Of a DNA stretch of 64,000 nt, positions 1 to 64,000 are shown piece after piece; within the stretch, counting starts at the first letter, position 1; every line of letters starts with the position of its first letter. Made by a program: the position numbers and the translations under genes. The notes beneath the pieces are model-generated. The model did no database searches and had not been told where the DNA came from. It saw only the letters and a program-made list of their open reading frames with translations. The DNA is from Bacteroidaceae bacterium (GTDB taxonomy: Bacteria; Bacteroidota; Bacteroidia; Bacteroidales; Bacteroidaceae), in the NCBI GenBank assembly GCA_017379075.1, contig JAFNXL010000010.1, forward strand, positions 84,025 through 148,024, in the 5' to 3' direction.

Positions 1-1515
1 GTCCGCACCGTTCCAAAGCACTCTCATCACCAGCGGGAACTGCTTGGCAAAGGCTGTCTTCTGAAACTCCATGCGGTCATGCAGCTGCTGTGCGGTAACC
101 TGGAGCATGTTGTCAAGCTTGGCAAAGAAGGCTGCGATGCGCTCTTCCTCGTTCTTGATGCCCATACATTCGATGGCCAGACGCACGATATTGATGGTGC
201 TGAAAGACACGTTACCGCGACCGATACTGGTCTTCTCGCCGAAGCGGTTGTCGAAGACGCGGGTGCGGCAACCCATGGTGGCACACTCCCACTTGTAGCG
301 TTCGGGGTCGTCGGCCTTCCAGTTCTCGTGCTGGTTGTAGGTGGCATCCAGGTTGATGAAGTTGGGGAAGAAACGACGGGCGGTAACCTGACAAGCCAGT
401 TTGTAAAGGTCGTAGTTGCGGTCGGTGGGCAGATAGCTCACACCACTCTTCTTCTTCCAAATCTGGATGGGGAAGATGGCTGTTTCTCCGTTACCCACAC
501 CCTCATAAGTGCTGCGCAGAATCTCACGGATGATACAACGGCCCTCGGCGCTGGTGTCCGTTCCGTAGTTGATACTACTGAAAACCACTTGGTTACCACC
601 ACGGCTGTGGATGGTGTTCATATTGTGGATGAAAGCCTCCATGGCCTGATGAACGCGGCCTACTGTCTTGTTGATGGCGTGCTGCTTGATGCGGTCAATA
701 CCTTGCAGGCCGTCCAGAGAGATGTTCAGATAGTCATCGATGGGAGCCTCGTACAGCTCGCTGTAGTCCTCGCCCATGAGGTCTTCAAGCACCTTCACCT
801 CTTCTATATAAGAGTAGCGCACATAGGGGGCCAGATAGAAGTCGAACGCAGGAATGGCCTGTCCGCCGTGCATTTCGTTCTGTGCGGTCTCCATGCTGAT
901 ACAGCCCAGTATGCTGGCGGTCTCGATGCGCTTTGCTGGACGGCTCTCTCCGTGTCCGGCCTGGAATCCGTTCTGCAGAATCTTGTCCAGAGGATGCTGC
1001 ACACAGGTCAGGCTCTTGGTGGGATAATAGTCCTTGTCATGGATGTGCAGATAGTTGCCACGCACGGCATCGCGCACTTCCTCGCTCAACAGATAGTCGT
1101 CCACGAAGGGCTTGGTGGTCTCGCTACTGAACTTCATCATCATACCGGCTGGTGTGTCGGCATTCATGTTGGCGTTCTCGCGGGTAACATCATTGTTCTT
1201 GATATTGATGATTTCAAGGAAGATGTCGCGAGTCTTGGCCTTACGGGCCACGCTGCGTGCGTTGCGGTATTTGATATAAGCCTTAGCCACATCCTTGCGG
1301 GCACTCTTCATCAGCTCGTTCTCCACAAGATCCTGAATGTCCTCCACCGTCATCTGGCTCTTGCCACGCATGGAAATGCGGTCGGCAATCTGTCCGATGA
1401 GGACCTCATCCTCACCCTCGGTGGTGGTGATCATGGCCTTGCGGATGGCTGCCGCAATCTTCTGCTCATTGAAGCCGACAATGCGGCCGTCTCTTTTAAC
1501 TACTGTCTGTATCAT
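1..1515 (-). CDS. nrdD: Anaerobic ribonucleoside-triphosphate reductase (N-terminal part)
   Basis: This enzyme reduces ribonucleoside triphosphates to deoxyribonucleotides under anoxia, using a glycyl radical installed by NrdG. The gene is cut by the window edge, so only about 505 N-terminal residues are visible and the glycyl-radical loop is outside. The start is ATG at 1515, giving MIQTVVKRDGRIVGFNEQK, which opens an ATP-cone regulatory domain over about residues 1-90. The catalytic domain follows, with HIHDKDYYPTKSLTCVQ and SRGGNQVVFSSINYGTD among the family-typical stretches. A Bacteroidetes promoter lies 30-60 bp upstream. An nrdG partner would be expected beyond the left edge. The family assignment is firm. 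Confidence 0.93.
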   Translation of the reverse strand, partial: MIQTVVKRDGRIVGFNEQKIAAAIRKAMITTTEGEDEVLIGQIADRISMRGKSQMTVEDIQDLVENELMKSARKDVAKAYIKYRNARSVARKAKTRDIFLEIINIKNNDVTRENANMNADTPAGMMMKFSSETTKPFVDDYLLSEEVRDAVRGNYLHIHDKDYYPTKSLTCVQHPLDKILQNGFQAGHGESRPAKRIETASILGCISMETAQNEMHGGQAIPAFDFYLAPYVRYSYIEEVKVLEDLMGEDYSELYEAPIDDYLNISLDGLQGIDRIKQHAINKTVGRVHQAMEAFIHNMNTIHSRGGNQVVFSSINYGTDTSAEGRCIIREILRSTYEGVGNGETAIFPIQIWKKKSGVSYLPTDRNYDLYKLACQVTARRFFPNFINLDATYNQHENWKADDPERYKWECATMGCRTRVFDNRFGEKTSIGRGNVSFSTINIVRLAIECMGIKNEEERIAAFFAKLDNMLQVTAQQLHDRMEFQKTAFAKQFPLVMRVLWNGAD

Positions 1516-1544
1516 ATCTGGATTGTTTTATTGATTCGTGACTA

Positions 1545-1575
1545 CAAAGGTATAAAAAAGCCTATAAACAGCAAA
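1545..1575 (-). promoter_or_regulatory. Bacteroidetes-type promoter of nrdD
   Basis: On the minus strand the -7 box TACCTTTG lies at 1552-1545, and a TTTG -33 element at 1575-1572 is 19-20 bp further upstream. This matches the TTTG-N19-TAnnTTTG consensus of the phylum. The ATG of nrdD follows about 30 bp downstream. Confidence 0.7.
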
Positions 1576-1989
1576 GAAAAGTATATAAAAATTCTCCATT
1601 TTGAACAACTTTTAACTATTCAAAACAGAGAAAGTTTCCCAAAACTTTTTATATCTTATTGATTTTCAGCCTTCAATTTTCATCAATTGAAGAAAAAGTT
1701 TCCCAAAACTCAAACTTAAAACATAAAACGTGCGCATTTTCAACACCTTACCGCTCAAGAACGTCTACAACCCTACTTTCCGTCCTTTTGTTTGTGAATC
1801 AAACTTGACATTCTTGCGCACATTTAAGAGTGATACCATCAAACCAGACGTTCCTTCTGCGAAAAAAACGCGGACAGACCTGCGGACAGCGATCCCCAAA
1901 AACGTCATTCGAAAACGCGCAAGCGCACATTATATTATATTATGAGCGTTGTCGAATTCAAATTACGGCAACAAAGATACGGCATTTCT

Positions 1990-2020
1990 TTGCATGTACA
2001 AAACTTTTCCCGTACCTTTG
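1990..2020 (+). promoter_or_regulatory. Promoter of the 2056-6080 gene group
   Basis: TACCTTTG at 2013-2020 is preceded by TTG at 1990-1992 with 20 bp between them, the classic Bacteroidetes spacing. The first ATG is about 36 bp downstream of the -7 box. Confidence 0.7.
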
Positions 2021-2055
2021 CATAAAATAATTATCAAAACGAAAGATTTACGAAC

Positions 2056-2943
2056 ATGAAGAATATGAACAAAAACACGGTTATCGGCTTTGTCATAGCC
2101 GCCCTTATCATTTTAGTCGGTGTCATCGGCTTCCTGCTGACCCGAATGCACGAACAGAAGATTGAAAGCCAGCAGATGCTTGAACTGGCCGAAATGGACA
2201 AACGCGAGATGGAAAACGAGTACGAGCAGTTTGCCATGCAGTACAACGAGATGAAGATGCAGATCAAGAACGACTCGCTTGTGGCACAGCTGGAGAAAGA
2301 ACAGCAGCGCACAGAAGAGCTGCTGGCCGAACTGAAGCAGGTAAAGAGCAGCAACGCCGCCGAAATCATGCGCCTGAAGAAAGAGCTGGCCACCCTGCGC
2401 AAGGTACTGCGCAGCTTTGTACAGCAGATTGACTCGCTCAACCGCGAGAACCAGCAGCTTTCACGCGAGAACGACAACCTGAAGACCCAGAACAGACAGG
2501 CCAAGGCGCACATCAGCAACCTGAGTTCGGAGAACGAAGCCTTGTCAGAGAAGGTGGACATCGCCAGCCAGCTGGATGCGACAGGCATCTGGGCAGAGGG
2601 CCGCAACAAGCGCGGAAAGAAAGCCAAGCGCATCAAGGACGTGAAGAAATTTGCCATCGGTTTCAACATTGCCCGCAACGTAACCACCGCCACCGGTGTG
2701 CGCAGCATCTACATCCGCATTGCCACCCCCACCGGCGAAGTGCTCACCCAAGGCGGCACGTTTGAATATGAAAACCGTCAGTTGGAATTCAGTATCCGCA
2801 AGGACATTGAATACACAGGAGAGGAGCAGAGCATCCAGGTTTGGTGGGATGTGACACAGACCCTCAGCGCCGGTGCATACCGTGTGGACATCTTTGCTGA
2901 CGGACGCAACATCGGTTCAACCACATTCACTTTTGAGAAATAA
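2056..2943 (+). CDS. Membrane-anchored coiled-coil protein of unknown function
   Basis: The 295-residue product starts with one hydrophobic segment (about residues 8-28, VIGFVIAALIILVGVIGFLL), followed by a long Glu/Gln/Lys-rich heptad region to about residue 170 that should form a coiled coil. A basic linker (NKRGKKAKRIKDVKK) leads to a C-terminal beta-rich domain of about 95 residues ending in DGRNIGSTTFTFEK. No lipobox is seen, so it is probably an inner-membrane protein with a periplasmic domain. It lies 3 bp upstream of trmB and shares its promoter. I do not recognise a named family. The layout suggests an envelope-spanning or scaffolding role, but that is only inference. Confidence 0.75.
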   Translation: MKNMNKNTVIGFVIAALIILVGVIGFLLTRMHEQKIESQQMLELAEMDKREMENEYEQFAMQYNEMKMQIKNDSLVAQLEKEQQRTEELLAELKQVKSSNAAEIMRLKKELATLRKVLRSFVQQIDSLNRENQQLSRENDNLKTQNRQAKAHISNLSSENEALSEKVDIASQLDATGIWAEGRNKRGKKAKRIKDVKKFAIGFNIARNVTTATGVRSIYIRIATPTGEVLTQGGTFEYENRQLEFSIRKDIEYTGEEQSIQVWWDVTQTLSAGAYRVDIFADGRNIGSTTFTFEK

Positions 2944-2946
2944 GCC

Positions 2947-3711
2947 ATGGGAAAAGGAAAACTGGCGAAATTCGCCGACATGGAAAAGAACCCGCTGGTG
3001 GTAGAATGCCCGTTTGCCGTGCTCCAGCAGGGCGAGTTCAGCCTAAAAGGACGTTGGCACCAAGACTTCTTCCACAATGACAACCCCATTGTCCTGGAAC
3101 TGGGATGCGGAAGAGGCGAATATACCGTAGGGCTGGCCGGGCTGTACCCCGAGAAAAACTTCATCGGCATAGACATCAAGGGAGCCAGAATGTGGACCGG
3201 CGCCCAGGAAGCCCTGCGCCGCCAGATGCCCAATGTAGGCTTTCTGCGCACACAAATCGAGTTCATACAACATTTCTTCGCCCCGGGCGAGGTAAGCGAG
3301 ATATGGTGTACCTTCAGCGACCCGCAGATGAAGAAGGCCACCAAACGCCTCACCAGCACCTACTTCATGGAACGCTATCGCCACTTCCTGGCCGACAAGG
3401 GACTTGTACACCTGAAGACGGACAGCAACTTCCTGTTCACCTACACCGAAGAAATGCTCAAAGCGAACAACCTGCCTGCCGAAGTCTGCACACGCAACCT
3501 CTATGCCGAAGAGAGCGAAGAGACACTTGAGGCGCGTTCCTTCCAGACCTATTATGAAGGAATGTGGCGCGACCGCGGCATAGACATCAAATACCTGCGC
3601 TTCCGCCTGCCCCAGGACGGCAAACTTGAAGAGCCGGACGTAGAAATCCCCCTTGACGAATACCGCAGCTACAACCGCAGCAAGCGGAGCGGAAAAGAAA
3701 CAGCAAAATAA
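2947..3711 (+). CDS. trmB: tRNA (guanine-N7-)-methyltransferase
   Basis: TrmB transfers a methyl group from S-adenosylmethionine to N7 of G46 in the variable loop of tRNAs. The 254-residue protein has the SAM-binding motif [16 protein letters not shown] at about residues 49-64, then [12 protein letters not shown] and the family stretch [10 protein letters not shown] in the C-terminal half. Length is normal for Bacteroidetes TrmB. It is 3 bp downstream of the coiled-coil gene and 6 bp upstream of the Mrp gene, so it is cotranscribed with both. Confidence 0.93.
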
Positions 3712-3717
3712 CAGCAC

Positions 3718-4818
3718 ATGACTTTATACCCCAAACAGATAATGGACGCCCTTGCCACGGTACGCTATCCCGGCACGGGCAAGAACGTGGTGGAGATGAA
3801 TATGGTGGAGGACGACCTGCGCATTGCCGGTCTCCACGTCAGCTTCAGCCTTATTTTTGACAAACCCACCGACCCCTTCCTCAAGTCTATGGTCAAAGCC
3901 TGCGAGGCGGCAATCCATGCCTATGTGAGCAAAGACGTGGAAGTGGAGATCAAGACAAAAAGCCTGCAGGCACCGCGTCCCGACCTGCCCGACCTCTTGC
4001 CGGGGGTAAGGAACATCATTGCCGTGAGCAGCGGTAAGGGCGGTGTGGGCAAAAGCACTGTGGCCGCAAACCTGGCCGTAGCACTGGCACGATTGGGACA
4101 CAGAGTGGGACTGCTGGACTGTGACATCTTCGGACCAAGCGTGCCCAAGATGTTCCAGCTGACCGATGCCCGTCCCTACAGCGAGCACATCAACGGCCGC
4201 GACCTCATTGTCCCCATAGAGAAATATGGCGTGAAGGTGCTCAGCATCGGATTCTTTGTAGACCCCGACCAAGCCACGCTTTGGCGAGGCGGAATGGCAT
4301 GCAACGCGCTGAAACAGCTGATTGGCGACGCCAACTGGGGCGACCTCGACTATTTCATCCTGGACACCCCTCCCGGAACCAGCGACATCCACCTCACCTT
4401 GGTGCAGACCATTCCCATTACCGGAGCCGTCATTGTCAGCACACCCCAGCAAGTGGCGCTTGCCGACGCGCGCAAGGGCATCAACATGTACCAGAACGAG
4501 AAGGTGGACGTGCCCATACTGGGACTGGTGGAGAACATGGCATGGTTCACCCCCGCTGAACATCCCGACGAGAAGTATTTCCTCTTCGGCCGCGAGGGCG
4601 TGAAGCAGCTTGCCGAGGAGATGGACGTACCCCTGTTGGGACAGATTCCTGTGGTGCAGAGCATCTGCCAGAACGGCGACGACGGCACCCCCGAAGCGCT
4701 CAACCCCACCAACCCCACCGGACAGGCGTTCCTCCAGCTTGCCGCACGCGTGGTCACACAGACCGACAAGCGCAATCTGGAAAAGGCACCCACCACCATT
4801 GTGGGCATACATAAATAA
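3718..4818 (+). CDS. mrp: Iron-sulfur cluster carrier protein (Mrp/ApbC family ATPase)
   Basis: This P-loop ATPase carries and transfers Fe-S clusters in the cytoplasm. The first 90 residues form a DUF59/MIP18-like domain. The ATPase core opens with a deviant Walker A, GKGGVGKST, at about 107-115, and includes YFILDTPPGTSDIHL. The CPxC cluster-binding motif found in many Mrp proteins near ENM is absent here (ENMAWFTPAEHP). As far as I recall this is usual for Bacteroidetes members, so it is probably not a defect. The gene sits between trmB and a COG0523 metal-handling GTPase, suggesting a shared metal or cofactor theme. Confidence 0.92.
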   Translation: MTLYPKQIMDALATVRYPGTGKNVVEMNMVEDDLRIAGLHVSFSLIFDKPTDPFLKSMVKACEAAIHAYVSKDVEVEIKTKSLQAPRPDLPDLLPGVRNIIAVSSGKGGVGKSTVAANLAVALARLGHRVGLLDCDIFGPSVPKMFQLTDARPYSEHINGRDLIVPIEKYGVKVLSIGFFVDPDQATLWRGGMACNALKQLIGDANWGDLDYFILDTPPGTSDIHLTLVQTIPITGAVIVSTPQQVALADARKGINMYQNEKVDVPILGLVENMAWFTPAEHPDEKYFLFGREGVKQLAEEMDVPLLGQIPVVQSICQNGDDGTPEALNPTNPTGQAFLQLAARVVTQTDKRNLEKAPTTIVGIHK

Positions 4819-4844
4819 TATAATAAGGAAACACCCAAGCACAG

Positions 4845-6080
4845 ATGAACCGCTACGAAACTCCCGTGCTGCTGCTCACCGGATACCTGGGCAGCGGAAA
4901 GACCACCCTTCTGAACCGCATTCTGAGCAACCAGGACGGAATCCGCTTTGCCGTAATCGTGAACGACATCGGGGAGGTGAACATTGACGCAAGCCTCATT
5001 CAGAAAGGCGGGATTGTGGACCAGCAGGACGACAGCCTGATTGCGCTCCAGAACGGCTGCATCTGCTGCACGCTGAAGATGGACCTGGTGGAACAGCTGC
5101 ACGACATCATCTCCATGCAGCGCTTCGACTATATCGTCATTGAGGCCAGCGGCATCTGCGAGCCGGGTCCCATCGCCCAGACCATCTGCTCCATCCCCAG
5201 CATGGAGCCGAAGTACACCGAAGACGGTATCCCGCGCATAGACTGCATCGCAACCGTTGTGGACGCCCTGCGCATGCAGAGCGAGTTCGACTGCGGCGAA
5301 GGCCTCGTGCGCCCCGGACTGAACGAAAACGACATAGAGAACCTGGTTATCCAACAAATAGAATTCTGCAACATCGTGCTGCTGAACAAGGCCGACCTGG
5401 TATCACCCTCCGAACTGGAAAGGGTAAGCCAGATCATACGCGCCCTGCAGCCCCACGCAGAAATCATCCCCTGCAACTTCGGCGACGTGCCCCTGGAGAA
5501 AATCATCCACACCGGAATGTTCGATTTCGAGCGCGTGGCCACCTCGGCTGCCTGGATCAGCAAGATAGAGAACTACCACGGAGAGGAAGATGAGGATGAA
5601 GATGGCAATGAACATGAACATCATCACCACCACCATCACCATCACGACGGCCACCACTGCCACGACGAGCATTGCCACTGCCACCACCATCACCACGGCG
5701 ATGGCGAGGCGCTGGAATATGGCATAGGCACCTTTGTCTATTACCGCCGCCGCCCCATGGACCTCTCCCGCTTCGACCACTTTGTGGCACGCAACTGGCC
5801 CCGCAGCATCATTCGCGCCAAGGGCATCTGCTATTTCCGCGGCGAGAAGGACACCTGCTATGTCTTTGAGCAGGCCGGAAAGCAGATTCAGATGCACAAT
5901 GCCGGACAATGGTACGCCACCATGCCCGAGGAAGAGCTGCAGATGATGCTGGAGCGCGATGCCGGACTGCGCCGCGACTGGGATCCCGAATACGGCGACC
6001 GCATGCAGAAAATCGTGTTCATCGGACAGAACATGGACCAGGAAGAAATCATCCGCCAGCTGGACGAATGCCTGGTCTGA
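4845..6080 (+). CDS. COG0523/CobW-family GTPase with histidine-rich metal-binding stretch
   Basis: G3E-family GTPases of this group act as metallochaperones, often for zinc, or in cobalamin synthesis. The 411-residue protein has Walker A GYLGSGKTTLL at about 13-23, the hallmark metal site GCICCTLK at about 71-78, NKAD for guanine recognition at about 181-184, and a CobW C-terminal domain. Between the GTPase and C-terminal domains (about 257-284) lies a stretch made mostly of His with interspersed Cys and Asp, clearly a metal sponge. No cobalamin genes are nearby, so a zinc or nickel role is more likely than CobW function. It follows mrp after 26 bp. Confidence 0.88.
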   Translation: MNRYETPVLLLTGYLGSGKTTLLNRILSNQDGIRFAVIVNDIGEVNIDASLIQKGGIVDQQDDSLIALQNGCICCTLKMDLVEQLHDIISMQRFDYIVIEASGICEPGPIAQTICSIPSMEPKYTEDGIPRIDCIATVVDALRMQSEFDCGEGLVRPGLNENDIENLVIQQIEFCNIVLLNKADLVSPSELERVSQIIRALQPHAEIIPCNFGDVPLEKIIHTGMFDFERVATSAAWISKIENYHGEEDEDEDGNEHEHHHHHHHHHDGHHCHDEHCHCHHHHHGDGEALEYGIGTFVYYRRRPMDLSRFDHFVARNWPRSIIRAKGICYFRGEKDTCYVFEQAGKQIQMHNAGQWYATMPEEELQMMLERDAGLRRDWDPEYGDRMQKIVFIGQNMDQEEIIRQLDECLV

Positions 6081-6089
6081 CCTCCCTGT

Positions 6090-6211
6090 GAGATGCGAAC
6101 TTTAAATCCGACGGCACGCAGATGACACAGATGCGACAGTTTTCCGCAGATTTTCTTTTTTCACTCATCACTCACTGCTCACTACTCAAAGCTCATCGCT
6201 CACCGCCCATC
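6090..6211 (+). other. Low-complexity spacer with ACAGATG and TCACTC words
   Basis: The spacer between the COG0523 and GNAT genes contains the iterated words GCAGATGACACAGATGCGACAG (given here as GCAGATGACACAG then ATGCGACAG), a TTTTCTTTTTT tract, then about 45 bases built from TCACTC/TCATC/GCTCA words. The frame is open through it, but the composition is unlike coding sequence of the neighbours. I therefore place the next start at the ATG after it (6212). Confidence 0.4.
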
Positions 6212-6826
6212 ATGACAGAATTTCGCCTGGTAAAAGCAGCACCTGAAGACGCCCCGCAAGTGGCCCTCATCATGGCCGAAGCGCTGGGCGACGACATCAT
6301 GGAACGATGCCTTGCCAACGGAAACGAGATTCCGACCGCAGACCGCAGGCGCATGGAACTGCTACGACAAGTGGCGCTGCACGATGACACCCTCTACTCC
6401 TACCGCCACTGCACCCTTGTGCAGACCGCCGACGGACAAACCGCAGGCGGACTGATTGCCTATCCCGGCGACGACTATCTGCACCGGCGCAGGGTAACCT
6501 TCTCCATGGTGAGCGAACTGATCCGCTTCGACGTGGACAAGATGGACCCCGAAACCCAACCCCACGAATTCTACCTGGACAGCATGGCTGTGTGGCCCCA
6601 GTTCCGCCGACAAGGCATCGCCCGCATGCTCATGCAGCACGGCATAGAGGTGGGGCTTGGCATGCACCGCACCGTCACACTGGCCTGCGCACCAGACAAC
6701 GACGGCGCGCACCGGCTCTACACCTCGCTCGGTTTCCGAGACAACGGCGCCCTCTTCATCTTTGGCGAGGACTACATCCGCATGGAACTCTCCCCCTCCC
6801 CTTCCCAGATGACAACCCGAATATAA
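6212..6826 (+). CDS. GNAT-family N-acetyltransferase
   Basis: The product has the acetyl-CoA binding loop RRQGIARMLM and the C-terminal GNAT signature DNDGAHRLYTSLGF, typical of enzymes that acetylate small molecules or protein N-termini with acetyl-CoA. The substrate cannot be told. I start at ATG 6212 (MTEFRLVKAAPED), which aligns with the usual GNAT first strand. An in-frame ATG at 6122 would add 30 residues encoded by repetitive low-complexity DNA and is unlikely. The gene lies 13 bp before the GH92 gene, so the two are probably cotranscribed. Confidence 0.85.
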   Translation: MTEFRLVKAAPEDAPQVALIMAEALGDDIMERCLANGNEIPTADRRRMELLRQVALHDDTLYSYRHCTLVQTADGQTAGGLIAYPGDDYLHRRRVTFSMVSELIRFDVDKMDPETQPHEFYLDSMAVWPQFRRQGIARMLMQHGIEVGLGMHRTVTLACAPDNDGAHRLYTSLGFRDNGALFIFGEDYIRMELSPSPSQMTTRI

Positions 6827-6839
6827 TATATAATCGTAC

Positions 6840-9122
6840 ATGAATATGAAAAACATTTTTCTGCTGTTGGTCACATTATGCCTGACCGCCTGCAAGACAG
6901 AGAAAAAACCTGCAGATTATGTAAACCCCATTATCGGAGCGACCACCTTTGACGAGTTCAAAGGCTCGTACCACGGCCTGGGAAAAACGTTTCCGGGCGT
7001 GTGCACTCCGTTTGGCCTGGTCCAGTTGAGTCCGGACACCAAAACCGGCGGAGACAACGGTTCGGGCTACTCATGGCATCATAAAACCATCGAAGGATTC
7101 AGCTTCACACACATGAGCGGAGTGGGCTGGTATGGCGACTTGGGCAACTTCCTGGTGATGCCGACAACCGGCACGCTGAAGACCTTCAAGGGCACGGAAG
7201 AAGAGCCCGAAAGCGGTTACCGCTCGCGATACTCACACGAACGGGAACAGGCCTCCGCACACAAATACACGGTGATGCTTGACGACTACCAGATTCAGGC
7301 GGAACTGGCCGCCGCCCCCCGTTCGGGAATCATCCGTTTCACCTATCCGAAATCGGACACGTCGCGCATCCAGATTGACCTGGCACGCCGCATCGGAGGC
7401 AGCTCCACAGAGCAATACGTGGAGGTGGTGGACAACCACACCATCAAAGGCTGGATGAAATGTACGCCCAACACCGGCGGCTGGGGCGACGGACAAGGGA
7501 AAGCCGACTACACGGTCTATTTCCACTGCTGCTTTGACAAGCCGCTGAAGAACTTCGGCGTATGGAGCGCGGACATCCCCGACGAGGCCGACAGAAAGAA
7601 CGCCTCCAACGACAACCCCGCCTACTTCGAATACATCAAGAACGCCAAGGTGCTCCCCATGCAGAAGAGCGCGCAGGGAAAGCACCTGGGCTTCTACACC
7701 GAGTTCCCCACCGAAGAGGGCGAGCAGGTGCTGCTCAAGTGCGGCATTTCCTTTGTAAGCATGGAAGGAGCCGCCAAGAACCTCCAGAGCGACATTGCCG
7801 GCTGGGACTTCGACGCGGTGAGCCGGCGGGCCTATGACCGCTGGAACCAGGCCCTCTCGAGCATCCATGTAGAGGGAACAGAGCGAGACAAGACGCTGTT
7901 CTACACCTCTTTGTATCATACGATGATTGACCCGCGCTGCTTCTCCGATGCCGACGGAGCCTATCAAGGCGCAGACGGAAAGACCCACCTGGCCAAGGAT
8001 TTTGTCTATCGCACCATCTTCAGCGGATGGGACGTGTTCCGCAGCCAGTTTCCCCTGCAGACCATCATCAACCCGCGCATGGTCAATGACGAAATAAACT
8101 CGCTGGTACAAATGGCCGAGCTGAGCAAGCGGGAATACTTTCCCCGCTGGGAATTCCTCAATTCCTATTCCGGATGCATGCTGGGCAACCCCGCCGTCTC
8201 CGTCATTGCCGACGCCTATCAGAAAGGCATACGCAACTACGATGTGAAGAAGGCCGTGCGATATGCCCAGAACACCGTCAACAAATTCTCCAACAACGAG
8301 GACGGATTCACCCCGGGATCGTTGTCAATGACATTGGAATACGCCTATACCGACTGGTGCATGAGCACGCTGCTCCACGCCACGGGCGATGAGGAGGGGG
8401 CGGATGCCTTCGAGCGGAAATCAAAGTCGTACCGCAGTGTGTGGTGCGACAGCGTGCGCTGGTTCCGCACACGGATGGCAGACGGCACATGGATGCCCTG
8501 GCAAGGCCGCAACGTACACAACCAGGGATGCGTGGAGAGCAACAACTACCAGCAAGGCTGGTTTGTGCCCCACGACATGGAAGGCCTCATCGGCCTGATG
8601 GGCGAGGCGTATTTCGAAAAGGAACTGACCGCATTCTTCGAGGGGGCCGACTCAAGCTTCATGTGGGGCGACTTCTACAACCACCCCAATGAGCCAGACC
8701 ACCATGTGCCCTTCATGCTCAACTACACATCCAAACCCTGGCTGACCCAGTATTGGACCCGCCGCATCTGCGACAAAGCCTATAACGAAACCGTCAACGG
8801 CTTGTGCGGAAACGAGGACGTGGGCCAGATGTCGGCATGGTACATCCTCGCATCCATGGGCTTCCACCCCATCTGTCCCGGAAACAACCGCTATGAAATC
8901 ACAAGCCCCGTGTTTGACAAGGTGACCATCTGCCTGGACAAGGAATACTACCCCGGAAAAACCTTCACCATCATCGCCAGGAACAATTCGCCGGAAAACG
9001 TCTACATCCAATCCCTGTCACTCAACGGCAAGTCCCTGGACCGCCTTTGGATAACCCATGAAGAGATTACGAATGGCGGCGTGCTGGAATTTGTCATGGG
9101 AAAAGAGCCTGGCTTGCGTTAG
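6840..9122 (+). CDS. GH92-family alpha-mannosidase lipoprotein
   Basis: GH92 enzymes are calcium-dependent exo-alpha-mannosidases (often alpha-1,2) that trim N-glycan or fungal mannans. The N-terminus is a lipoprotein signal, MKNIFLLLVTLCLTAC, so the protein is membrane-anchored after processing at Cys. The mature part begins DYVNPIIGA, and family-typical stretches follow: GVCTPFGLVQLSPD, FSGWDVFRSQFPL and GNEDVGQMSAWYILASMGF. Length (760 residues) is normal. No SusC/SusD pair is nearby, so this is an orphan carbohydrate gene rather than part of a polysaccharide utilisation locus. Its stop codon overlaps the stop of the convergent gene at 9119. Confidence 0.92.
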   Translation: MNMKNIFLLLVTLCLTACKTEKKPADYVNPIIGATTFDEFKGSYHGLGKTFPGVCTPFGLVQLSPDTKTGGDNGSGYSWHHKTIEGFSFTHMSGVGWYGDLGNFLVMPTTGTLKTFKGTEEEPESGYRSRYSHEREQASAHKYTVMLDDYQIQAELAAAPRSGIIRFTYPKSDTSRIQIDLARRIGGSSTEQYVEVVDNHTIKGWMKCTPNTGGWGDGQGKADYTVYFHCCFDKPLKNFGVWSADIPDEADRKNASNDNPAYFEYIKNAKVLPMQKSAQGKHLGFYTEFPTEEGEQVLLKCGISFVSMEGAAKNLQSDIAGWDFDAVSRRAYDRWNQALSSIHVEGTERDKTLFYTSLYHTMIDPRCFSDADGAYQGADGKTHLAKDFVYRTIFSGWDVFRSQFPLQTIINPRMVNDEINSLVQMAELSKREYFPRWEFLNSYSGCMLGNPAVSVIADAYQKGIRNYDVKKAVRYAQNTVNKFSNNEDGFTPGSLSMTLEYAYTDWCMSTLLHATGDEEGADAFERKSKSYRSVWCDSVRWFRTRMADGTWMPWQGRNVHNQGCVESNNYQQGWFVPHDMEGLIGLMGEAYFEKELTAFFEGADSSFMWGDFYNHPNEPDHHVPFMLNYTSKPWLTQYWTRRICDKAYNETVNGLCGNEDVGQMSAWYILASMGFHPICPGNNRYEITSPVFDKVTICLDKEYYPGKTFTIIARNNSPENVYIQSLSLNGKSLDRLWITHEEITNGGVLEFVMGKEPGLR

Positions 9123-9484
9123 GGTTCCACGCCGGAGGCCGTTTCCGTCTCCGCACCTTGTCCGTCGCCCGCGTCTGGCAGATGCTCCTCATCATCGGAC
9201 GACGAGGCCGCACTACGGGTAAGGAACTCTTTCTTGTATTGCGAAATGAGGGTGTTCATGTAAGCGATGAAGTCGGCATATCCCCCATCGCCCTCCACAA
9301 CGGCAAAGGCATTCACCATCTCCACAAAGGAGCGGTAGGCCGCATCGGTCTGCTGGCGAGCGTTGAAAAGCGCCCGGGCCTGCTTGTTCATCCGCTCCTC
9401 GGTGCGCAGTACGCGCGTGGCTATGTAATTCTCGTTTTCCTCCTTCATGGACTGCACCACCCGTTCCGGACGCAGAGCTGCCAC
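9119..9484 (-). pseudogene. Truncated DUF6261-like protein (C-terminal remnant)
   Basis: The open frame gives about 122 residues from a GTG, including NKQARALFNARQQTDAAYR and GGYADFIAYMNTLISQYKK. These resemble the C-terminal half of DUF6261 proteins, which are usually about 240 residues and common in Bacteroidales. The family match is from memory. Upstream the frame stays open for 15 codons (reading ILNLVQDFTASE just before the GTG) and then hits TAG at 9532-9530. The N-terminal half is missing and replaced by a short repeat array. The tail is acidic and low-complexity. It is probably a decayed gene fragment, though expression of a short protein cannot be excluded. Confidence 0.5.
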
Positions 9485-9499
9485 CTCGCTTGCGGTGAA

Positions 9500-9544
9500 A
9501 TCCTGAACTAAATTCAGGATGACATAATGCTAAATTCAGGATGA
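9500..9544. repeat. Short 22-bp-pitch repeat with TTCAGGAT half-sites
   Basis: CTAAATTCAGGATGA occurs at 9508-9522 and again at 9530-9544, exactly 22 bp apart. The first copy also forms a dyad with the preceding ATCCTGAA (9500-9507 against TTCAGGAT 9513-9520). The repeat sits where the 5' half of the DUF6261-like gene should be. Confidence 0.6.
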
Positions 9545-9606
9545 TATTGCGTTGTGTTGGCCGTTAGTTATTAGTCCTCTGTGCGACGGAGGAAAGGGCG
9601 TGGGGT

Positions 9607-9647
9607 CTAAAAAGTTTGGCGGCACGCCCTGGAAGGGGCGCACCGCC
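9607..9647 (-). terminator. Rho-independent terminator after ilvE
   Basis: GGCGG-CA-CGCCC (9618-9629) pairs with GGGCG-CA-CCGCC (9636-9647) around a 6-nt loop. Read on the minus strand it is followed by AAACTTTTTAG. It begins 30 bp past the ilvE stop. Confidence 0.65.
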
Positions 9648-9676
9648 GATGTATATAATATAGTAGGTAAGTTTTC

Positions 9677-10699
9677 TTATTCGATTACGATGCGGGTCCA
9701 GCCGTGAACGTCGGGCTCCACACCATACTGGATGTTGCGCAGCTTGTTGTAGAGCTTGGTGCAGACGGGACCGGGCTGTCCGTCCTTGCTGATGACGTAG
9801 CTGGTCTTGGTGTCCAGGTCGTCAATCTTGGCAATGGGGCTGATGACGGCTGCCGTTCCGCAGGCGCCGGCTTCCTCGAACGTGGAGAGTTCCTCTTCCA
9901 GAATGGGGCGGCGCTCCACCTTCATGCCCATGTCCATGGCGAGCTGCATGAGGCTCTTGTTGGTGATGCTGGGCAGGATGCTGGTGCTCTTGGGGGTGAC
10001 GTAGGTGTTGTCCTTGATGCCGAAGAAGTTGGCGGCTCCGCACTCGTCGATGTACTTCTTCTCCTTGGCGTCCAGGTAGAACTCGCAGCTGTAACCCAAG
10101 TCGTGCGCCATCTTGTTGGCACGCAGGCTGGCGGCATAGTTTCCGCCCACCTTGTACACGCCGGTGCCGAGGGGTGCGCTGCGGTCATACTCGCGGATGA
10201 TGACGTAGGGGTTGGCGGCGAAGCCTCCCTTGAAGTAGGGACCTACGGGGGTTACGAAGATGAGGAAGATGTACTCCTCTGAGGGGTGTACGCCCACCTG
10301 TGCCGATGTGCCGAGCAGCAGGGGACGGATGTAGAGGGATGCTCCGCTCTCGTATGGGGGAATGAAGCGTTCGTTCAGGCGGATCACCTTCTCCACCATG
10401 CTGATGAAGAGTTCGGTGGGCACCTCGGGCATGAGGATGCCGCGGCAGGTGCTCTGCAGGCGGGCGGCGTTCTCGTCCACGCGGAACACACGCACCTTGC
10501 CGTCGGGGCAACGGTATGCCTTTAGGCCTTCGAAGGCTTCCTGTCCGTAGTGGAGACAGGTGGCTGCCATGTGCATGGGAATGGTTTCTTCGCTGCAGGT
10601 TTCAATCTCGCCCCATGCTCCGTTACGGAAGTAACAGCGCACGTTGTAATCGGTCTTGTGGTATCCAAAACCGATGTTGGACCAATCTAATTCGCTCAT
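9677..10699 (-). CDS. ilvE: Branched-chain amino acid aminotransferase (type II)
   Basis: IlvE is a PLP-dependent transaminase that interconverts leucine, isoleucine and valine with their 2-oxo acids, using glutamate/2-oxoglutarate. The 340-residue protein has the fold-type IV features of the class II BCAT family: GQEAFEGLKAYR near residues 52-63, IRPLLLGTSAQVG, and YKVGGNYAASL around the Schiff-base lysine at about K183. Length is normal. It is a single-gene unit with its own promoter and terminator. Confidence 0.95.
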   Translation of the reverse strand: MSELDWSNIGFGYHKTDYNVRCYFRNGAWGEIETCSEETIPMHMAATCLHYGQEAFEGLKAYRCPDGKVRVFRVDENAARLQSTCRGILMPEVPTELFISMVEKVIRLNERFIPPYESGASLYIRPLLLGTSAQVGVHPSEEYIFLIFVTPVGPYFKGGFAANPYVIIREYDRSAPLGTGVYKVGGNYAASLRANKMAHDLGYSCEFYLDAKEKKYIDECGAANFFGIKDNTYVTPKSTSILPSITNKSLMQLAMDMGMKVERRPILEEELSTFEEAGACGTAAVISPIAKIDDLDTKTSYVISKDGQPGPVCTKLYNKLRNIQYGVEPDVHGWTRIVIE

Positions 10700-10763
10700 A
10701 TATTCAATCTTTTTTATTTCCTATTTATACTGCCGGGGCTTTGCGCCCGGTTCATAGCGGGTG

Positions 10764-10794
10764 CAAAATTACATCATTTCGTTCAGTAGAACAA
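10764..10794 (-). promoter_or_regulatory. Promoter of ilvE
   Basis: On the minus strand TAATTTTG (10771-10764) is preceded by TTG (10794-10792) with 20 bp between. A GC-rich imperfect hairpin (CCGGGC / GCCCCGG, about 10732-10750) lies in the resulting leader and could be regulatory, though this is only suggestive. Confidence 0.65.
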
Positions 10795-10825
10795 CGATTA
10801 TCCCGTTTTTTTGGCGGAAAAGTGT

Positions 10826-11023
10826 TTATTTGTCCTCGTCGGGCAAAATTTCCTTTATATCCTTCTCCACCTGCACCAGTTTGTTGCGGCAGAACTGGAG
10901 CAGCGTCTGCGCTTCCTTCACCCTGTCAATGAGGTGGTCCACGCCCAGCGTGCCCTGTTCAATCTCCTGCACAAGTTGTTCCAGGCGCTGCATGGCCTGT
11001 TCGTATGTCATTTTCTTCTGCAT
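10826..11023 (-). CDS. xseB: Exodeoxyribonuclease VII small subunit
   Basis: XseB is the small helical subunit that coats the coiled-coil stalk of XseA in exonuclease VII, which degrades single-stranded DNA from both ends. The 65-residue product carries the family pattern MTYEQAMQRLEQLVQEIEQG and ends in an acidic tail. It follows xseA by 6 bp. Confidence 0.92.
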   Translation of the reverse strand: MQKKMTYEQAMQRLEQLVQEIEQGTLGVDHLIDRVKEAQTLLQFCRNKLVQVEKDIKEILPDEDK

Positions 11024-11029
11024 AATCTT

Positions 11030-12349
11030 CTACTCTGAGGTTTTTGTGTTCTTTTCCTGGCACTCGCTCACTATCTCACCCTGTGCCAGACGGGTGTGTA
11101 TCTTGTCTCCGGGCTGGATTTGTGCGGCATCGGTAACCACCTTGCCGCGGACGGTGGTGATGGAATAGCCCTGACGGAGGATGCGGATGGGGTCGTTCTG
11201 CGCCACCTTCTGCGCCAGCAGGTCCAGGCTGTGCCGGCGGCGTTCGAGCATGAGCGGAACGGCGGCTTGGAGGCGCTGCGAAAGGCGGTCGGCATCGTGT
11301 GCGGCATTCACCAGGGCACTGCTTGCGCCGGTGGAAAGAGCGCGGCTCATCAGTTGCAGGCGGTGGTTGCAGCCGAAGGTGTATTTCAGCACGGCAAGGG
11401 GCATGCGCGCCGATACGTTGCGGAGCTTGTCCTGACGGTTGCGAAGGGCAAGCGTGGCGGCATCGTGGATGCGGGCAGAGAAGCGGTCGAGCGCGGTGAG
11501 TTGCGCGGTCTGGTTGCCGATGATGAAGTCAGCGGCCGCCGTCGGGGTCTTCACAAACTTGTGCGCCACATAGTCGAGCACCGTCTCGTCCCTCTCGTGT
11601 CCGATGCCCACAATGACGGGAAGGGGGAACTGCGCCACGGCGGCGGCAAGGTGATAGGTGTCGAAGCAGGCGAGGTCGGCCACGGCTCCCCCACCGCGGA
11701 TGATGACCACCACGTCCCACTCTTCGGTCTCATCGGCAATCTGCTGAAGGGCCGAAAGGATGCTTTCCTCTACATGCTGTCCCTGCATGACGGCGGGGAA
11801 AAGCTGCACGGAAAAGCGGAAATGATAAGGATTGTGCTGCAGATGATGGCAAAAGTCGCCATAACCGGCAGCGGTGGACGCGCTGACAACGGCAATACGC
11901 TGCGTCAGCGGCGGAAGGGGAAGGCTCTGGTTGTCATGCAGGATGCCGTCCTCGTCGAGCCGTCTCAGGATTTCGCGTCGTTGCTGCGCCAGGCTTCCCA
12001 GGGTGTAGGACGCGTCAATGTCCGTGATGTTGAGCGAATAGCCGTAGGCCTCGTGGAAGGTGAGCTGCACCTGGAGCAACACCCGCAGCCCGGCCCGCAG
12101 TTCCTGTCCGCTCTCCTGCATGAAGCGCAGACGCAGAATGTTATACTGCCGCGCCCAACAATGGATTCTCGCCCGTGCCAGCACGTTGCGGCCGTCTGCG
12201 TCCTTTTCTATGATTTCGCCATAGAAATGGCCGTTTCCGGCCTGGCGTGCCTCGCTCAGTTCCCCCACGACCCACAGCGTGTCGGGGAAGGTCTGTTCCA
12301 CGGCATCGCGCACCAGGGCATTGAGTTGGTAAAGGGAAAGGGGTTGCAT
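11030..12349 (-). CDS. xseA: Exodeoxyribonuclease VII large subunit
   Basis: XseA is the catalytic subunit of exonuclease VII. It has an N-terminal OB-fold (MQPLSLYQLNALVRDAVEQT, then LWVVGELSEARQAGNGHFYG), a catalytic domain with RIAVVSASTAAGYGDF, VVVIIRGGGAVADL and PVIVGIGHERDETVLDYVA, and a C-terminal coiled coil. I start at ATG 12349 because it aligns with the family N-terminus. An upstream in-frame start would add 13 hydrophobic residues encoded across the terminator of the preceding operon. Confidence 0.93.
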   Translation of the reverse strand: MQPLSLYQLNALVRDAVEQTFPDTLWVVGELSEARQAGNGHFYGEIIEKDADGRNVLARARIHCWARQYNILRLRFMQESGQELRAGLRVLLQVQLTFHEAYGYSLNITDIDASYTLGSLAQQRREILRRLDEDGILHDNQSLPLPPLTQRIAVVSASTAAGYGDFCHHLQHNPYHFRFSVQLFPAVMQGQHVEESILSALQQIADETEEWDVVVIIRGGGAVADLACFDTYHLAAAVAQFPLPVIVGIGHERDETVLDYVAHKFVKTPTAAADFIIGNQTAQLTALDRFSARIHDAATLALRNRQDKLRNVSARMPLAVLKYTFGCNHRLQLMSRALSTGASSALVNAAHDADRLSQRLQAAVPLMLERRRHSLDLLAQKVAQNDPIRILRQGYSITTVRGKVVTDAAQIQPGDKIHTRLAQGEIVSECQEKNTKTSE

Positions 12350-12359
12350 AGACAGATAT

Positions 12360-12419
12360 AAAAAAAGTGAAACTGCAGACAAGGCCAATGCTCACGCACA
12401 AACACAAGACTGCAGTTTC
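12360..12419 (-). terminator. Terminator of the methylmalonyl-CoA decarboxylase operon
   Basis: GAAACTGCAG (12369-12378) and CTGCAGTTTC (12410-12419) are perfectly complementary arms around a 31-nt loop. On the minus strand the stem is followed by ACTTTTTTTATA. It begins 57 bp past the oadB stop. Confidence 0.65.
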
Positions 12420-12475
12420 GATTTTCAACTTAAAATGCTATTTACATGAAAAAAAATAGTTTTCTTCTACAAAAA

Positions 12476-13759
12476 TTATCCGAGGAAGCTGAGCAGGATA
12501 CCTGCAGCCACCGCAGAACCAATCACGCCGGCCACATTGGGACCCATGGCGTGCATGAGCAGGAAGTTGCGGGGATCGGCCTTCTGACCTTCTACCTGGC
12601 TTACACGAGCGGCCATAGGCACGGCGCTCACACCGGCAGAACCAATCAGCGGATTGATCTTCTCCTTCAGGAACAGGTTCATGAACTTGGCCAGCAACAC
12701 ACCACCGGCAGAACCTACGCCAAAGGCTACGATACCCACGCAAAGAATGCTGAGGGTCTGGAAGTTCAGGAATGACTGGGCTGTGGCAGTGGCTCCAACG
12801 GTTACACCGAGGAAGATTACCACGATATTGTTCAGCTCGTTCTGTACGGCCTTGCTCAGACGCTCAACCACACCGCTCTCCTTCATCAGGTTACCCAGCA
12901 TCAGACAGCCGATAAGAGAGGCTGCAGAGGGAAGAATGAGCGACACCACGATGGCCACTACAATGGGGAATACGATCTTTTCCTTCTTGGTGACGGTGCG
13001 CAGCTGCTTCATGCGGATCATACGCTCCTTCTTAGTAGTGAGCGCGCGCATGATGGGGGGCTGGATTACGGGCACCAGCGCCATGTAAGAGTAGGCGGCC
13101 ACAGCGATGGGACCCAGCAAGTGGGGAGCCAGCTTGGTGGTAAGGAAGATGGCGGTGGGACCGTCGGCGCCACCGATGATACCGATTGACGCGGCCTCAT
13201 TGGGAAGGAAGCCGAAGATGTCGATCTGTGTTACCAGGAAGGTGGCAAAGATACCGAGCTGTGCGGCAGCACCCAAGAGCAGGCTCTTGGGGTTGGCAAT
13301 CAGGGGACCGAAGTCGGTCATCGCACCCACGCCCAGGAAAATGAGACAGGGATAGACACCGGCCTTCACGCCAATGTAGAGGATATCCAACAGTCCTCCC
13401 TCGGCCATGATGTGGCGATAGCTGTGATAATAGGGGCTGTCCGGATTCAGGAACTCATTGTTCCACATCTCGGTGTGGAACATTCCGGCTCCGGGCAGGT
13501 TCGTAAGCACCATACCAAAGGCAATGGGCAAAAGCAACAGGGGTTCATACTCCTTCTTGATGGCAAGATAAAGCAGGAAACATCCGATGCCCAACATTAC
13601 GGCATTCTTCCAACCCTCTCCAACGAAGAAGGATGTGATGCCCATATCGTTCCAGAACTTGGCGAGCGCATCGCTCATATTGAAGTCTGCCGCCATTGCA
13701 GGAGCAGCCATCAAAAGCATAAGTGCCAGAACGCCGAAAAACTTAACACTATTCTTCAT
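12476..13759 (-). CDS. oadB: Sodium-translocating decarboxylase beta subunit
   Basis: The beta subunit is the integral-membrane part that removes CO2 from carboxybiotin and exports Na+. The 427-residue protein has an N-terminal hydrophobic segment, about ten membrane helices, and the conserved [10 protein letters not shown] loop at about 196-205 with the functional Asp near 199. A second core loop ([13 protein letters not shown]) lies near the C-terminus. Because its operon encodes a methylmalonyl-CoA carboxyltransferase, the decarboxylase is probably methylmalonyl-CoA-specific (mmdB equivalent), not oxaloacetate. It is the last gene of the operon and is followed by a strong hairpin. Confidence 0.93.
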
Positions 13760-13765
13760 AATTCA

Positions 13766-14500
13766 TTACGCCATTTCAACAAGGGCTTCTCCGCTCTGAA
13801 CCTGAGCGCCCTGCTGTACCAATATTGCTTTTACTGTACCATCGTATTCGGCGGTGATGCTGTTCTCCATCTTCATGGCTTCCATCATCACAACGGTATC
13901 GCCAGCCTTGATCTGCTGTCCCACCTTCACCAGAATCTGGGTAATGGTTCCGGGCAGCGGAGCGGTTACGGCATTGGCACCTGCGGGAGCAGCCTTGGGA
14001 GCGGGAGCAGCGGCGGGAGCGGGAGCAGCCTTGGGAGCGGCAACGGGAGCGGCGGCAACGGGAGCGGCAACAGCGTCTGCCTGGAACTCAACCAGCACAT
14101 CGCCCTGGTTTACGCTCTGGCCTTCTGATACGCTCACAGCCTTAACGGTTCCGTTGGCTTCGGCCACAATGTCATTGGCCATCTTCATGGCTTCCATTAC
14201 AACGAGCACATCGCCCTTCTTCACCTTCTGGCCGGCCTTGGCCACAACCTTTGTAATGGTTCCGGGCAGGGGAGCCACAACGGTGGTGTCGCTTGCGGGA
14301 GCGGCAGCGGCAGGAGCGGCAACGGGAGCGGCGGCAACGCCACCGGCAGGACGGATAACGGGTTTGGGCGCAGGTGTGCGACCAGGCATTTCAACCTGAT
14401 AGGTCTTGCCATTAACTGTTACCAGCAAAGAGCCTCCTTCTTCCTCAACAACCTTAGTGGTATAGTTCTTGCCGGCTATCTTAAACTTAAAATCTTCCAT
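13766..14500 (-). CDS. Biotin carboxyl carrier subunit with two tandem biotinyl domains
   Basis: This subunit shuttles the carboxyl group from MmdA to the membrane subunit on a biotin arm. Residues 1-40 are the usual N-terminal segment. Two Pro/Ala-rich linkers (about 42-70 and 143-175) separate two biotinyl domains, at about 71-139 and 176-243. Both carry the biotinylation motif EAMKM, with target lysines at about K106 and K210, and both start with a PLPGTIT hairpin. Bacteroidales homologues usually have one domain in about 140 residues. The duplication is in frame, and the copies have diverged (KMAND against KMENS), so it is not an assembly repeat. It lies 6 bp from oadB. Confidence 0.92.
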   Translation of the reverse strand: MEDFKFKIAGKNYTTKVVEEEGGSLLVTVNGKTYQVEMPGRTPAPKPVIRPAGGVAAAPVAAPAAAAPASDTTVVAPLPGTITKVVAKAGQKVKKGDVLVVMEAMKMANDIVAEANGTVKAVSVSEGQSVNQGDVLVEFQADAVAAPVAAAPVAAPKAAPAPAAAPAPKAAPAGANAVTAPLPGTITQILVKVGQQIKAGDTVVMMEAMKMENSITAEYDGTVKAILVQQGAQVQSGEALVEMA

Positions 14501-14540
14501 TTTTATATCTTTGGATTTTACTATTAACGATTTATGTTAT

Positions 14541-14876
14541 TTACACACTTGCATTCAACTCGGCATGCCAGAGAGAGCGCTCGTCATTCTGGATGGTGAG
14601 CACACCGCTTTCCTCGTCATGTGCACTGTTGAGATACAGGTAAACGGCAGTAGCCACAGCGGCCATGTCTTCCTCGTATCCCTCAACCTTCTGTTTGGTA
14701 TCGTCCTTTGCAGGAGCCTTCTTTGCAGCAGTCTTGGGCTTCACTTCGCTCTTAGCGGCCACATAACTGAAAATCTGCAGCAGAAGTACCAAAAGGACCA
14801 GGATGGAAAACACAGCGCCGAAACCCAGTCCGGTCATCAGCCAAGCCGTTGTCCATTTTGTTGCTAAAATCATCAT
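14541..14876 (-). CDS. OadG-like gamma/delta subunit of sodium-pump decarboxylase
   Basis: Small one-helix subunits of this type assemble and stabilise the decarboxylase complex at the membrane. The 111-residue protein has an N-terminal transmembrane helix (WLMTGLGFGAVFSILVLLVL, about 12-31), then a charged Lys/Ala/Pro linker and a short C-terminal domain (MAAVATAVYLYLNSAHDEESG). The position between mmdA and the biotin carrier is the standard operon order. Confidence 0.85.
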   Translation of the reverse strand: MMILATKWTTAWLMTGLGFGAVFSILVLLVLLLQIFSYVAAKSEVKPKTAAKKAPAKDDTKQKVEGYEEDMAAVATAVYLYLNSAHDEESGVLTIQNDERSLWHAELNASV

Positions 14877-14891
14877 ATCGCAATAATATTA

Positions 14892-16463
14892 TTAGAGGGG
14901 AATATTGCCGTGTTTCTTGGCGGGGTTGGTGAGCTTCTTGTTCTCCAGCTGTGCCAAAGCGCGGATGATGCGGAAACGGGTGTTGCGAGGTTCAATCACG
15001 TCATCGATATAGCCATATCTTGCCGCATTGTAGGGGTTGGCAAACAGCTTGGTGTATTCGTCTTCCTTCTCCTTTACAAATGCCTTTGCCTCTTCAACCT
15101 TGCCTTCGTCCTTGAGGGCCTTGGCCTCCTTGGCATAAAGCACAGATGCGGCACCGGCAGCACCCATTACGGCGATTTCGGCGGTGGGCCATGCGTAGTT
15201 CATGTCGCCACGCAGCTGCTTACAGCTCATCACAATGTGAGAACCGCCATAGCTCTTGCGCAGGGTAACGGTTACCTTGGGCACGGTACATTCTCCGTAG
15301 GCATAGAGCAGCTTGGCTCCGTGCAGGATGACAGCGTTGTACTCCTGTCCAGTTCCGGGAAGGAATCCGGGCACGTCAACCAAAGTTACGATGGGAATGT
15401 TGAAAGCGTCGCAGAAGCGAACGAAACGGGCGCCCTTACGGCTGGCGTTGCAGTCGAGCACACCTGCCAACTGCTTGGGCTGGTTGGCCACGATACCTAC
15501 AGACTCGCCGTTGAAGCGGGCGAAGCCCACGATAAGGTTCTTGGCAAAATTGGGCTGCACTTCCATGAACTCGCCATTGTCCACGATTCCGGCAATCACC
15601 TCGTACATGTCGTAAGGCATGTTGGGGTTCTCGGGAATAATCTCGTTCAGGAAATCTTCCTTGCGGTCAATGGGGTCTGTGCATTCTACGCGGGGAGCCT
15701 TCTCCAGGTTGTTCTGGGGAATGAAGCTGATGAGCTGCTTGATCATGGCCATAGCCTCTTCCTCGGTAGAAGCGGTGAAATGAGTCACACCAGACTTGGT
15801 GGCATGCACGCTGGCACCACCCAACTGCTCCTGGGTTACCACCTCGCCCAAAACGGTCTTCACAACGGCGGGGCCGGTGAGGAACATGTAAGAGGTGTTC
15901 TCCATCATCAAAGTGAAGTCGGTAAGCGCGGGGCTGTAAACGGCACCTCCGGCGCAGGGACCCATAATGGCGGAAATCTGGGGAATCACACCGCTGGCCA
16001 TGATGTTGCGCTGGAAAATCTCGCTATAGCCGGCCAATGCGTTGATACCTTCCTGCAGACGGGCACCACCAGAGTCGTTCAAACCGATTACGGGAGCACC
16101 CACCTTCATGGCGATGTCCATAATCTTGCAAATCTTGCTGGCCAGCATTTCACTCAGCGAACCTGCTGTTACGGTGAAATCCTGTGCGAAAACATAAACC
16201 AGACGGCCGCCGATGGTTCCGCTACCAGTTACCACACCATCGCCCAGATAGTGCTTCTTGTCCATACCGAAGTTTGTACAACGGTGCTGAACGAACATGT
16301 CCATTTCTTCGAAACTTCCGTCATCGAGCAACATGGCGATGCGTTCGCGGGCGGTGTACTTACCTTTCTCGTGCTGCTTGGCAATAGCCTTCTCACCACC
16401 ACCAAGACGAGCCTTGACACGGAGTTCTACCAACTCCTTGATCTTTTCTGTTTGAGTACTCAT
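14892..16463 (-). CDS. mmdA: Methylmalonyl-CoA decarboxylase carboxyltransferase subunit
   Basis: MmdA transfers the carboxyl group of (S)-methylmalonyl-CoA to biotin, releasing propionyl-CoA. The 523-residue protein contains both halves of the carboxyltransferase fold: [19 protein letters not shown] and [16 protein letters not shown] in the N-terminal half, and [19 protein letters not shown] with [17 protein letters not shown] in the C-terminal half. It is very like propionyl-CoA carboxylase beta subunits; the sodium-pump operon context decides the name. I start at ATG 16463 ([15 protein letters not shown]). An in-frame ATG at 16544 would add a hydrophobic leader lying upstream of the promoter box. 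It is the first gene of a four-gene operon. Confidence 0.93.
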
Positions 16464-16513
16464 TTTTTTATGAATAATATGAATAATTATTGCATTTTTT
16501 AGGAATTCACGGG

Positions 16514-16521
16514 CAAAGTTA
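16514..16521 (-). promoter_or_regulatory. -7 box of the mmdA operon promoter
   Basis: TAACTTTG on the minus strand lies 50 bp upstream of the mmdA start. No good TTG -33 element is seen at the expected distance (the region reads GTGTGG), so the promoter may be weaker or activator-dependent. Its place supports the 16463 start. Confidence 0.5.
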
Positions 16522-16976
16522 GCAATAAAAAACATTTGCCACACCTTTTTTATAAAAAAAAGTTAAAGCCTATACGAAAAATCCGCACAAAGGGGGATGA
16601 TGCACGCTTATATCGGACAAAGGCAGACAGAAAAAGTGGTTCAAGACGAATCTCAAACCACTTTCAGATTAAAACATCTTCCTGTTCTCCCTTGCAGGGG
16701 ACCATGGAATGATGTCCGGCCTTAATCTATACATAAACAATCTTCAGGCCTTAACAAACTAACACCATGAAAAACCGAAACAAAATTACTCGATTTCGTT
16801 TCAAATTAAAAGCAAAACGGAAGAAAAACTTACTTTTTGCAAAATTTATTGACATAAATCAATTATTTAGGCATTTTAATTGCGGAAATGGCAGCAAAAA
16901 GGGCAAAACAATAAAAACACCAACCACCACAAGTTCCAAAATGGGCATATAACTTGTGAAAAAAAAGAAAATGCCG
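16522..16976. other. Divergent intergenic region between mmdA and the MATE gene
   Basis: About 450 bp hold no convincing gene. AAAGTGGTT (16633-16641) and AACCACTTT (16656-16664) form a 9-bp stem with a 14-nt loop. A second imperfect dyad surrounds GGACCATGGAATGATGTCC near 16699-16717, and GGCCTTAA occurs twice just after it. The rest is AT-rich. The stem could be a regulatory leader hairpin or an old terminator. Confidence 0.4.
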
Positions 16977-16984
16977 TAACTTTG
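16954..16984 (+). promoter_or_regulatory. Promoter of the MATE-phosphoesterase operon
   Basis: TAACTTTG at 16977-16984 with TTG at 16954-16956, spacer 20 bp. The MATE start lies 58 bp downstream. Confidence 0.7.
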
Positions 16985-17042
16985 CAACCGCAAAACTGCA
17001 ATTAAAGAAGACACATTAATAACATTCTGAATATTAAGCTTC

Positions 17043-18419
17043 ATGGATAACGTAAAACCCCACGTCCCAACGGAGTTAGGCACAGAAAAGGTGTTCACCC
17101 TGCTTGTCCGCTATGCCGTACCCGCCATCATTGCCATGGCGGCCGCCTCTACATACAATATCATTGACAGCATTTTCGTGGGGCAAGGCGTGGGCGACAT
17201 GGCCATCAGCGGAATGGCTGTGGCCAGTCCGTTCATGAACCTGTCCACCGCACTTGGCGCAATGGTCGGTGTGGGAGCGAGCACCGTCATCAGTGTCCGT
17301 TTGGGCCAGGGGAAATATGAAACGGCGCAACAGGTCCTTGGCAATACCATCAGCCTGAACGTCATCATCGGCATTCTCTTCACAGCCATCTGCCTTCCGC
17401 TCCTGGACCCCATCCTGATGCTCTTCGGTGCCAGCGAAGCCACGCTGCCTTATGCCCGCGACTATATGCGTGTCATTCTCATCGGCAACATGATCACGCA
17501 CAGTTATTTTGGTCTGAATGCCGTATTGCGCAGCGCCGGACATCCCAGAACCGCCATGTACTGCACCTTTCTCACCATTATCCTCAATACAATTCTTGAC
17601 CCCCTGTTCATCTTCACGTTCAAGTGGGGCATAGAGGGTGCGGCCTGGGCCACAATCCTTTCACAGGCCGTTTCTTTGGGTGTCCAGCTGAAACTTTTCA
17701 GCCGTAAAAGCGAGCTTCTGCATCTGCGTCGCGGCATCTACAAACTGAGGGCGGACATTGTGCGTCAGACACTGGCCATCGGTCTGAGTCCCTTCCTTGT
17801 AAACTCATGCAGCTGTCTGGTTGTACTCATCTGCAACAACAGGCTTCTGCAGTTTGGCGGAGACATGGCCATCGGAGCATACGGAATAGTGAACCGTGTA
17901 TTGTTCTTCTTTATCACCATTGTCATCGGACTCATCCAGGGCATGCAGCCCATTGTAGGCTACAACTGGGGCGCGCACCTCAACAACCGCGTCTGGGCTG
18001 TCCTGCGCTATGGCATGATAGGCGGAAGCATCATCACCACCTGTGCGTTCCTTGTTGCCGAACTCATACCCGGAGTTGTGGTACAGGCTTTTGGCGCAGG
18101 CCCCGAGCTTACATCCCTCTCGGAACACGGATTCCGCATCATTGCCGCCTTGTTCCCCATTGTGGGCATACAGATGGTCATCGGCAACTTCTTCCAGAGC
18201 ATTGGACATGCAGGAAAGAGCATCTTCCTCAGCCTCACCCGACAGCTCCTGTTCCTCATCCCCCTACTCGCCCTTTTGCCCGAATGGTGGGGACTCGACG
18301 GCGTGTTCTGGGCCATGCCGGCATCGGACATCATCAGTTTCTTTGTGGCTTGCGGCATGCTGGTGTGGCAGATGAAGCACATCAAGGCACATACCCCCAC
18401 TGAAAAGGCCAAAGGATGA
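17043..18419 (+). CDS. MATE-family multidrug/metabolite efflux transporter
   Basis: MATE proteins export cationic drugs or metabolites in exchange for Na+ or H+. The 458-residue protein has twelve predicted membrane helices in two halves. The N-half begins LLVRYAVPAIIAMAAASTYN and VFVGQ-like DSIFVGQGVGDMAISG, and the C-half contains GMQPIVGYNWGAH, the usual MATE signature. Length is typical. The substrate is unknown. It overlaps the next gene by 4 bp (ATGA), so translation is coupled. Confidence 0.9.
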   Translation: MDNVKPHVPTELGTEKVFTLLVRYAVPAIIAMAAASTYNIIDSIFVGQGVGDMAISGMAVASPFMNLSTALGAMVGVGASTVISVRLGQGKYETAQQVLGNTISLNVIIGILFTAICLPLLDPILMLFGASEATLPYARDYMRVILIGNMITHSYFGLNAVLRSAGHPRTAMYCTFLTIILNTILDPLFIFTFKWGIEGAAWATILSQAVSLGVQLKLFSRKSELLHLRRGIYKLRADIVRQTLAIGLSPFLVNSCSCLVVLICNNRLLQFGGDMAIGAYGIVNRVLFFFITIVIGLIQGMQPIVGYNWGAHLNNRVWAVLRYGMIGGSIITTCAFLVAELIPGVVVQAFGAGPELTSLSEHGFRIIAALFPIVGIQMVIGNFFQSIGHAGKSIFLSLTRQLLFLIPLLALLPEWWGLDGVFWAMPASDIISFFVACGMLVWQMKHIKAHTPTEKAKG

Positions 18420-18901
18420 AACGAATAGGACTGCTCAGCGACACGCACGCCTATTGGGACGCGCGATACACCAAATATTTTTCTGAATGTGATGAGATTT
18501 GGCATGCCGGAGACATCGGCTCCATGGACATCATCACCCAACTGGAAGAGATTTGTCCCGTCCGTGCCGTAACAGGCAACATAGACGGTGGCGAACTGTG
18601 CCGGTGCTTCCCAAAAGTGTTACGATGGCAATGCGAAGAGGCTGACGTTATGATGACGCATATCGGAGGCTATCCCGGACGGTACGACGTCCGCATCAGG
18701 CAACAACTGATGCAGAACCCGCCCGACCTTTTCATCAGCGGCCACAGCCATATCCTGAAAGTGCTGTATGACAAAAGCCTCTCCCTTCTGCACATCAACC
18801 CCGGAGCTGCCGGCATACAAGGCTGGCAACAAGTACGCACACTGGTGCGCTTTACGGTAGAAGGGAAAAACTTTAAAGATTTGGAAGTGATAGAACTGTA
18901 A
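18416..18901 (+). CDS. YfcE/MJ0936-type metallophosphoesterase
   Basis: A small cytoplasmic metal-dependent phosphodiesterase of the calcineurin-like superfamily. The 161 residues contain the metal-binding motifs SDTHAYW, HAGDIGS, TGNIDGG, THIGGYPG and SGHSHI in the expected order. The physiological substrate is not predictable. It overlaps the end of the MATE gene by 4 bp, and the pair form an operon. The convergent cysQ gene ends 52 bp further on. Confidence 0.88.
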   Translation: MKRIGLLSDTHAYWDARYTKYFSECDEIWHAGDIGSMDIITQLEEICPVRAVTGNIDGGELCRCFPKVLRWQCEEADVMMTHIGGYPGRYDVRIRQQLMQNPPDLFISGHSHILKVLYDKSLSLLHINPGAAGIQGWQQVRTLVRFTVEGKNFKDLEVIEL

Positions 18902-18953
18902 TACGCCGAACGAGAGCAGGTTCGCATTGCGAAATGCAAAAATACAAAACTGT

Positions 18954-19781
18954 TTACTTCGCGCCACTCTCCACCAAGAACCAGGGATTCAGCAAATCCT
19001 CCTTGTTGTATTTGAGCGGACAGCCCGTTTCCGCATTTATCACAGAACAACCGGATGCACGGGCAATGGCGTCACCGGCTGCCGTGTCCCACTCCATCGT
19101 AGGCGCATAACGGGGATAAGCATCAGCCGCGCCCTCCGCCACCATACATATCTTTATACTGCTTCCGCTGCTAAGCAGTTCCACCTTGCCATGAAGGCGC
19201 TGCATTTCATCCACATAAGCTTGTGTGTCGGCACTCATGTGCGAGCGGGATGCCACCACCACAAAAGATTCGCGGACAGGCATTTCCAGCGGAAGCCGCT
19301 TTCCCGCAGAAAGGATTTCCTCCACATCGGGGAACGTTTCTCCACAGGTTACGGTTGCCTTGAAAGCACCGTCCTCACTTCCCCAATACAGAAGGTCTTT
19401 GGCCGGCACATAAATGACACCCATGACGGGAATCTGATTCTTGACCAATGCGATATTGACGGTGAACTCACCATTCTTCTTTATAAATTCCTTGGTGCCG
19501 TCCAACGGATCCACCACCCACAGACAATCCCAGGCACTTCTTTCCTCGTAGGGCAAATGACGGCCTTCCTCGCTCAACACCGGTATGCCGGTTGGCTCCA
19601 AAAAGCCCATTATACGGCAATGCGCGGCCTTGTCGGCCAATGTCAGCGGACTGTTATCCGCCTTCTTCTCTATTCCGAAATCCTGCTTGGGGTCATTATA
19701 AATTTGTATAATGTCGCGTCCGGCCTGCAAAGCCGCAACGATTGCTGTCTTTAAAAGATTTTGTGTATTATTCATCGTCAT
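18954..19781 (-). CDS. cysQ: 3'(2'),5'-bisphosphate nucleotidase
   Basis: CysQ removes the 3'-phosphate from PAP and PAPS, clearing the inhibitory product of sulfate assimilation. The 275-residue protein has the inositol-phosphatase-fold signatures VVDPLDGTKEFI and APTMEWDTAAGDAIA, plus the Glu motif PVLSEEG. Its start overlaps the stop of the C10 peptidase gene by 4 bp (ATGA). A second ATG two codons later is also possible. Confidence 0.92.
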   Translation of the reverse strand: MTMNNTQNLLKTAIVAALQAGRDIIQIYNDPKQDFGIEKKADNSPLTLADKAAHCRIMGFLEPTGIPVLSEEGRHLPYEERSAWDCLWVVDPLDGTKEFIKKNGEFTVNIALVKNQIPVMGVIYVPAKDLLYWGSEDGAFKATVTCGETFPDVEEILSAGKRLPLEMPVRESFVVVASRSHMSADTQAYVDEMQRLHGKVELLSSGSSIKICMVAEGAADAYPRYAPTMEWDTAAGDAIARASGCSVINAETGCPLKYNKEDLLNPWFLVESGAK

Positions 19782-21724
19782 TTCATTATTATCTTTTTAT
19801 TTTTCCTGTTGTCTCCCTGGCGTATGACAAGCCCTTTGGATGTTGTACCTTCTGGCAGCCTGCGCCCTCCCATGTCATAATATTTCGCATTTCCACCTTC
19901 TGCCTCCACCTTGCCGACAGAAGTGCCTGGCTCCACTACATGAATCGTCTTGAGCGGTTCTTCCGAGAGCCACACCAGGCTGTCCGTAAAGAGATTGCCC
20001 TCATAGGCAACCCGCAGATGATACGGTCCGGAGGCTACTCCCACCCAAGTCCGATTGAATTGCCTAACAGTCTCTTCACCATCGGACAAGGTGAGGCCCT
20101 GGTATTGGATAATGCGCAAGTCATTCGGATTGTCTTCGGGAGAAAGTACCACATAGAACCTGCCGCAGAACTCGGCACGATGGCAACGCAAGCCAATGGA
20201 GAAAGGTGGCTTTGTGGCACGGACAATGGTGTCTGGGAAATCATAGTCTTCCAACGTCAGATAGGCCGACGCCAATTCATTGGCACACAGATGCACACTG
20301 TCTTTCCCCACATTGAGCATCAGGTAATTGGGGGTTCCCACGCTTGTCCTTGCCTCTTCCCAATTTCCCTGCCCTTCCTCAAAGCAGGGAACCACACGAT
20401 AGGTTCCCTCTTCCGTATTGGCTGGCAGCACAAAAGAGAGGGTGTCGGTGTAGGCAATTCCATCGTTATCCAAGAATTGGAACTCATGAGGATATTCTGC
20501 CAACGAGGTTACAACTTTGTCATTTTTTTTCAGCAACAACGCCACCTTTCCCTGATGATAGTTCCATCCCACATTAGCCAAATAAGACGTGATAACGCTT
20601 AACGTATCCGCAAGCAATCCTTTGCTACGGACGGCCTCTATGTGGGAGAAACCAAACGAATGACGTTCCGTCTGCATTTCCGGGGAAGAGAGCGGCGGCT
20701 GTATGCCGATGGTCATATACTGCAGAAGGTTCATTCCACCTTCAGGATTGTTTTCATCATACCATTCCGGCTGTTTGGGCGTCAGATACGGCAAGTAATA
20801 GTATCCGTCCACCTCGCCGGACATACCCAAGTTCAGATGAAACAGTCCCTGCTCATCGTAACCGTCGCAGCAAAACGCATGAGAAAGAGAGGGCGACTGG
20901 GCAGACATCAGCACTGGCCTTCCCTCGGCCAATTCCCTTTTCAGCATCAGCTCCCATTCGGAATAGGTATAGAAATCGCGGTAACACATCTGCATTCCCT
21001 TGTCATAACCGAAAAAACCGGCCAATGCCTGGGGTTGCCGAATGGAATAGGCGCCACTTGCATCCACACCATATTGCATGTTCACCAAAATGCCGCAATC
21101 GCGCAACAAGGATGCCACCGCCATCAGTTCCGCTGAAGAATATCTGCCTTCTTCATAGACATCCAACATTTGTTCAAAATCATACCCCCCAGCAGGAAAC
21201 TCCGCCGTCAGCGTTTGCCCGCAACCTACGGAGTCGGTATAGGTATAAGTTCCGTTTCCCTGCGCAAAACGATGATACCTAATCACTTGCGCCATGGCAT
21301 GCGCCACGCATCCAACGGCACAATTCTCACCATCTATCTGCGGAGCAAGCGTATTGTAAGGCGCAAACTGATGCCACAGGTCGGTCAATAAAGGCTCCAC
21401 CCGTTCTGGATAGGCCGCCATGTTCATGGTATAGTTCCTTGCCGGAATACGTTCCGAACGCTCGTAACATTCCAGTATCCACCTGAATGTGGGATGTTCC
21501 ATAGCCTTTGCGATATTACATTCCGGAACCCGCGCCAAGACACGAGGCCCAAATGCCGAGGTATTGAGCAACTCAAAACCTTTACGGGGAGAAAGTTCCC
21601 TTACCATCAGTTTTCCTTTTCCTGGCACAAGGGTTGGTTGTGCATGGAGAGGCATTGCTGCCATCAAGCACAGCAGCCAAAGGCAGGAGAACAGGCTATG
21701 TTTTAATGATAAAAGTTTCATCAA
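19778..21724 (-). CDS. C10-family cysteine peptidase (streptopain-like), T9SS cargo
   Basis: C10 peptidases are secreted papain-fold proteases related to SpeB and interpain. The 648-residue protein has a signal peptide ending near AMPLHAQP, a propeptide, the catalytic-cysteine block ENCAVGCVAHAMAQV (Cys at about 139), the histidine block SHAFCCDGYDEQGLFHLN (His about 282, Asn about 298), long beta-rich C-terminal domains, and a tail KYYDMGGRRLPEGTTSKG with a basic end, typical of T9SS type A sorting. The block after the Asn reads LGMSG instead of the usual WGWGG, so activity may be altered. The gene lies between ruvA (9 bp) and cysQ in one operon, an unrelated company. Confidence 0.85.
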   Translation of the reverse strand: MMKLLSLKHSLFSCLWLLCLMAAMPLHAQPTLVPGKGKLMVRELSPRKGFELLNTSAFGPRVLARVPECNIAKAMEHPTFRWILECYERSERIPARNYTMNMAAYPERVEPLLTDLWHQFAPYNTLAPQIDGENCAVGCVAHAMAQVIRYHRFAQGNGTYTYTDSVGCGQTLTAEFPAGGYDFEQMLDVYEEGRYSSAELMAVASLLRDCGILVNMQYGVDASGAYSIRQPQALAGFFGYDKGMQMCYRDFYTYSEWELMLKRELAEGRPVLMSAQSPSLSHAFCCDGYDEQGLFHLNLGMSGEVDGYYYLPYLTPKQPEWYDENNPEGGMNLLQYMTIGIQPPLSSPEMQTERHSFGFSHIEAVRSKGLLADTLSVITSYLANVGWNYHQGKVALLLKKNDKVVTSLAEYPHEFQFLDNDGIAYTDTLSFVLPANTEEGTYRVVPCFEEGQGNWEEARTSVGTPNYLMLNVGKDSVHLCANELASAYLTLEDYDFPDTIVRATKPPFSIGLRCHRAEFCGRFYVVLSPEDNPNDLRIIQYQGLTLSDGEETVRQFNRTWVGVASGPYHLRVAYEGNLFTDSLVWLSEEPLKTIHVVEPGTSVGKVEAEGGNAKYYDMGGRRLPEGTTSKGLVIRQGDNRKNKKIIMK

Positions 21725-21733
21725 TTCCCGTTA

Positions 21734-22339
21734 TCAAAGCATTTTCAAGGCCAGCTTGATTACGCGCTCAACAGGAGCCTGGGGTTCCTGACGTAAAATC
21801 TGCTGTGCCACCTTATGCGAAGGAGCAGGACTGAAGCCCAACATGGTAAGCGCTGACACCGCTTCCTCCAACACCTCCGCATTCACTCCCGGCGATGCGG
21901 CAGACGAAGCCGAAGGAGCGGCAGAAGCGTCAATTCCCAATGAACCAATCTTATCCCGCAAATCCACGATGATTCGCTGGGCGGCCTTGGGGCCGATTCC
22001 CTTTATCTGCTTCAGCATCTTGTCGTTACCCTCGCTGATGACATTGCACAATTCCGCTGTGGTCATTGCGCTCAGTATCATTCTGGCTGTACCGGCTCCG
22101 ATGCCGCTCACACTGATCAAGAGCATGAAAAGGGAACGCTCTGCCGTGGTGCTGAACCCCCACAACTGGAAAGCATCCTCGCGAATGGCCTCATAGATCC
22201 ACACCTTCACTTCGTCCTTTCCTTGCAATGCCGCATAAGTGTTGAGGGATATGTTCACTCCATACCCCACCCCACCACAGTCTACCACAGCCATTGCAGG
22301 GGTGAGTTCGGACAAACGGCCACGTAAGTATTCTATCAT
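21734..22339 (-). CDS. ruvA: Holliday junction branch migration complex subunit RuvA
   Basis: RuvA binds four-way junctions and loads the RuvB motor. The 201-residue protein starts [30 protein letters not shown] (shown here only in part: MIEYLRGRL), has helix-hairpin-helix motifs [17 protein letters not shown] and [17 protein letters not shown], and a C-terminal domain with the [12 protein letters not shown] motif that contacts RuvB. It is first in the ruvA-C10-cysQ operon and is divergent from sprA. Confidence 0.95.
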
Positions 22340-22368
22340 AATTCTTTCTTTTCAAGTGTTTGTTGGGA

Positions 22369-22376
22369 CAAAGATA
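22369..22376 (-). promoter_or_regulatory. -7 box of the ruvA operon promoter
   Basis: TATCTTTG on the minus strand lies 30 bp upstream of the ruvA start. No clear TTG is found 19-21 bp further up. The 124-bp gap also has to hold the sprA promoter, for which I see no clean consensus. Confidence 0.5.
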
Positions 22377-22463
22377 GTCAATTTTGGGGAAAATATTGGC
22401 CGTAGCATTAAAAAAAGAGGAAAAGTGATATAATAAATTCCCGTCGCACTCGTTATATATATC

Positions 22464-25400
22464 GTGAGCGCGCGAAAACTTTTTGCCCTTTTCCTCATAG
22501 CATTCAGCATTCATGTGCTGGCCGCCATGCACCTGGCATCTCCCCTGAACGAGATGCCCGCAACTGTTTTATCCCCCGGAACGGCAAAGCAAGACACCAT
22601 TGCAAAAGACACCACAACAAAGCGCAAGCCCCGATACAGCGTAAGACGCACCGGCACCTCCGGCACAGACGACCTGAAAAAGAAGACGGCAGACTTGCGC
22701 GACCCGGACAACCTGAAGACAGAAGTCACTTACGACGAAAAGGACAATTCCTACACTGTAGGCACCACACTTGACCCTCTGGACAAGGGCCAGAAAAAAG
22801 GAGCCGGAGCCAGCCGCAGAAGCACCCCCACCCCACAGAGCGGAAAGAGCTCAGCCACCGGCCCGATGGGCAGCATCCTGCCAACCAACAGCAACGGCTT
22901 CAACCTCACCACCGCCACCGGCTATCTGAGCGCCCCATTGTTGATGACACTTGAGGAATACCAGGAGTGGAGCATCAAGGAAAGCATGAAGCGCTACTAC
23001 AAACAGAAAAATGCGGAAGCGTTTGAGCAGGAAGGGAAAAACAAGTTCGACTTCACCGACATGAAATTTGACCTGGGTCCCGCGGAAAAAATATTTGGCC
23101 CCGGAGGCGTGCAGATTAAGACACAGGGAAGTGCCGAGCTGAAACTGGGCGGAAACATGAAGCGGGTGAACAACCCTGCACTTGCGGCCAACCGCAGAAA
23201 AACCTTCGGATTCGATTTTGATGAAAAAATCAACCTCAGCCTGACGGGTAAGGTTGGAGACAAAATCAATCTTAACCTGAACTACAACACCGAGTCAACT
23301 TTTGATTACGACGCCCAAAACCTTAAGCTGAAATATGACGGCAAGGAAGACGACATCATCAAGCTGATTGAAGCCGGAAACATCTCATTCCCCAGCAACA
23401 TGAGTCTGGTGCCGGGCGTGAGCAGCCTTTTCGGTTTGCGCACCGATGTGCAGTTCGGCCGTCTGAAGATGCAGACCGTGGTAAGCCAAAAGAAGAGTGC
23501 GAGCAAGAGTGTAAGCAGCAAAGGCGGAAGCCAGACCAACACCTTTGAGTTCTCGGCCACCAACTACGAAGAGAACCGCCACTTCTTCCTGAACCACTTC
23601 TTCCGCCAGCAATACGACCGCAACATGCAGTCGCTCCCCACCATTGCCAGCGGAATCTCCATCAAGCGCGTGGAAATCTGGGTTACAAACAAGACGGCCA
23701 GCACCACCAACAACCGCAACATCATCGCTTTGGCCGACCTGGGAGAAAACTCTCAGGTAAGCAACCCCATCTGGACCGTCAACAACGAATACCGTGTTCC
23801 CGCCAACCGTGCGAACTCGCTGTACGACATGCTGGTAAACAACTATGCCGGAGCGCGAGACATCAGCCAGGCCACCGGCGTGCTTGACCAGATTCCCGGA
23901 TTTGAGGGTTCTGTAGATTACGAAAAACTGCAAAGCGCACGCCTGCTCTCCAGCAACGAATACTCCGTCAATCAGGCATTGGGATACGTCAGTCTGAACA
24001 GCACGTTACAGACCGATGACGTACTGGCCATAGCCTATGAATACACCTACGGCGGCACAACCTATCAGGTGGGTGAATTTGCGGCCGACCTGAGCAACAA
24101 TTCAGAAGCCCTTTTCGTGAAATTGCTCAAGGGCACCACCGGAAGCCCCAAATCGCCCAGCTGGAAATTGATGATGAAGAACATCTACAATCTGGGTGCC
24201 AGCAGCATGAGCAGCGAGAAGTTCCGCCTGGACATCAAGTATCAGAGCGACAGCTCGGGCGTGTATCTGACCTACATCCCCGAGGAAAAGCTGAAGAACA
24301 CCCCCCTGTTGCGTGCCATGCAGCTGGACCGTCTGGACGCCAACAACAACCTGAACAGCAACGGCCAGTTCGACTATATTGAAGGATTCACCGTCAGCCG
24401 CGGACGCATCATTTTCCCCGTAGCGGAACCGTTCGGAAGCCATCTTCGCAAATGGATTGGCAATGATGCGATAGCCGACAAATATTGCTTCCCGGAATTG
24501 TATGACAGCACCAAGACCGTTGCCAAACAGATTGCCGAGCACGACAAGTTCCTGCTCACCGGCCAGTACAAGGGAAGCAACAGCAGCGAAATTGACCTGG
24601 GCGTAACCAACATTGCGCAAGGCTCCGTAATCGTAACCGCCGGCGGTGTGACCCTGACAGAGAACAGCGACTATCTGGTGGATTACAGCATGGGCCGCGT
24701 CACCATCATCAACCAGAGCATTCTGGATGCCGGCACAAAGGTCAATGCCAGCGTGGAAAGCAACGACAACTATGGCATGCAGCGCAAGACCATGATGGGC
24801 GTGAACCTCGACTATGAGGTAAGCAAGAACTTCACTTTAGGCGGAACGCTGATGTTCCTCAACGAACAGCCCTTGACCACAAAGGTAAATATGGGCAGCG
24901 AGCCGTTGAAGAACACCCTTTGGGGCGCCCGCATCAACTGGAAGCGCGAGAGCCAGTGGCTTACGGACATGGTGGACAAGCTGCCTTTGATACAGGCCAC
25001 ACAGCCCAGCCAGATTTCCATCAATGCGGAAGTGGCGCAACTTATGGCCGGACAGAACAAGAAGATTCAGGGCGAGGCGTCATATCTGGACGACTTTGAA
25101 AACAGCAGCCAGAAGACCAGCCTTTCACAGCCCACCTACTGGATTATGGCCAGTACGCCCAGCATGTTTGCGGAGAGCAAGCTCACAAGCGATGTACGCT
25201 ACGGTTACAACCGCGCCCTAATGGCATGGTACTATGTGGACCCCATCTTCACCCGCCGAAGCAGCACACTCACGCCCAGCCATATCAAGAGCGACCTGGA
25301 GCAGCTTTCAAACCATTACGTACGCGAGGTCTATGAACGCGAGCTTTATCCGCAGAAGGCACAGAACAGCTACACCAGTGCCAGCAGCCTGAGCGTGCTC

Positions 25401-28400
25401 AACCTCGCCTTTTATCCCTCTGAGCGTGGTCCTTACAACCTTACCACAGACGTAACGTCAGACGGCCGCCTCACCCGTCCGGAAACAAAATGGGGCGGAC
25501 TGATGCGCCGAATGGAGAATACCGACTTTGAGGCACAGAACATCCAGTACATCGAATTCTGGATGATGGATCCCTTCGTGTACAAAAAAGACACGCCCGG
25601 AAATCATGGCGGCGATTTCTACATCAATCTGGGAGAGGTAAGCGAAGACATTCTCAAGGACGGAAAGAAGTATTTTGAAAGCGGAATGCCCGTTGACGGC
25701 AACAGCCAGTATTTCACCGAAACCATTTGGGGCCGTATGCCCAACACCAGCAGCGTAACCTACGCATTCAATAATGAAGAAGGTTCGCGCGCACGACAGG
25801 ACATTGGTCTGAACGGTCTTACCGATGAAGAAGAAAAGTCATTTGCCACCTATCAGCAATTCCTCGCCCAGATGCAGGGCCGTGTCAATGCGCAGGTGTA
25901 TGACAGCTTGCAGGCCGACCCCGCGAACGACAACTACCACTATTACCGCGGAACGGATTTCGACCGTGCACAGACCAGTATTCTGAACCGTTACAAGCGC
26001 ATCAACATGCCCCAGGGCAACAGCGCGGACAGCGACACCAACCCCGAAAGCTATGAAACGGCCTGGAAGAGCACGCCCGACATCGAAGACATCAACCAGG
26101 ACTATACGCTGAACGAATATGAGAAGTACTACCAGTATCGCATAAGCATCCGTCCGGAGGACATGGTGGTCGGACGCAACCACATTGCCGACAAGCGCCA
26201 GGCCAGCGTAAAGCTCCGCAACGGCAAGACAGAAGAATGTACATGGTACCTGTTCCGTGTGCCCATTGACGCATACGAAAGCCGAGTGGGCAGCATTTCC
26301 GATTTCACCAGCATCCGCTTCATGCGAATGTTCATGACCGGATTCAGCGAGGAAGTCATCCTTCGTCTGGCCACCCTCGACCTGGTACATGGCGACTGGC
26401 GCACCTACGACCAGCCCCTTTACGTCGGCCAGTCTCCCTCATCAGACGGCACCATCACCGTCAGCACGGTCAATATCGAAGAGAACAACGACAAGGAGCC
26501 TGTCAATTACGTGTTGCCTCCCGGCATCAGCACCATTACAGACCCCAGCCAGACCCAATTGGTGGAAAGCAACGAGCAGGCCATGGCCATCACCGTGGAC
26601 GGCCTTGCCCCCGGCGATGCCAGAGCCGTGTATAAGAACTGCAACTACAACATGCGCCAGTACAAACACCTTCAGATGTTTGTCCACGCCAATGCGCTGG
26701 CGCAGAACATTACCGCCACAGCGGATGGCGAGACCAGCATCTTCATCCGTTTGGGTTCCGACTACAAGAGCAACTACTACGAATACGAAGTGCCCTTGAA
26801 ACTGACTCCCCCGAGCAACAAATACAACCGCTACTCACCGGCAGACCAACGTGCCGTATGGCCCGAGGACAACCTCATTGACATCGACCTGGACATCTTC
26901 ACCAACCTCAAGAAGGCACGCAACACACGCAACAGCCTGGGCATGGCCTCATATAACGCACGCTATTCAGAATATGACGAACGTCGTCCCAGCAACAAGG
27001 TCACCATCATGGGTAACCCCACATTGGGCGAGGTCAAGACCATCATGGTGGGTGTGCGCAACAACGGACGCACGGTCAAGAGCGTGGAAGTATGGGCCAA
27101 CGAACTGCGTCTGCAGGAATTCTCCAACGAAGGCGGATGGGCGGCTCAGGGCAACATGAACGTCCAGCTCAGTGACATCGGTAGCGTGAATGTGGCGGCA
27201 CAAATGGAGACGGCCGGTTTCGGTGGCATTGAGCAGAGCGTGGCCGACCGCAGCGACGAGAACACCATAGACTACACCGTAACCACACAAGTGGAGCTGG
27301 GACGCATCCTGCCCGAAAAAGCCAAGGTGAGCGTGCCCTTGTATTACAGTTATGGAAAGACCACCGTCAAGCCGAAATACAACCCGTTCGACACGGACAT
27401 GATGCTTCAGGACGCCATCGACGCACTGGCCACACAACAGGAACGCGACTCGCTGAGCTCGCTTACCACACACACCGAGCGCAGCCGCAACCTCTCTTTC
27501 AGCGGCATCCGCGTGAACATTGCCAGCAAGAAGCACCCCATGCCCTACGACCCCGCCAACTTCACCTTCAACTACAGCCACACCGAACAAAGCACGGAAG
27601 GCGAAACCACGGTATATGAGAACGAGCGCACCTGGAAGGGCGGCATGAACTACTCCTGGAGCCCCAACTGGAAAACATGGGAACCCTTCAAGGACCTCAA
27701 GGGAAAGAGCAAGTGGCTGCAGATTGTAAAAGACCAGAACTTGTCCTTCGCCCCACAGAGCATCACGTTCAACACCGACCTCACACGCAATTACTACGAG
27801 TTGCAGGAACGCGATTTGGACAATCTGCAAAGCCCCAACGCACTGCCCGTCAACTTCAGCCAAAGCTTCCTCTGGAACCGCCAGTTCCAGTTGAGGTGGG
27901 ACATTTTCAAGGCACTTCACTTCAACTTCCAGAGCGGCACACGCGCCGAAGTGGAAGAGCCCTACATGCAAGTGAACAAAGACCTTTACGCCGACCGCTA
28001 CGACGCATGGAAGGACAGCGTAAAGATGAGCCTGCGCAACTTTGGCCGTCCGTTGGACTACAACCAGACCGTACAGGTAAGCTACAAGCTGCCCATTCAC
28101 CGCATCCCCATCTTCGACTGGATTACGGCCGACGGAAGCTACAACGGCACTTACGGATGGAAGCGCGGAGCCGAACTGCAGGACGGCAGCACGCTCGGAC
28201 ACACCGTAAACACACAACGCACCATCAATCTGAACGGCAAGCTGGCCATGGAGACCCTCTATAACCACTCGCCCTTCCTCAAGGAAGCCAACAAACGCTT
28301 CTCTGCCTCAAATGCAAAGAACGAGGCCAACAAGAAGGTGCAGGAAAAGAAACGGAAAGACGAGGCCAAGCAAAAGCAGAAGGAAGAGCAGGAGAAGATG

Positions 28401-30263
28401 ATGGCAGAAGCCAAGGCCGAAAGCGAAAAGACCGGCGAACCGCTGGATTCCATTCTGGCACGCAAGCAAAGCAACGTCAAGGGTGTCAGCGACAAGAAGC
28501 TGCCCAACCGCAAGGTACAGGGATTTGCCAAGGAAATCGCCCTGTTGCCCGACTCCCAGCTTGTCGTCAAGCACGACCAGAAGAGCAACCGTCTGCGAAT
28601 AACAGCCCTCGACTCCACCGGCCACCCCGTCAAGATACGTTACAAGCGCATAGACGAAACCTCCATTCGCATTAAGAACGAAGTGGAGGACACCACCCAG
28701 CTGCGCCTCAACATCATTGCCCTACCCAAGCGCGAGGAACAGAAGTGGTACACCTGGGCACAGGCCGGCGCACGCCTGCTCATGTCATTGCGCAACGTGA
28801 GCCTGAGCTACCGCAACACCTACAACCTTGCCCTACCCGGCTTCCTTCCGCAAGTGGGCGACATGCTTGGACAGACACGCAATGGCGGCAATGGTCCCTT
28901 CAGTCCTGGCATCGACTTCGGATTCGGTCTTGTGGGCGACTCCTATATCGAACGCGCCAAGGAACGCGGCTGGCTGCTCTGCGCGGACAGCGTGAGCACC
29001 CCCGCCACCACAGCCCGTACAGAGGATATGCAAATCAAGGCCACCGTAGAACCGCTCACCGACCTGAAGATAGACCTCAGCATGAGCCACACCCACAGCC
29101 GCAACAAGAGCATACAGTATATGTATCAGGGCAACCCCACCGTGCAGAGCGGTTCTTTCAGCATGACCACCATCTCCCTGCGCACCGCCTTCCGCGGTTC
29201 CGGAAATGCACGCAACGGATACAGGAACAAGACCTTTACCGATTTCCAACGCAATCTGGACATCATGCAACAACGCGTTGAACAGCAATACATCGGAACC
29301 GAATATCCCCAGGGAGTGGGATTCCAGGGCCAGTTCAATCCCGCAAACGGAACCGTAAACAAATACAGCGCCGATGTGATGATACCGGCCTTCCTGGCCG
29401 CCTACACCGGCAGCGATGCCAAGACCAGCGCACTGGACATCTTCCCCGCCATGTCAAAGATGCTTCCCAACTGGAACGTAACCTATAAGGGACTGAGCAA
29501 CCTGCCCTGGGTGCGCGACAATTTCAAGAGCGTAAACCTTACCCACGGATACAAGAGCGTATACAACGTGGGCGCCTACCAGTCATACAGCTCATGGGTG
29601 GAAAGCATGGGCAGCGGCGGCGCAATGGGCTATGCGCTGAACACAACCACCGGCACCTTCATGCCCAGTTCAATGTTCGACATCAGCACAGTCAGCCTGA
29701 ATGAAAGTTTCTCACCCCTTATCGGACTGAACATGACCTTCATGAACAACATGACCCTGAAGATGGAATACAAGACCACCCGCGTTTCCACACTGAGTGT
29801 AACCAGCGCTCAGATCAACGAGACTGGCTCAAACGACATGGTCATCGGTTGGGGCTACAAGATAAACGACTTCCGCCTGAGCAGCATCTTCGGAAGCGGA
29901 AAGGCCAGCGCCAAGGCCAAGAAGCGTGCGCCCAACAGCAAGAGACGCGATGGCGAGACCAAAGAACCCGAAGTGGCCTCCACCAGCAAGAGCAATTTCG
30001 CGCACGACCTCAATCTGCGTTTCGACTTCAGCCTGCGCAACCAGAGCGCCATCCGCCGCGACCTCCAGACCAGCCTGAGCGAAGCCACATCGGGCAGCAA
30101 GGCGTTCAAGACCAGTGCCGCCGTGGAGTACACCGTAAGCCGAATGGTCAGCCTCAGCCTCTATTACGACCGCCAGCGCTCCGAGCCCCTGCTCTCAAGC
30201 AGCAGCTACCCCACCGTCACACAAGACTTCGGCATGAGTATGAAGTTCTCTCTCACCAGGTAG
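22464..30263 (+). CDS. sprA: T9SS outer-membrane translocon SprA (Sov)
   Basis: SprA forms the giant 36-strand beta-barrel of the type IX secretion system, through which folded cargo with C-terminal sorting domains leaves the cell. The 2599-residue product begins with a signal-like segment (KLFALFLIAFSIHVLAAMHL) after a GTG start. It contains the SprA N-terminal repeats (for example FGFDFDEKINLSLTGKVGDK and DYEVSKNFTLGGTLMFLNEQ), a Lys/Glu-rich helical insertion at about 1950-2000, and a C-terminal run of amphipathic strands ending DFGMSMKFSLTR, an aromatic-poor but barrel-like end. Length is in the family range. A divergent ruvA next door is, to my knowledge, common in Bacteroidales. Confidence 0.95.
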   Translation: MSARKLFALFLIAFSIHVLAAMHLASPLNEMPATVLSPGTAKQDTIAKDTTTKRKPRYSVRRTGTSGTDDLKKKTADLRDPDNLKTEVTYDEKDNSYTVGTTLDPLDKGQKKGAGASRRSTPTPQSGKSSATGPMGSILPTNSNGFNLTTATGYLSAPLLMTLEEYQEWSIKESMKRYYKQKNAEAFEQEGKNKFDFTDMKFDLGPAEKIFGPGGVQIKTQGSAELKLGGNMKRVNNPALAANRRKTFGFDFDEKINLSLTGKVGDKINLNLNYNTESTFDYDAQNLKLKYDGKEDDIIKLIEAGNISFPSNMSLVPGVSSLFGLRTDVQFGRLKMQTVVSQKKSASKSVSSKGGSQTNTFEFSATNYEENRHFFLNHFFRQQYDRNMQSLPTIASGISIKRVEIWVTNKTASTTNNRNIIALADLGENSQVSNPIWTVNNEYRVPANRANSLYDMLVNNYAGARDISQATGVLDQIPGFEGSVDYEKLQSARLLSSNEYSVNQALGYVSLNSTLQTDDVLAIAYEYTYGGTTYQVGEFAADLSNNSEALFVKLLKGTTGSPKSPSWKLMMKNIYNLGASSMSSEKFRLDIKYQSDSSGVYLTYIPEEKLKNTPLLRAMQLDRLDANNNLNSNGQFDYIEGFTVSRGRIIFPVAEPFGSHLRKWIGNDAIADKYCFPELYDSTKTVAKQIAEHDKFLLTGQYKGSNSSEIDLGVTNIAQGSVIVTAGGVTLTENSDYLVDYSMGRVTIINQSILDAGTKVNASVESNDNYGMQRKTMMGVNLDYEVSKNFTLGGTLMFLNEQPLTTKVNMGSEPLKNTLWGARINWKRESQWLTDMVDKLPLIQATQPSQISINAEVAQLMAGQNKKIQGEASYLDDFENSSQKTSLSQPTYWIMASTPSMFAESKLTSDVRYGYNRALMAWYYVDPIFTRRSSTLTPSHIKSDLEQLSNHYVREVYERELYPQKAQNSYTSASSLSVLNLAFYPSERGPYNLTTDVTSDGRLTRPETKWGGLMRRMENTDFEAQNIQYIEFWMMDPFVYKKDTPGNHGGDFYINLGEVSEDILKDGKKYFESGMPVDGNSQYFTETIWGRMPNTSSVTYAFNNEEGSRARQDIGLNGLTDEEEKSFATYQQFLAQMQGRVNAQVYDSLQADPANDNYHYYRGTDFDRAQTSILNRYKRINMPQGNSADSDTNPESYETAWKSTPDIEDINQDYTLNEYEKYYQYRISIRPEDMVVGRNHIADKRQASVKLRNGKTEECTWYLFRVPIDAYESRVGSISDFTSIRFMRMFMTGFSEEVILRLATLDLVHGDWRTYDQPLYVGQSPSSDGTITVSTVNIEENNDKEPVNYVLPPGISTITDPSQTQLVESNEQAMAITVDGLAPGDARAVYKNCNYNMRQYKHLQMFVHANALAQNITATADGETSIFIRLGSDYKSNYYEYEVPLKLTPPSNKYNRYSPADQRAVWPEDNLIDIDLDIFTNLKKARNTRNSLGMASYNARYSEYDERRPSNKVTIMGNPTLGEVKTIMVGVRNNGRTVKSVEVWANELRLQEFSNEGGWAAQGNMNVQLSDIGSVNVAAQMETAGFGGIEQSVADRSDENTIDYTVTTQVELGRILPEKAKVSVPLYYSYGKTTVKPKYNPFDTDMMLQDAIDALATQQERDSLSSLTTHTERSRNLSFSGIRVNIASKKHPMPYDPANFTFNYSHTEQSTEGETTVYENERTWKGGMNYSWSPNWKTWEPFKDLKGKSKWLQIVKDQNLSFAPQSITFNTDLTRNYYELQERDLDNLQSPNALPVNFSQSFLWNRQFQLRWDIFKALHFNFQSGTRAEVEEPYMQVNKDLYADRYDAWKDSVKMSLRNFGRPLDYNQTVQVSYKLPIHRIPIFDWITADGSYNGTYGWKRGAELQDGSTLGHTVNTQRTINLNGKLAMETLYNHSPFLKEANKRFSASNAKNEANKKVQEKKRKDEAKQKQKEEQEKMMAEAKAESEKTGEPLDSILARKQSNVKGVSDKKLPNRKVQGFAKEIALLPDSQLVVKHDQKSNRLRITALDSTGHPVKIRYKRIDETSIRIKNEVEDTTQLRLNIIALPKREEQKWYTWAQAGARLLMSLRNVSLSYRNTYNLALPGFLPQVGDMLGQTRNGGNGPFSPGIDFGFGLVGDSYIERAKERGWLLCADSVSTPATTARTEDMQIKATVEPLTDLKIDLSMSHTHSRNKSIQYMYQGNPTVQSGSFSMTTISLRTAFRGSGNARNGYRNKTFTDFQRNLDIMQQRVEQQYIGTEYPQGVGFQGQFNPANGTVNKYSADVMIPAFLAAYTGSDAKTSALDIFPAMSKMLPNWNVTYKGLSNLPWVRDNFKSVNLTHGYKSVYNVGAYQSYSSWVESMGSGGAMGYALNTTTGTFMPSSMFDISTVSLNESFSPLIGLNMTFMNNMTLKMEYKTTRVSTLSVTSAQINETGSNDMVIGWGYKINDFRLSSIFGSGKASAKAKKRAPNSKRRDGETKEPEVASTSKSNFAHDLNLRFDFSLRNQSAIRRDLQTSLSEATSGSKAFKTSAAVEYTVSRMVSLSLYYDRQRSEPLLSSSSYPTVTQDFGMSMKFSLTR

Positions 30264-30339
30264 GTTTGTAGGGTGGCGCTAAAAAATCCTCGGGTTTAAG
30301 TTTCCCTAAAATTGGACCATCAAATTGCATGTAAAAGCA

Positions 30340-30366
30340 GGGGGTGCCAGATTCTCCTGACACCCC
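30340..30366 (+). terminator. Hairpin after sprA
   Basis: GGGGTG (30341-30346) pairs with CACCCC (30361-30366), with an inner CAG/CTG extension. The following sequence GATTATTTC is only weakly T-rich. It sits 77 bp past the sprA stop, at the boundary to the restriction island. Confidence 0.45.
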
Positions 30367-30457
30367 GATTATTTCAATACCTCAGTGCCTCTTACTGCAC
30401 CGTATTATCTTTTAAATATTTATAATAAAGGGCTTTTATGTAAACAATTCTGCTGCT

Positions 30458-31810
30458 TTATATCCTATAATACTTCCCATTACGAGGCGCCCCCCTAAAT
30501 TCAATTAAAGATTGGTCTTTAAGGATTTTCAAATATCGTTCAATGGTTTTTGTGGGCCGTTCTAAACTCAAAGCAATATCTTTTAATCTCAGGCCTTCAT
30601 CATCCTTAAAGAGACTCATAACACTTATCAATTCTTGTTTTACATTATCTGTCACCCCTTCTAAATCAAAAATTACTCCCTCATTTACACCCTCATTTAC
30701 ACCCTCATTTACACCCTCATTTATCTGGGCATTGGACGTTATCGGTAAAGTTATACGAATAAAGTTATCAGTAAACTTAAAGCAATCTTCACCGTATGCC
30801 CGCAAAATACGAGGAATACCAGAACCTAATGATTCTACCAATTCCACATCGCGGTAGATACGCATCAGCTCCTTGTTGCGTGGAATGGATATACCATTGA
30901 AGAACTCCTCTTTTGTGAGGGATTCGGGCAAACGACCAGCAGAAGTTATCTCAAGTCTATCGGGGAATATCTCAAACTTTGGTGGCACCTCAAACGAATA
31001 GTCATTATGTACGATGGCATTGATGACAGCCTCACGCAAAGCAACCTTGTTCCACAATGGGGTCTCAATACGCTCCATCGGAGTTATGGTTGCAGCCACT
31101 TTGTTTTCAATGTCAAGTTTAGACAAAACACTCTTGGTCGCTTTGATAAGAGAACAATAACCATACTCGTTGTTCTCTACCAAATCGCAACGGTCAAGGC
31201 TTGAATACTTTGCCACCTTGATTGAATTGCCATTCTCATCAGCCAACAGATAAGCAACATAGTTGTACTTGCCATCATCTGTAAGCAATTCCAGCGTCCG
31301 CTTGAAATTATCATTCAGCCGTTTACCTCGTTCATCATAATAGATGCGCAGCTGTTCAAAACTTAAATCTTGACGATTGGATACTATGCGCCCGATAGAG
31401 TTGCGTGTACGCATTGCAAACAGACGGTCAATCTGCTCTTGAGGCATAGGCTCGGCAGATGTTCCAACACGGATATACGCACCTCGCGGAGTCATACCAT
31501 ATTTTGTTTTGAAATATGGCTTCTCTATTCCGCTCGCTACCGTAACCTTGATTATGCTGCGTCCATCTTTTTGTTCCTCTGCAATATCAAATAGCCCCAT
31601 AGCGGACGGAGAAATATTATGCTTGATGCGGTCTTTCAACCTCAGCATACAATCATCCACATCGCTGACACCCACAGTTGAGCCATCCTTATCAATGCCG
31701 ATATAAATGTAGCCGCCCTCCTTGTAGTTAAGGAATGCCACAACCTCCTTCTCAATATCAAGTTCAGGAGTCAATTCTCTTTTGTATTCTATGCGGTTGG
31801 TTTCTGTCAT
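30458..31810 (-). CDS. AlbA_2 (Schlafen-like) ATP-binding protein with NEGV repeats
   Basis: The 450-residue protein has an N-terminal AlbA_2/Schlafen-type domain (EYKRELTPEL, AFLNYKEGGYIYIGIDKDG), a middle ATPase-like domain (REAVINAIVHNDYS, VELVESLGSGIPRILRAYG) of the kind annotated RecG-like, and a C-terminal winged-helix region (LKDIALSLERPTKTIERYLK). Such proteins are frequent companions of type I restriction systems and defence islands; their biochemical role is unclear. Between the ATPase and winged helix is INEGVNEGVNEGVNEGV, encoded by a 12-bp tandem repeat. It is the last gene of the minus-strand island, 18 bp after the Ymh gene. Confidence 0.8.
   Translation of the reverse strand: MTETNRIEYKRELTPELDIEKEVVAFLNYKEGGYIYIGIDKDGSTVGVSDVDDCMLRLKDRIKHNISPSAMGLFDIAEEQKDGRSIIKVTVASGIEKPYFKTKYGMTPRGAYIRVGTSAEPMPQEQIDRLFAMRTRNSIGRIVSNRQDLSFEQLRIYYDERGKRLNDNFKRTLELLTDDGKYNYVAYLLADENGNSIKVAKYSSLDRCDLVENNEYGYCSLIKATKSVLSKLDIENKVAATITPMERIETPLWNKVALREAVINAIVHNDYSFEVPPKFEIFPDRLEITSAGRLPESLTKEEFFNGISIPRNKELMRIYRDVELVESLGSGIPRILRAYGEDCFKFTDNFIRITLPITSNAQINEGVNEGVNEGVNEGVIFDLEGVTDNVKQELISVMSLFKDDEGLRLKDIALSLERPTKTIERYLKILKDQSLIEFRGAPRNGKYYRI
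30675..30722 (-). repeat. 12-bp in-frame tandem repeat (four units) inside an AlbA_2 gene
   Basis: On the plus strand, ACACCCTCATTT occurs three times in tandem (30687-30722), preceded by a one-mismatch copy at 30675-30686. Each unit encodes Asn-Glu-Gly-Val on the minus strand. Unit number could change by slippage without shifting the frame, altering linker length. Confidence 0.85.
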
Positions 31811-31828
31811 AAGAATTCTATCTAATTA

Positions 31829-32560
31829 CTAAACGAGTTCATCATCTATCTTATACATTAGCATACTAGCAAAATGCAGTTCTCTAATGGCATTATCTTT
31901 AGTTATCAACAGATTGTTATGCGCTTGAGGATTTCTGATTCCAGTCATTGCCCCAGCAAACATTTCCATATATCCCTGTTGTATATTGGTTCCTGTTTCT
32001 GTGGATATATCTCCAAGTTTAATTATTGGATTCTGAACAGAAAATGCGGCCTGCATTAATTTTGCGCCATCCTTCTCTACCGACGTTCTATCTTTATATA
32101 TTTTTTTTACTCGCGTGTTTATTTCTTTAAACGCAGCTTCTACAGCATCCGCATAATGCTCATTATTAAAACGAGCTTTAGAAACAGCAACTATCTGTGG
32201 GTGTATATTTTCCCAAATAGACGACGGATTATTATTGCTAGATCCATTTAGATATGTTATAGTTGCTATAACTTCGCCAAAAGAGTATGGGTTAATACCA
32301 TTCTGAGGAGTTACTAGTTGTTGACCAAATTGATTCACCGAGATTAGATCCGATGTTTTTAAGTTAGGTAGTATCTTATCTCTCAACCTGTCTCTAAATG
32401 TATGATACTCTTCTGGTATTAATGGAATTAATTGATATAAAGCACTATAAAGGTCATTATAACTGATAGCGTTGCTAGGGATCCGTCGTACATTAATCAT
32501 ATTACGAACGCTATCAACAACTTGAATACATTTATTTAACTGTTCTCTATATTTGTTCAT
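31829..32560 (-). CDS. Ymh-family (TIGR02391/PF09509-like) protein
   Basis: The 243-residue product is AT-rich and carries the pattern of the Hypoth_Ymh family in its C-terminal half: IHPQIVAVSKARFNNEHYAD, AVEAAFKEINTRVKK, LMQAAFS, then EMFAGAMTGIRNPQAHNN. This family is often found with restriction-modification or abortive-infection loci and resembles HEPN-like helical proteins. The function is unproved. The RNPQAH motif is a plausible active or RNA-contact site, by analogy to HEPN RxxxxH. Its start overlaps the stop of the GIY-YIG gene by 4 bp. Confidence 0.7.
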   Translation of the reverse strand: MNKYREQLNKCIQVVDSVRNMINVRRIPSNAISYNDLYSALYQLIPLIPEEYHTFRDRLRDKILPNLKTSDLISVNQFGQQLVTPQNGINPYSFGEVIATITYLNGSSNNNPSSIWENIHPQIVAVSKARFNNEHYADAVEAAFKEINTRVKKIYKDRTSVEKDGAKLMQAAFSVQNPIIKLGDISTETGTNIQQGYMEMFAGAMTGIRNPQAHNNLLITKDNAIRELHFASMLMYKIDDELV

Positions 32561-33387
32561 AGTTCCAATTGTTTTCTGTAAACTGAATCCAATGTGTTAC
32601 CTTCTTTATCTTTCCACACGAGCCAGCCATTATTGCTACTGCCTATGCAGAAGTCGGCGGCAGTGCTCGGGCTGGAGAAGGTTTTGTCAGAGGTCAACAC
32701 CAGTTTATCCCCCTCTGTGGCCGTATATTCTTGCAGCATCTTCTCGCGTTTCTCTTTCCAGTTAAACGATGGCACCATTGTTTGGGCTATTACGCTACCT
32801 TTCAGTACAGTAAAGCCATTGGAACTATAGAAACCTTTCGCTTCACATCCGCGCCCTTTAGTGTAGAACAGATGTTCAGCCTTGGGTTGCGACACCTCAA
32901 ATATGTTGCAACCGATGAACGAAGCCAAGAACTTCACATCCTCAAAGAACTCATCCATTGAGTCCTGCTGATATTCGGGCAGATTTGGAGCCTTGGGGGT
33001 CTGCTTATTATCATTCAGAACAAAAACATTCGCTTTCTTAGCCTCAGCAATTGCTTTGTGTTCCAAGTATTGCACATCGGCTTTGGTCATATCAGCATCC
33101 TTTGATACGAATATGAGCGCTTTTTGCCAGAACGCCTTCTTGCTATCGTGGTCTTTCACTCGTTCACGGAAATTCTCAGTCTCGCCTATGTATGCTTGTG
33201 GCTTGGTCGCTTCATCTTCACCTAACAATATGTAAAATGCTGGTTTCTGTAACTTCTCCTGCGTATTGAGATAAGCAAGATTCGAACGAGGGACAACAAA
33301 CATCTGGCAAATCTTATTGCTGATGAATGCATATTGAGTTCCTTTCGGATCTCCGTCTATCAGGTATGTGGTTACTGTTTTGCCCAT
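32557..33387 (-). CDS. GIY-YIG nuclease family protein with DUF4357-like C-terminus
   Basis: The 276-residue protein has a GIY-YIG-like nuclease domain at about residues 48-140 (PAFYILLGEDEATKPQAYIG, then ETENFRERVKDH and LEHKAIAEAKK), where FYILLG/AYIG stand for the GIY and YIG blocks. The C-terminal 100 residues (GFYSSNGFTVLKGSVIAQT, SPSTAADFCIGSSNNGWLVW) match the DUF4357 type. Proteins of this architecture are often encoded within type I restriction loci in Bacteroidetes. Whether it cuts DNA is unknown. It lies 62 bp after hsdR. Confidence 0.82.
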   Translation of the reverse strand: MGKTVTTYLIDGDPKGTQYAFISNKICQMFVVPRSNLAYLNTQEKLQKPAFYILLGEDEATKPQAYIGETENFRERVKDHDSKKAFWQKALIFVSKDADMTKADVQYLEHKAIAEAKKANVFVLNDNKQTPKAPNLPEYQQDSMDEFFEDVKFLASFIGCNIFEVSQPKAEHLFYTKGRGCEAKGFYSSNGFTVLKGSVIAQTMVPSFNWKEKREKMLQEYTATEGDKLVLTSDKTFSSPSTAADFCIGSSNNGWLVWKDKEGNTLDSVYRKQLEL

Positions 33388-33449
33388 GATTATATTTCAA
33401 TAATTTATATATACAACTCTACAATTCATTTTGTAGCAGAAGTTATAAT

Positions 33450-35777
33450 TTACGAATACAACACCCGTTGCGCCTCATAATAAGTATCGCGGGCTTTCAA
33501 CGGACCTCCCATTTGCTGGATTCCTTCAGGGATAGAACCGAACTTCAAGGCAAGTAACTGAGGCAAACGCTTGGTGCCTAATTCTTCTACACCCGAAGTT
33601 ACATAAGCCGTCATCAAGTACTCAATAAAATCCTTCTGGGCTTGTGGTAAGGCTTCTGCGTATGCTTTCAAGCGTTCGGCACGCTCGGCACGTTCGATTG
33701 GTGATGTGGCAAAGGAAATGTATTCAAGTACATCCAGCAAGTCGCTTGTGTCGGCATCGATGGCGTGGCGTATATCTTTCAATACCTCTACCCCATAGCC
33801 TGCTTGTTCCAGCTTTTCCAACAAGGCCTCGCGCGATTCCGGATTTGCCCATAATGCGCGTAAGTCTTCCAGCGATTGGAAATAGTCAGGCATATCACCA
33901 AACATTTCGCTGATGAATTGCTGGGCACTAATTGGGCGTCCATCCTTGCCGTAGAACATCACCTCGTTGGCAAACTTGATGTTACGCTTCTTCTTGTCGC
34001 TGAGTATGATTTCCAGCGGTTCTTTCTTTGGTGTTGGTTCGTTACCTCCTAATTCCTCCTCTACTTTTCCGCAATTGCCTTCTTCCTCCTCAATGGTAGG
34101 ATATGGTCGTGGTTTTTTGGTGCATGTACACGGATTGTTCTTGCACTTGGGGCATACCGGGTCGCCATCCCAATCGGGTTTGGCGTAGTTCTCGTAGGCA
34201 CGTACAAAGTCGAAGATGGTGAAGTAATACTTGCCCTCATACACTCGTGTACCACGCCCCACAATCTGCTTGTATTCGATGATGGAGTTTACCGGGCGCA
34301 TCAACACGATGTTACGCACGTTCAGTGCATCCACGCCCGTACTCAGTTTCTCGCTGGTAGTCAGTATGGTTGGGATTGTCTTTTCGTTGTCCTTGAACTC
34401 GTCCAGGTAGCGTTCGCCCTCATCGCCGTCATTGGCAGTTACACGCACGCAATATTTTGGATTACCTTCATGCAGACGGTTGATCATGTCTCGAACCTCG
34501 GCTGCATGATGTTGAGTCGCACAGAACACCAAGGTCTTTTCCATCGGGTCTATCAAACTCATAAACTCTTGTACACGGGCTTCGTCACGTTGCCGTATCT
34601 TGATGTTTCCTTGATAGAAATCTTTTTCCGTATAGGTCTTGAACATATCCACCTCGCCACTCACCACCGTGTCATCGGGTGTGTAGTGATAGTCGTCGAT
34701 GGTACTCTTCATGTTGATATGACGGAAAGGCGTCAAGAAACCATCGTCGATACCTTGCTTCAAGGAATACTCGTAGGCATGGTGTGTAAAGTAACCGTAA
34801 GTATTGGCATTCTGATCCACACGAGGAGTAGCAGTCAAGCCCAGTTGTACGGCACTTTCAAAGTAGTTGAGAATGGCACGCCAATTGCTTTCGTCCTTCG
34901 CACCACCCCGATGACATTCATCAATGATGATGAGGTCGAAGAAATCCTTGGGATACTGCCCGAAGTATGGTTCATCATTCTCTCCGCTCATGAAGGTTTG
35001 GAAGATAGTGAAGAAGATACTTCCATTGGTTGGTACCCGTCCTTCCTTGCGGATGCTGCCCGGCTTGATACGCACCAAGGCATCGGAAGCAAATCCGTCG
35101 AACGAGTTGAAGGCTTGGGTAGCCAATGTATTGCGGTCGGCCAAGAAGAGGATGCGCGGACGGGTACCCGTACCGGCTACGTTCCATCTTGACTGAAAGA
35201 GTTTGTAAGCTATTTGGAAAGCAATGAATGTCTTGCCCGTACCCGTAGCCAAGGTAAGCAGGATGCGTCGTTCGCCTTTGGCAATGGCATCCAGCACGCG
35301 GTTGATGGCATTTTCTTGGTAGTAGCGTGGTTTGCGAGAGCCATCGGTGTAGAGAGGCTGTGTGCGGAGTTTGTCCCGCCATTCGTGGGCCTCGCCATAG
35401 GTCATCTGCCACAGTTCCTCGGGACTGGGGAAAGCATCCACAAATCCTTGTACACCCGTAGTGCGGTCTATCTGCCAAATACGGTCGCCATCGGCGGCAT
35501 AGGTATAGCGTATGTCAAGCATCTCGGCATATTCTATGGCTTGCATTACGCCTTCCTGGTAGCCCACCTCATCGGCCTTGGCTTCCACCACCGCCATGCG
35601 TTGTCCTCGATAGAGCAACAGATAGTCGGCCTTCTTGCCCTTCATCTTCACCGATTGACTGATCTTGCCCCGTGTGATGCGGTATTCGGTGCTGATGTGG
35701 CTTCCTTCCACTACGCTCCACCCGGCAGCTTTCAGTTGCGGGTCGATTTTATGGATTCGGGTATCGCTTTCGTTCAT
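33450..35777 (-). CDS. hsdR: Type I restriction enzyme, R (motor and nuclease) subunit
   Basis: HsdR translocates DNA using ATP and cuts it when blocked. The 775-residue protein belongs to the shorter EcoEI-like type. A PD-(D/E)xK nuclease is seen at the N-terminus (D51, then VVEAKA with E65 and K67). The SF2 helicase follows, with Walker A ATGTGKT at about 177-183, DECH at about 286-289, and IVGRGTRVYEGK as motif VI. The C-terminal EcoEI_R_C-like region binds HsdM. A Cys cluster (CPKCKNNPCTC) near residue 545 looks like a small zinc-binding insert. It is separated from hsdS by the AlbA_2 gene. Confidence 0.92.
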   Translation of the reverse strand: MNESDTRIHKIDPQLKAAGWSVVEGSHISTEYRITRGKISQSVKMKGKKADYLLLYRGQRMAVVEAKADEVGYQEGVMQAIEYAEMLDIRYTYAADGDRIWQIDRTTGVQGFVDAFPSPEELWQMTYGEAHEWRDKLRTQPLYTDGSRKPRYYQENAINRVLDAIAKGERRILLTLATGTGKTFIAFQIAYKLFQSRWNVAGTGTRPRILFLADRNTLATQAFNSFDGFASDALVRIKPGSIRKEGRVPTNGSIFFTIFQTFMSGENDEPYFGQYPKDFFDLIIIDECHRGGAKDESNWRAILNYFESAVQLGLTATPRVDQNANTYGYFTHHAYEYSLKQGIDDGFLTPFRHINMKSTIDDYHYTPDDTVVSGEVDMFKTYTEKDFYQGNIKIRQRDEARVQEFMSLIDPMEKTLVFCATQHHAAEVRDMINRLHEGNPKYCVRVTANDGDEGERYLDEFKDNEKTIPTILTTSEKLSTGVDALNVRNIVLMRPVNSIIEYKQIVGRGTRVYEGKYYFTIFDFVRAYENYAKPDWDGDPVCPKCKNNPCTCTKKPRPYPTIEEEEGNCGKVEEELGGNEPTPKKEPLEIILSDKKKRNIKFANEVMFYGKDGRPISAQQFISEMFGDMPDYFQSLEDLRALWANPESREALLEKLEQAGYGVEVLKDIRHAIDADTSDLLDVLEYISFATSPIERAERAERLKAYAEALPQAQKDFIEYLMTAYVTSGVEELGTKRLPQLLALKFGSIPEGIQQMGGPLKARDTYYEAQRVLYS

Positions 35778-35819
35778 ATTGGTTCCTTTTATACGTTACA
35801 CAAAGAGCCTTTAAAGAGG

Positions 35820-35894
35820 ACGGATTTACTTTGCAAATAAGAACATTCTATAAATCAATAATTTATAACAAACACGGATTTGCTTTGCAAATAA
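35820..35894. repeat. Two direct repeats with ATTTGC-TTT-GCAAAT dyad upstream of hsdR
   Basis: ACGGATTTACTTTGCAAATA occurs at 35820-35839 and ACGGATTTGCTTTGCAAATA at 35874-35893, differing at one base and spaced 54 bp apart. The second copy is a perfect dyad ATTTGC/GCAAAT. Both lie in the 119-bp gap between the AlbA_2 gene and hsdR. They could be operator sites for hsdR or scars of insertion of the upstream gene. Confidence 0.6.
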
Positions 35895-35896
35895 AA

Positions 35897-37336
35897 TCAA
35901 GCGTAATAAGGGATATAGGTTGAATACTTTTTTGATGTTATATTTTCATCGGATAACTTAATCTTTTTAGATTCCAATGTATCTGCAATAATGCGCGATG
36001 CTACCGAAGATTGGTTTTTGTCTATTCCGAAGCGTTCTCTGACAGATTGATTGTTTATAGCCCTATTGTCTTCATATACCAAACAAGCATGTTGATAACA
36101 AGCTTCTATCTTTTCCTGTTTTGTCATTTCTGATAATTCCTTCTGCATAAACAAGAATACACGCGTATGATTTTCTCCTTTTGTAATCTTGGCAGCAGGC
36201 AAAAGCATACTCTCTATGGCTTCTACAGCTCTGTCTATACCACTTCCTCTTCGTTCGCATATGCCCAACAAGAACATGGCTTGTGCCAAATGCTCATTTC
36301 TGGATTGTGGTGGCAAATCCAACAGACGGTTCACATCGTGCAAAGGTGCACCCGGATTGGTAATAGAAATGCGATTATCAAAAATCTCCACCACTACTTG
36401 CATCCCCTCGACAGCAAAATCCTGATGAATCAGTGCATTTGCAACAAATTCTCTGATTGCAATTTGGGGATAAGCTGGTATCATCTTTCGCACCACTCCT
36501 ATTTCTTCAACCGAAGTCAGTTTCATGATATAATCTACCAATCCTTCAAACCCAACAACATAACCCAATCCACCTATTTGTTCGGAAAGCAAATCCCTAT
36601 TATTGCTTCCGGCATATTTTCTAACAATGACTGAATGAGATTTCAAGCCTTCAAATTCTGCAATGTTTTTGGCAAAAAGTATTGCTCCCATGTTGGTGAT
36701 ATGCCAGCCTTCTTCGGTTTGAATACAAAGTCCGAATTCTTCCAGTCTTCTGGCAATAATTTGTTTATCCTTAGGTATTTCTTTGCCTGACATTTCAAAG
36801 TATTTGTTATAATCCAGCAAAGAAAGCAATTCATCAGTGCTAACATTCTCCTTAGCTATCCGTTGCTCAAAAGAGAGACCTTGCGAATCCGCTATTAATG
36901 ACTTGATTTGAGAACGTGACATCTTTACCGTTTGACCTGCTGAACGTGTATAAGAATCCCAGATTTCTTTACCTCTTAAATGAATGGGTTTATCCATTTG
37001 TTCTGATATATGGATGAAAAGCAAGGCATGTCCCTTATAATCTGTTGTCCAATGTTCAACAGATATTGATGAAGAAAGATTGTTCTTAGCAATATTCCCT
37101 AATTTCTTGATAATGTCATCACATGCTTCTTTGGTCATTGAAGAGAAAGTGGCATCATCATTCACACCAAAAACAAGAATTCCTCCGCCCTTAAGGTTTG
37201 AAAATGCGCAAAGATGCTGAGCTAATCTCTCAGTTTTACATGACAACCCACTTTTCCAGTCAAGTTCATTCAATTCCACTGCAACAGGATAGAGACTGTC
37301 CTCCAATATATCTAAAGCTTTTTCTTTCCAATTCAT
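35897..37336 (-). CDS. AlbA_2 (Schlafen-like) ATP-binding protein inside the type I RM locus
   Basis: The product, about 479 residues from ATG 37336 (MNWKEKALDILED), has an AlbA_2 domain (CKTERLAQHLCAFSNLKGGG, ILVFGVNDDATF), a RecG-like ATPase domain (REFVANALIHQDFAVEGMQV, NPGAPLHDVNRLLDLPPQSR, ICERRGSGIDRAVEAIES) and a C-terminal winged-helix region. It is AT-richer than hsdR and hsdM. It is transcribed between hsdS and hsdR and may have its own promoter. The ATG is preferred because the only longer in-frame start is a TTG lying within the promoter box. Confidence 0.8.
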   Translation of the reverse strand: MNWKEKALDILEDSLYPVAVELNELDWKSGLSCKTERLAQHLCAFSNLKGGGILVFGVNDDATFSSMTKEACDDIIKKLGNIAKNNLSSSISVEHWTTDYKGHALLFIHISEQMDKPIHLRGKEIWDSYTRSAGQTVKMSRSQIKSLIADSQGLSFEQRIAKENVSTDELLSLLDYNKYFEMSGKEIPKDKQIIARRLEEFGLCIQTEEGWHITNMGAILFAKNIAEFEGLKSHSVIVRKYAGSNNRDLLSEQIGGLGYVVGFEGLVDYIMKLTSVEEIGVVRKMIPAYPQIAIREFVANALIHQDFAVEGMQVVVEIFDNRISITNPGAPLHDVNRLLDLPPQSRNEHLAQAMFLLGICERRGSGIDRAVEAIESMLLPAAKITKGENHTRVFLFMQKELSEMTKQEKIEACYQHACLVYEDNRAINNQSVRERFGIDKNQSSVASRIIADTLESKKIKLSDENITSKKYSTYIPYYA

Positions 37337-37363
37337 AACTTGTGTTACATGAATTAATTTATG

Positions 37364-37371
37364 CAAAAGTA
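37364..37371 (-). promoter_or_regulatory. -7 box upstream of the internal AlbA_2 gene
   Basis: TACTTTTG on the minus strand lies 28 bp upstream of ATG 37336, in the 103-bp gap after hsdS. No strong TTG is seen at -33. It suggests the accessory gene can be transcribed apart from hsdMS. Confidence 0.4.
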
Positions 37372-37439
37372 AACAATTTTAAAAGATTATATGACATTAT
37401 CTATCTAAATAATTATTCTTTTACTTCATTTTTATCGTT

Positions 37440-38660
37440 TTATAGCTCTCCACTAAATGCCTGACGAAGAATGCTTTGCTTCAAGGCATCGCACTCGCGG
37501 ATGGTTTGTTGAGCAACTTGTTCCAAACGACGGCATTTTTCGCTGAGAGTGTCGAGGATTGCGACGATGCGGTGTTGTTCTTCTAGGGTAGGATAAACAA
37601 AATTAATAGTTTGAATAGACTTTGCACTAATATTTGCTTGATGTACAGCACCTACAATTAAAGGTTTCAAATAACCTAGTCTTCTTTGTAAGTTAATGTA
37701 ATAATTAGCAAACTTTGGAGCAATTTCTTTATTCAATCTAATTCTTATGATATAGCCTGCAATAACCATTTTTTCATCATTTTCAAATACGCATGATTTG
37801 CCTACAAGTTCATGGCTATTAGTACGATTAAACAACAAATCACCCTTTTCTACCATACATTTAGCCAATTCTTTGTCAGGAACTGTTATATATTTAAGAT
37901 TGTTTAAATCCAATGTACCATCTAATGTTATATTATTCATCCTTAAATATTTATATATACCGTTTTCTGAAGAGGGCAAACTTGTTCCATAGCTGATATT
38001 GTTACATACTTCCCCCAACTTTTTCTCCACCCAACCTTCTTTAGGTTTTAATTCTTGTGCAAGAACTTGCTGGAAGAGTGCTTTTGCATTCTTCAAATTC
38101 TCCTCGGCATTCTTTTTCAGTGCATCAATCTTCTCGAACGATGCATCCAATATGGAGACTATGCGGTTTTGCTCTTCGAGGGGAGGAAGAGGGATTTCAA
38201 GTTCTAAATATCCTTTAAAGTCCAAGTTATGGATACCTGTTGTATTAGATTGTAATGGGAATGTAGAACCTTTAATATAATGATTATATAGTGCTTTCTG
38301 TAAAAATGAAGAATCAATAATTTTATTGTCAATTATTCTTATGCGAGATGTAAAATTACTATAAGAAAAATTACCCTCTTTTATATTAAATAAAACAGGC
38401 CTTCCTACCGGTTGCTTATCACTACCTCCTGATTTTTCTATTATTATATCTCCATATTCTAATTTTCGTGTTAGAAAGTGTTTTTCTTCTGCATCTATAT
38501 ATTCTATTTCATCAAGACGTAATTTACAATCTTTTGTAAAATTGGTATTCCTGATTACAGCTATATTAATATAAGGCGGTTTTTTACCCTTCCATAATCC
38601 ATTTGAAGTTGTTACAATCTTACCTAACTTCACCATTTCCCATCCTTCTTTCATACTCAC
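37440..38660 (-). CDS. hsdS: Type I restriction enzyme, specificity subunit
   Basis: HsdS holds the two target-recognition domains that define a bipartite DNA site for both methylation and cleavage. The 406-residue protein has TRD1 (about 1-150), a central conserved helix region (IPLPPLEEQNRIVSILDASF), TRD2 (about 205-340, beginning GWVEKKLGEVCNN), and a distal conserved region (PTLEEQHRIVAILDTLSEK). The repeated LEEQxRIVxILD signature is diagnostic. There are no additional hsdS fragments or recombinase genes nearby, so shuffling is not indicated. The TRDs are AT-rich compared with hsdM. Confidence 0.93.
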   Translation of the reverse strand: MSMKEGWEMVKLGKIVTTSNGLWKGKKPPYINIAVIRNTNFTKDCKLRLDEIEYIDAEEKHFLTRKLEYGDIIIEKSGGSDKQPVGRPVLFNIKEGNFSYSNFTSRIRIIDNKIIDSSFLQKALYNHYIKGSTFPLQSNTTGIHNLDFKGYLELEIPLPPLEEQNRIVSILDASFEKIDALKKNAEENLKNAKALFQQVLAQELKPKEGWVEKKLGEVCNNISYGTSLPSSENGIYKYLRMNNITLDGTLDLNNLKYITVPDKELAKCMVEKGDLLFNRTNSHELVGKSCVFENDEKMVIAGYIIRIRLNKEIAPKFANYYINLQRRLGYLKPLIVGAVHQANISAKSIQTINFVYPTLEEQHRIVAILDTLSEKCRRLEQVAQQTIRECDALKQSILRQAFSGEL

Positions 38661-38661
38661 T

Positions 38662-39057
38662 TCAATTTCTTTTTAAATCTTGTACGTTTTTAAGGATTTC
38701 CTTCAGATTGTGTGTACAATCACTATATATCTTCAATTCCATTTGCGATTTGGATGCATAATATCTACGTGTCATCTCGTCTTCCCATTCTTTGGGCATA
38801 TCAGAATTATTTATTTTGTCCATAGCACTGCTTTCTTCTGATGCTATCTTCACATTAGTAATTACCTTTTGAATTTCCACCTCTAATAATTTGATGGTTG
38901 TATCTATCTGTAAAGCCGATAATTCTTTTACACTTGCAATCTGTCGTGACGCATCCTTTGAAGTAGAGCGTGCCGAACCAATGGCAATACCAATTGATGC
39001 TACCGAAAGCAATATAGAAGCCAAACCCTCCCAGTGTTCTGCTATAAAATTCATCAT
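38662..39057 (-). CDS. Small membrane-anchored coiled-coil protein between hsdM and hsdS
   Basis: The 131-residue protein begins MMNFIAEHWEGLASILLSVA, with one hydrophobic segment at about residues 11-28. A helical charged region follows (SALQIDTTIKLLEVEIQKVI). No known domain is recognised. It overlaps the hsdM stop by 4 bp and ends 1 bp before hsdS, so it is tightly embedded in the core RM operon, where intergenic room for a passenger is minimal. It is AT-rich like hsdS. A regulatory or membrane-tethering role is conceivable, but I have no direct evidence. Confidence 0.75.
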   Translation of the reverse strand: MMNFIAEHWEGLASILLSVASIGIAIGSARSTSKDASRQIASVKELSALQIDTTIKLLEVEIQKVITNVKIASEESSAMDKINNSDMPKEWEDEMTRRYYASKSQMELKIYSDCTHNLKEILKNVQDLKRN

Positions 39058-40496
39058 AACATTCCCAAAATCTCATCCAACAACTGCTTGCTTTCCTCAT
39101 TCAGCGCCACAATCTCATCAGCAATTTCACGAGGAGTACGTTCATCCACCTCCTCCACCTTGTGCGGATTCTTCACGCTCATGTCGAGGTTGGCATCAAG
39201 GTCGGCAATACGGTGTGTCCACGAGTGGTCGCTATCGGCACGTGTTTCGCTCAAAGTGAGAAACTCTTCCAAGTCCTTTTCGGTAAGCGGTTTGGTCTTG
39301 GTGAAGTGCTTCTCCAACTGATAGTACCACACACTTTCGGTTGGCTCGCCCTTGGTAAAAAAGAGCACCACCGTTTTCACACCTGCACCGGTGAACACAC
39401 CACTAGGCAAGTCCAAAATGGCATCTACACGGCATTCTTCCAACAACTTCTGACGAAGTGCCACACTGGCATTGTCGGAATTGGAAAGGAACGTATTCTT
39501 GATAACGATACCCGCACGGCCACCGGCACGCAGCATCTTGATGAAGTGCTGAAGGAACATATAGGCTGTTTCGCCCGAACGGATAGGGAAATTCTGTTGT
39601 ACCTCGTCGCGTTCGCTTCCTCCGAAAGGCGGATTAGCAAGCACCACATTCATCTGGTCGGAGGTCTGCACATTGGCAAGGTTCTCGGTCAGCGTGTTGG
39701 TCTTGATGATGTTAGGCGATTCCACACCGTGCAGAATCAGGTTCATCATGGCAATAATGTACGCCAAGCCTTTCAGTTCCTTCCCGTAGAATGTACGCTT
39801 TTGGAGGGTATCTTCATCGGCTGCACTTTGGATATGCTCGTGCATATAGCTATAAGCCTCACACAAGAAGCCTGCCGAACCGCAAGCTCCATCGTACACG
39901 GTCTCTCCTATCTGCGGAGCTACCTTCTTCACAATGGTACGGATGAGTGGACGCGGTGTGTAATACTCGCCACCGTTGCGTCCGGCATTGCCCATCTGCT
40001 TGAGTCGGTCTTCGTAGATTTGCGTCATCTCGTGACGGTCTTCGGCTGTTTGGAAACGAAGCTCGTCCACGTGTTCGATGATGTCGCGGAGGTTGTATCC
40101 GCTGGATATCTTGTTGCGTATTTCGGTAAAGATGATTCCGACCTTAAACTCAATGGTATCGGCTTCGAAGCGTTCTTTGAAGCGTTGCAGATAAGGGAAC
40201 AAACGGGCATTGACAAACTCAATCAAGTCATCGCCCACCAAGGCACGGTTGCGGTCGTATTCGCCATCGGCAGTACGTGGCATCGCCCATGCACTCCACT
40301 GATAGTCTGTATCAATGATTCGTGTATAAGGTTCTCCGGTGAGCATGGCCGACATTTCGCGTGTCTGTTCCAAATCGTCCAAGTATTTCAAGAAGAGTAT
40401 CCACGAACTTTGCTCCACATAGTCGAGTGCGGTAGCACAGCCCTCGTCGTGGCGAAGGGTATTATCAATTGCTTTAAAGGTTGATTCGAATGCCAT
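39054..40496 (-). CDS. hsdM: Type I restriction enzyme, M (adenine methyltransferase) subunit
   Basis: HsdM with HsdS methylates adenine in the recognition site. The 480-residue protein has the N-terminal HsdM helical domain (ATALDYVEQSSWILFLKYLD), GEYYTPRPLI at about 176-185, SAM motif I as DGACGSAGF at about 202-210 (the usual form is DPACGSGGF), and the catalytic NPPF at about 288-291. The two substitutions in motif I are mild. It is the first gene of the island operon, driven by a consensus promoter. Confidence 0.94.
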   Translation of the reverse strand: MAFESTFKAIDNTLRHDEGCATALDYVEQSSWILFLKYLDDLEQTREMSAMLTGEPYTRIIDTDYQWSAWAMPRTADGEYDRNRALVGDDLIEFVNARLFPYLQRFKERFEADTIEFKVGIIFTEIRNKISSGYNLRDIIEHVDELRFQTAEDRHEMTQIYEDRLKQMGNAGRNGGEYYTPRPLIRTIVKKVAPQIGETVYDGACGSAGFLCEAYSYMHEHIQSAADEDTLQKRTFYGKELKGLAYIIAMMNLILHGVESPNIIKTNTLTENLANVQTSDQMNVVLANPPFGGSERDEVQQNFPIRSGETAYMFLQHFIKMLRAGGRAGIVIKNTFLSNSDNASVALRQKLLEECRVDAILDLPSGVFTGAGVKTVVLFFTKGEPTESVWYYQLEKHFTKTKPLTEKDLEEFLTLSETRADSDHSWTHRIADLDANLDMSVKNPHKVEEVDERTPREIADEIVALNEESKQLLDEILGML

Positions 40497-40520
40497 AATT
40501 GTCTTTCATTTTCATTGGTA

Positions 40521-40551
40521 CAAAGTTAACCAAAAATAAGTGAAACGCCAA
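40521..40551 (-). promoter_or_regulatory. Promoter of the hsdM operon
   Basis: On the minus strand TAACTTTG (40528-40521) with TTG (40551-40549), spacer 20 bp. The hsdM ATG lies 24 bp downstream of the -7 box. The GTAAA/TTTAC array begins about 125 bp upstream of it. Confidence 0.7.
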
Positions 40552-40676
40552 ATAAAGACAAAAGACATTCTTCCTTCTCTCCAAAAACAACAGGAGAAGG
40601 GTCGAAACGCGGAAAACAAACACACCAACAGGGGGCGTTCAGCAAGCGAATTCGCCCGCAGTTTGAAGGCCCGATT

Positions 40677-40797
40677 TTTACATCACGATGTAAACAGACT
40701 TACCGTTCTATGTAAACGCACTTACCTCACTATGTAAATCTGTTTACACTTAAGGGTAAATGCGTTTACAATCCAATGCAAGCGCAATGTAAACGCA
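40677..40797. repeat. Array of 22-bp degenerate palindromic repeats (GTAAA-N4-yTTAC)
   Basis: Five consecutive 22-bp units start at 40677, 40699, 40721, 40743 and 40765, with a half unit after them. The conserved word is a 14-bp dyad GTAAAnnnnyTTAC at 40690, 40712, 40734 and 40756, degenerating at 40778. The inner sequences go AGAC-like, CGCA-like, then their reverse complements: GTAAACAGACTTAC pairs with GTAAATCTGTTTAC, and GTAAACGCACTTAC with GTAAATGCGTTTAC, each with one mismatch. Spacers differ, so it is neither CRISPR nor a simple satellite. 22 bp is two helical turns. Confidence 0.85.
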
Positions 40798-41121
40798 ACG
40801 CGCTGAATACTAAATCACAATCACATTTTTCAGTTGACAGATAAAATCGAAAAGGTTACTCTTATTGGGGAAGACAAAGGCGGCTCAGGCCTTTACGTCA
40901 AGTTCATATTTTCGTTCTTCTTGCGTGTGTACTTTTGCAACACACTAATCAAGCCCAAACACGGCAAGCAGATACGGATTTGAGATTATGAAACGAGAAA
41001 GTTTAAGGCATCAATTCTGTCAAATCTTTTTACCACGTCTTTCCTGTATTACAGAAGCCTTTTAAGGTAAAATATGGTGCAAATCCAGAAAAAAGCCAAT
41101 AACCCCCTAATACAGGGTTTC

Positions 41122-41194
41122 CAATTGGGAAAAAAAATTTCTCCAACTGGAAACATATTTTTTTTCAACTGGGCACTTTTTTCCGCCCAACTGG
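41122..41194. repeat. Array of CAAyTGG words at exact 22-bp pitch
   Basis: CAATTGG at 41122 and CAACTGG at 41144, 41166 and 41188 are spaced by exactly 22 bp. Flanking bases make each word a short dyad (CCAATTGG, CCAACTGG). The 15-bp spacers are T/A-rich and not conserved. The array lies about 85-155 bp downstream of the RhuM-Fic stop. Confidence 0.8.
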
Positions 41195-41278
41195 GCATTT
41201 CTCATATATGCCATTAAGACCATCATCCTAATGGCACATAATTTTGTAAAGATTCTTTACTATAATGGAATCGTATTA

Positions 41279-42271
41279 TCACTCATTCCGTTGATTTATC
41301 AGATTCACCACCACCTTTACCATCACATCCTTTTCCTCGGTGCGGCTCTCGGCAATCATCAGTGTAAGGGCAACGAGGGTGTTATCGGCCAAACGCTTGG
41401 TGCCGTCGGGACGATATAGAATGCCATTGTTGTTCAGGAACCAAAGGAAAAGAGTGGCGGCAATGCGCTTGTTGCCGTCGCTGAACGAATGGTTCTTGGT
41501 GACAAGGTAAAGGAGCATGGCGGCTTTCTCTTCCACCGACGGGTAGAGTTCCTCGCCTCCGAAGGTTTGATATATCTGTCCTATACTGCTCTTGAAGGAA
41601 TCGTCCTTCTCGTTGCCGAACCATTGGCTGCCGCCGAACTTGTTGTGTAGTCGGCGGATTTCGGCCATGGCATTCTCGTAAGTGGCACGGAAGGGTTCCT
41701 TGGAGGTGGTGCGCTCGATGACAAGGCGTTCGTAGTCGTAGTTGTCGAGGGTATCGAGGGCATAGGTATAATCCACCACCACATCAAATAGGGCTTGCCC
41801 GTCAGCCGAGGCTGTAATGTCCCGGCTTTGTAGAGTACGGCCCACCACTTGCACCAACTGGCGAAGTTCGCCCAACTGGTCGCGACGGAGACGGTCGTTC
41901 ACAGCATAGCCTTTCACCAGGTATTCTTTCAGAATCTTGTTGGCCCATCTGCGGAATTGTACGCCACGCTTCGCATTGACACGATAACCGACAGATATAA
42001 TCATGTCAAGATTAAAGTATGGTATCTGTCGGGTTACAGCGCGATGCCCTTCCATTTGAACTTGTGCAATTTTTGCACAGGTTGACTCACGTTCCAATTC
42101 TTCTACTTTGTAGATGTTGTTGATGTGGCGGACAATGGATGTTCTGTCCGTTTGAAACAGTTCTGCCATCTGAGCTTGTGTCAGCCACACCGTTTCATTT
42201 TCCAAGCGGACATCGACTTGCGTCTGTCCGTCCTCGGTTTGATAGATTATTATTTGGTTATTCCTGTTCAT
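41279..42271 (-). CDS. RhuM-Fic/DOC fusion protein
   Basis: The 331-residue protein fuses an N-terminal virulence-RhuM domain (VWLTQAQMAELFQTDRTSIV, then YFNLDMIISVGYRVNAKRG) with a C-terminal Fic/DOC domain carrying HSFSDGNKRIAA at about 261-272. The GNKR ending is the DOC-like variant of HxFx(D/E)GNGR, so AMP transfer or kinase-like phosphorylation of a target is possible. Such fusions are common near type I RM loci in Bacteroidetes, and a toxin-like role is inferred, not shown. No separate antitoxin gene is seen. I start at ATG 42271 (MNRNNQIIIYQTEDGQ). Longer in-frame starts would overlap the tcdA gene. Confidence 0.85.
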   Translation of the reverse strand: MNRNNQIIIYQTEDGQTQVDVRLENETVWLTQAQMAELFQTDRTSIVRHINNIYKVEELERESTCAKIAQVQMEGHRAVTRQIPYFNLDMIISVGYRVNAKRGVQFRRWANKILKEYLVKGYAVNDRLRRDQLGELRQLVQVVGRTLQSRDITASADGQALFDVVVDYTYALDTLDNYDYERLVIERTTSKEPFRATYENAMAEIRRLHNKFGGSQWFGNEKDDSFKSSIGQIYQTFGGEELYPSVEEKAAMLLYLVTKNHSFSDGNKRIAATLFLWFLNNNGILYRPDGTKRLADNTLVALTLMIAESRTEEKDVMVKVVVNLINQRNE

Positions 42272-42305
42272 AAACATGGTGTTGAGGAAGGGGTCACCCC
42301 TTAAA

Positions 42306-43061
42306 TCAAAGTTCGGAACGATTTTCCAAATGCTGGAGGACAAGGCCGGAAAGGGTGAAACCAAATATAGCGGTGATGTGTGCCAACGAGCCGTTGCCGT
42401 GCGTCACCACCATTGAGGCTTCGCCGGCAAGGGGTTCGGGCTTTTCCTCGCCGCGGTTGGCCAGAAGTTCCTCGCTAAAGACGCATTGGAACTTGTGGCG
42501 CGGGAAGGTGTGCTGTTTCTTGAAACGCTGGCGCAACGCCCTTGCCAACGGACAGCCCTTTACGTTCCAAAACTCGGCCACACGGATGGCAGTGGGGTCG
42601 AACTTCAGTGCGGCTCCCATGCTGGAGAAGAGCGGAATGCCGCAAGAGGTGGCGTGAAGGATGAGTGCGGCCTTGCTGGCCAGGCTGTCTATGGCATCTA
42701 TCACATAATCATATTGTTCCAAACCGAACTGCGATGCGTTCTCCTCGCTGTAGAACTGTTGTACGATGGCGATGTCGGCCTTGGGATTGATGTCAAGGAG
42801 TTGTTCGCGCAGGGCCTCCACCTTGGGACGCCCCACCGTGTGTACCGTGGCCATTCGCTGACGGTTGATATTGGTAACGCTTACGCAGTCGGAATCCACC
42901 AAGGTGAGGTGGCCTATGCCGGAGCGTACAAGCCCCTCGGCACACCAGCTTCCCACGCCGCCCACGCCGAACACTATCACACGACAACGTGCCGCCTTTT
43001 GCATGAATTCGGCACCCAAGAGCCGTTCGGCACGGTTGAATATGGCATCGTACTGTTTCAT
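42306..43061 (-). CDS. tcdA: tRNA threonylcarbamoyladenosine dehydratase (ThiF/E1-like)
   Basis: TcdA uses ATP to cyclise t6A37 of tRNA to ct6A. The 251-residue protein has the E1-like nucleotide-binding motif VIVFGVGGVGSWCAEGLVRS, then LTLVDSDCVSVTNINRQ and YDYVIDAIDSLASKAALI, the usual TcdA pattern, and a C-terminal hydrophobic segment. It is 12 bp downstream of murF, so they are cotranscribed. It marks the core-genome side of the restriction island. Confidence 0.9.
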   Translation of the reverse strand: MKQYDAIFNRAERLLGAEFMQKAARCRVIVFGVGGVGSWCAEGLVRSGIGHLTLVDSDCVSVTNINRQRMATVHTVGRPKVEALREQLLDINPKADIAIVQQFYSEENASQFGLEQYDYVIDAIDSLASKAALILHATSCGIPLFSSMGAALKFDPTAIRVAEFWNVKGCPLARALRQRFKKQHTFPRHKFQCVFSEELLANRGEEKPEPLAGEASMVVTHGNGSLAHITAIFGFTLSGLVLQHLENRSEL

Positions 43062-43073
43062 GGGGATGATGGA

Positions 43074-44378
43074 TTATAAGTGTTCGGGGAGTTGTTGCAG
43101 ACGTATGCCGTTGCTGCCCTTAATCAGTATGGTGCGGCCGGAAAGCGGACGCTGCGCCAATTCCTGCTTTACCTCTTCCACATTGGCAAACGAGCGGAAG
43201 GGATGGCGGACGCCGGCAAACTCGCGGCCCACAAGCCACACTTCCTGCAACTGCATCTGTTCAAGACGGGCCACAATGCGCTGATGCTCTTCCTGGCTGT
43301 CCGCACCCAGTTCGCGCATATCGCCCAGGATCACCATCTTGTTTTCGCCCTCAATCAGGTCAAAATTGTCAAGCGCCGCCGCCATGCTTGCCGGATTGGC
43401 GTTGTAGGCATCTACCAGAAGACGGTTCCTATCGGTATTGCGCCATTCGCTACGGCTGTTCGTGGGTACATAAGCGGCCAAAGCATCTTCTATGTCCGAC
43501 GCAGGCACGCCAAAGTGGAGTCCCACCGTTACGGCCGCACGCAAGTTGGCGAGATTGTATGCCCCCACCAAATGAGTGGACACGGCATGCCAGGGCTGTG
43601 CTTCGCCCTCGCGCCACTGAAACTCCACAAAGGGAGCGCAAGCCGAAACCCGGCCTTCGGCATAAGGTTTGCAATGTGTGTCATCGGAGGCGCAGAATCC
43701 CCGTTCCTCAGCCATCTGGCGCAAATCGTCATCCTGCGCATTGAGGAAGATGAACTTGCCACGGGCCTTCAGATCGTCATAAAGCTCGCCCTTGGTGCGT
43801 TTGACACCTTCAAACGAGCCAAAGCCCTCCAAATGGGCACGGCCCACATTGGTGATCAGACCGCAGTCGGCCTGGGCAAAACCGCAAAGCTGCGCAATCT
43901 CGCCAGGGTGGTTAGCTCCAGTCTCCACTACGGCCAAATTGTGTTCGGCACGCAAGCCAAGGAGGGTCAAGGGCACGCCAATATGGTTGTTGAGATTGCC
44001 CTGCGTATAATGTACGTTGTATTTGCGGCCAAGGACAGCGGCCAGGAGTTCCTTGGTGGTGGTCTTTCCATTGGTTCCGGTTACCTGGACCACGGGTCCG
44101 CCCCACTGTCTGCGGTGCCATGCCGCCAACTGCTGGAGAGTGGACAAGACATCATCCACCAGCACAAAACGGGCATCTCCAGAAGGGACAACGGAGCCGT
44201 CATCCACCACTGCCACTGCACACCCCTGCTCCAACGCCTGCCTGGCATACTGGTTGCCATTGAATGTCTCGCCACGAAGCGCGAAAAACATACTGCCCGA
44301 CGGACATTTTCGGCTGTCCGTGGTTACCACCGGATGTTCCTGATAAATCCGGTAAAGCGATGCGATATCCATCTTCAT
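43074..44378 (-). CDS. murF: UDP-N-acetylmuramoyl-tripeptide--D-alanyl-D-alanine ligase
   Basis: MurF adds D-Ala-D-Ala to UDP-MurNAc-tripeptide in the last cytoplasmic step of peptidoglycan precursor synthesis. The protein has TTDSRKCPSGSMFFALRGE near the N-terminus, the ATP loop VQVTGTNGKTTTKELLAAVL, and the C-terminal ligase domain with VDAYNANPASMAAALDNF. I prefer the ATG at 44378 (MKMDIASLYRIYQEH), preceded by AGGAAAA and matching homologues. An in-frame ATG at 44402 would add eight residues. The leader contains a small dyad, TGCCACCTGTGGCA, at 44428-44441. Confidence 0.93.
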   Translation of the reverse strand: MKMDIASLYRIYQEHPVVTTDSRKCPSGSMFFALRGETFNGNQYARQALEQGCAVAVVDDGSVVPSGDARFVLVDDVLSTLQQLAAWHRRQWGGPVVQVTGTNGKTTTKELLAAVLGRKYNVHYTQGNLNNHIGVPLTLLGLRAEHNLAVVETGANHPGEIAQLCGFAQADCGLITNVGRAHLEGFGSFEGVKRTKGELYDDLKARGKFIFLNAQDDDLRQMAEERGFCASDDTHCKPYAEGRVSACAPFVEFQWREGEAQPWHAVSTHLVGAYNLANLRAAVTVGLHFGVPASDIEDALAAYVPTNSRSEWRNTDRNRLLVDAYNANPASMAAALDNFDLIEGENKMVILGDMRELGADSQEEHQRIVARLEQMQLQEVWLVGREFAGVRHPFRSFANVEEVKQELAQRPLSGRTILIKGSNGIRLQQLPEHL

Positions 44379-44475
44379 TTTTCCTATTTCATATTTAGTC
44401 ATCCGCCGCCCCCCTGCTCTGGGATTGTGCCACCTGTGGCAAACACTTTCATCCGCCTACGGGGCTGCGCAAACG

Positions 44476-44483
44476 CAAAGATA
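44476..44483 (-). promoter_or_regulatory. -7 box of the murF-tcdA promoter
   Basis: TATCTTTG on the minus strand, about 100 bp upstream of murF. A TTG is present only at 24 bp, outside the usual spacing, so the call is moderate. Confidence 0.45.
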
Positions 44484-44512
44484 CATCCTTTTTTTGATAA
44501 AGGGACGCAAAA

Positions 44513-44544
44513 TTTGTCTGTTTTACAAATATTGACTAACTTTG
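44513..44544 (+). promoter_or_regulatory. Promoter of folP-cdaA
   Basis: TAACTTTG at 44537-44544 with TTTG at 44513-44516, spacer 20 bp. The folP ATG follows 28 bp downstream. Confidence 0.75.
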
Positions 44545-44572
44545 TGGCTGTTTTAAAACACTTTTCCAAGGC

Positions 44573-45448
44573 ATGAAAGGACATATTCCATACTACATCA
44601 ACGTGGGTGGGCAACTGATGGACTTGAGCGAGCCGCAGGTAATGGGCATTCTGAATGTAACCCCCGACTCTTTCTACGAAAACAGCCGTCAACAATCCGA
44701 GGCGCAGATAGCCGGACGGACGGAACAGATTATGGAGGAAGGGGCAAGCATCATAGACATCGGAGCCTACAGCACCCGCCCCGGAGCCGCCGACATTTCG
44801 GCCAAGGAAGAGATGGAACGCCTGGCCTTTGCCTTGCAGACAGTACGGCGCACGGCTCCACAGGCCGTCATCAGCATTGACACCTTCCGTGCTGACGTGG
44901 CACGCCGATGCGTGGAAGAATATGGAGCGCACATCATCAACGACATTTCGGGCGGAGAACTGGACAAGGACATGTTCCGCACAATGGCAGAACTGAACGT
45001 CCCCTACATCCTCACCCACATGCGTGGCAACCCGCAAACCATGCAGCAGGAGGCCACATACCAAGACGTAACGAAGGAAGTGATTGTGCATCTGGGACAC
45101 CGTCTGGAACAACTGCGGGAGATGGGCGTTTGCGATGTGATTCTGGATCTCGGCTTCGGCTTTGCCAAGACGCTGGACCACAATTATGAGTTGATGGCGC
45201 ACCTGCAAGCGTTCAAAGTGTTGCAAGCCCCGCTGCTGGTGGGCGTGAGCCGTAAAAGCATGGTGTACCGTCTGCTGGAATGCACACCGCAGGAAGCGCT
45301 GAACGGCACCACCGCGCTCCACACCATCGCCCTGCTGAAGGGAGCGAATATCCTGCGCGTCCACGACGTGAGAGCCGCCGCGGAAGCCATCAGCATCGTA
45401 AAGGAAACGCTAAAGCACGATGGGGGCGGCATCGGCACAACCAAGTGA
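44573..45448 (+). CDS. folP: Dihydropteroate synthase
   Basis: FolP condenses p-aminobenzoate with dihydropterin pyrophosphate in folate synthesis and is the sulfonamide target. The 291-residue TIM-barrel has MGILNVTPDSFYENSRQ, IDIGAYSTRPGA, VISIDTFRADVA, IINDISGG and LVGVSRKSMV in order, the known pterin and pABA site motifs. The C-terminal tail HDGGGIGTTK is poorly conserved. It is 41 bp upstream of cdaA; folP next to cdaA is, as far as I recall, a Bacteroidetes arrangement (glmM in Firmicutes). Confidence 0.94.
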   Translation: MKGHIPYYINVGGQLMDLSEPQVMGILNVTPDSFYENSRQQSEAQIAGRTEQIMEEGASIIDIGAYSTRPGAADISAKEEMERLAFALQTVRRTAPQAVISIDTFRADVARRCVEEYGAHIINDISGGELDKDMFRTMAELNVPYILTHMRGNPQTMQQEATYQDVTKEVIVHLGHRLEQLREMGVCDVILDLGFGFAKTLDHNYELMAHLQAFKVLQAPLLVGVSRKSMVYRLLECTPQEALNGTTALHTIALLKGANILRVHDVRAAAEAISIVKETLKHDGGGIGTTK

Positions 45449-45489
45449 GAGAACAATTTGACAGAACATAATAAACCACAGAAGAGAAC

Positions 45490-46269
45490 GTGTTTGACTT
45501 TGGAATAAAGGATCTGATTGACATTCTGCTTGTAGCCATACTCCTGTATTATTGCTACATGATAATGAAGCGTTCGCGCTCGGTAAACATCTTTTACGGC
45601 GTACTGCTTTTCGTTAGTTGCTGGATTGTCGTCAGCAAGGTGCTTGAAATGAAACTTCTGGGCAGCATCCTGGACCAGATGGTAAACGTGGGCGCCATTG
45701 CCCTCATCATCCTTTTCCAAGAGGAAATCAGACACTTCTTCTACACCCTTGGCGCGCATGAGAAGGTAAGAGGACTCCTCAACTTCTTCCGCCGGGACAA
45801 CAACAAGCAACAGGATGACGTGCGCAACGACAAGTCAATTGTGATGCCACTGGTGATGGCGTGCATCAACATGAGTAAGAACAAGGTGGGCGCACTGATT
45901 GTCCTACAGAACGACCTGCCGCTGGATGACATCAAGCACACCGGCGACATCATCAACGCAAGCATTGGGCAACGCCTCATAGAGAACATATTCTTCAAGA
46001 ACAGTCCTCTGCACGACGGTGCCATGATCATCACCGGACACAAGATTGCCGCTGCGGCATGCATCCTTCCGGTAAGCAACGACCTAGACATACCCAAGCA
46101 CTTCGGACTGAGACACCGCGCCGCACGAGGCATCAGCAAGGAGACCGACGCGCTGGCCATTGTGGTGAGCGAGGAGACGGGCAGCATCACGGCAGCCTAT
46201 AACAACAAGTTCCGCGCCCGACTGACGGCAGAGGAACTGGAACTCATCCTGTCCAAAGGAAAGTTCTGA
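45490..46269 (+). CDS. cdaA: Diadenylate cyclase CdaA
   Basis: CdaA makes the second messenger c-di-AMP from two ATP. The 259-residue protein starts at GTG 45490 with three N-terminal membrane helices (to about residue 75), then the DAC domain with DGA at about 176-178 (SPLHDGAMII) and LRHRAARG at about 207-214, the two catalytic signatures. The DAC domain faces the cytoplasm. c-di-AMP commonly controls potassium and osmolyte uptake and wall homeostasis. It probably shares the folP promoter. Confidence 0.93.
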   Translation: MFDFGIKDLIDILLVAILLYYCYMIMKRSRSVNIFYGVLLFVSCWIVVSKVLEMKLLGSILDQMVNVGAIALIILFQEEIRHFFYTLGAHEKVRGLLNFFRRDNNKQQDDVRNDKSIVMPLVMACINMSKNKVGALIVLQNDLPLDDIKHTGDIINASIGQRLIENIFFKNSPLHDGAMIITGHKIAAAACILPVSNDLDIPKHFGLRHRAARGISKETDALAIVVSEETGSITAAYNNKFRARLTAEELELILSKGKF

Positions 46270-46319
46270 CAAAAACGAGGAAACAAAAATAGTACATAAA
46301 CATAAAAACATTACAACAA

Positions 46320-47327
46320 ATGAGTCTGATTGACAAAATCGTAGCACGCGCACAGGCCAACAAGCAACGCATTGTGTTGCCCGAGAGCTTGGAAGAGCGC
46401 ACCCTTACCGCTGCCGACAAAGCTTTGGCAGACGGACTGGCAGAGATTATTCTCATCGGTAACGTGGACGAAATCATGGCTTTGGCCGACAAACTCGGTT
46501 TGAAGCACGTTGGAGAGGCCACCATCATCGACCCTGCCACCAGTGAAAAGACCGAAACCTATGCACAGTTGCTTTTCGAACTGCGCAAGAAAAAGGGCAT
46601 GACCATTGAGGAGGCACGCAAGAAGGTGCTTGACCCTCTGTACTTCGGATGCCTCATCATCAAGAACGGCGATGCTGACGGACAGATTTCCGGCGCATTG
46701 AGCACCACCGGCGACACCCTTCGCCCTGCCCTGCAGATTATCAAGTGTGCCCCCGGTATCTCTTGCGTAAGCGGCGCCATGCTGCTGATTACCCAGACTC
46801 CCCAGTATGGCGAGGACGGTGTGTTGGTTGTGGGCGACGTAGCCGTTACCCCCATGCCCGACGCTTCACAGCTGGCACAGATTGCCGTATGTACCGCACA
46901 GACCGCCAAGAGCGTGGCCGGATTTGAAGAGCCCCGCGTAGCCATGCTGAGCTTCAGCACCAAGGGCAGCGCCAAGCACGAAGTGGTGGACAAGGTGGTA
47001 GAGGCCACTCGCATGGCACAGGAAATGGCTCCCGAACTGCACATCGACGGTGAGTTGCAGGCAGACGCGGCCCTGGTTCCCGGTGTAGGCGAGAAGAAAG
47101 CGCCCGGAAGCAAGATTGCCGGACACGCCAACGTGCTGGTATTCCCCTGTCTGGAAGTGGGCAACATCGGCTACAAGATGGTTCAGCGCCTGGGCAATGC
47201 AGACGCCATCGGCCCCATTCTCCAGGGTATCGCACGTCCCGTGAACGACCTGAGCCGCGGCTGCAGCGTAGATGACATCTACAAGATGGTGGCCATCACC
47301 GCCTGCCAAGCCATGGACGCCAAATAA
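46320..47327 (+). CDS. pta: Phosphate acetyltransferase
   Basis: Pta converts acetyl-CoA and phosphate to acetyl phosphate and CoA. The 335-residue protein is the short form lacking the N-terminal DRTGG/P-loop half. It has LPESLEERTLTAADKALADG, ADGQISGALSTTGDTLRPAL, and KAPGSKIAGHANVLVFPCLE, all typical of PTA_PTB enzymes. It is followed 35 bp later by ackA, so together they make acetate and one ATP per acetyl-CoA. Confidence 0.95.
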   Translation: MSLIDKIVARAQANKQRIVLPESLEERTLTAADKALADGLAEIILIGNVDEIMALADKLGLKHVGEATIIDPATSEKTETYAQLLFELRKKKGMTIEEARKKVLDPLYFGCLIIKNGDADGQISGALSTTGDTLRPALQIIKCAPGISCVSGAMLLITQTPQYGEDGVLVVGDVAVTPMPDASQLAQIAVCTAQTAKSVAGFEEPRVAMLSFSTKGSAKHEVVDKVVEATRMAQEMAPELHIDGELQADAALVPGVGEKKAPGSKIAGHANVLVFPCLEVGNIGYKMVQRLGNADAIGPILQGIARPVNDLSRGCSVDDIYKMVAITACQAMDAK

Positions 47328-47362
47328 ATGTATAACCCATATCAAACCATTCATACAGAACA

Positions 47363-48556
47363 ATGAAAATCCTTGTATTGAACTGCGGAAGTTCATCCAT
47401 CAAATATGCGCTCTATGACATGACCAACCAGAGCGTAATCACCAGTGGCGGCATTGAGAAAATCGGACTGCCCGACTCATTCATCAAGATGAAGGTCAAC
47501 GGCGAGAAGGTGCAGATTGACCGCCCCATTGAGGAACATACTGCCGGCGTGCAGTTCATCTTTGAAGTGCTCACCACCGGCGACTATGCCGTGCTGAAGA
47601 GCCTTGACGAACTGGATGCTGTGGGCCACCGCATGGTACACGGCGGTGAGAAGTTCAACAAGAGCGCCATCCTCACCCCCGAAATCATGGAAGTGTTTGA
47701 GGCTTGCAACGACCTGGCCCCCCTGCACAACCCCGCCAACATCAAGGGAGTGAACGCAGTGAAGGCACTGTTGCCCGAAATCAAGCAGGTTGGCGTGTTC
47801 GACACCGCCTTCCACCAGACCATGCCCGACTATGCCTACATGTACGCCCTGCCCTATGAACTGTACGAGAAATATGGTGTGCGCCGCTATGGTTTCCACG
47901 GCACAAGCCACCGCTATGTAAGCCAGCGCGTGTGCGAGTTCCTGGGCATCGACCCCGAGAAGAGCCGCATCATCACCTGCCACATCGGCAACGGTGCTTC
48001 CATCGCAGCCGTGAAGTATGGCAAGTGCGTGGACACCAGCATGGGTCTCACTCCCTTGGAAGGCCTCGTCATGGGAACCCGCAGCGGTGACATCGATGCC
48101 GGAGCGGTAACCTTCATCATGGACAAACTCAATCTGGACACCAAGGGCATGAGCAACCTGCTGAACAAGCAGAGCGGTCTGGCCGGTATCAGCGAACTGA
48201 GCAGCGACTTCCGTGACATCTTGGCTGGCATTGCCAACGGAAACGAGAAGGCCCGTCTGGCAAAGGACATGTACTTCTATCGCATCAAGAAATACATCGG
48301 CCAGTATGCCGCAGCAATGGGTGGTGTGGACGTTATCCTGTTCACCGGCGGCGCCGGCGAAAACCAGTGGGAGGTTCGTAGCGAGACCACTTCCGGACTG
48401 GAGTTCATGGGCATCAAGATTGACAATGAAAAGAACCAGGCTTGCCGTGCCACCGAAGCTGTCATCAGCGCGGACGACAGCCAGGTTAAGGTTTGCGTCA
48501 TCCCCACCGATGAGGAACTGATGATTGCCCTTGACACACAGGCCCTGGCCGGATAA
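47363..48556 (+). CDS. ackA: Acetate kinase
   Basis: AckA transfers phosphate from acetyl phosphate to ADP. The 397-residue ASKHA-fold protein has the N-terminal signature VLNCGSSSIKYALYDM, GHRMVHGGEKF, FDTAFHQTMP, HLGNGAS-like CHIGNGASIAAVK, GLVMGTRSGDIDAG and VDVILFTGGAGENQ. It ends shortly before two strong dyads. It is cotranscribed with pta. Confidence 0.96.
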   Translation: MKILVLNCGSSSIKYALYDMTNQSVITSGGIEKIGLPDSFIKMKVNGEKVQIDRPIEEHTAGVQFIFEVLTTGDYAVLKSLDELDAVGHRMVHGGEKFNKSAILTPEIMEVFEACNDLAPLHNPANIKGVNAVKALLPEIKQVGVFDTAFHQTMPDYAYMYALPYELYEKYGVRRYGFHGTSHRYVSQRVCEFLGIDPEKSRIITCHIGNGASIAAVKYGKCVDTSMGLTPLEGLVMGTRSGDIDAGAVTFIMDKLNLDTKGMSNLLNKQSGLAGISELSSDFRDILAGIANGNEKARLAKDMYFYRIKKYIGQYAAAMGGVDVILFTGGAGENQWEVRSETTSGLEFMGIKIDNEKNQACRATEAVISADDSQVKVCVIPTDEELMIALDTQALAG

Positions 48557-48573
48557 TCCTATAAAACGAAAAA

Positions 48574-48589
48574 ACGCACCGCGGTGCGT
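48574..48589. other. Perfect 16-bp palindrome downstream of ackA
   Basis: ACGCACCGCGGTGCGT is fully self-complementary. It lies 17 bp past the ackA stop and just ahead of the long terminator hairpin. It could form a first hairpin of a tandem terminator or be a protein-binding dyad. Confidence 0.5.
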
Positions 48590-48593
48590 GAGC

Positions 48594-48657
48594 AAACGGA
48601 ATGCTTTCCGATGGCCGATGCAATGCATTGCGTTGGCCAATGGAAAGCATTCCGTTT
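48594..48657 (+). terminator. Long-stem terminator of pta-ackA
   Basis: A 64-nt near-perfect hairpin has outer arms AAACGGAATGCTTTCC (48594-48609) and GGAAAGCATTCCGTTT (48642-48657), then GGCC/GGCC and GCAATG/CATTGC inner arms. ATTTTGTTATT follows on the plus strand. It also separates the convergent SDR gene. Confidence 0.75.
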
Positions 48658-48675
48658 ATTTTGTTATTAGGGGGC

Positions 48676-49545
48676 CTATCTGCAACTGGCAAGATGTTTC
48701 TCGTACTTGCGCAAGCCTTCAAGTGTATCACTAAAGTGGATGGCACCGCCTGATGCCTCTCGAGCCTTCTGCATTGAAATGCTGATATTGCGTTCGTGCA
48801 ACGGGAACCTTTCTGTATCGGCAATAATGGTATCGCGGCTGTCAACACCAAGCATCGCACAATAGGCACAGGCCGTTTCATAGGTATTAAAAAGGTTCTC
48901 CGCCCCGAAATTATAAACACCAGCAGGGAGGACGAATGTGTGCGGAAGGTTATCAACAACCTCATTTATCCAAGTTATCCCGCGATATTCGCGTGTAGCA
49001 AATGCCAGCGGCCTTTTCTCTTTCAACGCACGCTTCACATTCAGCACAAAATTATCGTGTGTGGGCAAATCCGCCTCACGACTGTCATACATCCATGTGG
49101 CACGAAGCGCCACACTTTCTGGACACAACTCTGAGGCTCTTTGTTCCGCCAAAAGCTTATGGCGGCCATAATGATTTTCTGGAGATACGGGAACATTTTC
49201 CTGTAACAAGCCCTTTTCCTCATTTCCATTATAAACCTGATCAGAGGAAAAGAAAACAAACTTTGCATCATAGTTTGCCGCCACGGAAGCAAGATTTTCC
49301 ACACCCTGCACATTCACTTCATAACTCTGCTTGGGATTTTGCTCGCAATATCCTGTATTTGAAAGCGCGGCAAGATGAAGTATAACATCAGGACGATGCA
49401 GATCAATATATCTCTGCACCGCCCTGGCTGATGTGATATCAAATTCGGCATGAGTGGGCACAAGCAACTCATATTTGCCAAGCATGGCTCTGACAAACCT
49501 GCTACCTACAAATCCAGAAGCTCCTGTCACCAAGACTTTTTCCAT
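48676..49545 (-). CDS. NAD(P)-dependent SDR reductase (RfbD/dTDP-4-dehydrorhamnose reductase-like)
   Basis: The 289-residue extended SDR has the dinucleotide motif GASGFVGSRF at about 8-17, LHLAALSNTGYCEQNP, FFSSDQVYNG, and the catalytic YGRHK. The pattern DQVYNG/ENHYGRHK is that of RfbD-type sugar-nucleotide reductases, which reduce dTDP-4-keto-6-deoxysugars. No other rhamnose genes are nearby, so the substrate is uncertain. It lies 54 bp downstream of the OmpA-like gene, perhaps cotranscribed. Confidence 0.8.
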   Translation of the reverse strand: MEKVLVTGASGFVGSRFVRAMLGKYELLVPTHAEFDITSARAVQRYIDLHRPDVILHLAALSNTGYCEQNPKQSYEVNVQGVENLASVAANYDAKFVFFSSDQVYNGNEEKGLLQENVPVSPENHYGRHKLLAEQRASELCPESVALRATWMYDSREADLPTHDNFVLNVKRALKEKRPLAFATREYRGITWINEVVDNLPHTFVLPAGVYNFGAENLFNTYETACAYCAMLGVDSRDTIIADTERFPLHERNISISMQKAREASGGAIHFSDTLEGLRKYEKHLASCR

Positions 49546-49599
49546 CGTAACCCACTCAAATCTATTTCGTAAGGATCTGTCACAATGTAGTTATCAGGC

Positions 49600-50517
49600 T
49601 TATTCTGCCGGTACGGCAGGAGCCTCTTCACCCTCGGGAGCCTTGTCAATGAGTTCCATGAACTGATCGAGCTTGGGAGTGATGATAATCTGGGTGCGAC
49701 GGTTACGCTGCTTGCCCAGCTCGCTGTCGTTGTCGGTCAAAGGGTTGAACTCGCCACGGCCACCGGCTGTAAGACGCTTGGGGTCTACACCATACTGGTT
49801 TTGCAAAGCCTGAACCACGCTTGACGCACGCAAACAGGAGAGGTCCCAGTTGTTGCGGATGTTCTTCATGTGCTCGCTCTGGTTGTTCACCGGCACGTTG
49901 TCGGTATTTCCCTCAATCAGCACATCATAGTCCTTGTAGTCGGTAATAATCTTTGCAATCTTGCTGAGAGTTTCGGCTGCACGGTCGTTAATCTCGTAGC
50001 TTCCGCTCTTGTAAAGCATATTGTCTGCCAACGAAATGTAAACCACACCCTTGAGCACCTGTACGTCCACTTCCTTCAACTCTTCCTTGCTGAGTGAGCG
50101 GGTAAGGTTGTTGGTCAGCACCACATTGAGCGAGTCGCTCTTGCTCTTCACATTCACCAGATGGCGGATGTACTGGTTAGACTCATTGATCTGGTCCACC
50201 AGCTTGGAGATGTTCACATTGTTGGAACCGGCATTGAGCAGACTCTTGTCAAGCGACTTCTGCAACGCTTCCTGATTCTTCTTCTGCTGCGCCATGAGTT
50301 CCTTCTGCTGCGCCAACTGGTCCGTAAGCAGTTGCACACGGGTCTTGGCTGCGGCAAGGTCGGCCTTGGTATCTGAAAGTTCTTCCTTCACCTTGGCATA
50401 CTGGCTGGAAAGATTCTGGTTTTCGAGCTGGCAGTTCTGCAAACTCTTCTTGCTGGCACATCCTGACATCAGCATCAAACCTGCTGCCAGGGAAAGCATA
50501 AACACATTCTTTTTCAT
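49600..50517 (-). CDS. OmpA-family peptidoglycan-binding lipoprotein
   Basis: The 305-residue protein has a lipoprotein signal (LAAGLMLMSGCASKKS), a long periplasmic coiled coil (about 30-110, with QLAQQKELMAQQKKNQEALQ), and a C-terminal OmpA domain (EGNTDNVPVNN, LSCLRASSVVQALQNQYGV, AGGRGEFNPL) that binds peptidoglycan through conserved Asp and Arg residues. The short acidic tail is EGEEAPAVPAE. It probably links the outer membrane to the wall. Confidence 0.9.
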   Translation of the reverse strand: MKKNVFMLSLAAGLMLMSGCASKKSLQNCQLENQNLSSQYAKVKEELSDTKADLAAAKTRVQLLTDQLAQQKELMAQQKKNQEALQKSLDKSLLNAGSNNVNISKLVDQINESNQYIRHLVNVKSKSDSLNVVLTNNLTRSLSKEELKEVDVQVLKGVVYISLADNMLYKSGSYEINDRAAETLSKIAKIITDYKDYDVLIEGNTDNVPVNNQSEHMKNIRNNWDLSCLRASSVVQALQNQYGVDPKRLTAGGRGEFNPLTDNDSELGKQRNRRTQIIITPKLDQFMELIDKAPEGEEAPAVPAE

Positions 50518-50584
50518 AATCGATGTCTTATTATATTCTATACCTTAATATTATATACGCTGTATTTGTTTCTCAAATCTGCGA

Positions 50585-50592
50585 CAAAGATA
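50585..50592 (-). promoter_or_regulatory. -7 box of the OmpA-like lipoprotein gene
   Basis: TATCTTTG on the minus strand, about 68 bp upstream of the start, with no clear TTG at -33. Confidence 0.5.
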
Positions 50593-50721
50593 ATACTAAT
50601 CTGCGAATGTATCATCGTTTTGCCCCGATTTTTATATTCTTTTAGCGCTTTCACCTGCAATTTTACCGCTTTCTTAACATTTGTTGAAAGAATTAGGCAT
50701 AAACGCAGCCATGTAAAGGAA

Positions 50722-50759
50722 AGAGGCGCAATGTCCTTTGTACCGGGAATTGCGCCTCT
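50722..50759 (-). terminator. Terminator of the phosphoesterase-LamG gene
   Basis: AGAGGCGCAAT (50722-50732) and ATTGCGCCTCT (50749-50759) form a perfect 11-bp stem with a 16-nt loop, starting 22 bp past the stop at 50781. On the minus strand the stem ends in TCTTTCC. Confidence 0.65.
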
Positions 50760-50780
50760 TGTCCATGATGTTATATCAAA

Positions 50781-53700
50781 TTAACGTACAACAATCTTGC
50801 GTCCGTTAATGATGTAAATACCCTTCTGCAACTTGACAGCATTAATTTTGCGTCCGGACAGGTCATATACGGTGTTCTCGCCCTTGATAGCGGGAATAGA
50901 ACCGATGCCACTGCCGTCCACTTCAACAGCGCCCAACTGCTCAACCATTGATGAAGTAAGGGATTCGTTCCAGTAGCGAAGTTCGGCAATGTCAATAACA
51001 CCCTCTTCGCCGTCATTGTCAGCAAAGAACAGGACACTTTCGAGCATGCGCCACTTGTTCCAATCGGCCGATTTAGAGCCAGCCAGTTTGCGACCATCCA
51101 AGTACAGGTTCATGTATCCGTTATCTACCGCCATTACAACACGGTACCACTTCTGCGCCTCAATTCCGTTATGGTAACCCAGACCAGCCGAGTTTATACC
51201 AATCTGATTGTCCTTCAAGAACATTGCACCGTCGTCTTCATTGTTTACCTTTGTCTGGAACAATGCTTGGAAACCGGAAACCTTTTTGGGGCGGATGTCC
51301 ATAAGGATGGAGTAAGATTCCAACACTCCGCGATCGTCATTATGGATCATGCGGAGATAGGTATCCACGGGAACAGTAAGTGCAGCATTTTCACTTGTAG
51401 GACCAGCTATGGTTACAAGACCTGCTGCAGCATAATCGTCAGTAGTCTTGGGAGTTCCGTCTTCACCCTTCACAGCACACTGCAATTCGGCAATACCGCT
51501 ACCGGCCAACAGGTTTTCTGCGTCATCAAATGTCCATACAGAAATGGGATCAATGATGGGTTCCTTCTCAACTTCACCCTGAGTCACACCTCCCAGTTGA
51601 GCTATATGGGCATCCTGGAGAGGCACATCCCAGTAGCGGATTTCGGCCACATCGTTCAACACTTCCTCACCGTCATTGTCACCGAAGAACAATACATCCT
51701 GGGTCAGCGCCCATATATCTTCGCGTGTGCCGGTGCTCTGACCTACCTTCTCACCATCAATATATACGCTTGCATAGTTGTCGCGGATAACCACTACAAT
51801 GCGGTGCCACTTGTTCTGTGTCAGCGCACCGTTATATCCCAGACCGGAAGTATTCACACCCACCTGAGCGTTCTTGATGAAAAGTGAACCGTCAACGTTG
51901 AGGAGGAGATTATTCTTGTAAAGTGCGTTGTAGCCGTCGAGCGTTTCAGGACGCACATCGAACATCATTGTATAGTCCGGGAGTTTTTCTACTTCCATAT
52001 TGGGTTTCATCCACAGATAGCTGAACTTGGGAATGCAAATGGCTCCATTGCCTTCTGTGGGTCCTTCGGGAATGGGATCGATGGCAGCATCAGACAATGT
52101 TTCCACAATCTGGAACACGCCCTCTACGTTCTTCACCGCGGGATAGATGGTAGCAGTTCCTGTACCGGCCAACAGGTCGTTGGGGTCATCGAATGTCCAT
52201 GCACCGGTAGCCTCGGGAATATCGTCACCAAGGGTGATTTGGGTTACCTGTACCTCCTGGGCAGGAAGGTTCTCAGACTCAATGGTGATTACGCCAGTGC
52301 GCTTGCCGGGCTCTGCCATGGGCTTGGTGCGGAACTGGTAATCCTTGAGGCCAAACTGGGGAGTCACGTCAACAGCTTCAATCCACTCGGGCAGATCAAA
52401 GGTAAGCGATACATTGCTACGAATGCTTATAGCAAACTCATTTTTGTCTATGAGACGTACACTTGGAGTCAGCACATCCGCATACTCATCTGTATTGATC
52501 TTTCCAAGACGACGAATCTGGCCATCGGTCAAAGGTACAGTCCAGAATGCCACTTCCGCCAGTTCGGTGTCAGTCATCTCGTTGCTCTCGTCGGTCAAGA
52601 GGAAGAAGCCTTCACCGCTTATATTCCAACGGGGGTCAATGGCAGAACTGATCTTCTTACCGTCAAGGTACACGTTCATTTCGCCATCGCGGTTCACAAA
52701 CAGAATGCGGTACCATGTATTATCATTGATGGTTCCGTGATAGCCCAGGTTATGCACACCCAAAGTGTTCTTATAGATGAAGCAATCGGCATCACCGTTG
52801 TTGGTCAAGTCCGCCTGGAGCAGTCCGTTATAAGGACCGGCATCCTTTACCTTAACATCCATCTGAAGGGTATAGTTCTTCAAGGAATCCTCCTGGAAAA
52901 TCAAGGTCTTCAAACCAGAAAGCTTGGGAACAAAAATGGCCTTATTGTCTTCTGTGGGTCCAGCTACAGATACGATATTGGCAGCGGCAGCGTCCTCCAC
53001 AACAGTGACTTCTTTTCTATTAATGGTAATAGGTTCAAAGACAGCGTTGGTGTTCTCAGAAGACAGGAGAGCACTCTCATCCTCAAAGGTCCAAAGTTCA
53101 TAATAGTCGGGAAGGTCATTGGCGGGATCATCATCCACTACTGTTGAGAAAGAAACTTCCTGAACCTCTGACGCATTTTCATAAGAGTCGTATGCAACAA
53201 CCTCCATTACGTAATCTGTTTCGGGATCAAGTCCGTCCACCACGCATTCCAGCACCTCGGGCATTTCAGAGTTCAGATAGAACTGAGAGAATACAGACAG
53301 GTTTGCTGCCAACATCTCAGAGCCGTCCTTCTTGATGCGGATATCGTAACGGAATACACAATCGTTGTCCTTTGCCTGGGGAATCAACACCTTTACATCG
53401 TAAGCTGAAGGTTCTGCCTCCACCTCGGCTCCTTCTACAAATTCAGGAGCGGGCAGACCATCGTACAAGGACTTGTTCAGAGGGTTGTCATCCTTGCTAC
53501 GGATGTCGGCATACTCGAACATGCTGCCGTCGAAGGGCGCTTTCAGCACCCAACGCTGCTCTGCACAAATCTCCTCGTTGCGATAGGTATCGTAACGGCG
53601 GATTTCAATGTTGCCGTCCTCAAGTTCTGTTACAATCAGACCCTCGGTAACATAATCAAACTTGGCAGGATGAATGCCCACGTTAACCGCACCGGGATGA

Positions 53701-54527
53701 ATTTCAGAATAGGTGGTGCTACCGGTATTGATTACGGTATAATAGTTCTGGCGGTCAGAGTTGGGGTTGGCTCCCTGATGAATGCTTCGGGGATCGCCTA
53801 CAGGATAGTGGCTGTGACCACTGAACACCACTGCCTGGGGATACTTGTTCAGGACAGGGTTCAGCACCTTCATACCCCATGAAGTTCCGTTTTCCCATTC
53901 TGCCCATGTACTATAGCATGTCCAACGGGGAGGAACGTGAGTGAACACGAAAATGGGCTTGCCAGGACACTCCTTGCTTGCCTGGTCCATAGCCTGCTCC
54001 AGCCATGCTACGGTTTCAGCGGGATAAGACGCAGTACCGTTGGCTGCATTGCTCGTATCAGAGTTGTTGCCACTGAACACACTAACTGAAATGAAAGGAT
54101 AGCCCTTGATTACGCGATAAGAATGGAAGGGATAGGCCTCGCCATTGTTGAAAGAAGCCAGGCCATTCTGGTAGTTGGCCTTTCCTTCGCCATTGTAGTT
54201 GTCATGGTTACCCATCATAAAGATGAATTCGCCCACGGGATTCTGGAAGGTTTCCGCATTGCCAAGCACAGAAACCAACTGCTCATACTGGTCGGGGTTT
54301 CCATTCTCAGTCAAGTCACCCACCACTGCCAATGCATCAAGGCTGCCATACGAACTGATGTTCTTCAGTGCCTGGGGCACCTTCACCATAGGGCCTTCTG
54401 CCACTTTGTTGCCGAAGTGGATGTCAGAGATGACGCCAAAGGTAAGCTTACCCTCATTCTGCGCCCATCCGCTCATTCCGGACATACATGCCAGTGTGGT
54501 CAAAACGAGTAAAAATTTTTTTCTCAT
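50781..54527 (-). CDS. Secreted metallophosphoesterase with three LamG-like domains and T9SS tail
   Basis: The 1248-residue protein starts with a signal peptide (LLVLTTLACMSGMSGWAQ). A calcineurin-like phosphoesterase follows at about 28-330 with FGVISDIHFG, VVGDLTENG, MGNHDN and FSGHSHY. An Ig/Fn-like region at about 370-470 comes next, then three concanavalin/LamG-type domains (about 480-680, 770-980, 1000-1210), each with a WYRI/WHRI...VYLDGKK core. The C-terminus is a T9SS type A tail (VYDLSGRKINAVKLQKGIYI, then basic residues). It is probably exported by SprA to the cell surface and may bind a carbohydrate while cleaving a phosphodiester. The substrate is unknown. Confidence 0.85.
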   Translation of the reverse strand: MRKKFLLVLTTLACMSGMSGWAQNEGKLTFGVISDIHFGNKVAEGPMVKVPQALKNISSYGSLDALAVVGDLTENGNPDQYEQLVSVLGNAETFQNPVGEFIFMMGNHDNYNGEGKANYQNGLASFNNGEAYPFHSYRVIKGYPFISVSVFSGNNSDTSNAANGTASYPAETVAWLEQAMDQASKECPGKPIFVFTHVPPRWTCYSTWAEWENGTSWGMKVLNPVLNKYPQAVVFSGHSHYPVGDPRSIHQGANPNSDRQNYYTVINTGSTTYSEIHPGAVNVGIHPAKFDYVTEGLIVTELEDGNIEIRRYDTYRNEEICAEQRWVLKAPFDGSMFEYADIRSKDDNPLNKSLYDGLPAPEFVEGAEVEAEPSAYDVKVLIPQAKDNDCVFRYDIRIKKDGSEMLAANLSVFSQFYLNSEMPEVLECVVDGLDPETDYVMEVVAYDSYENASEVQEVSFSTVVDDDPANDLPDYYELWTFEDESALLSSENTNAVFEPITINRKEVTVVEDAAAANIVSVAGPTEDNKAIFVPKLSGLKTLIFQEDSLKNYTLQMDVKVKDAGPYNGLLQADLTNNGDADCFIYKNTLGVHNLGYHGTINDNTWYRILFVNRDGEMNVYLDGKKISSAIDPRWNISGEGFFLLTDESNEMTDTELAEVAFWTVPLTDGQIRRLGKINTDEYADVLTPSVRLIDKNEFAISIRSNVSLTFDLPEWIEAVDVTPQFGLKDYQFRTKPMAEPGKRTGVITIESENLPAQEVQVTQITLGDDIPEATGAWTFDDPNDLLAGTGTATIYPAVKNVEGVFQIVETLSDAAIDPIPEGPTEGNGAICIPKFSYLWMKPNMEVEKLPDYTMMFDVRPETLDGYNALYKNNLLLNVDGSLFIKNAQVGVNTSGLGYNGALTQNKWHRIVVVIRDNYASVYIDGEKVGQSTGTREDIWALTQDVLFFGDNDGEEVLNDVAEIRYWDVPLQDAHIAQLGGVTQGEVEKEPIIDPISVWTFDDAENLLAGSGIAELQCAVKGEDGTPKTTDDYAAAGLVTIAGPTSENAALTVPVDTYLRMIHNDDRGVLESYSILMDIRPKKVSGFQALFQTKVNNEDDGAMFLKDNQIGINSAGLGYHNGIEAQKWYRVVMAVDNGYMNLYLDGRKLAGSKSADWNKWRMLESVLFFADNDGEEGVIDIAELRYWNESLTSSMVEQLGAVEVDGSGIGSIPAIKGENTVYDLSGRKINAVKLQKGIYIINGRKIVVR

Positions 54528-54607
54528 AAAAAATAATTATTAATAAAATTGGAACTTTGAAAGCATCGGAATTGCCCTCTCCTTGGAGAGAATAGGCAAA
54601 TGGAGTG

Positions 54608-54615
54608 CAAAATTA
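54608..54615 (-). promoter_or_regulatory. -7 box of the phosphoesterase-LamG gene
   Basis: TAATTTTG on the minus strand, about 80 bp upstream of the start. The -33 TTG is at 16 bp (54634-54632), within a dyad GTTCAAG/CTTGAAC (54629-54635 and 54642-54648), so the dyad overlaps the -33 region and may be an operator. Confidence 0.45.
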
Positions 54616-54728
54616 TGAAATAAAATTGGTTCAAGCCTCATCTTGAACTCTTTTTCATTTTAAAGATTGGAGAAATGTACTTTTTTGCACCTAAAATGAT
54701 TAAATTTTCTAACAAAGACTCACAACAA

Positions 54729-54754
54729 AGGGATGGTCAAAGCCTTCCATCCCT
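54729..54754 (-). terminator. Terminator of the GT2-radC-sufT-lpxH operon
   Basis: AGGGATGG (54729-54736) pairs with CCATCCCT (54747-54754) around a 10-nt loop, about 77 bp past the lpxH stop. On the minus strand CTTTGTTG follows, a modest T-run. Confidence 0.5.
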
Positions 54755-54830
54755 CCATAACTTAGGATTGTTCTTCAACCTGAATAATCCAAGAAAAAAG
54801 AACCGTTCTTATCAGGGATGCAGCACACCC

Positions 54831-55598
54831 CTACAGTTCTGTTTCGCCCTCAATATAACTTTCAAGGAAAAGATTTTCCCCATCAAAAACAGCATAGGTG
54901 AACTGGCTTATCCAATCGCCCAGAATAAGGACACGCGAAGTGCGGCTTAGCATGAGGTCCAATTCTATGTGACGGTGGCCGAACATGAAGTAGTTGACAT
55001 CAGGATGAGCCTTCAGGTAGTCCTTGGCATAGCATACAAGAGGTTCCTTGTTCTCGCCCATATAAGGAGGTTCGCCTCCCTGCTTCATGTGCTTCTGCCG
55101 GCTGTGCTTTGCCCATGCCAGTCCGAACGCCATTGCCCAACGCGGATGCAGACAGGCAAACATCCTCTGGCACAGTTTGTTGCGGAAAATGGAGCGGATG
55201 AGTTGGAACTTCCAATCCTTGTCGCCCAAACCGTCGCCATGTCCCATGTAGAAAATCTTGTCCGAAAGTTCCATCGTCATGGGACCGTGATGTACGATAA
55301 CGCCACATTCACGTTCCAGATAGTCAGTACACCAGATATCGTGGTTACCCACAAAGAAGTGTACCTCTACCCCATTGTCGGTCAGTTCGCTCACCTTGCC
55401 CAAAAAGCGTGTATATCCACGGGGAACCACCATGCGATACTCAAACCAGAAGTCAAACATGTCCCCCAACATATAGACAGCACTCGCCTTATCCTTGATG
55501 GCATCAAGGAAGCGCACCAACCGTCTTTCCTGCTGACGGCTGTGTGCGATGGCCAGACTGCCCAAATGGGCATCGCTTATAAAATAGATGTTCTTCAT
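54831..55598 (-). CDS. lpxH: UDP-2,3-diacylglucosamine hydrolase (LpxH-like)
   Basis: LpxH cleaves UDP-2,3-diacylglucosamine to lipid X and UMP in lipid A synthesis, at the inner membrane surface. The 255-residue calcineurin-like protein has ISDAHLGS, LGDMFDFWFEY, VGNHDIW, YMGHGDGLGDKDWKF and MFGHRHI, with the family pattern around the helical insert (LHPRWAMAFGLAWAK). It lies 10 bp after the SufT-like gene. Confidence 0.9.
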   Translation of the reverse strand: MKNIYFISDAHLGSLAIAHSRQQERRLVRFLDAIKDKASAVYMLGDMFDFWFEYRMVVPRGYTRFLGKVSELTDNGVEVHFFVGNHDIWCTDYLERECGVIVHHGPMTMELSDKIFYMGHGDGLGDKDWKFQLIRSIFRNKLCQRMFACLHPRWAMAFGLAWAKHSRQKHMKQGGEPPYMGENKEPLVCYAKDYLKAHPDVNYFMFGHRHIELDLMLSRTSRVLILGDWISQFTYAVFDGENLFLESYIEGETEL

Positions 55599-55608
55599 TT
55601 AAAGTCGC

Positions 55609-55923
55609 TTACATAAATCCCAACTCCAACTTGGCTTCCTCGCTCATCATGTCCTTGTCCCACTCGGGTTCGAACACCAGATTCACATCCACACGCGTCA
55701 GTCCGCTTATGGTTTCCAGTTTCTGCCGCACGTCCTCCATAATGAAGTCTGCCGCCGGACAATTGGGCGCGGTAAGCGTCATGTCCACGGCCAGTTCCGT
55801 GCAGTCGTCATTCAATTCTATACGGTAAATGAGTCCGAGGTCGTACACGTTTACCGGAATCTCCGGATCATACACGGTACGCAACATTTCTATCACTCGT
55901 TCTTGCATTTGTAGTTGTTCCAT
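55609..55923 (-). CDS. SufT/MIP18-family iron-sulfur assembly protein (DUF59)
   Basis: Small DUF59 proteins help mature Fe-S proteins. The 104-residue protein has the DPEIPVNVYDLGLIYRI motif and LTAPNCPAADFI, whose Cys is the conserved cluster or metal ligand. The same domain type begins the Mrp protein at 3718. It lies 5 bp after radC. Confidence 0.88.
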   Translation of the reverse strand: MEQLQMQERVIEMLRTVYDPEIPVNVYDLGLIYRIELNDDCTELAVDMTLTAPNCPAADFIMEDVRQKLETISGLTRVDVNLVFEPEWDKDMMSEEAKLELGFM

Positions 55924-55928
55924 AAATC

Positions 55929-56621
55929 TTAATCCATTAGTCCTTGGTCCTTGAAACTAAAATACCCCTGATCCGAAACGATAACGTGGTCCAGGAGCCT
56001 GATATTCATAATCCTGCATGCCTCGGCAAGCTGACGGGTCAGGTTTTTGTCCATTGTACTCGGTGTCAGGCTTCCACTGGGATGGTTGTGACACAACACA
56101 ATGGCCGTCGACTGGTTCCTTAGCGCAGCTTCCAGAATGAGACGTATGTCCACCGCAGATTCTGTAATTCCGCCACGCCCTACAAGGAACGTCCCCTTCA
56201 GCGTCAAATTGTTGCGCAACATCATCACATGACATTCCTCGTGAGGTAATTCCATCAGCATCGGCAGAAAAAAATCGGCAATGTCCCGGCTGCTCTCGAT
56301 CCGCTTCCTTTCCGTCGGTTCCTTCATGCGCCGGTTGCCCAGTTCGCAAGCCGCCATCAGGCACACAGCCTTGGCCGGGCCCACACCCTTGTAGGCGGTA
56401 AAGTCGTCAAGCCTCATCCGTCCCAGCGCCTGCAGGCTGCCACCGCAATCATTCAAGATGCGTCGCATCAGCTCCACCGCATTCTCATCGGCTGTGCCGC
56501 TACCTATGAGGATGGCAAGCAATTCCGCATCACTGAGCGCACGCGCCCCCTGGGCAAGCAGTTTTTCCCGGGGACGGTCCTCAACGGCCCACTGGTTTAT
56601 GTTGAGTTTATCTGTCATCAT
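55929..56621 (-). CDS. radC: RadC-family JAB-domain protein
   Basis: The 230-residue protein has an N-terminal helix-hairpin-helix region (FTAYKGVGPAKAVCLMAACE) and a C-terminal JAB/MPN metal-binding domain with CHNHPSGSLTPSTMD, matching HxHxSG...D. RadC was named for DNA repair, but its true enzymatic role is not settled. It shares one base with the end of the glycosyltransferase gene. Confidence 0.9.
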   Translation of the reverse strand: MMTDKLNINQWAVEDRPREKLLAQGARALSDAELLAILIGSGTADENAVELMRRILNDCGGSLQALGRMRLDDFTAYKGVGPAKAVCLMAACELGNRRMKEPTERKRIESSRDIADFFLPMLMELPHEECHVMMLRNNLTLKGTFLVGRGGITESAVDIRLILEAALRNQSTAIVLCHNHPSGSLTPSTMDKNLTRQLAEACRIMNIRLLDHVIVSDQGYFSFKDQGLMD

Positions 56622-57721
56622 TATTTATAGAATGACTTTTTGAACGCCTGCAGTTCCTCGTTCCTACCCATTACACAACGTGCCCACCAGGCACGGATGA
56701 AGCCTGTGCCATAGCCCAACAGTTGGATAAAAGAGGCCAACACAGACAACACACCAATCTTCAAACTGCGATTTAACATGGCAGAATCAATACAGATTAT
56801 GAGCGAAAAGAGCAACAGAGGAACAAGCGAAAGCAGCATGAGCACTCCTCCAAAAGCCATCACAGTAACTGGGCCGGTAATGCACTCGGTTCCTGCATCG
56901 GCTGCCCTATAGGCGGCGAAAGCACCAGTTCCAGTGACAAACAGACCTGCCAAAAACAACAGAAGCAGGCATGCCGTGCCCAAAGTGAACACCGCCGGCA
57001 GCAAATGCACCAGTTTCAAGGATTCGGGATGTCTTTTGTACAAGTTGATGCGGGCAATGCCCGAATTGTGTACTTGTTTGAAAAACTTCTTCAAATCTGT
57101 GCGGCGTTTGTGCCACACCCATGCCTTGGGGAACAGACGGCAGGAGGCTCCGCTCTTGAAGATGCGGATACTGAAGTCAATATCCTCACCAAAACGCATG
57201 TCGGAGAATCCGTCCAACTGCCGGTACAGCGTGGCCTGTATGCCCATGTTGAACGAACGGGGATAAAACTTGTCCATTTTCTTCTTTCCGCCGCGTATGC
57301 CACCGGTGGTAAAAAAGCTGGTCATGCTGTAATTGATGGCTTTCTGTACGGGCGTAAAGGACTCATGCGCACGGTCCGGTCCGCCGAAAGCGGCACAGGG
57401 GTTAGCGGAAAGTTCCTTCTCTATCTCTTCAAGATAAGTGGGCGGCAACACACAGTCGCTGTCAAGCACAATCAGGTATTCGCCCTGACTGCGCTCCGCT
57501 CCGTAGTTGCGACTCTGTCCCGGACCGGAATTAGGTTTCTGAAAGTATTTCAGGTCCAGATGCTTGGCATATTTCTGCACCACATCGGCACAAGTGACAG
57601 AAGAACCGTCCTCAACCACAATCACCTCCATGTCCTTATAGGTCTGCAAGGCAATGCTTTGCAACAGTTCATCCACCTCATCCGGGCGGTTATATACAGG
57701 TATAATCAGTGAATATTTCAT
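56621..57721 (-). CDS. Family 2 glycosyltransferase with C-terminal membrane helices
   Basis: The 366-residue protein starts MKYSLIIPVYNRPDEVDELL and shows the GT-A nucleotide-binding fold: VEDGSSVTCADV, GPGQSRNYGAERSQGEYLIV and the DxD-like LDSDCVLPP. Two to three hydrophobic helices follow at about 245-335. It likely elongates a cell-surface glycan at the inner membrane. I start at ATG 57721: the longer in-frame start at 57757 falls inside the promoter box. It is first in a four-gene operon with radC, the SufT-like gene and lpxH. Confidence 0.87.
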   Translation of the reverse strand: MKYSLIIPVYNRPDEVDELLQSIALQTYKDMEVIVVEDGSSVTCADVVQKYAKHLDLKYFQKPNSGPGQSRNYGAERSQGEYLIVLDSDCVLPPTYLEEIEKELSANPCAAFGGPDRAHESFTPVQKAINYSMTSFFTTGGIRGGKKKMDKFYPRSFNMGIQATLYRQLDGFSDMRFGEDIDFSIRIFKSGASCRLFPKAWVWHKRRTDLKKFFKQVHNSGIARINLYKRHPESLKLVHLLPAVFTLGTACLLLLFLAGLFVTGTGAFAAYRAADAGTECITGPVTVMAFGGVLMLLSLVPLLLFSLIICIDSAMLNRSLKIGVLSVLASFIQLLGYGTGFIRAWWARCVMGRNEELQAFKKSFYK

Positions 57722-57754
57722 TCCTTGTATGTGCTTTATAGCGGTATTTAAGTT

Positions 57755-57785
57755 CAAAGTTACAACTTATCCGTGAAAATACCAA
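57755..57785 (-). promoter_or_regulatory. Promoter of the GT2-radC-sufT-lpxH operon
   Basis: On the minus strand TAACTTTG (57762-57755) with TTG (57785-57783), spacer 20 bp. It decides the glycosyltransferase start, since initiation near 57748 excludes the ATG at 57757. Confidence 0.7.
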
Positions 57786-58073
57786 AAACAAGGGCATAAA
57801 AAGCGGAAGCACGGAAGAATCCGGCCCCTTCGGACTTTTCACCCAAATACACCGGCATTTTCAGACCGAAAACGTTGCCTTCAGCCTGCATTGAAGAACA
57901 AGCCAAGGTCCAAAGAATAAAGACTATTAACTGATATACATGCCATTGCGTTTACTATTTAAACTGATATAGGTAGACACATTTAGTAACAATTAAAAAT
58001 GAGTCTACCTATATCAGTATAAGACAAACATCTCGAAACAGATGAGACTTAAACTCAATTTTTCACCCTTTTA
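57786..58073. other. Intergenic region with a perfect 15-bp inverted repeat
   Basis: About 290 bp with no gene. CTGATATAGGTAGAC (57964-57978) and GTCTACCTATATCAG (58003-58017) are perfect inverted arms separated by 24 nt, and CATCT/AGATG (58029-58044) forms another small stem. The left part shows only a short TCCG/CGGA stem near 57810-57835. Confidence 0.55.
57964..58017 (-). terminator. Perfect 15-bp inverted repeat downstream of the barrel-like gene
   Basis: The arms CTGATATAGGTAGAC and GTCTACCTATATCAG flank a 24-nt A/T-rich loop. On the minus strand the stem is followed by TTTAAATAG. It may be the terminator of the M6-barrel gene pair, but the long loop and low GC leave room for an operator or a mobile-element end. 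Confidence 0.4.
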
Positions 58074-58589
58074 TCATTTAAATCTAAATCCAACGCCAAA
58101 CAACAGCGGGAGACCTTGGGTTCCAGCCCCTAATTCAAACTGACCAAACACAGTTTTGCCAAATGTTATGCCAACCGGTGACAACTGTGCAGCCGCAAAA
58201 CATTTCTTTATACCATTTGCATAACCAATACCAACGCTAGCTTTTGAGTATAATGTAAAACGAGGTTTACTAATCCATGTAAATCGAAACGTTGGCATTA
58301 CAGAAAAACATGAAACACGTTCACGTTCACCATCCTGCCCACATGAAAAATCTATTCTATCAGGACCATAAATAGCGGTTATGCCATATCCAAGATGTCC
58401 TGTATGCTGATATACATATTGAACAGACATCGGAAGCATAGAGAGCCCTACATATTTAAAATCAAGCGATGATATTGATAAAAAAACCGCCATATTCATA
58501 GTAACATCATGGCCTCTAAAGTCATTTTCTTTTGCTATGGAGGATAATGACATTGCACTAAGCAAAATCACCAAAATCACATTCTTCAT
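58074..58589 (-). CDS. Small secreted, probably beta-barrel, outer-membrane protein
   Basis: The 171-residue product has a signal peptide (VILVILLSAMSLSSIAKEN) and then alternating hydrophobic strands (HLGYGITAIYG, FTLYSKASVGIGYANGIK, TFGKTVFGQFELGAG) ending in FGVGFRFK, with the aromatic C-terminal strand expected of small outer-membrane barrels. No family is recognised. It lies 6 bp downstream of the M6 protease gene and is surely cotranscribed. Confidence 0.7.
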   Translation of the reverse strand: MKNVILVILLSAMSLSSIAKENDFRGHDVTMNMAVFLSISSLDFKYVGLSMLPMSVQYVYQHTGHLGYGITAIYGPDRIDFSCGQDGERERVSCFSVMPTFRFTWISKPRFTLYSKASVGIGYANGIKKCFAAAQLSPVGITFGKTVFGQFELGAGTQGLPLLFGVGFRFK

Positions 58590-58595
58590 AACTGC

Positions 58596-60920
58596 TTAAT
58601 TAACAGAGAATTTAAAATTCTTATCCCCAAGATTTATAATATAAATACCGGGACGAAGCAAAAAAGTATCGGAAGAACCGCCGTTCATATCCCTGTCATA
58701 CAGACACATGCCATTTAATGAACTTATACGAACTTTTGTATCTCTATCAACCTTGACATGCAGACCCTGGGAAACAGGATTTATTTTTGCAGAAGAGGAC
58801 AAGACTGACCGCAAGTCTGCCCCGGAATGTTCTACAACTTTCATATCATCTATGAACATACTGGAACCATAGTCTATATTACATTCTAATCCGAGCGAAA
58901 ATTCATTGATATTTTCTGGGATATTGGCTGTTAGTTGCATCCATGCGTCCTGGTTATTGATTCGTTCATTTATGGATTTGTCCACGACATTTCCATTTTT
59001 GTCATACAAATAAACCATCAAGGAATCTGATGCGTCCTCAAGTTTCGCATATTTACGTACTTTCAGGGATATTCTGTAATATTTCCCTGAGGCTAAAGAT
59101 ATTTTAGAGGTTTTAAGCATGCCACGCGTATGGTGTCTCCCCAGTCCGTTTTGTGATAGTGTAGAATATTTGGCATATCCTTTGCCACTGGCAGCTGCAG
59201 GTGATTGAGGCGTATCACCGTTTGACAACATAGTCCTCACTGTGAAGGCTCCGAATCCGGCAATGTCTTCATAGCTCCATGTTGAGGGCATCCTCATTTT
59301 CTCAAAGTTTTCTTGCCAAAAATATGTTTCTGTTGCATCTGTTCCACCTTCGATAGACTTGTTTCCATAGAAGAGTTTTATATTATTACCATCCCAGCTT
59401 ATATCTGTTAAGTTTATTCCGGTTTCTCTTCCACCAATTGTCAGTGCAGCAGGTATAGAGGCATCACTGAACTCCCTTTTATTGGCTGTTCCAGGGAACG
59501 GACATCCTGCACTGTTTATATTTCCGTATGTACTGGCTGAAGAAGAAGGTTTCTTATAAGTTGATGAGGCACATACCACATAACATTGTTGCGGAAAAGT
59601 AGAATTTATTGAATTTGTCCTGGCTTTACTCTCCAATTGCGGGCCTATATGGAATATCAACAAACCTTTACCAGGTTCTGCCCCATGAAAGTCCTTGTCT
59701 GTGCGGTTCTCCAACAAGAAATAATCGTTTTCTACTCCTGTATCTATTCTATATATGTTTCCTGGTTCCGTAGATTCCCCAATTGTATTGACAGTATCTG
59801 TCTCTAAGGATTTAGCGTCTGCCCATCCAAAATCATAGACTTTCACATAAGGGTTAAATCCAGCAGGAGATATACCATCGTTGTTCCAACTACCTTGTGC
59901 CATCACATCCCAAAGTCCGGTACCAAGATAGCTGCCCCCTTTTTCATAGTCCGTATCATAATAATCCATTGCTCCAAGCGCATGGCCTATTTCATGGCAA
60001 TGTACGCCAATACGAGAAATGCCTGCACCCCTGTTCTCCCTAAGTTCAGGTGCACACGAATATCGGTCCAGTTTCATTCCTTGCACCGTTATCACAGGAA
60101 ATGACATTTGATGTGCCCAAATGGCATTGGGAGAAGCTCCCGCTTCCTCACCATAACCAGCATATATGATATGTACATTGTCCACAAGCCCATCCCCGTT
60201 AGCATCATAGTCTGATAAGTCTACTTCTTGTATGGCATAATTGATAGCCTCCGTGAATAAAGTATAAGGGTTCTTATCATTACCACCCATCCCCGTATTT
60301 CCACCATAATATGACATGTTGTTTTGAGCCGTATAAGGACCTAACACATCGCTTTTCAATTCCAACTGCCCGTATGAAGCCCATAGGTAATAATCGTACA
60401 CGCTTCCCATTGCCCCATCATCCCTGTATCCAGGTTCGTTGAACAAGCGATAAAAGTCATCTTGCTTTTTTGTATATTTCGTATCCTTAAACTGCATCAG
60501 AATAATAAGAGCCTTTCTATTTCCTATGACTGGCATTTTTTGTGTATTGTGAGCTGAAGGCGACTTACAAATAAGGCCCACTTCTCGTTCATTTGCCATG
60601 GGAACAATTCCTTTCCTTGTACCTTTCAGAAATGTCCTTGCCTCTAACGAAAGTTTATCTGCTGAAGTCAATTTATATGCAGAAACCGCAACCTTTCCTT
60701 GCTTGTCTTCTTCCGCATAATACCACCCATTTGCAGTAGGAAGAATCGTATAGCCCTGCTCGTCTATGGCAAACTTACAATTTTCATCGCCTTTCAAGGT
60801 TAAAAAAACCGTATCATTGTCAGCCGTAACAATTGACAATTTATTAAAATATGCAGGCATTGCCCACAAATAATCCACAACTATATATGAGAACAATAGT
60901 ATTAAATATAATCGATTCAT
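58596..60920 (-). CDS. M6-family metalloprotease with T9SS tail
   Basis: M6 proteases (immune-inhibitor A type) are secreted zinc endopeptidases. The product, about 774 residues from ATG 60920, has a signal peptide (YLILLFSYIVVDYLWAMP), a propeptide-like domain, the zinc site CHEIGHALGAMDYYD, family motifs (GLLIFHIGPQL), a jelly-roll domain near WQENFEKMRMPSTWSYED, and a C-terminal T9SS type A tail (VRISSLNGMCLYDRDM, RPGIYIINLGDKNFKFSVN). The longer in-frame start at 61007 would put part of the leader upstream of the promoter box. Probably a surface or secreted protease exported by SprA. Confidence 0.87.
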   Translation of the reverse strand: MNRLYLILLFSYIVVDYLWAMPAYFNKLSIVTADNDTVFLTLKGDENCKFAIDEQGYTILPTANGWYYAEEDKQGKVAVSAYKLTSADKLSLEARTFLKGTRKGIVPMANEREVGLICKSPSAHNTQKMPVIGNRKALIILMQFKDTKYTKKQDDFYRLFNEPGYRDDGAMGSVYDYYLWASYGQLELKSDVLGPYTAQNNMSYYGGNTGMGGNDKNPYTLFTEAINYAIQEVDLSDYDANGDGLVDNVHIIYAGYGEEAGASPNAIWAHQMSFPVITVQGMKLDRYSCAPELRENRGAGISRIGVHCHEIGHALGAMDYYDTDYEKGGSYLGTGLWDVMAQGSWNNDGISPAGFNPYVKVYDFGWADAKSLETDTVNTIGESTEPGNIYRIDTGVENDYFLLENRTDKDFHGAEPGKGLLIFHIGPQLESKARTNSINSTFPQQCYVVCASSTYKKPSSSASTYGNINSAGCPFPGTANKREFSDASIPAALTIGGRETGINLTDISWDGNNIKLFYGNKSIEGGTDATETYFWQENFEKMRMPSTWSYEDIAGFGAFTVRTMLSNGDTPQSPAAASGKGYAKYSTLSQNGLGRHHTRGMLKTSKISLASGKYYRISLKVRKYAKLEDASDSLMVYLYDKNGNVVDKSINERINNQDAWMQLTANIPENINEFSLGLECNIDYGSSMFIDDMKVVEHSGADLRSVLSSSAKINPVSQGLHVKVDRDTKVRISSLNGMCLYDRDMNGGSSDTFLLRPGIYIINLGDKNFKFSVN

Positions 60921-60969
60921 ATACTGACAATTAGACATTATAAGAATAACGAACTTCACATGCGGGTTA

Positions 60970-60977
60970 CAAACATA
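60970..60977 (-). promoter_or_regulatory. -7 box of the M6 protease operon
   Basis: TATGTTTG on the minus strand, 50 bp upstream of the chosen start, with no clear -33 element. It supports the ATG at 60920. Confidence 0.4.
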
Positions 60978-61029
60978 GTAAAGAAACCGGAAAAATAAAT
61001 CCATCACATGGGCTTCGTAAAACGGGAAA

Positions 61030-61107
61030 AAGGTGGCTCTCGAAATTCTGAACTTATCGCATTTCTATCGTTATCATTGCCAACACAAGACTAACAGTAG
61101 AGCCACC
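61030..61107 (-). terminator. Large stem-loop ending in a T-run between the BACON and M6 genes
   Basis: AGGTGGCTCT (61031-61040) and AGAGCCACC (61099-61107) pair around a 58-nt loop. On the minus strand the stem is followed by TTTTTCCCG. It could be a second terminator of the BACON operon or the 3' end of a small RNA. Confidence 0.4.
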
Positions 61108-61137
61108 CTTAAGAAGTTTATATGTACAGCTAAATAC

Positions 61138-61165
61138 GCCAGCATCCTGATGAATCGATGCTGGC
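61138..61165 (-). terminator. Terminator of the BACON gene
   Basis: GCCAGCATC (61138-61146) and GATGCTGGC (61157-61165) form a perfect 9-bp stem with a 10-nt loop, 26 bp past the BACON stop. GTATTTAGC follows on the minus strand. Confidence 0.6.
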
Positions 61166-61190
61166 TATATATTTAATTAACTGAATTTCC

Positions 61191-62975
61191 CTAATTAATT
61201 CTTATTAATTCCAGTTTTTCCTGTAACTTCTGAGGGTCAAACTGTATTAATCTAGGCGCATTAGAGTTAGAACGGTTTTTCCCCATTTTCTGCATTGTTG
61301 GAGTTGACGAGTTTGCATTAATACTAGCTGCCCAAGAAGTTAATGTTCCTGAAAATGCACCAGATGATAGTGTACACCATGTTACAATTTGAAGATATTT
61401 ATCATTCAAATAGTTTGCCGGCAAAGTAAAATCAACTACGGGCACAGGGCCTTCAAGTCTTTCTCTTACAATATTTCTATCTTCCCCATTTATATATGTA
61501 TCATGAGGATTAGGATTCTTATTTATTTCTGACATGACTAAATATGCTAATATTGCATCTGCCTCTTCTTCATACCATTCTAGAGTGCTGAAATATTTTG
61601 TCCCTGCAACAGCCCATGTATATATTTTATCTGCATATCCACTGTTTACGGCATCTTTTTCGGCTTGAATACGATACGAAACTTGGCCGTATTCATCATA
61701 TCCGACCGAAGCGTGTATATTCTCTATGCTTATGTATGGAGAATATTCCTTAGCAGCACTAATCGTCACAAATGAATGACGATTAATTACACCAATCTTG
61801 TTATTTTTATCTACTGCCACTGAAATAAGAACAAACTCTGTATTAGGAGTTAAGCCTGTACAGGAGAAATAGTTACCACCCTGTGTAAATTGTTCTGGCG
61901 TTCGTATATTCCATTCTTCTGGATAGTTCTTTATATAAGTGATAACATCATTGTCAGTTAAGCCGTTTGCTGCGTTTTTTCCCATAAGTGTAAAATATAC
62001 ACGTTGCGTATCTTTATGGAAGTCATAACCATACACAAGGCTTGTAGCTAAAGTCACACTATTAATTGGTCTTGCGTACACCGGACTATAAAGAGCTAAT
62101 TGAGTTACTTCCTTTGGTTCCGTTAAGTTACCTGACCGAACTTTAATTGTTGCGCTACGATTGTCAGAACTAGGATTATCCTGAGATGTCCAGACTCTTA
62201 CTTCAGCATTTCCAACACCAGTCAAAGCTTCGAAAGAAAGCCAATCTGGTTTACCACTTATTACCCATTCAGAGTTACATGTTATTTTTAAGACTTGTGC
62301 AGTTGTGATGCTTCCTTTAGTCGCTTCAAATGGTGCATCAAGCCCTGATATTGTTAGTTTATGTTCAGAAGCTGCTATTGAAACTTTCACATTCTTTGTT
62401 CCTTCTCCATCATCTGTTGAGACGGTGATTGTCGTTTCTAATTTTTCTGATGTTTCGTTCTTCTTTGCAGACAATGCTATGGTTTTCTGGTTAAGTTTTT
62501 CCACTGTCAACCAATCATTTCCACCTCTTACACTCCATTCTGTATTGCAAGTTACCTGAATGTTTTGTTCACCACCAGATGCTGAGAAACTTACATTTTC
62601 CGGACTAACTGACAATTTTGTGCTTCCGCCTTCTTGTGTAACATATATAATATGGTATAGTGCGGCATCTTCTGTGGCAGAAATCTGTATTGAGCCTTTT
62701 CTTGAATCTTTATTGGGATTTTCTTTAACGCTTACATTCACCATATTATTTGCCTTTCCTGCTGTTATCCAATCTCTTCCTTCAAGAACCTCAACCACCC
62801 AATCAGTATGACGTGCAGTCACTGCAATCTTCTGATAATCTGCTGTACCATTAAATCTAATGTCAGTAGTAGAGACGCTTAGTTCCGGGTCATCATCTTT
62901 ACAAGAAGTAATAAAAATGCCCAAGGTTGCAACCATCATGACGGCCAACCATTTCCATAAATAATTCTTTTTCAT
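61191..62975 (-). CDS. BACON-domain lipoprotein (three BACON repeats)
   Basis: BACON domains are Ig-like modules of Bacteroidetes surface proteins, often carbohydrate- or mucin-related. The product, about 594 residues from ATG 62975, has a lipobox (IFITSCKDDD, Cys at about 25), three BACON-type domains (about 30-115, 118-203, 207-305) and a C-terminal domain of about 290 residues (NSVTLATSLVYGYDFH onward) that I do not recognise. Its first two domains are almost identical to the gene 70 bp upstream. The longer start at 63035 lacks a signal and is unlikely. Confidence 0.82.
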   Translation of the reverse strand: MKKNYLWKWLAVMMVATLGIFITSCKDDDPELSVSTTDIRFNGTADYQKIAVTARHTDWVVEVLEGRDWITAGKANNMVNVSVKENPNKDSRKGSIQISATEDAALYHIIYVTQEGGSTKLSVSPENVSFSASGGEQNIQVTCNTEWSVRGGNDWLTVEKLNQKTIALSAKKNETSEKLETTITVSTDDGEGTKNVKVSIAASEHKLTISGLDAPFEATKGSITTAQVLKITCNSEWVISGKPDWLSFEALTGVGNAEVRVWTSQDNPSSDNRSATIKVRSGNLTEPKEVTQLALYSPVYARPINSVTLATSLVYGYDFHKDTQRVYFTLMGKNAANGLTDNDVITYIKNYPEEWNIRTPEQFTQGGNYFSCTGLTPNTEFVLISVAVDKNNKIGVINRHSFVTISAAKEYSPYISIENIHASVGYDEYGQVSYRIQAEKDAVNSGYADKIYTWAVAGTKYFSTLEWYEEEADAILAYLVMSEINKNPNPHDTYINGEDRNIVRERLEGPVPVVDFTLPANYLNDKYLQIVTWCTLSSGAFSGTLTSWAASINANSSTPTMQKMGKNRSNSNAPRLIQFDPQKLQEKLELIRIN

Positions 62976-63044
62976 TTCTTTTTTGTATTTATAATTAGTA
63001 ATAAAATATTTTATCAATAGGTGTGTAGCTAACAATTACTGTTC

Positions 63045-63656
63045 TCATTCATGTGGAGCAATCGTGACTTTAACAGACTTTGTCACTTCTCCATCATCAG
63101 TTGAAACAATGATTGTCGTTTCTAATTTTTCTGATGATTCGTTCTTCTTTACAGACAATGCTATAGCTTTCTGATTGAGTTTCTCCACAGTCAGCCAATC
63201 ATTACCTCCTCTTACACTCCATTCTGTATTACATGTTACTAGAATGTATTGTTCACCACCAGATGCGGAGAAACTTACATTTTCCGGACTAACTGACAAT
63301 TTTGTGCTTCCGCCTTCTTGTGTAACATATATAATATGGTATAGTGCAGCATCTTCTGTGGCAGAAATCTGTATTGAGCCTTTTCTTGAATCTTTATTGG
63401 GATTTTCTTTAACGCTTACATTCACCATATTATTGGTCTTTCCTGCTGTTATCCAATCTCTTCCTTCAAGAACCTCAACCACCCAATCAGTATGACGTGC
63501 AGTCACTGCAATCTTCTGATAATCTGCTGTACCATTAAATCTAATGTCAGTAGTAGAGACACTCAATTCCGGACACTGGCAAGGTCCACACATACAACAC
63601 ATACATAATATTGGCAGACATAAAAAGGGAGCCAACTTCAATAAACTAATTTTCAT
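63045..63656 (-). CDS. Short BACON-domain protein, partial duplicate of the neighbour
   Basis: The product, about 203 residues from ATG 63656, has a signal-like helix with an unusual Cys-rich end (PILCMCCMCGPCQC), then two BACON domains and a stop (VTIAPHE). Residues 29-203 match residues 30-203 of the neighbour with about ten differences; the first 108 or so residues differ at one position (TNN against ANN). It lacks the third domain and the C-terminal module. It is probably a recent duplicate that took a different signal sequence. Several Cys could be lipidation sites. Confidence 0.75.
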   Translation of the reverse strand: MKISLLKLAPFLCLPILCMCCMCGPCQCPELSVSTTDIRFNGTADYQKIAVTARHTDWVVEVLEGRDWITAGKTNNMVNVSVKENPNKDSRKGSIQISATEDAALYHIIYVTQEGGSTKLSVSPENVSFSASGGEQYILVTCNTEWSVRGGNDWLTVEKLNQKAIALSVKKNESSEKLETTIIVSTDDGEVTKSVKVTIAPHE

Positions 63657-63728
63657 TCCGTTTAATAAGATTAAAACTAAAACTTTTATGGGCACAAAAA
63701 AAGCGTGGAACCGCAATACCTAAAAACA

Positions 63729-63778
63729 AGTGGTTTAGTCCAGTCCAATTTCTATAGAATAAACTAAACTAAACCGCT
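63729..63778. other. Imperfect inverted repeat between BACON and integrase genes
   Basis: AGTGGTTTAGT (63729-63739) and ACTAAACCGCT (63768-63778) are inverted with one mismatch; the unit AACTAAACC recurs. It lies between a minus gene and the start of an integrase, so it could be an attachment or regulator site. No repeat partner is visible in the window. Confidence 0.3.
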
Positions 63779-63873
63779 GTTTTACAATGGTATCACAAAT
63801 TCCCACTATAAAATTTCTTTCAATTTGTTTTAAGTTTTTTCGGGATATATGGGAACATTTACGGGAATTTATA

Positions 63874-63881
63874 TACCTTTG
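63874..63881 (+). promoter_or_regulatory. -7 box upstream of the integrase-like gene
   Basis: TACCTTTG at 63874-63881, 24 bp upstream of ATG 63906. No clear TTG is found at -33. Confidence 0.5.
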
Positions 63882-63905
63882 CATCGTGATTAAAAAACGT
63901 ATGCA

Positions 63906-64000
63906 ATGAAAGTCTCAATCTATCTCAAAAAACAAGCATCATTGGATGATGAACTCTCCCGTTCAAACTTATGCTTTCGAGTGCGTGAGAGAAGTGTTGA
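63906..64000 (+). CDS. Start of a probable tyrosine recombinase (integrase), cut by window end
   Basis: The 31 visible residues, MKVSIYLKKQASLDDELSRS then NLCFRVRERSV, resemble the arm-binding N-terminus of Bacteroidetes site-specific integrases. The catalytic domain lies outside. An upstream ATG at 63901 is followed by an immediate stop (ATGCAATGA), so 63906 is the start. If correct, a mobile element begins here. The call rests on a short N-terminal pattern from memory. Confidence 0.5.
   Translation, partial: MKVSIYLKKQASLDDELSRSNLCFRVRERSV

Follow-up and report, generated by a model that had tools for sequence, protein, structure and literature searches.

A window of 64,000 nucleotides (the whole stretch of DNA that was analysed) from a Bacteroidaceae bacterium contains a short array of palindromic dyads upstream of a type I restriction-modification operon. 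What is this array, and does it belong to that operon? A preliminary description, made from the letters alone, had proposed five 22-bp units containing four GTAAA-N4-YTTAC dyads, and had suggested that their geometry would fit protein binding (a filament or cooperative dimers) or two interleaved RNA stems. On recheck, the coordinates of the four dyads were exact (Table 1), the unit starts at 40677, 40699, 40721, 40743 and 40765 were all recovered, and the A-B-A'-B' order was found as described, A' and B' each differing at a single position from the reverse complement of A and B, respectively. The dyad centres recur every 11 bp, a second dyad type, YTTAC-N8-GTAAA, supplying the alternate ones. 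The fifth unit, at 40765, is only a half, with GCAAG after its TTTAC. Two consecutive exact dyads at the 22-bp pitch were observed in none of 200 dinucleotide shuffles of the window. The preliminary description had missed a conserved right end, degenerate in this copy, and the ten other genomic copies.

Table 1. Coordinates of the dyad array in the window
Feature	Position	Strand	Basis
Whole element (approximate edges)	40673..40813	+	Core common to 11 BLAST copies, right-end consensus
Left half-dyad TTTAC-N8-GTAA	40677..40693	+	
Dyad 1, GTAAACAGACTTAC	40690..40703	.	
Dyad 2, GTAAACGCACTTAC	40712..40725	.	
Dyad 3, GTAAATCTGTTTAC	40734..40747	.	
Dyad 4, GTAAATGCGTTTAC	40756..40769	.	
Right end GTAAACGCAAC-GCG-CTGAATACTAA, degenerate copy of GTAAATGCAAT-N3-TTGATAATCAG	40789..40813	+	

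CRISPR loci have near-identical repeats of ~23-50 nt and spacers of similar length; the 14-bp dyads and 8-bp spacers observed here bear out the earlier view that the array is not a CRISPR. Its position 5' of the restriction operon was also correctly described (178 nt 5' of the HsdM ORF), but this is not a feature of the family. A GTAAA-type array of another Bacteroidales MAG (L129:4582-4705) adjoins an HsdM-like ORF that clusters with that of the window, which is possibly a coincidence.

The array is dispersed in its own genome. A BLASTn search with window positions 40600-40860, which demanded neither pitch nor half-sites, found 11 places including the window, and the ten other copies were 75-88% identical over 75-146 bp. 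The ten own arrays that we tabulated have dyads at 22-bp steps, L017 having three full dyads. A two-dyad pattern (at most two mismatches) matched the whole own genome 57 times, against 0 for the backward control. When at most one mismatch was permitted, the pattern was present in 10 of the 139 genus genomes (47, 38 and 52 matches in G000, G090 and G099, respectively), and the control had 2 matches in one genome. The exact three-dyad pattern was found in at least 110 stretches of named genomes, and all 80 titles among the matches listed were Bacteroidales. The search for the 22-bp pitch in other genomes, which had been suggested as a check, found it both in genus genomes and in named Bacteroidales genomes and did not refute the preliminary reading. 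In B. fragilis Q1F2 we counted 14 arrays; all consist of four units except one, which has five, and the right end is present on 13 of the 14. The distribution of the GTAAA family is nevertheless patchy: 6 of 201 own-family genomes and 3 of 25 genera match, and in the order sample the matching genomes were 4 of 393, namely G000 and three with 3-mismatch matches that we read as simple tandem repeats. BLASTn of the array in relatives gave hits in 0 of 36 same-genus genomes and two weak, short matches in the order. No BLAST match to the array DNA was obtained in the phage or plasmid collections, and the three-dyad pattern found one stretch in viral contigs. We concluded that the array in the window is one dispersed copy and is not tied to the restriction operon.

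These copies share a common anatomy. Among 136 arrays of at least three units in the fetched loci, a set in which some loci occur twice or are orthologous, the commonest number of units was four (58 arrays), and the step was 22 in 536 of 540 cases, a count biased by the fetching of most loci with a 22-bp pattern and by a chain program that permitted steps of 21, 22, 23 and 44 only. Perfect half-sites were present in 93-100% of the four end-proximal units and in 36, 11, 3 and 0% further left, figures that, like the pitch, lean on a search demanding both. The end is one-sided: 104 of 120 non-identical arrays match GTAAATGCAAT at 8 or more of 11 positions, the score being the best of up to 32 placements and having no shuffled control. 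This end lies 18-19 nt past the last dyad in 102 of the 104 and is followed by the weaker N3-TTGATAATCAG. The right-end pattern matched in 11 of the 11 array genomes searched (a twelfth, L093, stood outside this set) and the controls gave 0. No array among the 120 is contained entirely in an ORF of at least 100 aa kept by the mechanical caller. Among the 74 with usable neighbours, 28 are in convergent, 12 in divergent and 34 in co-directional context, and we detected no replication-strand bias of the arrays in B. fragilis (9 vs 4, p 0.27). One own copy (L011:8293-8430) has a PIN-domain gene nearby and lies upstream of a Cas9 ORF, at a distance of 212 bp; no Cas9 ORF was seen by eye beside the other own copies. 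A REP-associated tyrosine transposase gene at L018:10104-10643 (NF047646, 94.7 bits) has its own palindrome, CAGGCGAATTTCGAAATTCGCCTG, on both sides.

The half-sites are under stronger constraint than the spacers. In 16 array pairs of related species with at least one shared flank, most of the arrays having come from a pattern that demands half-sites, the half-sites differed at 3 of 619 positions and the spacers at 91 of 961 (odds ratio 0.047). For L220, which was reached through flank homology alone and has one flank, not both, in common with its partner, the differences were 0 of 32 in half-sites vs 12 of 48 in spacers (p 0.0013). Within genomes, with flank-sharing array pairs left out (one in G000 and one in B. 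oleiciplenus), spacer identity at the same index compared with other indices was 0.65 vs 0.46 in G000, 0.79 vs 0.54 in B. oleiciplenus, 0.77 vs 0.49 in B. stercorirosoris and 0.67 vs 0.60 in B. fragilis, and B. rodentium showed no such increase (0.43 vs 0.42). These identities point to whole-array copying in three of the five genomes. The earlier view that slippage does not explain the array holds for the own copies, which have their spacers in common index by index; near-identical tandem units do occur in some relatives (L089 and L146).

L103 is without a ~560 bp block that contains the array in L136, and a clean empty site was not obtained among the loci compared. Inspection by eye found no IS, MITE, terminal inverted repeats or target duplication at the array. 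Several own copies have one flank in common with a relative (pairs L012/L220, L014/L217, L016/L212, L011/L201 and L017/L221), and the homology ends at or near the element edge. The edges look as if the arrays were rearrangement breakpoints, in a comparison that had no control for ordinary synteny breaks.

The interleaved RNA stems were not supported by the folding analyses. Both strands of the arrays fold better than shuffles, which is expected of palindromic arrays. Swapping the spacers, however, left the folding unchanged, the mean z being -0.03/-0.13 for the 10 own arrays, -0.27/-0.35 for 25 own-genus arrays (the 10 own included) and 0.11/0.12 for 79 other arrays. The A-B-A'-B' order is present in only 6 of 104 arrays (2 of the 10 own), and spacer-pair complementarity across the arrays was mixed. 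On account of the spacer swaps and the rarity of this order, we rejected interleaved stems as a general feature. Rfam gave no match at the gathering score, and three weak matches were all below it.

We observed a recurrent neighbour of the arrays, a gene of the DUF6078 family (PF19555), which was found next to a GTAAA array in seven genomes, at a single locus in each among the loci examined (7 of the 120 arrays). The distances from its stop codon to the first dyad are 118 bp in B. stercorirosoris, 117 in B. oleiciplenus, 105 in Bacteroides C.10_2, 57 in a Parabacteroides MAG, 87 in B. fragilis, 55 in G099 and 67 in an Alloprevotella MAG, and in all seven the 3' end of the gene faces the array. 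Each of the seven genes matches the Pfam model (187 bits for the first member vs a cut-off of 27). The link was noticed post hoc (random-slot product 1.4e-5), and clustering of the neighbours of the 120 arrays gave two larger groups, of 14 and 9 loci, which by eye we read as kinases and TonB-dependent receptors.

When the flanks of all 14 B. fragilis arrays were scanned, the gene was found at one. An HMM built from the seven proteins recovered, in 2.32 Mb, these seven (two fetched twice), one remnant and no other full copy. The remnant (L263:2294-2449, own genome) comprises the start and part of the C-terminal region, its middle missing, and lies beside a ACTTAAGT 22-bp array. We found no intact DUF6078 gene in ~0.6 Mb of the 3.0 Mb of the own genome and none in the window by HMM scan, so the window copy is array-only. 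At a site common to G000, G090 and G099, only G099 has the gene. The protein is ~145 codons long. Sixteen aligned members have in common four invariant cysteines, C18, C23, C29 and C60 (L087 numbering), and G74; the cysteines suggest a putative metal site. There was no match among solved structures, no known catalytic motif was recognised, and no DUF6078 was found in viral contigs.

An independent test of the linkage came from DUF6078 genes found by protein similarity alone, using tblastn with the L087 protein against plasmid and phage collections. Four plasmid-collection and five phage-collection records were obtained and all nine were examined; the latter five are unverified faecal scaffolds filed as phage that may be bacterial. 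Besides these scaffolds, the genes come from Bacteroides, Parabacteroides and Treponema. Their proteins are 24-54% identical, and four of the nine bear the DUF6078 name in their own records. A 22-bp-pitch array was present directly behind the stop codon at 9 of 9 loci, against 0 of 18 control stretches, a test that is independent of the seven-locus link but small. The strongest self-similarity between lags 15 and 44 was at lag 22 in eight loci and lag 44 in one (z 6.4-10.0), in a region whose start, relative to the stop codon, ranged from 14 bp upstream to 55 bp downstream; the controls, taken upstream and downstream at the same loci, peaked at z 3.5-5.1 and never at lag 22 or 44. Including the seven GTAAA loci, the gene is linked to an array at 16 of 16 intact DUF6078 loci examined.

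The words of these arrays, as read by eye, are GTGNCA (L299), AGTAC (L300), TTGCC (L305) and, at five loci (L301, L302, L303, L304 and L306), GTTTC; L307 is without a clear word. P. distasonis has two DUF6078 genes with different array words. One of its two arrays has matches at 29 places, in 11 records, and the other at 13, in 7 records. All these records are from Parabacteroides, and the four that we opened bear one strain name. Two dispersed copies of these words that we examined are periodic at lags 44 and 22. Two further searches with other DUF6078 queries gave no new records, and the Treponema record has a second place that matches another DUF6078 query.

Arrays of this pitch are not confined to the GTAAA word. 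A sequence-blind lag scan of the window and the ten array loci gave 26 hits, 15 of them at lag 22, and five of these 15 have other words. A further 339 kb of own sequence, remote from the GTAAA arrays, gave 35 hits, of which 13 were intergenic, at lags 22 (5), 44 (1), 21 (2), 41 (2), 42 (2) and 18 (1), and 22 lay in ORF space. Seventeen of the latter were at lag 60, and these look like masked or low-complexity sequence because a shuffled own sample likewise gave 17 hits. In contig loci of the named genomes, 18 hits were scored as other than GTAAA and 13 of them were at lag 22; a variant of GTAAA (L149) and two loci that duplicate each other (L120, L135) are among them. The scan also gave three of four hits at lag 22 in G657, one lag-21 hit each in G716 and the B. 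fragilis sample, and in G135 two lag-22 hits of seven, outside intergenic space. Of 28 arrays at lags 21-23, 18 are not GTAAA. A dyad score of at least 6/7 was reached by 7 of these 18, three of the seven being one word, and by 7 of the 10 GTAAA arrays, compared to 3.5% of uniform random 22-mers.

Several of the other arrays lie close to GTAAA arrays. Window positions 41101-41200, 0.3 kb from the array in Table 1, hold a second 22-bp-pitch array with CCAAYTGG palindromes and a conserved CCCCCTAATACAGGGTTTCC edge, which has relatives in L010, L012, L014, L016 and L230. A lag-22 array with GGAATGC/GCATTCC and CAATGCATTG dyads is found at window positions 48556-48665. GTACC/GGTAC arrays with 22-bp steps adjoin GTAAA arrays at L014:8918-8988 and L016:2810-2880, and the same repeat is present beside GTAAA arrays in G090 and G099. 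Between the same flanks, G090 (L213) has a GTAAA array and a 652-codon ORF, whereas the own genome (L264) has a ACTTAAGT array. Tandem repeats of 41 bp, in several near-identical copies, occur at L010:3494-3900, and another 41-bp repeat at L012:330.

The data described above probably reflect a two-part, REPtron-like system, composed of a DUF6078 gene and its cognate dyad arrays, of which the window has an array-only copy. The first part would be the gene, and the second the 22-bp-pitch dyad array behind its stop codon together with the dispersed array-only copies, different DUF6078 lineages apparently pairing with different dyad words. Because of the linkage, the dispersal and the constraint, we infer that the DUF6078 protein recognises the dyads, presumably as a dimer, with one dimer per two helical turns. 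The protein recognition envisaged in the preliminary description thus gains support, at the level of sequence, from the constrained half-sites and the recurrent cognate gene. A gene with its array may be autonomous, and the array-only copies may depend on it in the way that REP depends on RAYT (the REP-associated transposase).

What the protein does with the dyads could take more than one form. It may be a mobilising enzyme and the arrays selfish, their half-sites kept because the enzyme needs them. Gene plus array occupies different loci in different species, array-only copies are dispersed, whole arrays appear to have been copied in three of five genomes, and the gene stands at the array site in G099 but not at the orthologous sites in G000 and G090; with no recognised catalytic motif, no target duplication seen, and constraint at loci common to species that suggests retention, we regard mobilisation as possible but on balance unlikely. 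We are likewise doubtful that DUF6078 is a host DNA-binding protein, of architecture or regulation, whose operators are the arrays. The half-site constraint at shared loci and the predominance of four-unit arrays (13 of 14 in B. fragilis) would suit such a protein, but the arrays lie behind the gene and not in its promoter in 16 of 16 cases, the distribution is patchy (6 of 201 family genomes) and the 9 vs 4 split shows no replication-strand bias. An RNA-binding protein that recognises the dyads in hairpin form within 3' UTRs, among them that of its own transcript, would explain the array that follows the stop codon at 16 of 16 loci, the excess of convergent (28) over divergent (12) contexts and single strands that fold better than shuffles; it is improbable given that the spacers add no folding, that the invariant part is a sequence, GTAA/TTAC, and that no Rfam family matches.

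Two further explanations were considered. Neutral minisatellites lying by chance behind the genes could account for the near-identical units in L089 and L146, but against the 9 of 9 vs 0 of 18 result and the half-site constraint this is very improbable. REP/BIME sequences moved by a RAYT seem to us scarcely credible. There is indeed a RAYT near the C69 copy, at ~1.6 kb, and the two orthologues of this copy likewise have one alongside. The RAYT is, however, flanked by a different palindrome of its own, NF047646 has no match in 8 of 9 named genomes with arrays, and PF01797 is absent from G095, which has arrays; on these three grounds we disfavoured the RAYT as the mover.

Returning to the two-part system, we are inclined to think that DUF6078 genes and 22-bp-pitch arrays make up an undescribed class of gene plus dispersed sites, with a protein unrelated to RAYTs and with joint diversification of protein and word. 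A genome could then hold several pairs (two were seen in P. distasonis), the class would extend beyond Bacteroidota to Treponema, and the many 22-bp arrays with other words in the own genome (CCAACTGG, GTACC, ACTTAAGT and CAATGCATTG) would also belong to it, the gene having been broken or lost in some of them. Such a system offers a functional lead for DUF6078, a protein family with no assigned function, and explains one class of the repeats found between genes in a dominant gut lineage. If true, it would represent a second, independent bacterial solution to the RAYT/REP role, or else paired DNA-binding proteins and operator arrays. Since proteins and words vary naturally, a single purified protein and a panel of oligonucleotides would suffice to test the question.

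In the literature covered, from which most subscription papers are absent, we recognised no paper describing the arrays and none with the term DUF6078. Plasmid iterons and multi-dimer operator arrays have a pitch of about two turns; the arrays described here differ in being dispersed in the chromosome and in lying behind the gene of the candidate binder. In Bacteroides fragilis, the VNTR loci TR1 (23 bp) and TR5 (22 bp) are non-coding tandem repeats that figure only as typing markers in PMC7585543. They resemble our arrays in repeat length, and the printed TR1 unit contains, by our own reading, a 14-bp palindrome, but both carry other words. The BrickBuilt MITE of Porphyromonas gingivalis, as presented in PMC4596501, is intergenic, with 19 copies in one strain and central 23-nt repeats between a leader and a tail. 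It is thus also a multicopy intergenic Bacteroidales element with central short repeats, but these are direct repeats without spacers, and it has IS-like terminal inverted repeats. The closest comparison is with the REPtron, in which, according to PMC6006769, a RAYT/TnpA-REP gene is flanked by REPs and REPs are dispersed in the genome. The GTAAA arrays are likewise dispersed extragenic palindromes, but a cognate RAYT flanked by the repeat was not found, and the gene that recurs beside the arrays encodes DUF6078 rather than a Y1 transposase. The GT[AG]G foot of REPs given in the same text is absent here, the half-sites being GTAA/TTAC, and arrays of 22-bp pitch stand behind the gene. What the two have in common is a gene beside its own palindromes, dispersal of these same palindromes between genes, and the capacity of a single genome to accommodate several gene-word pairs.
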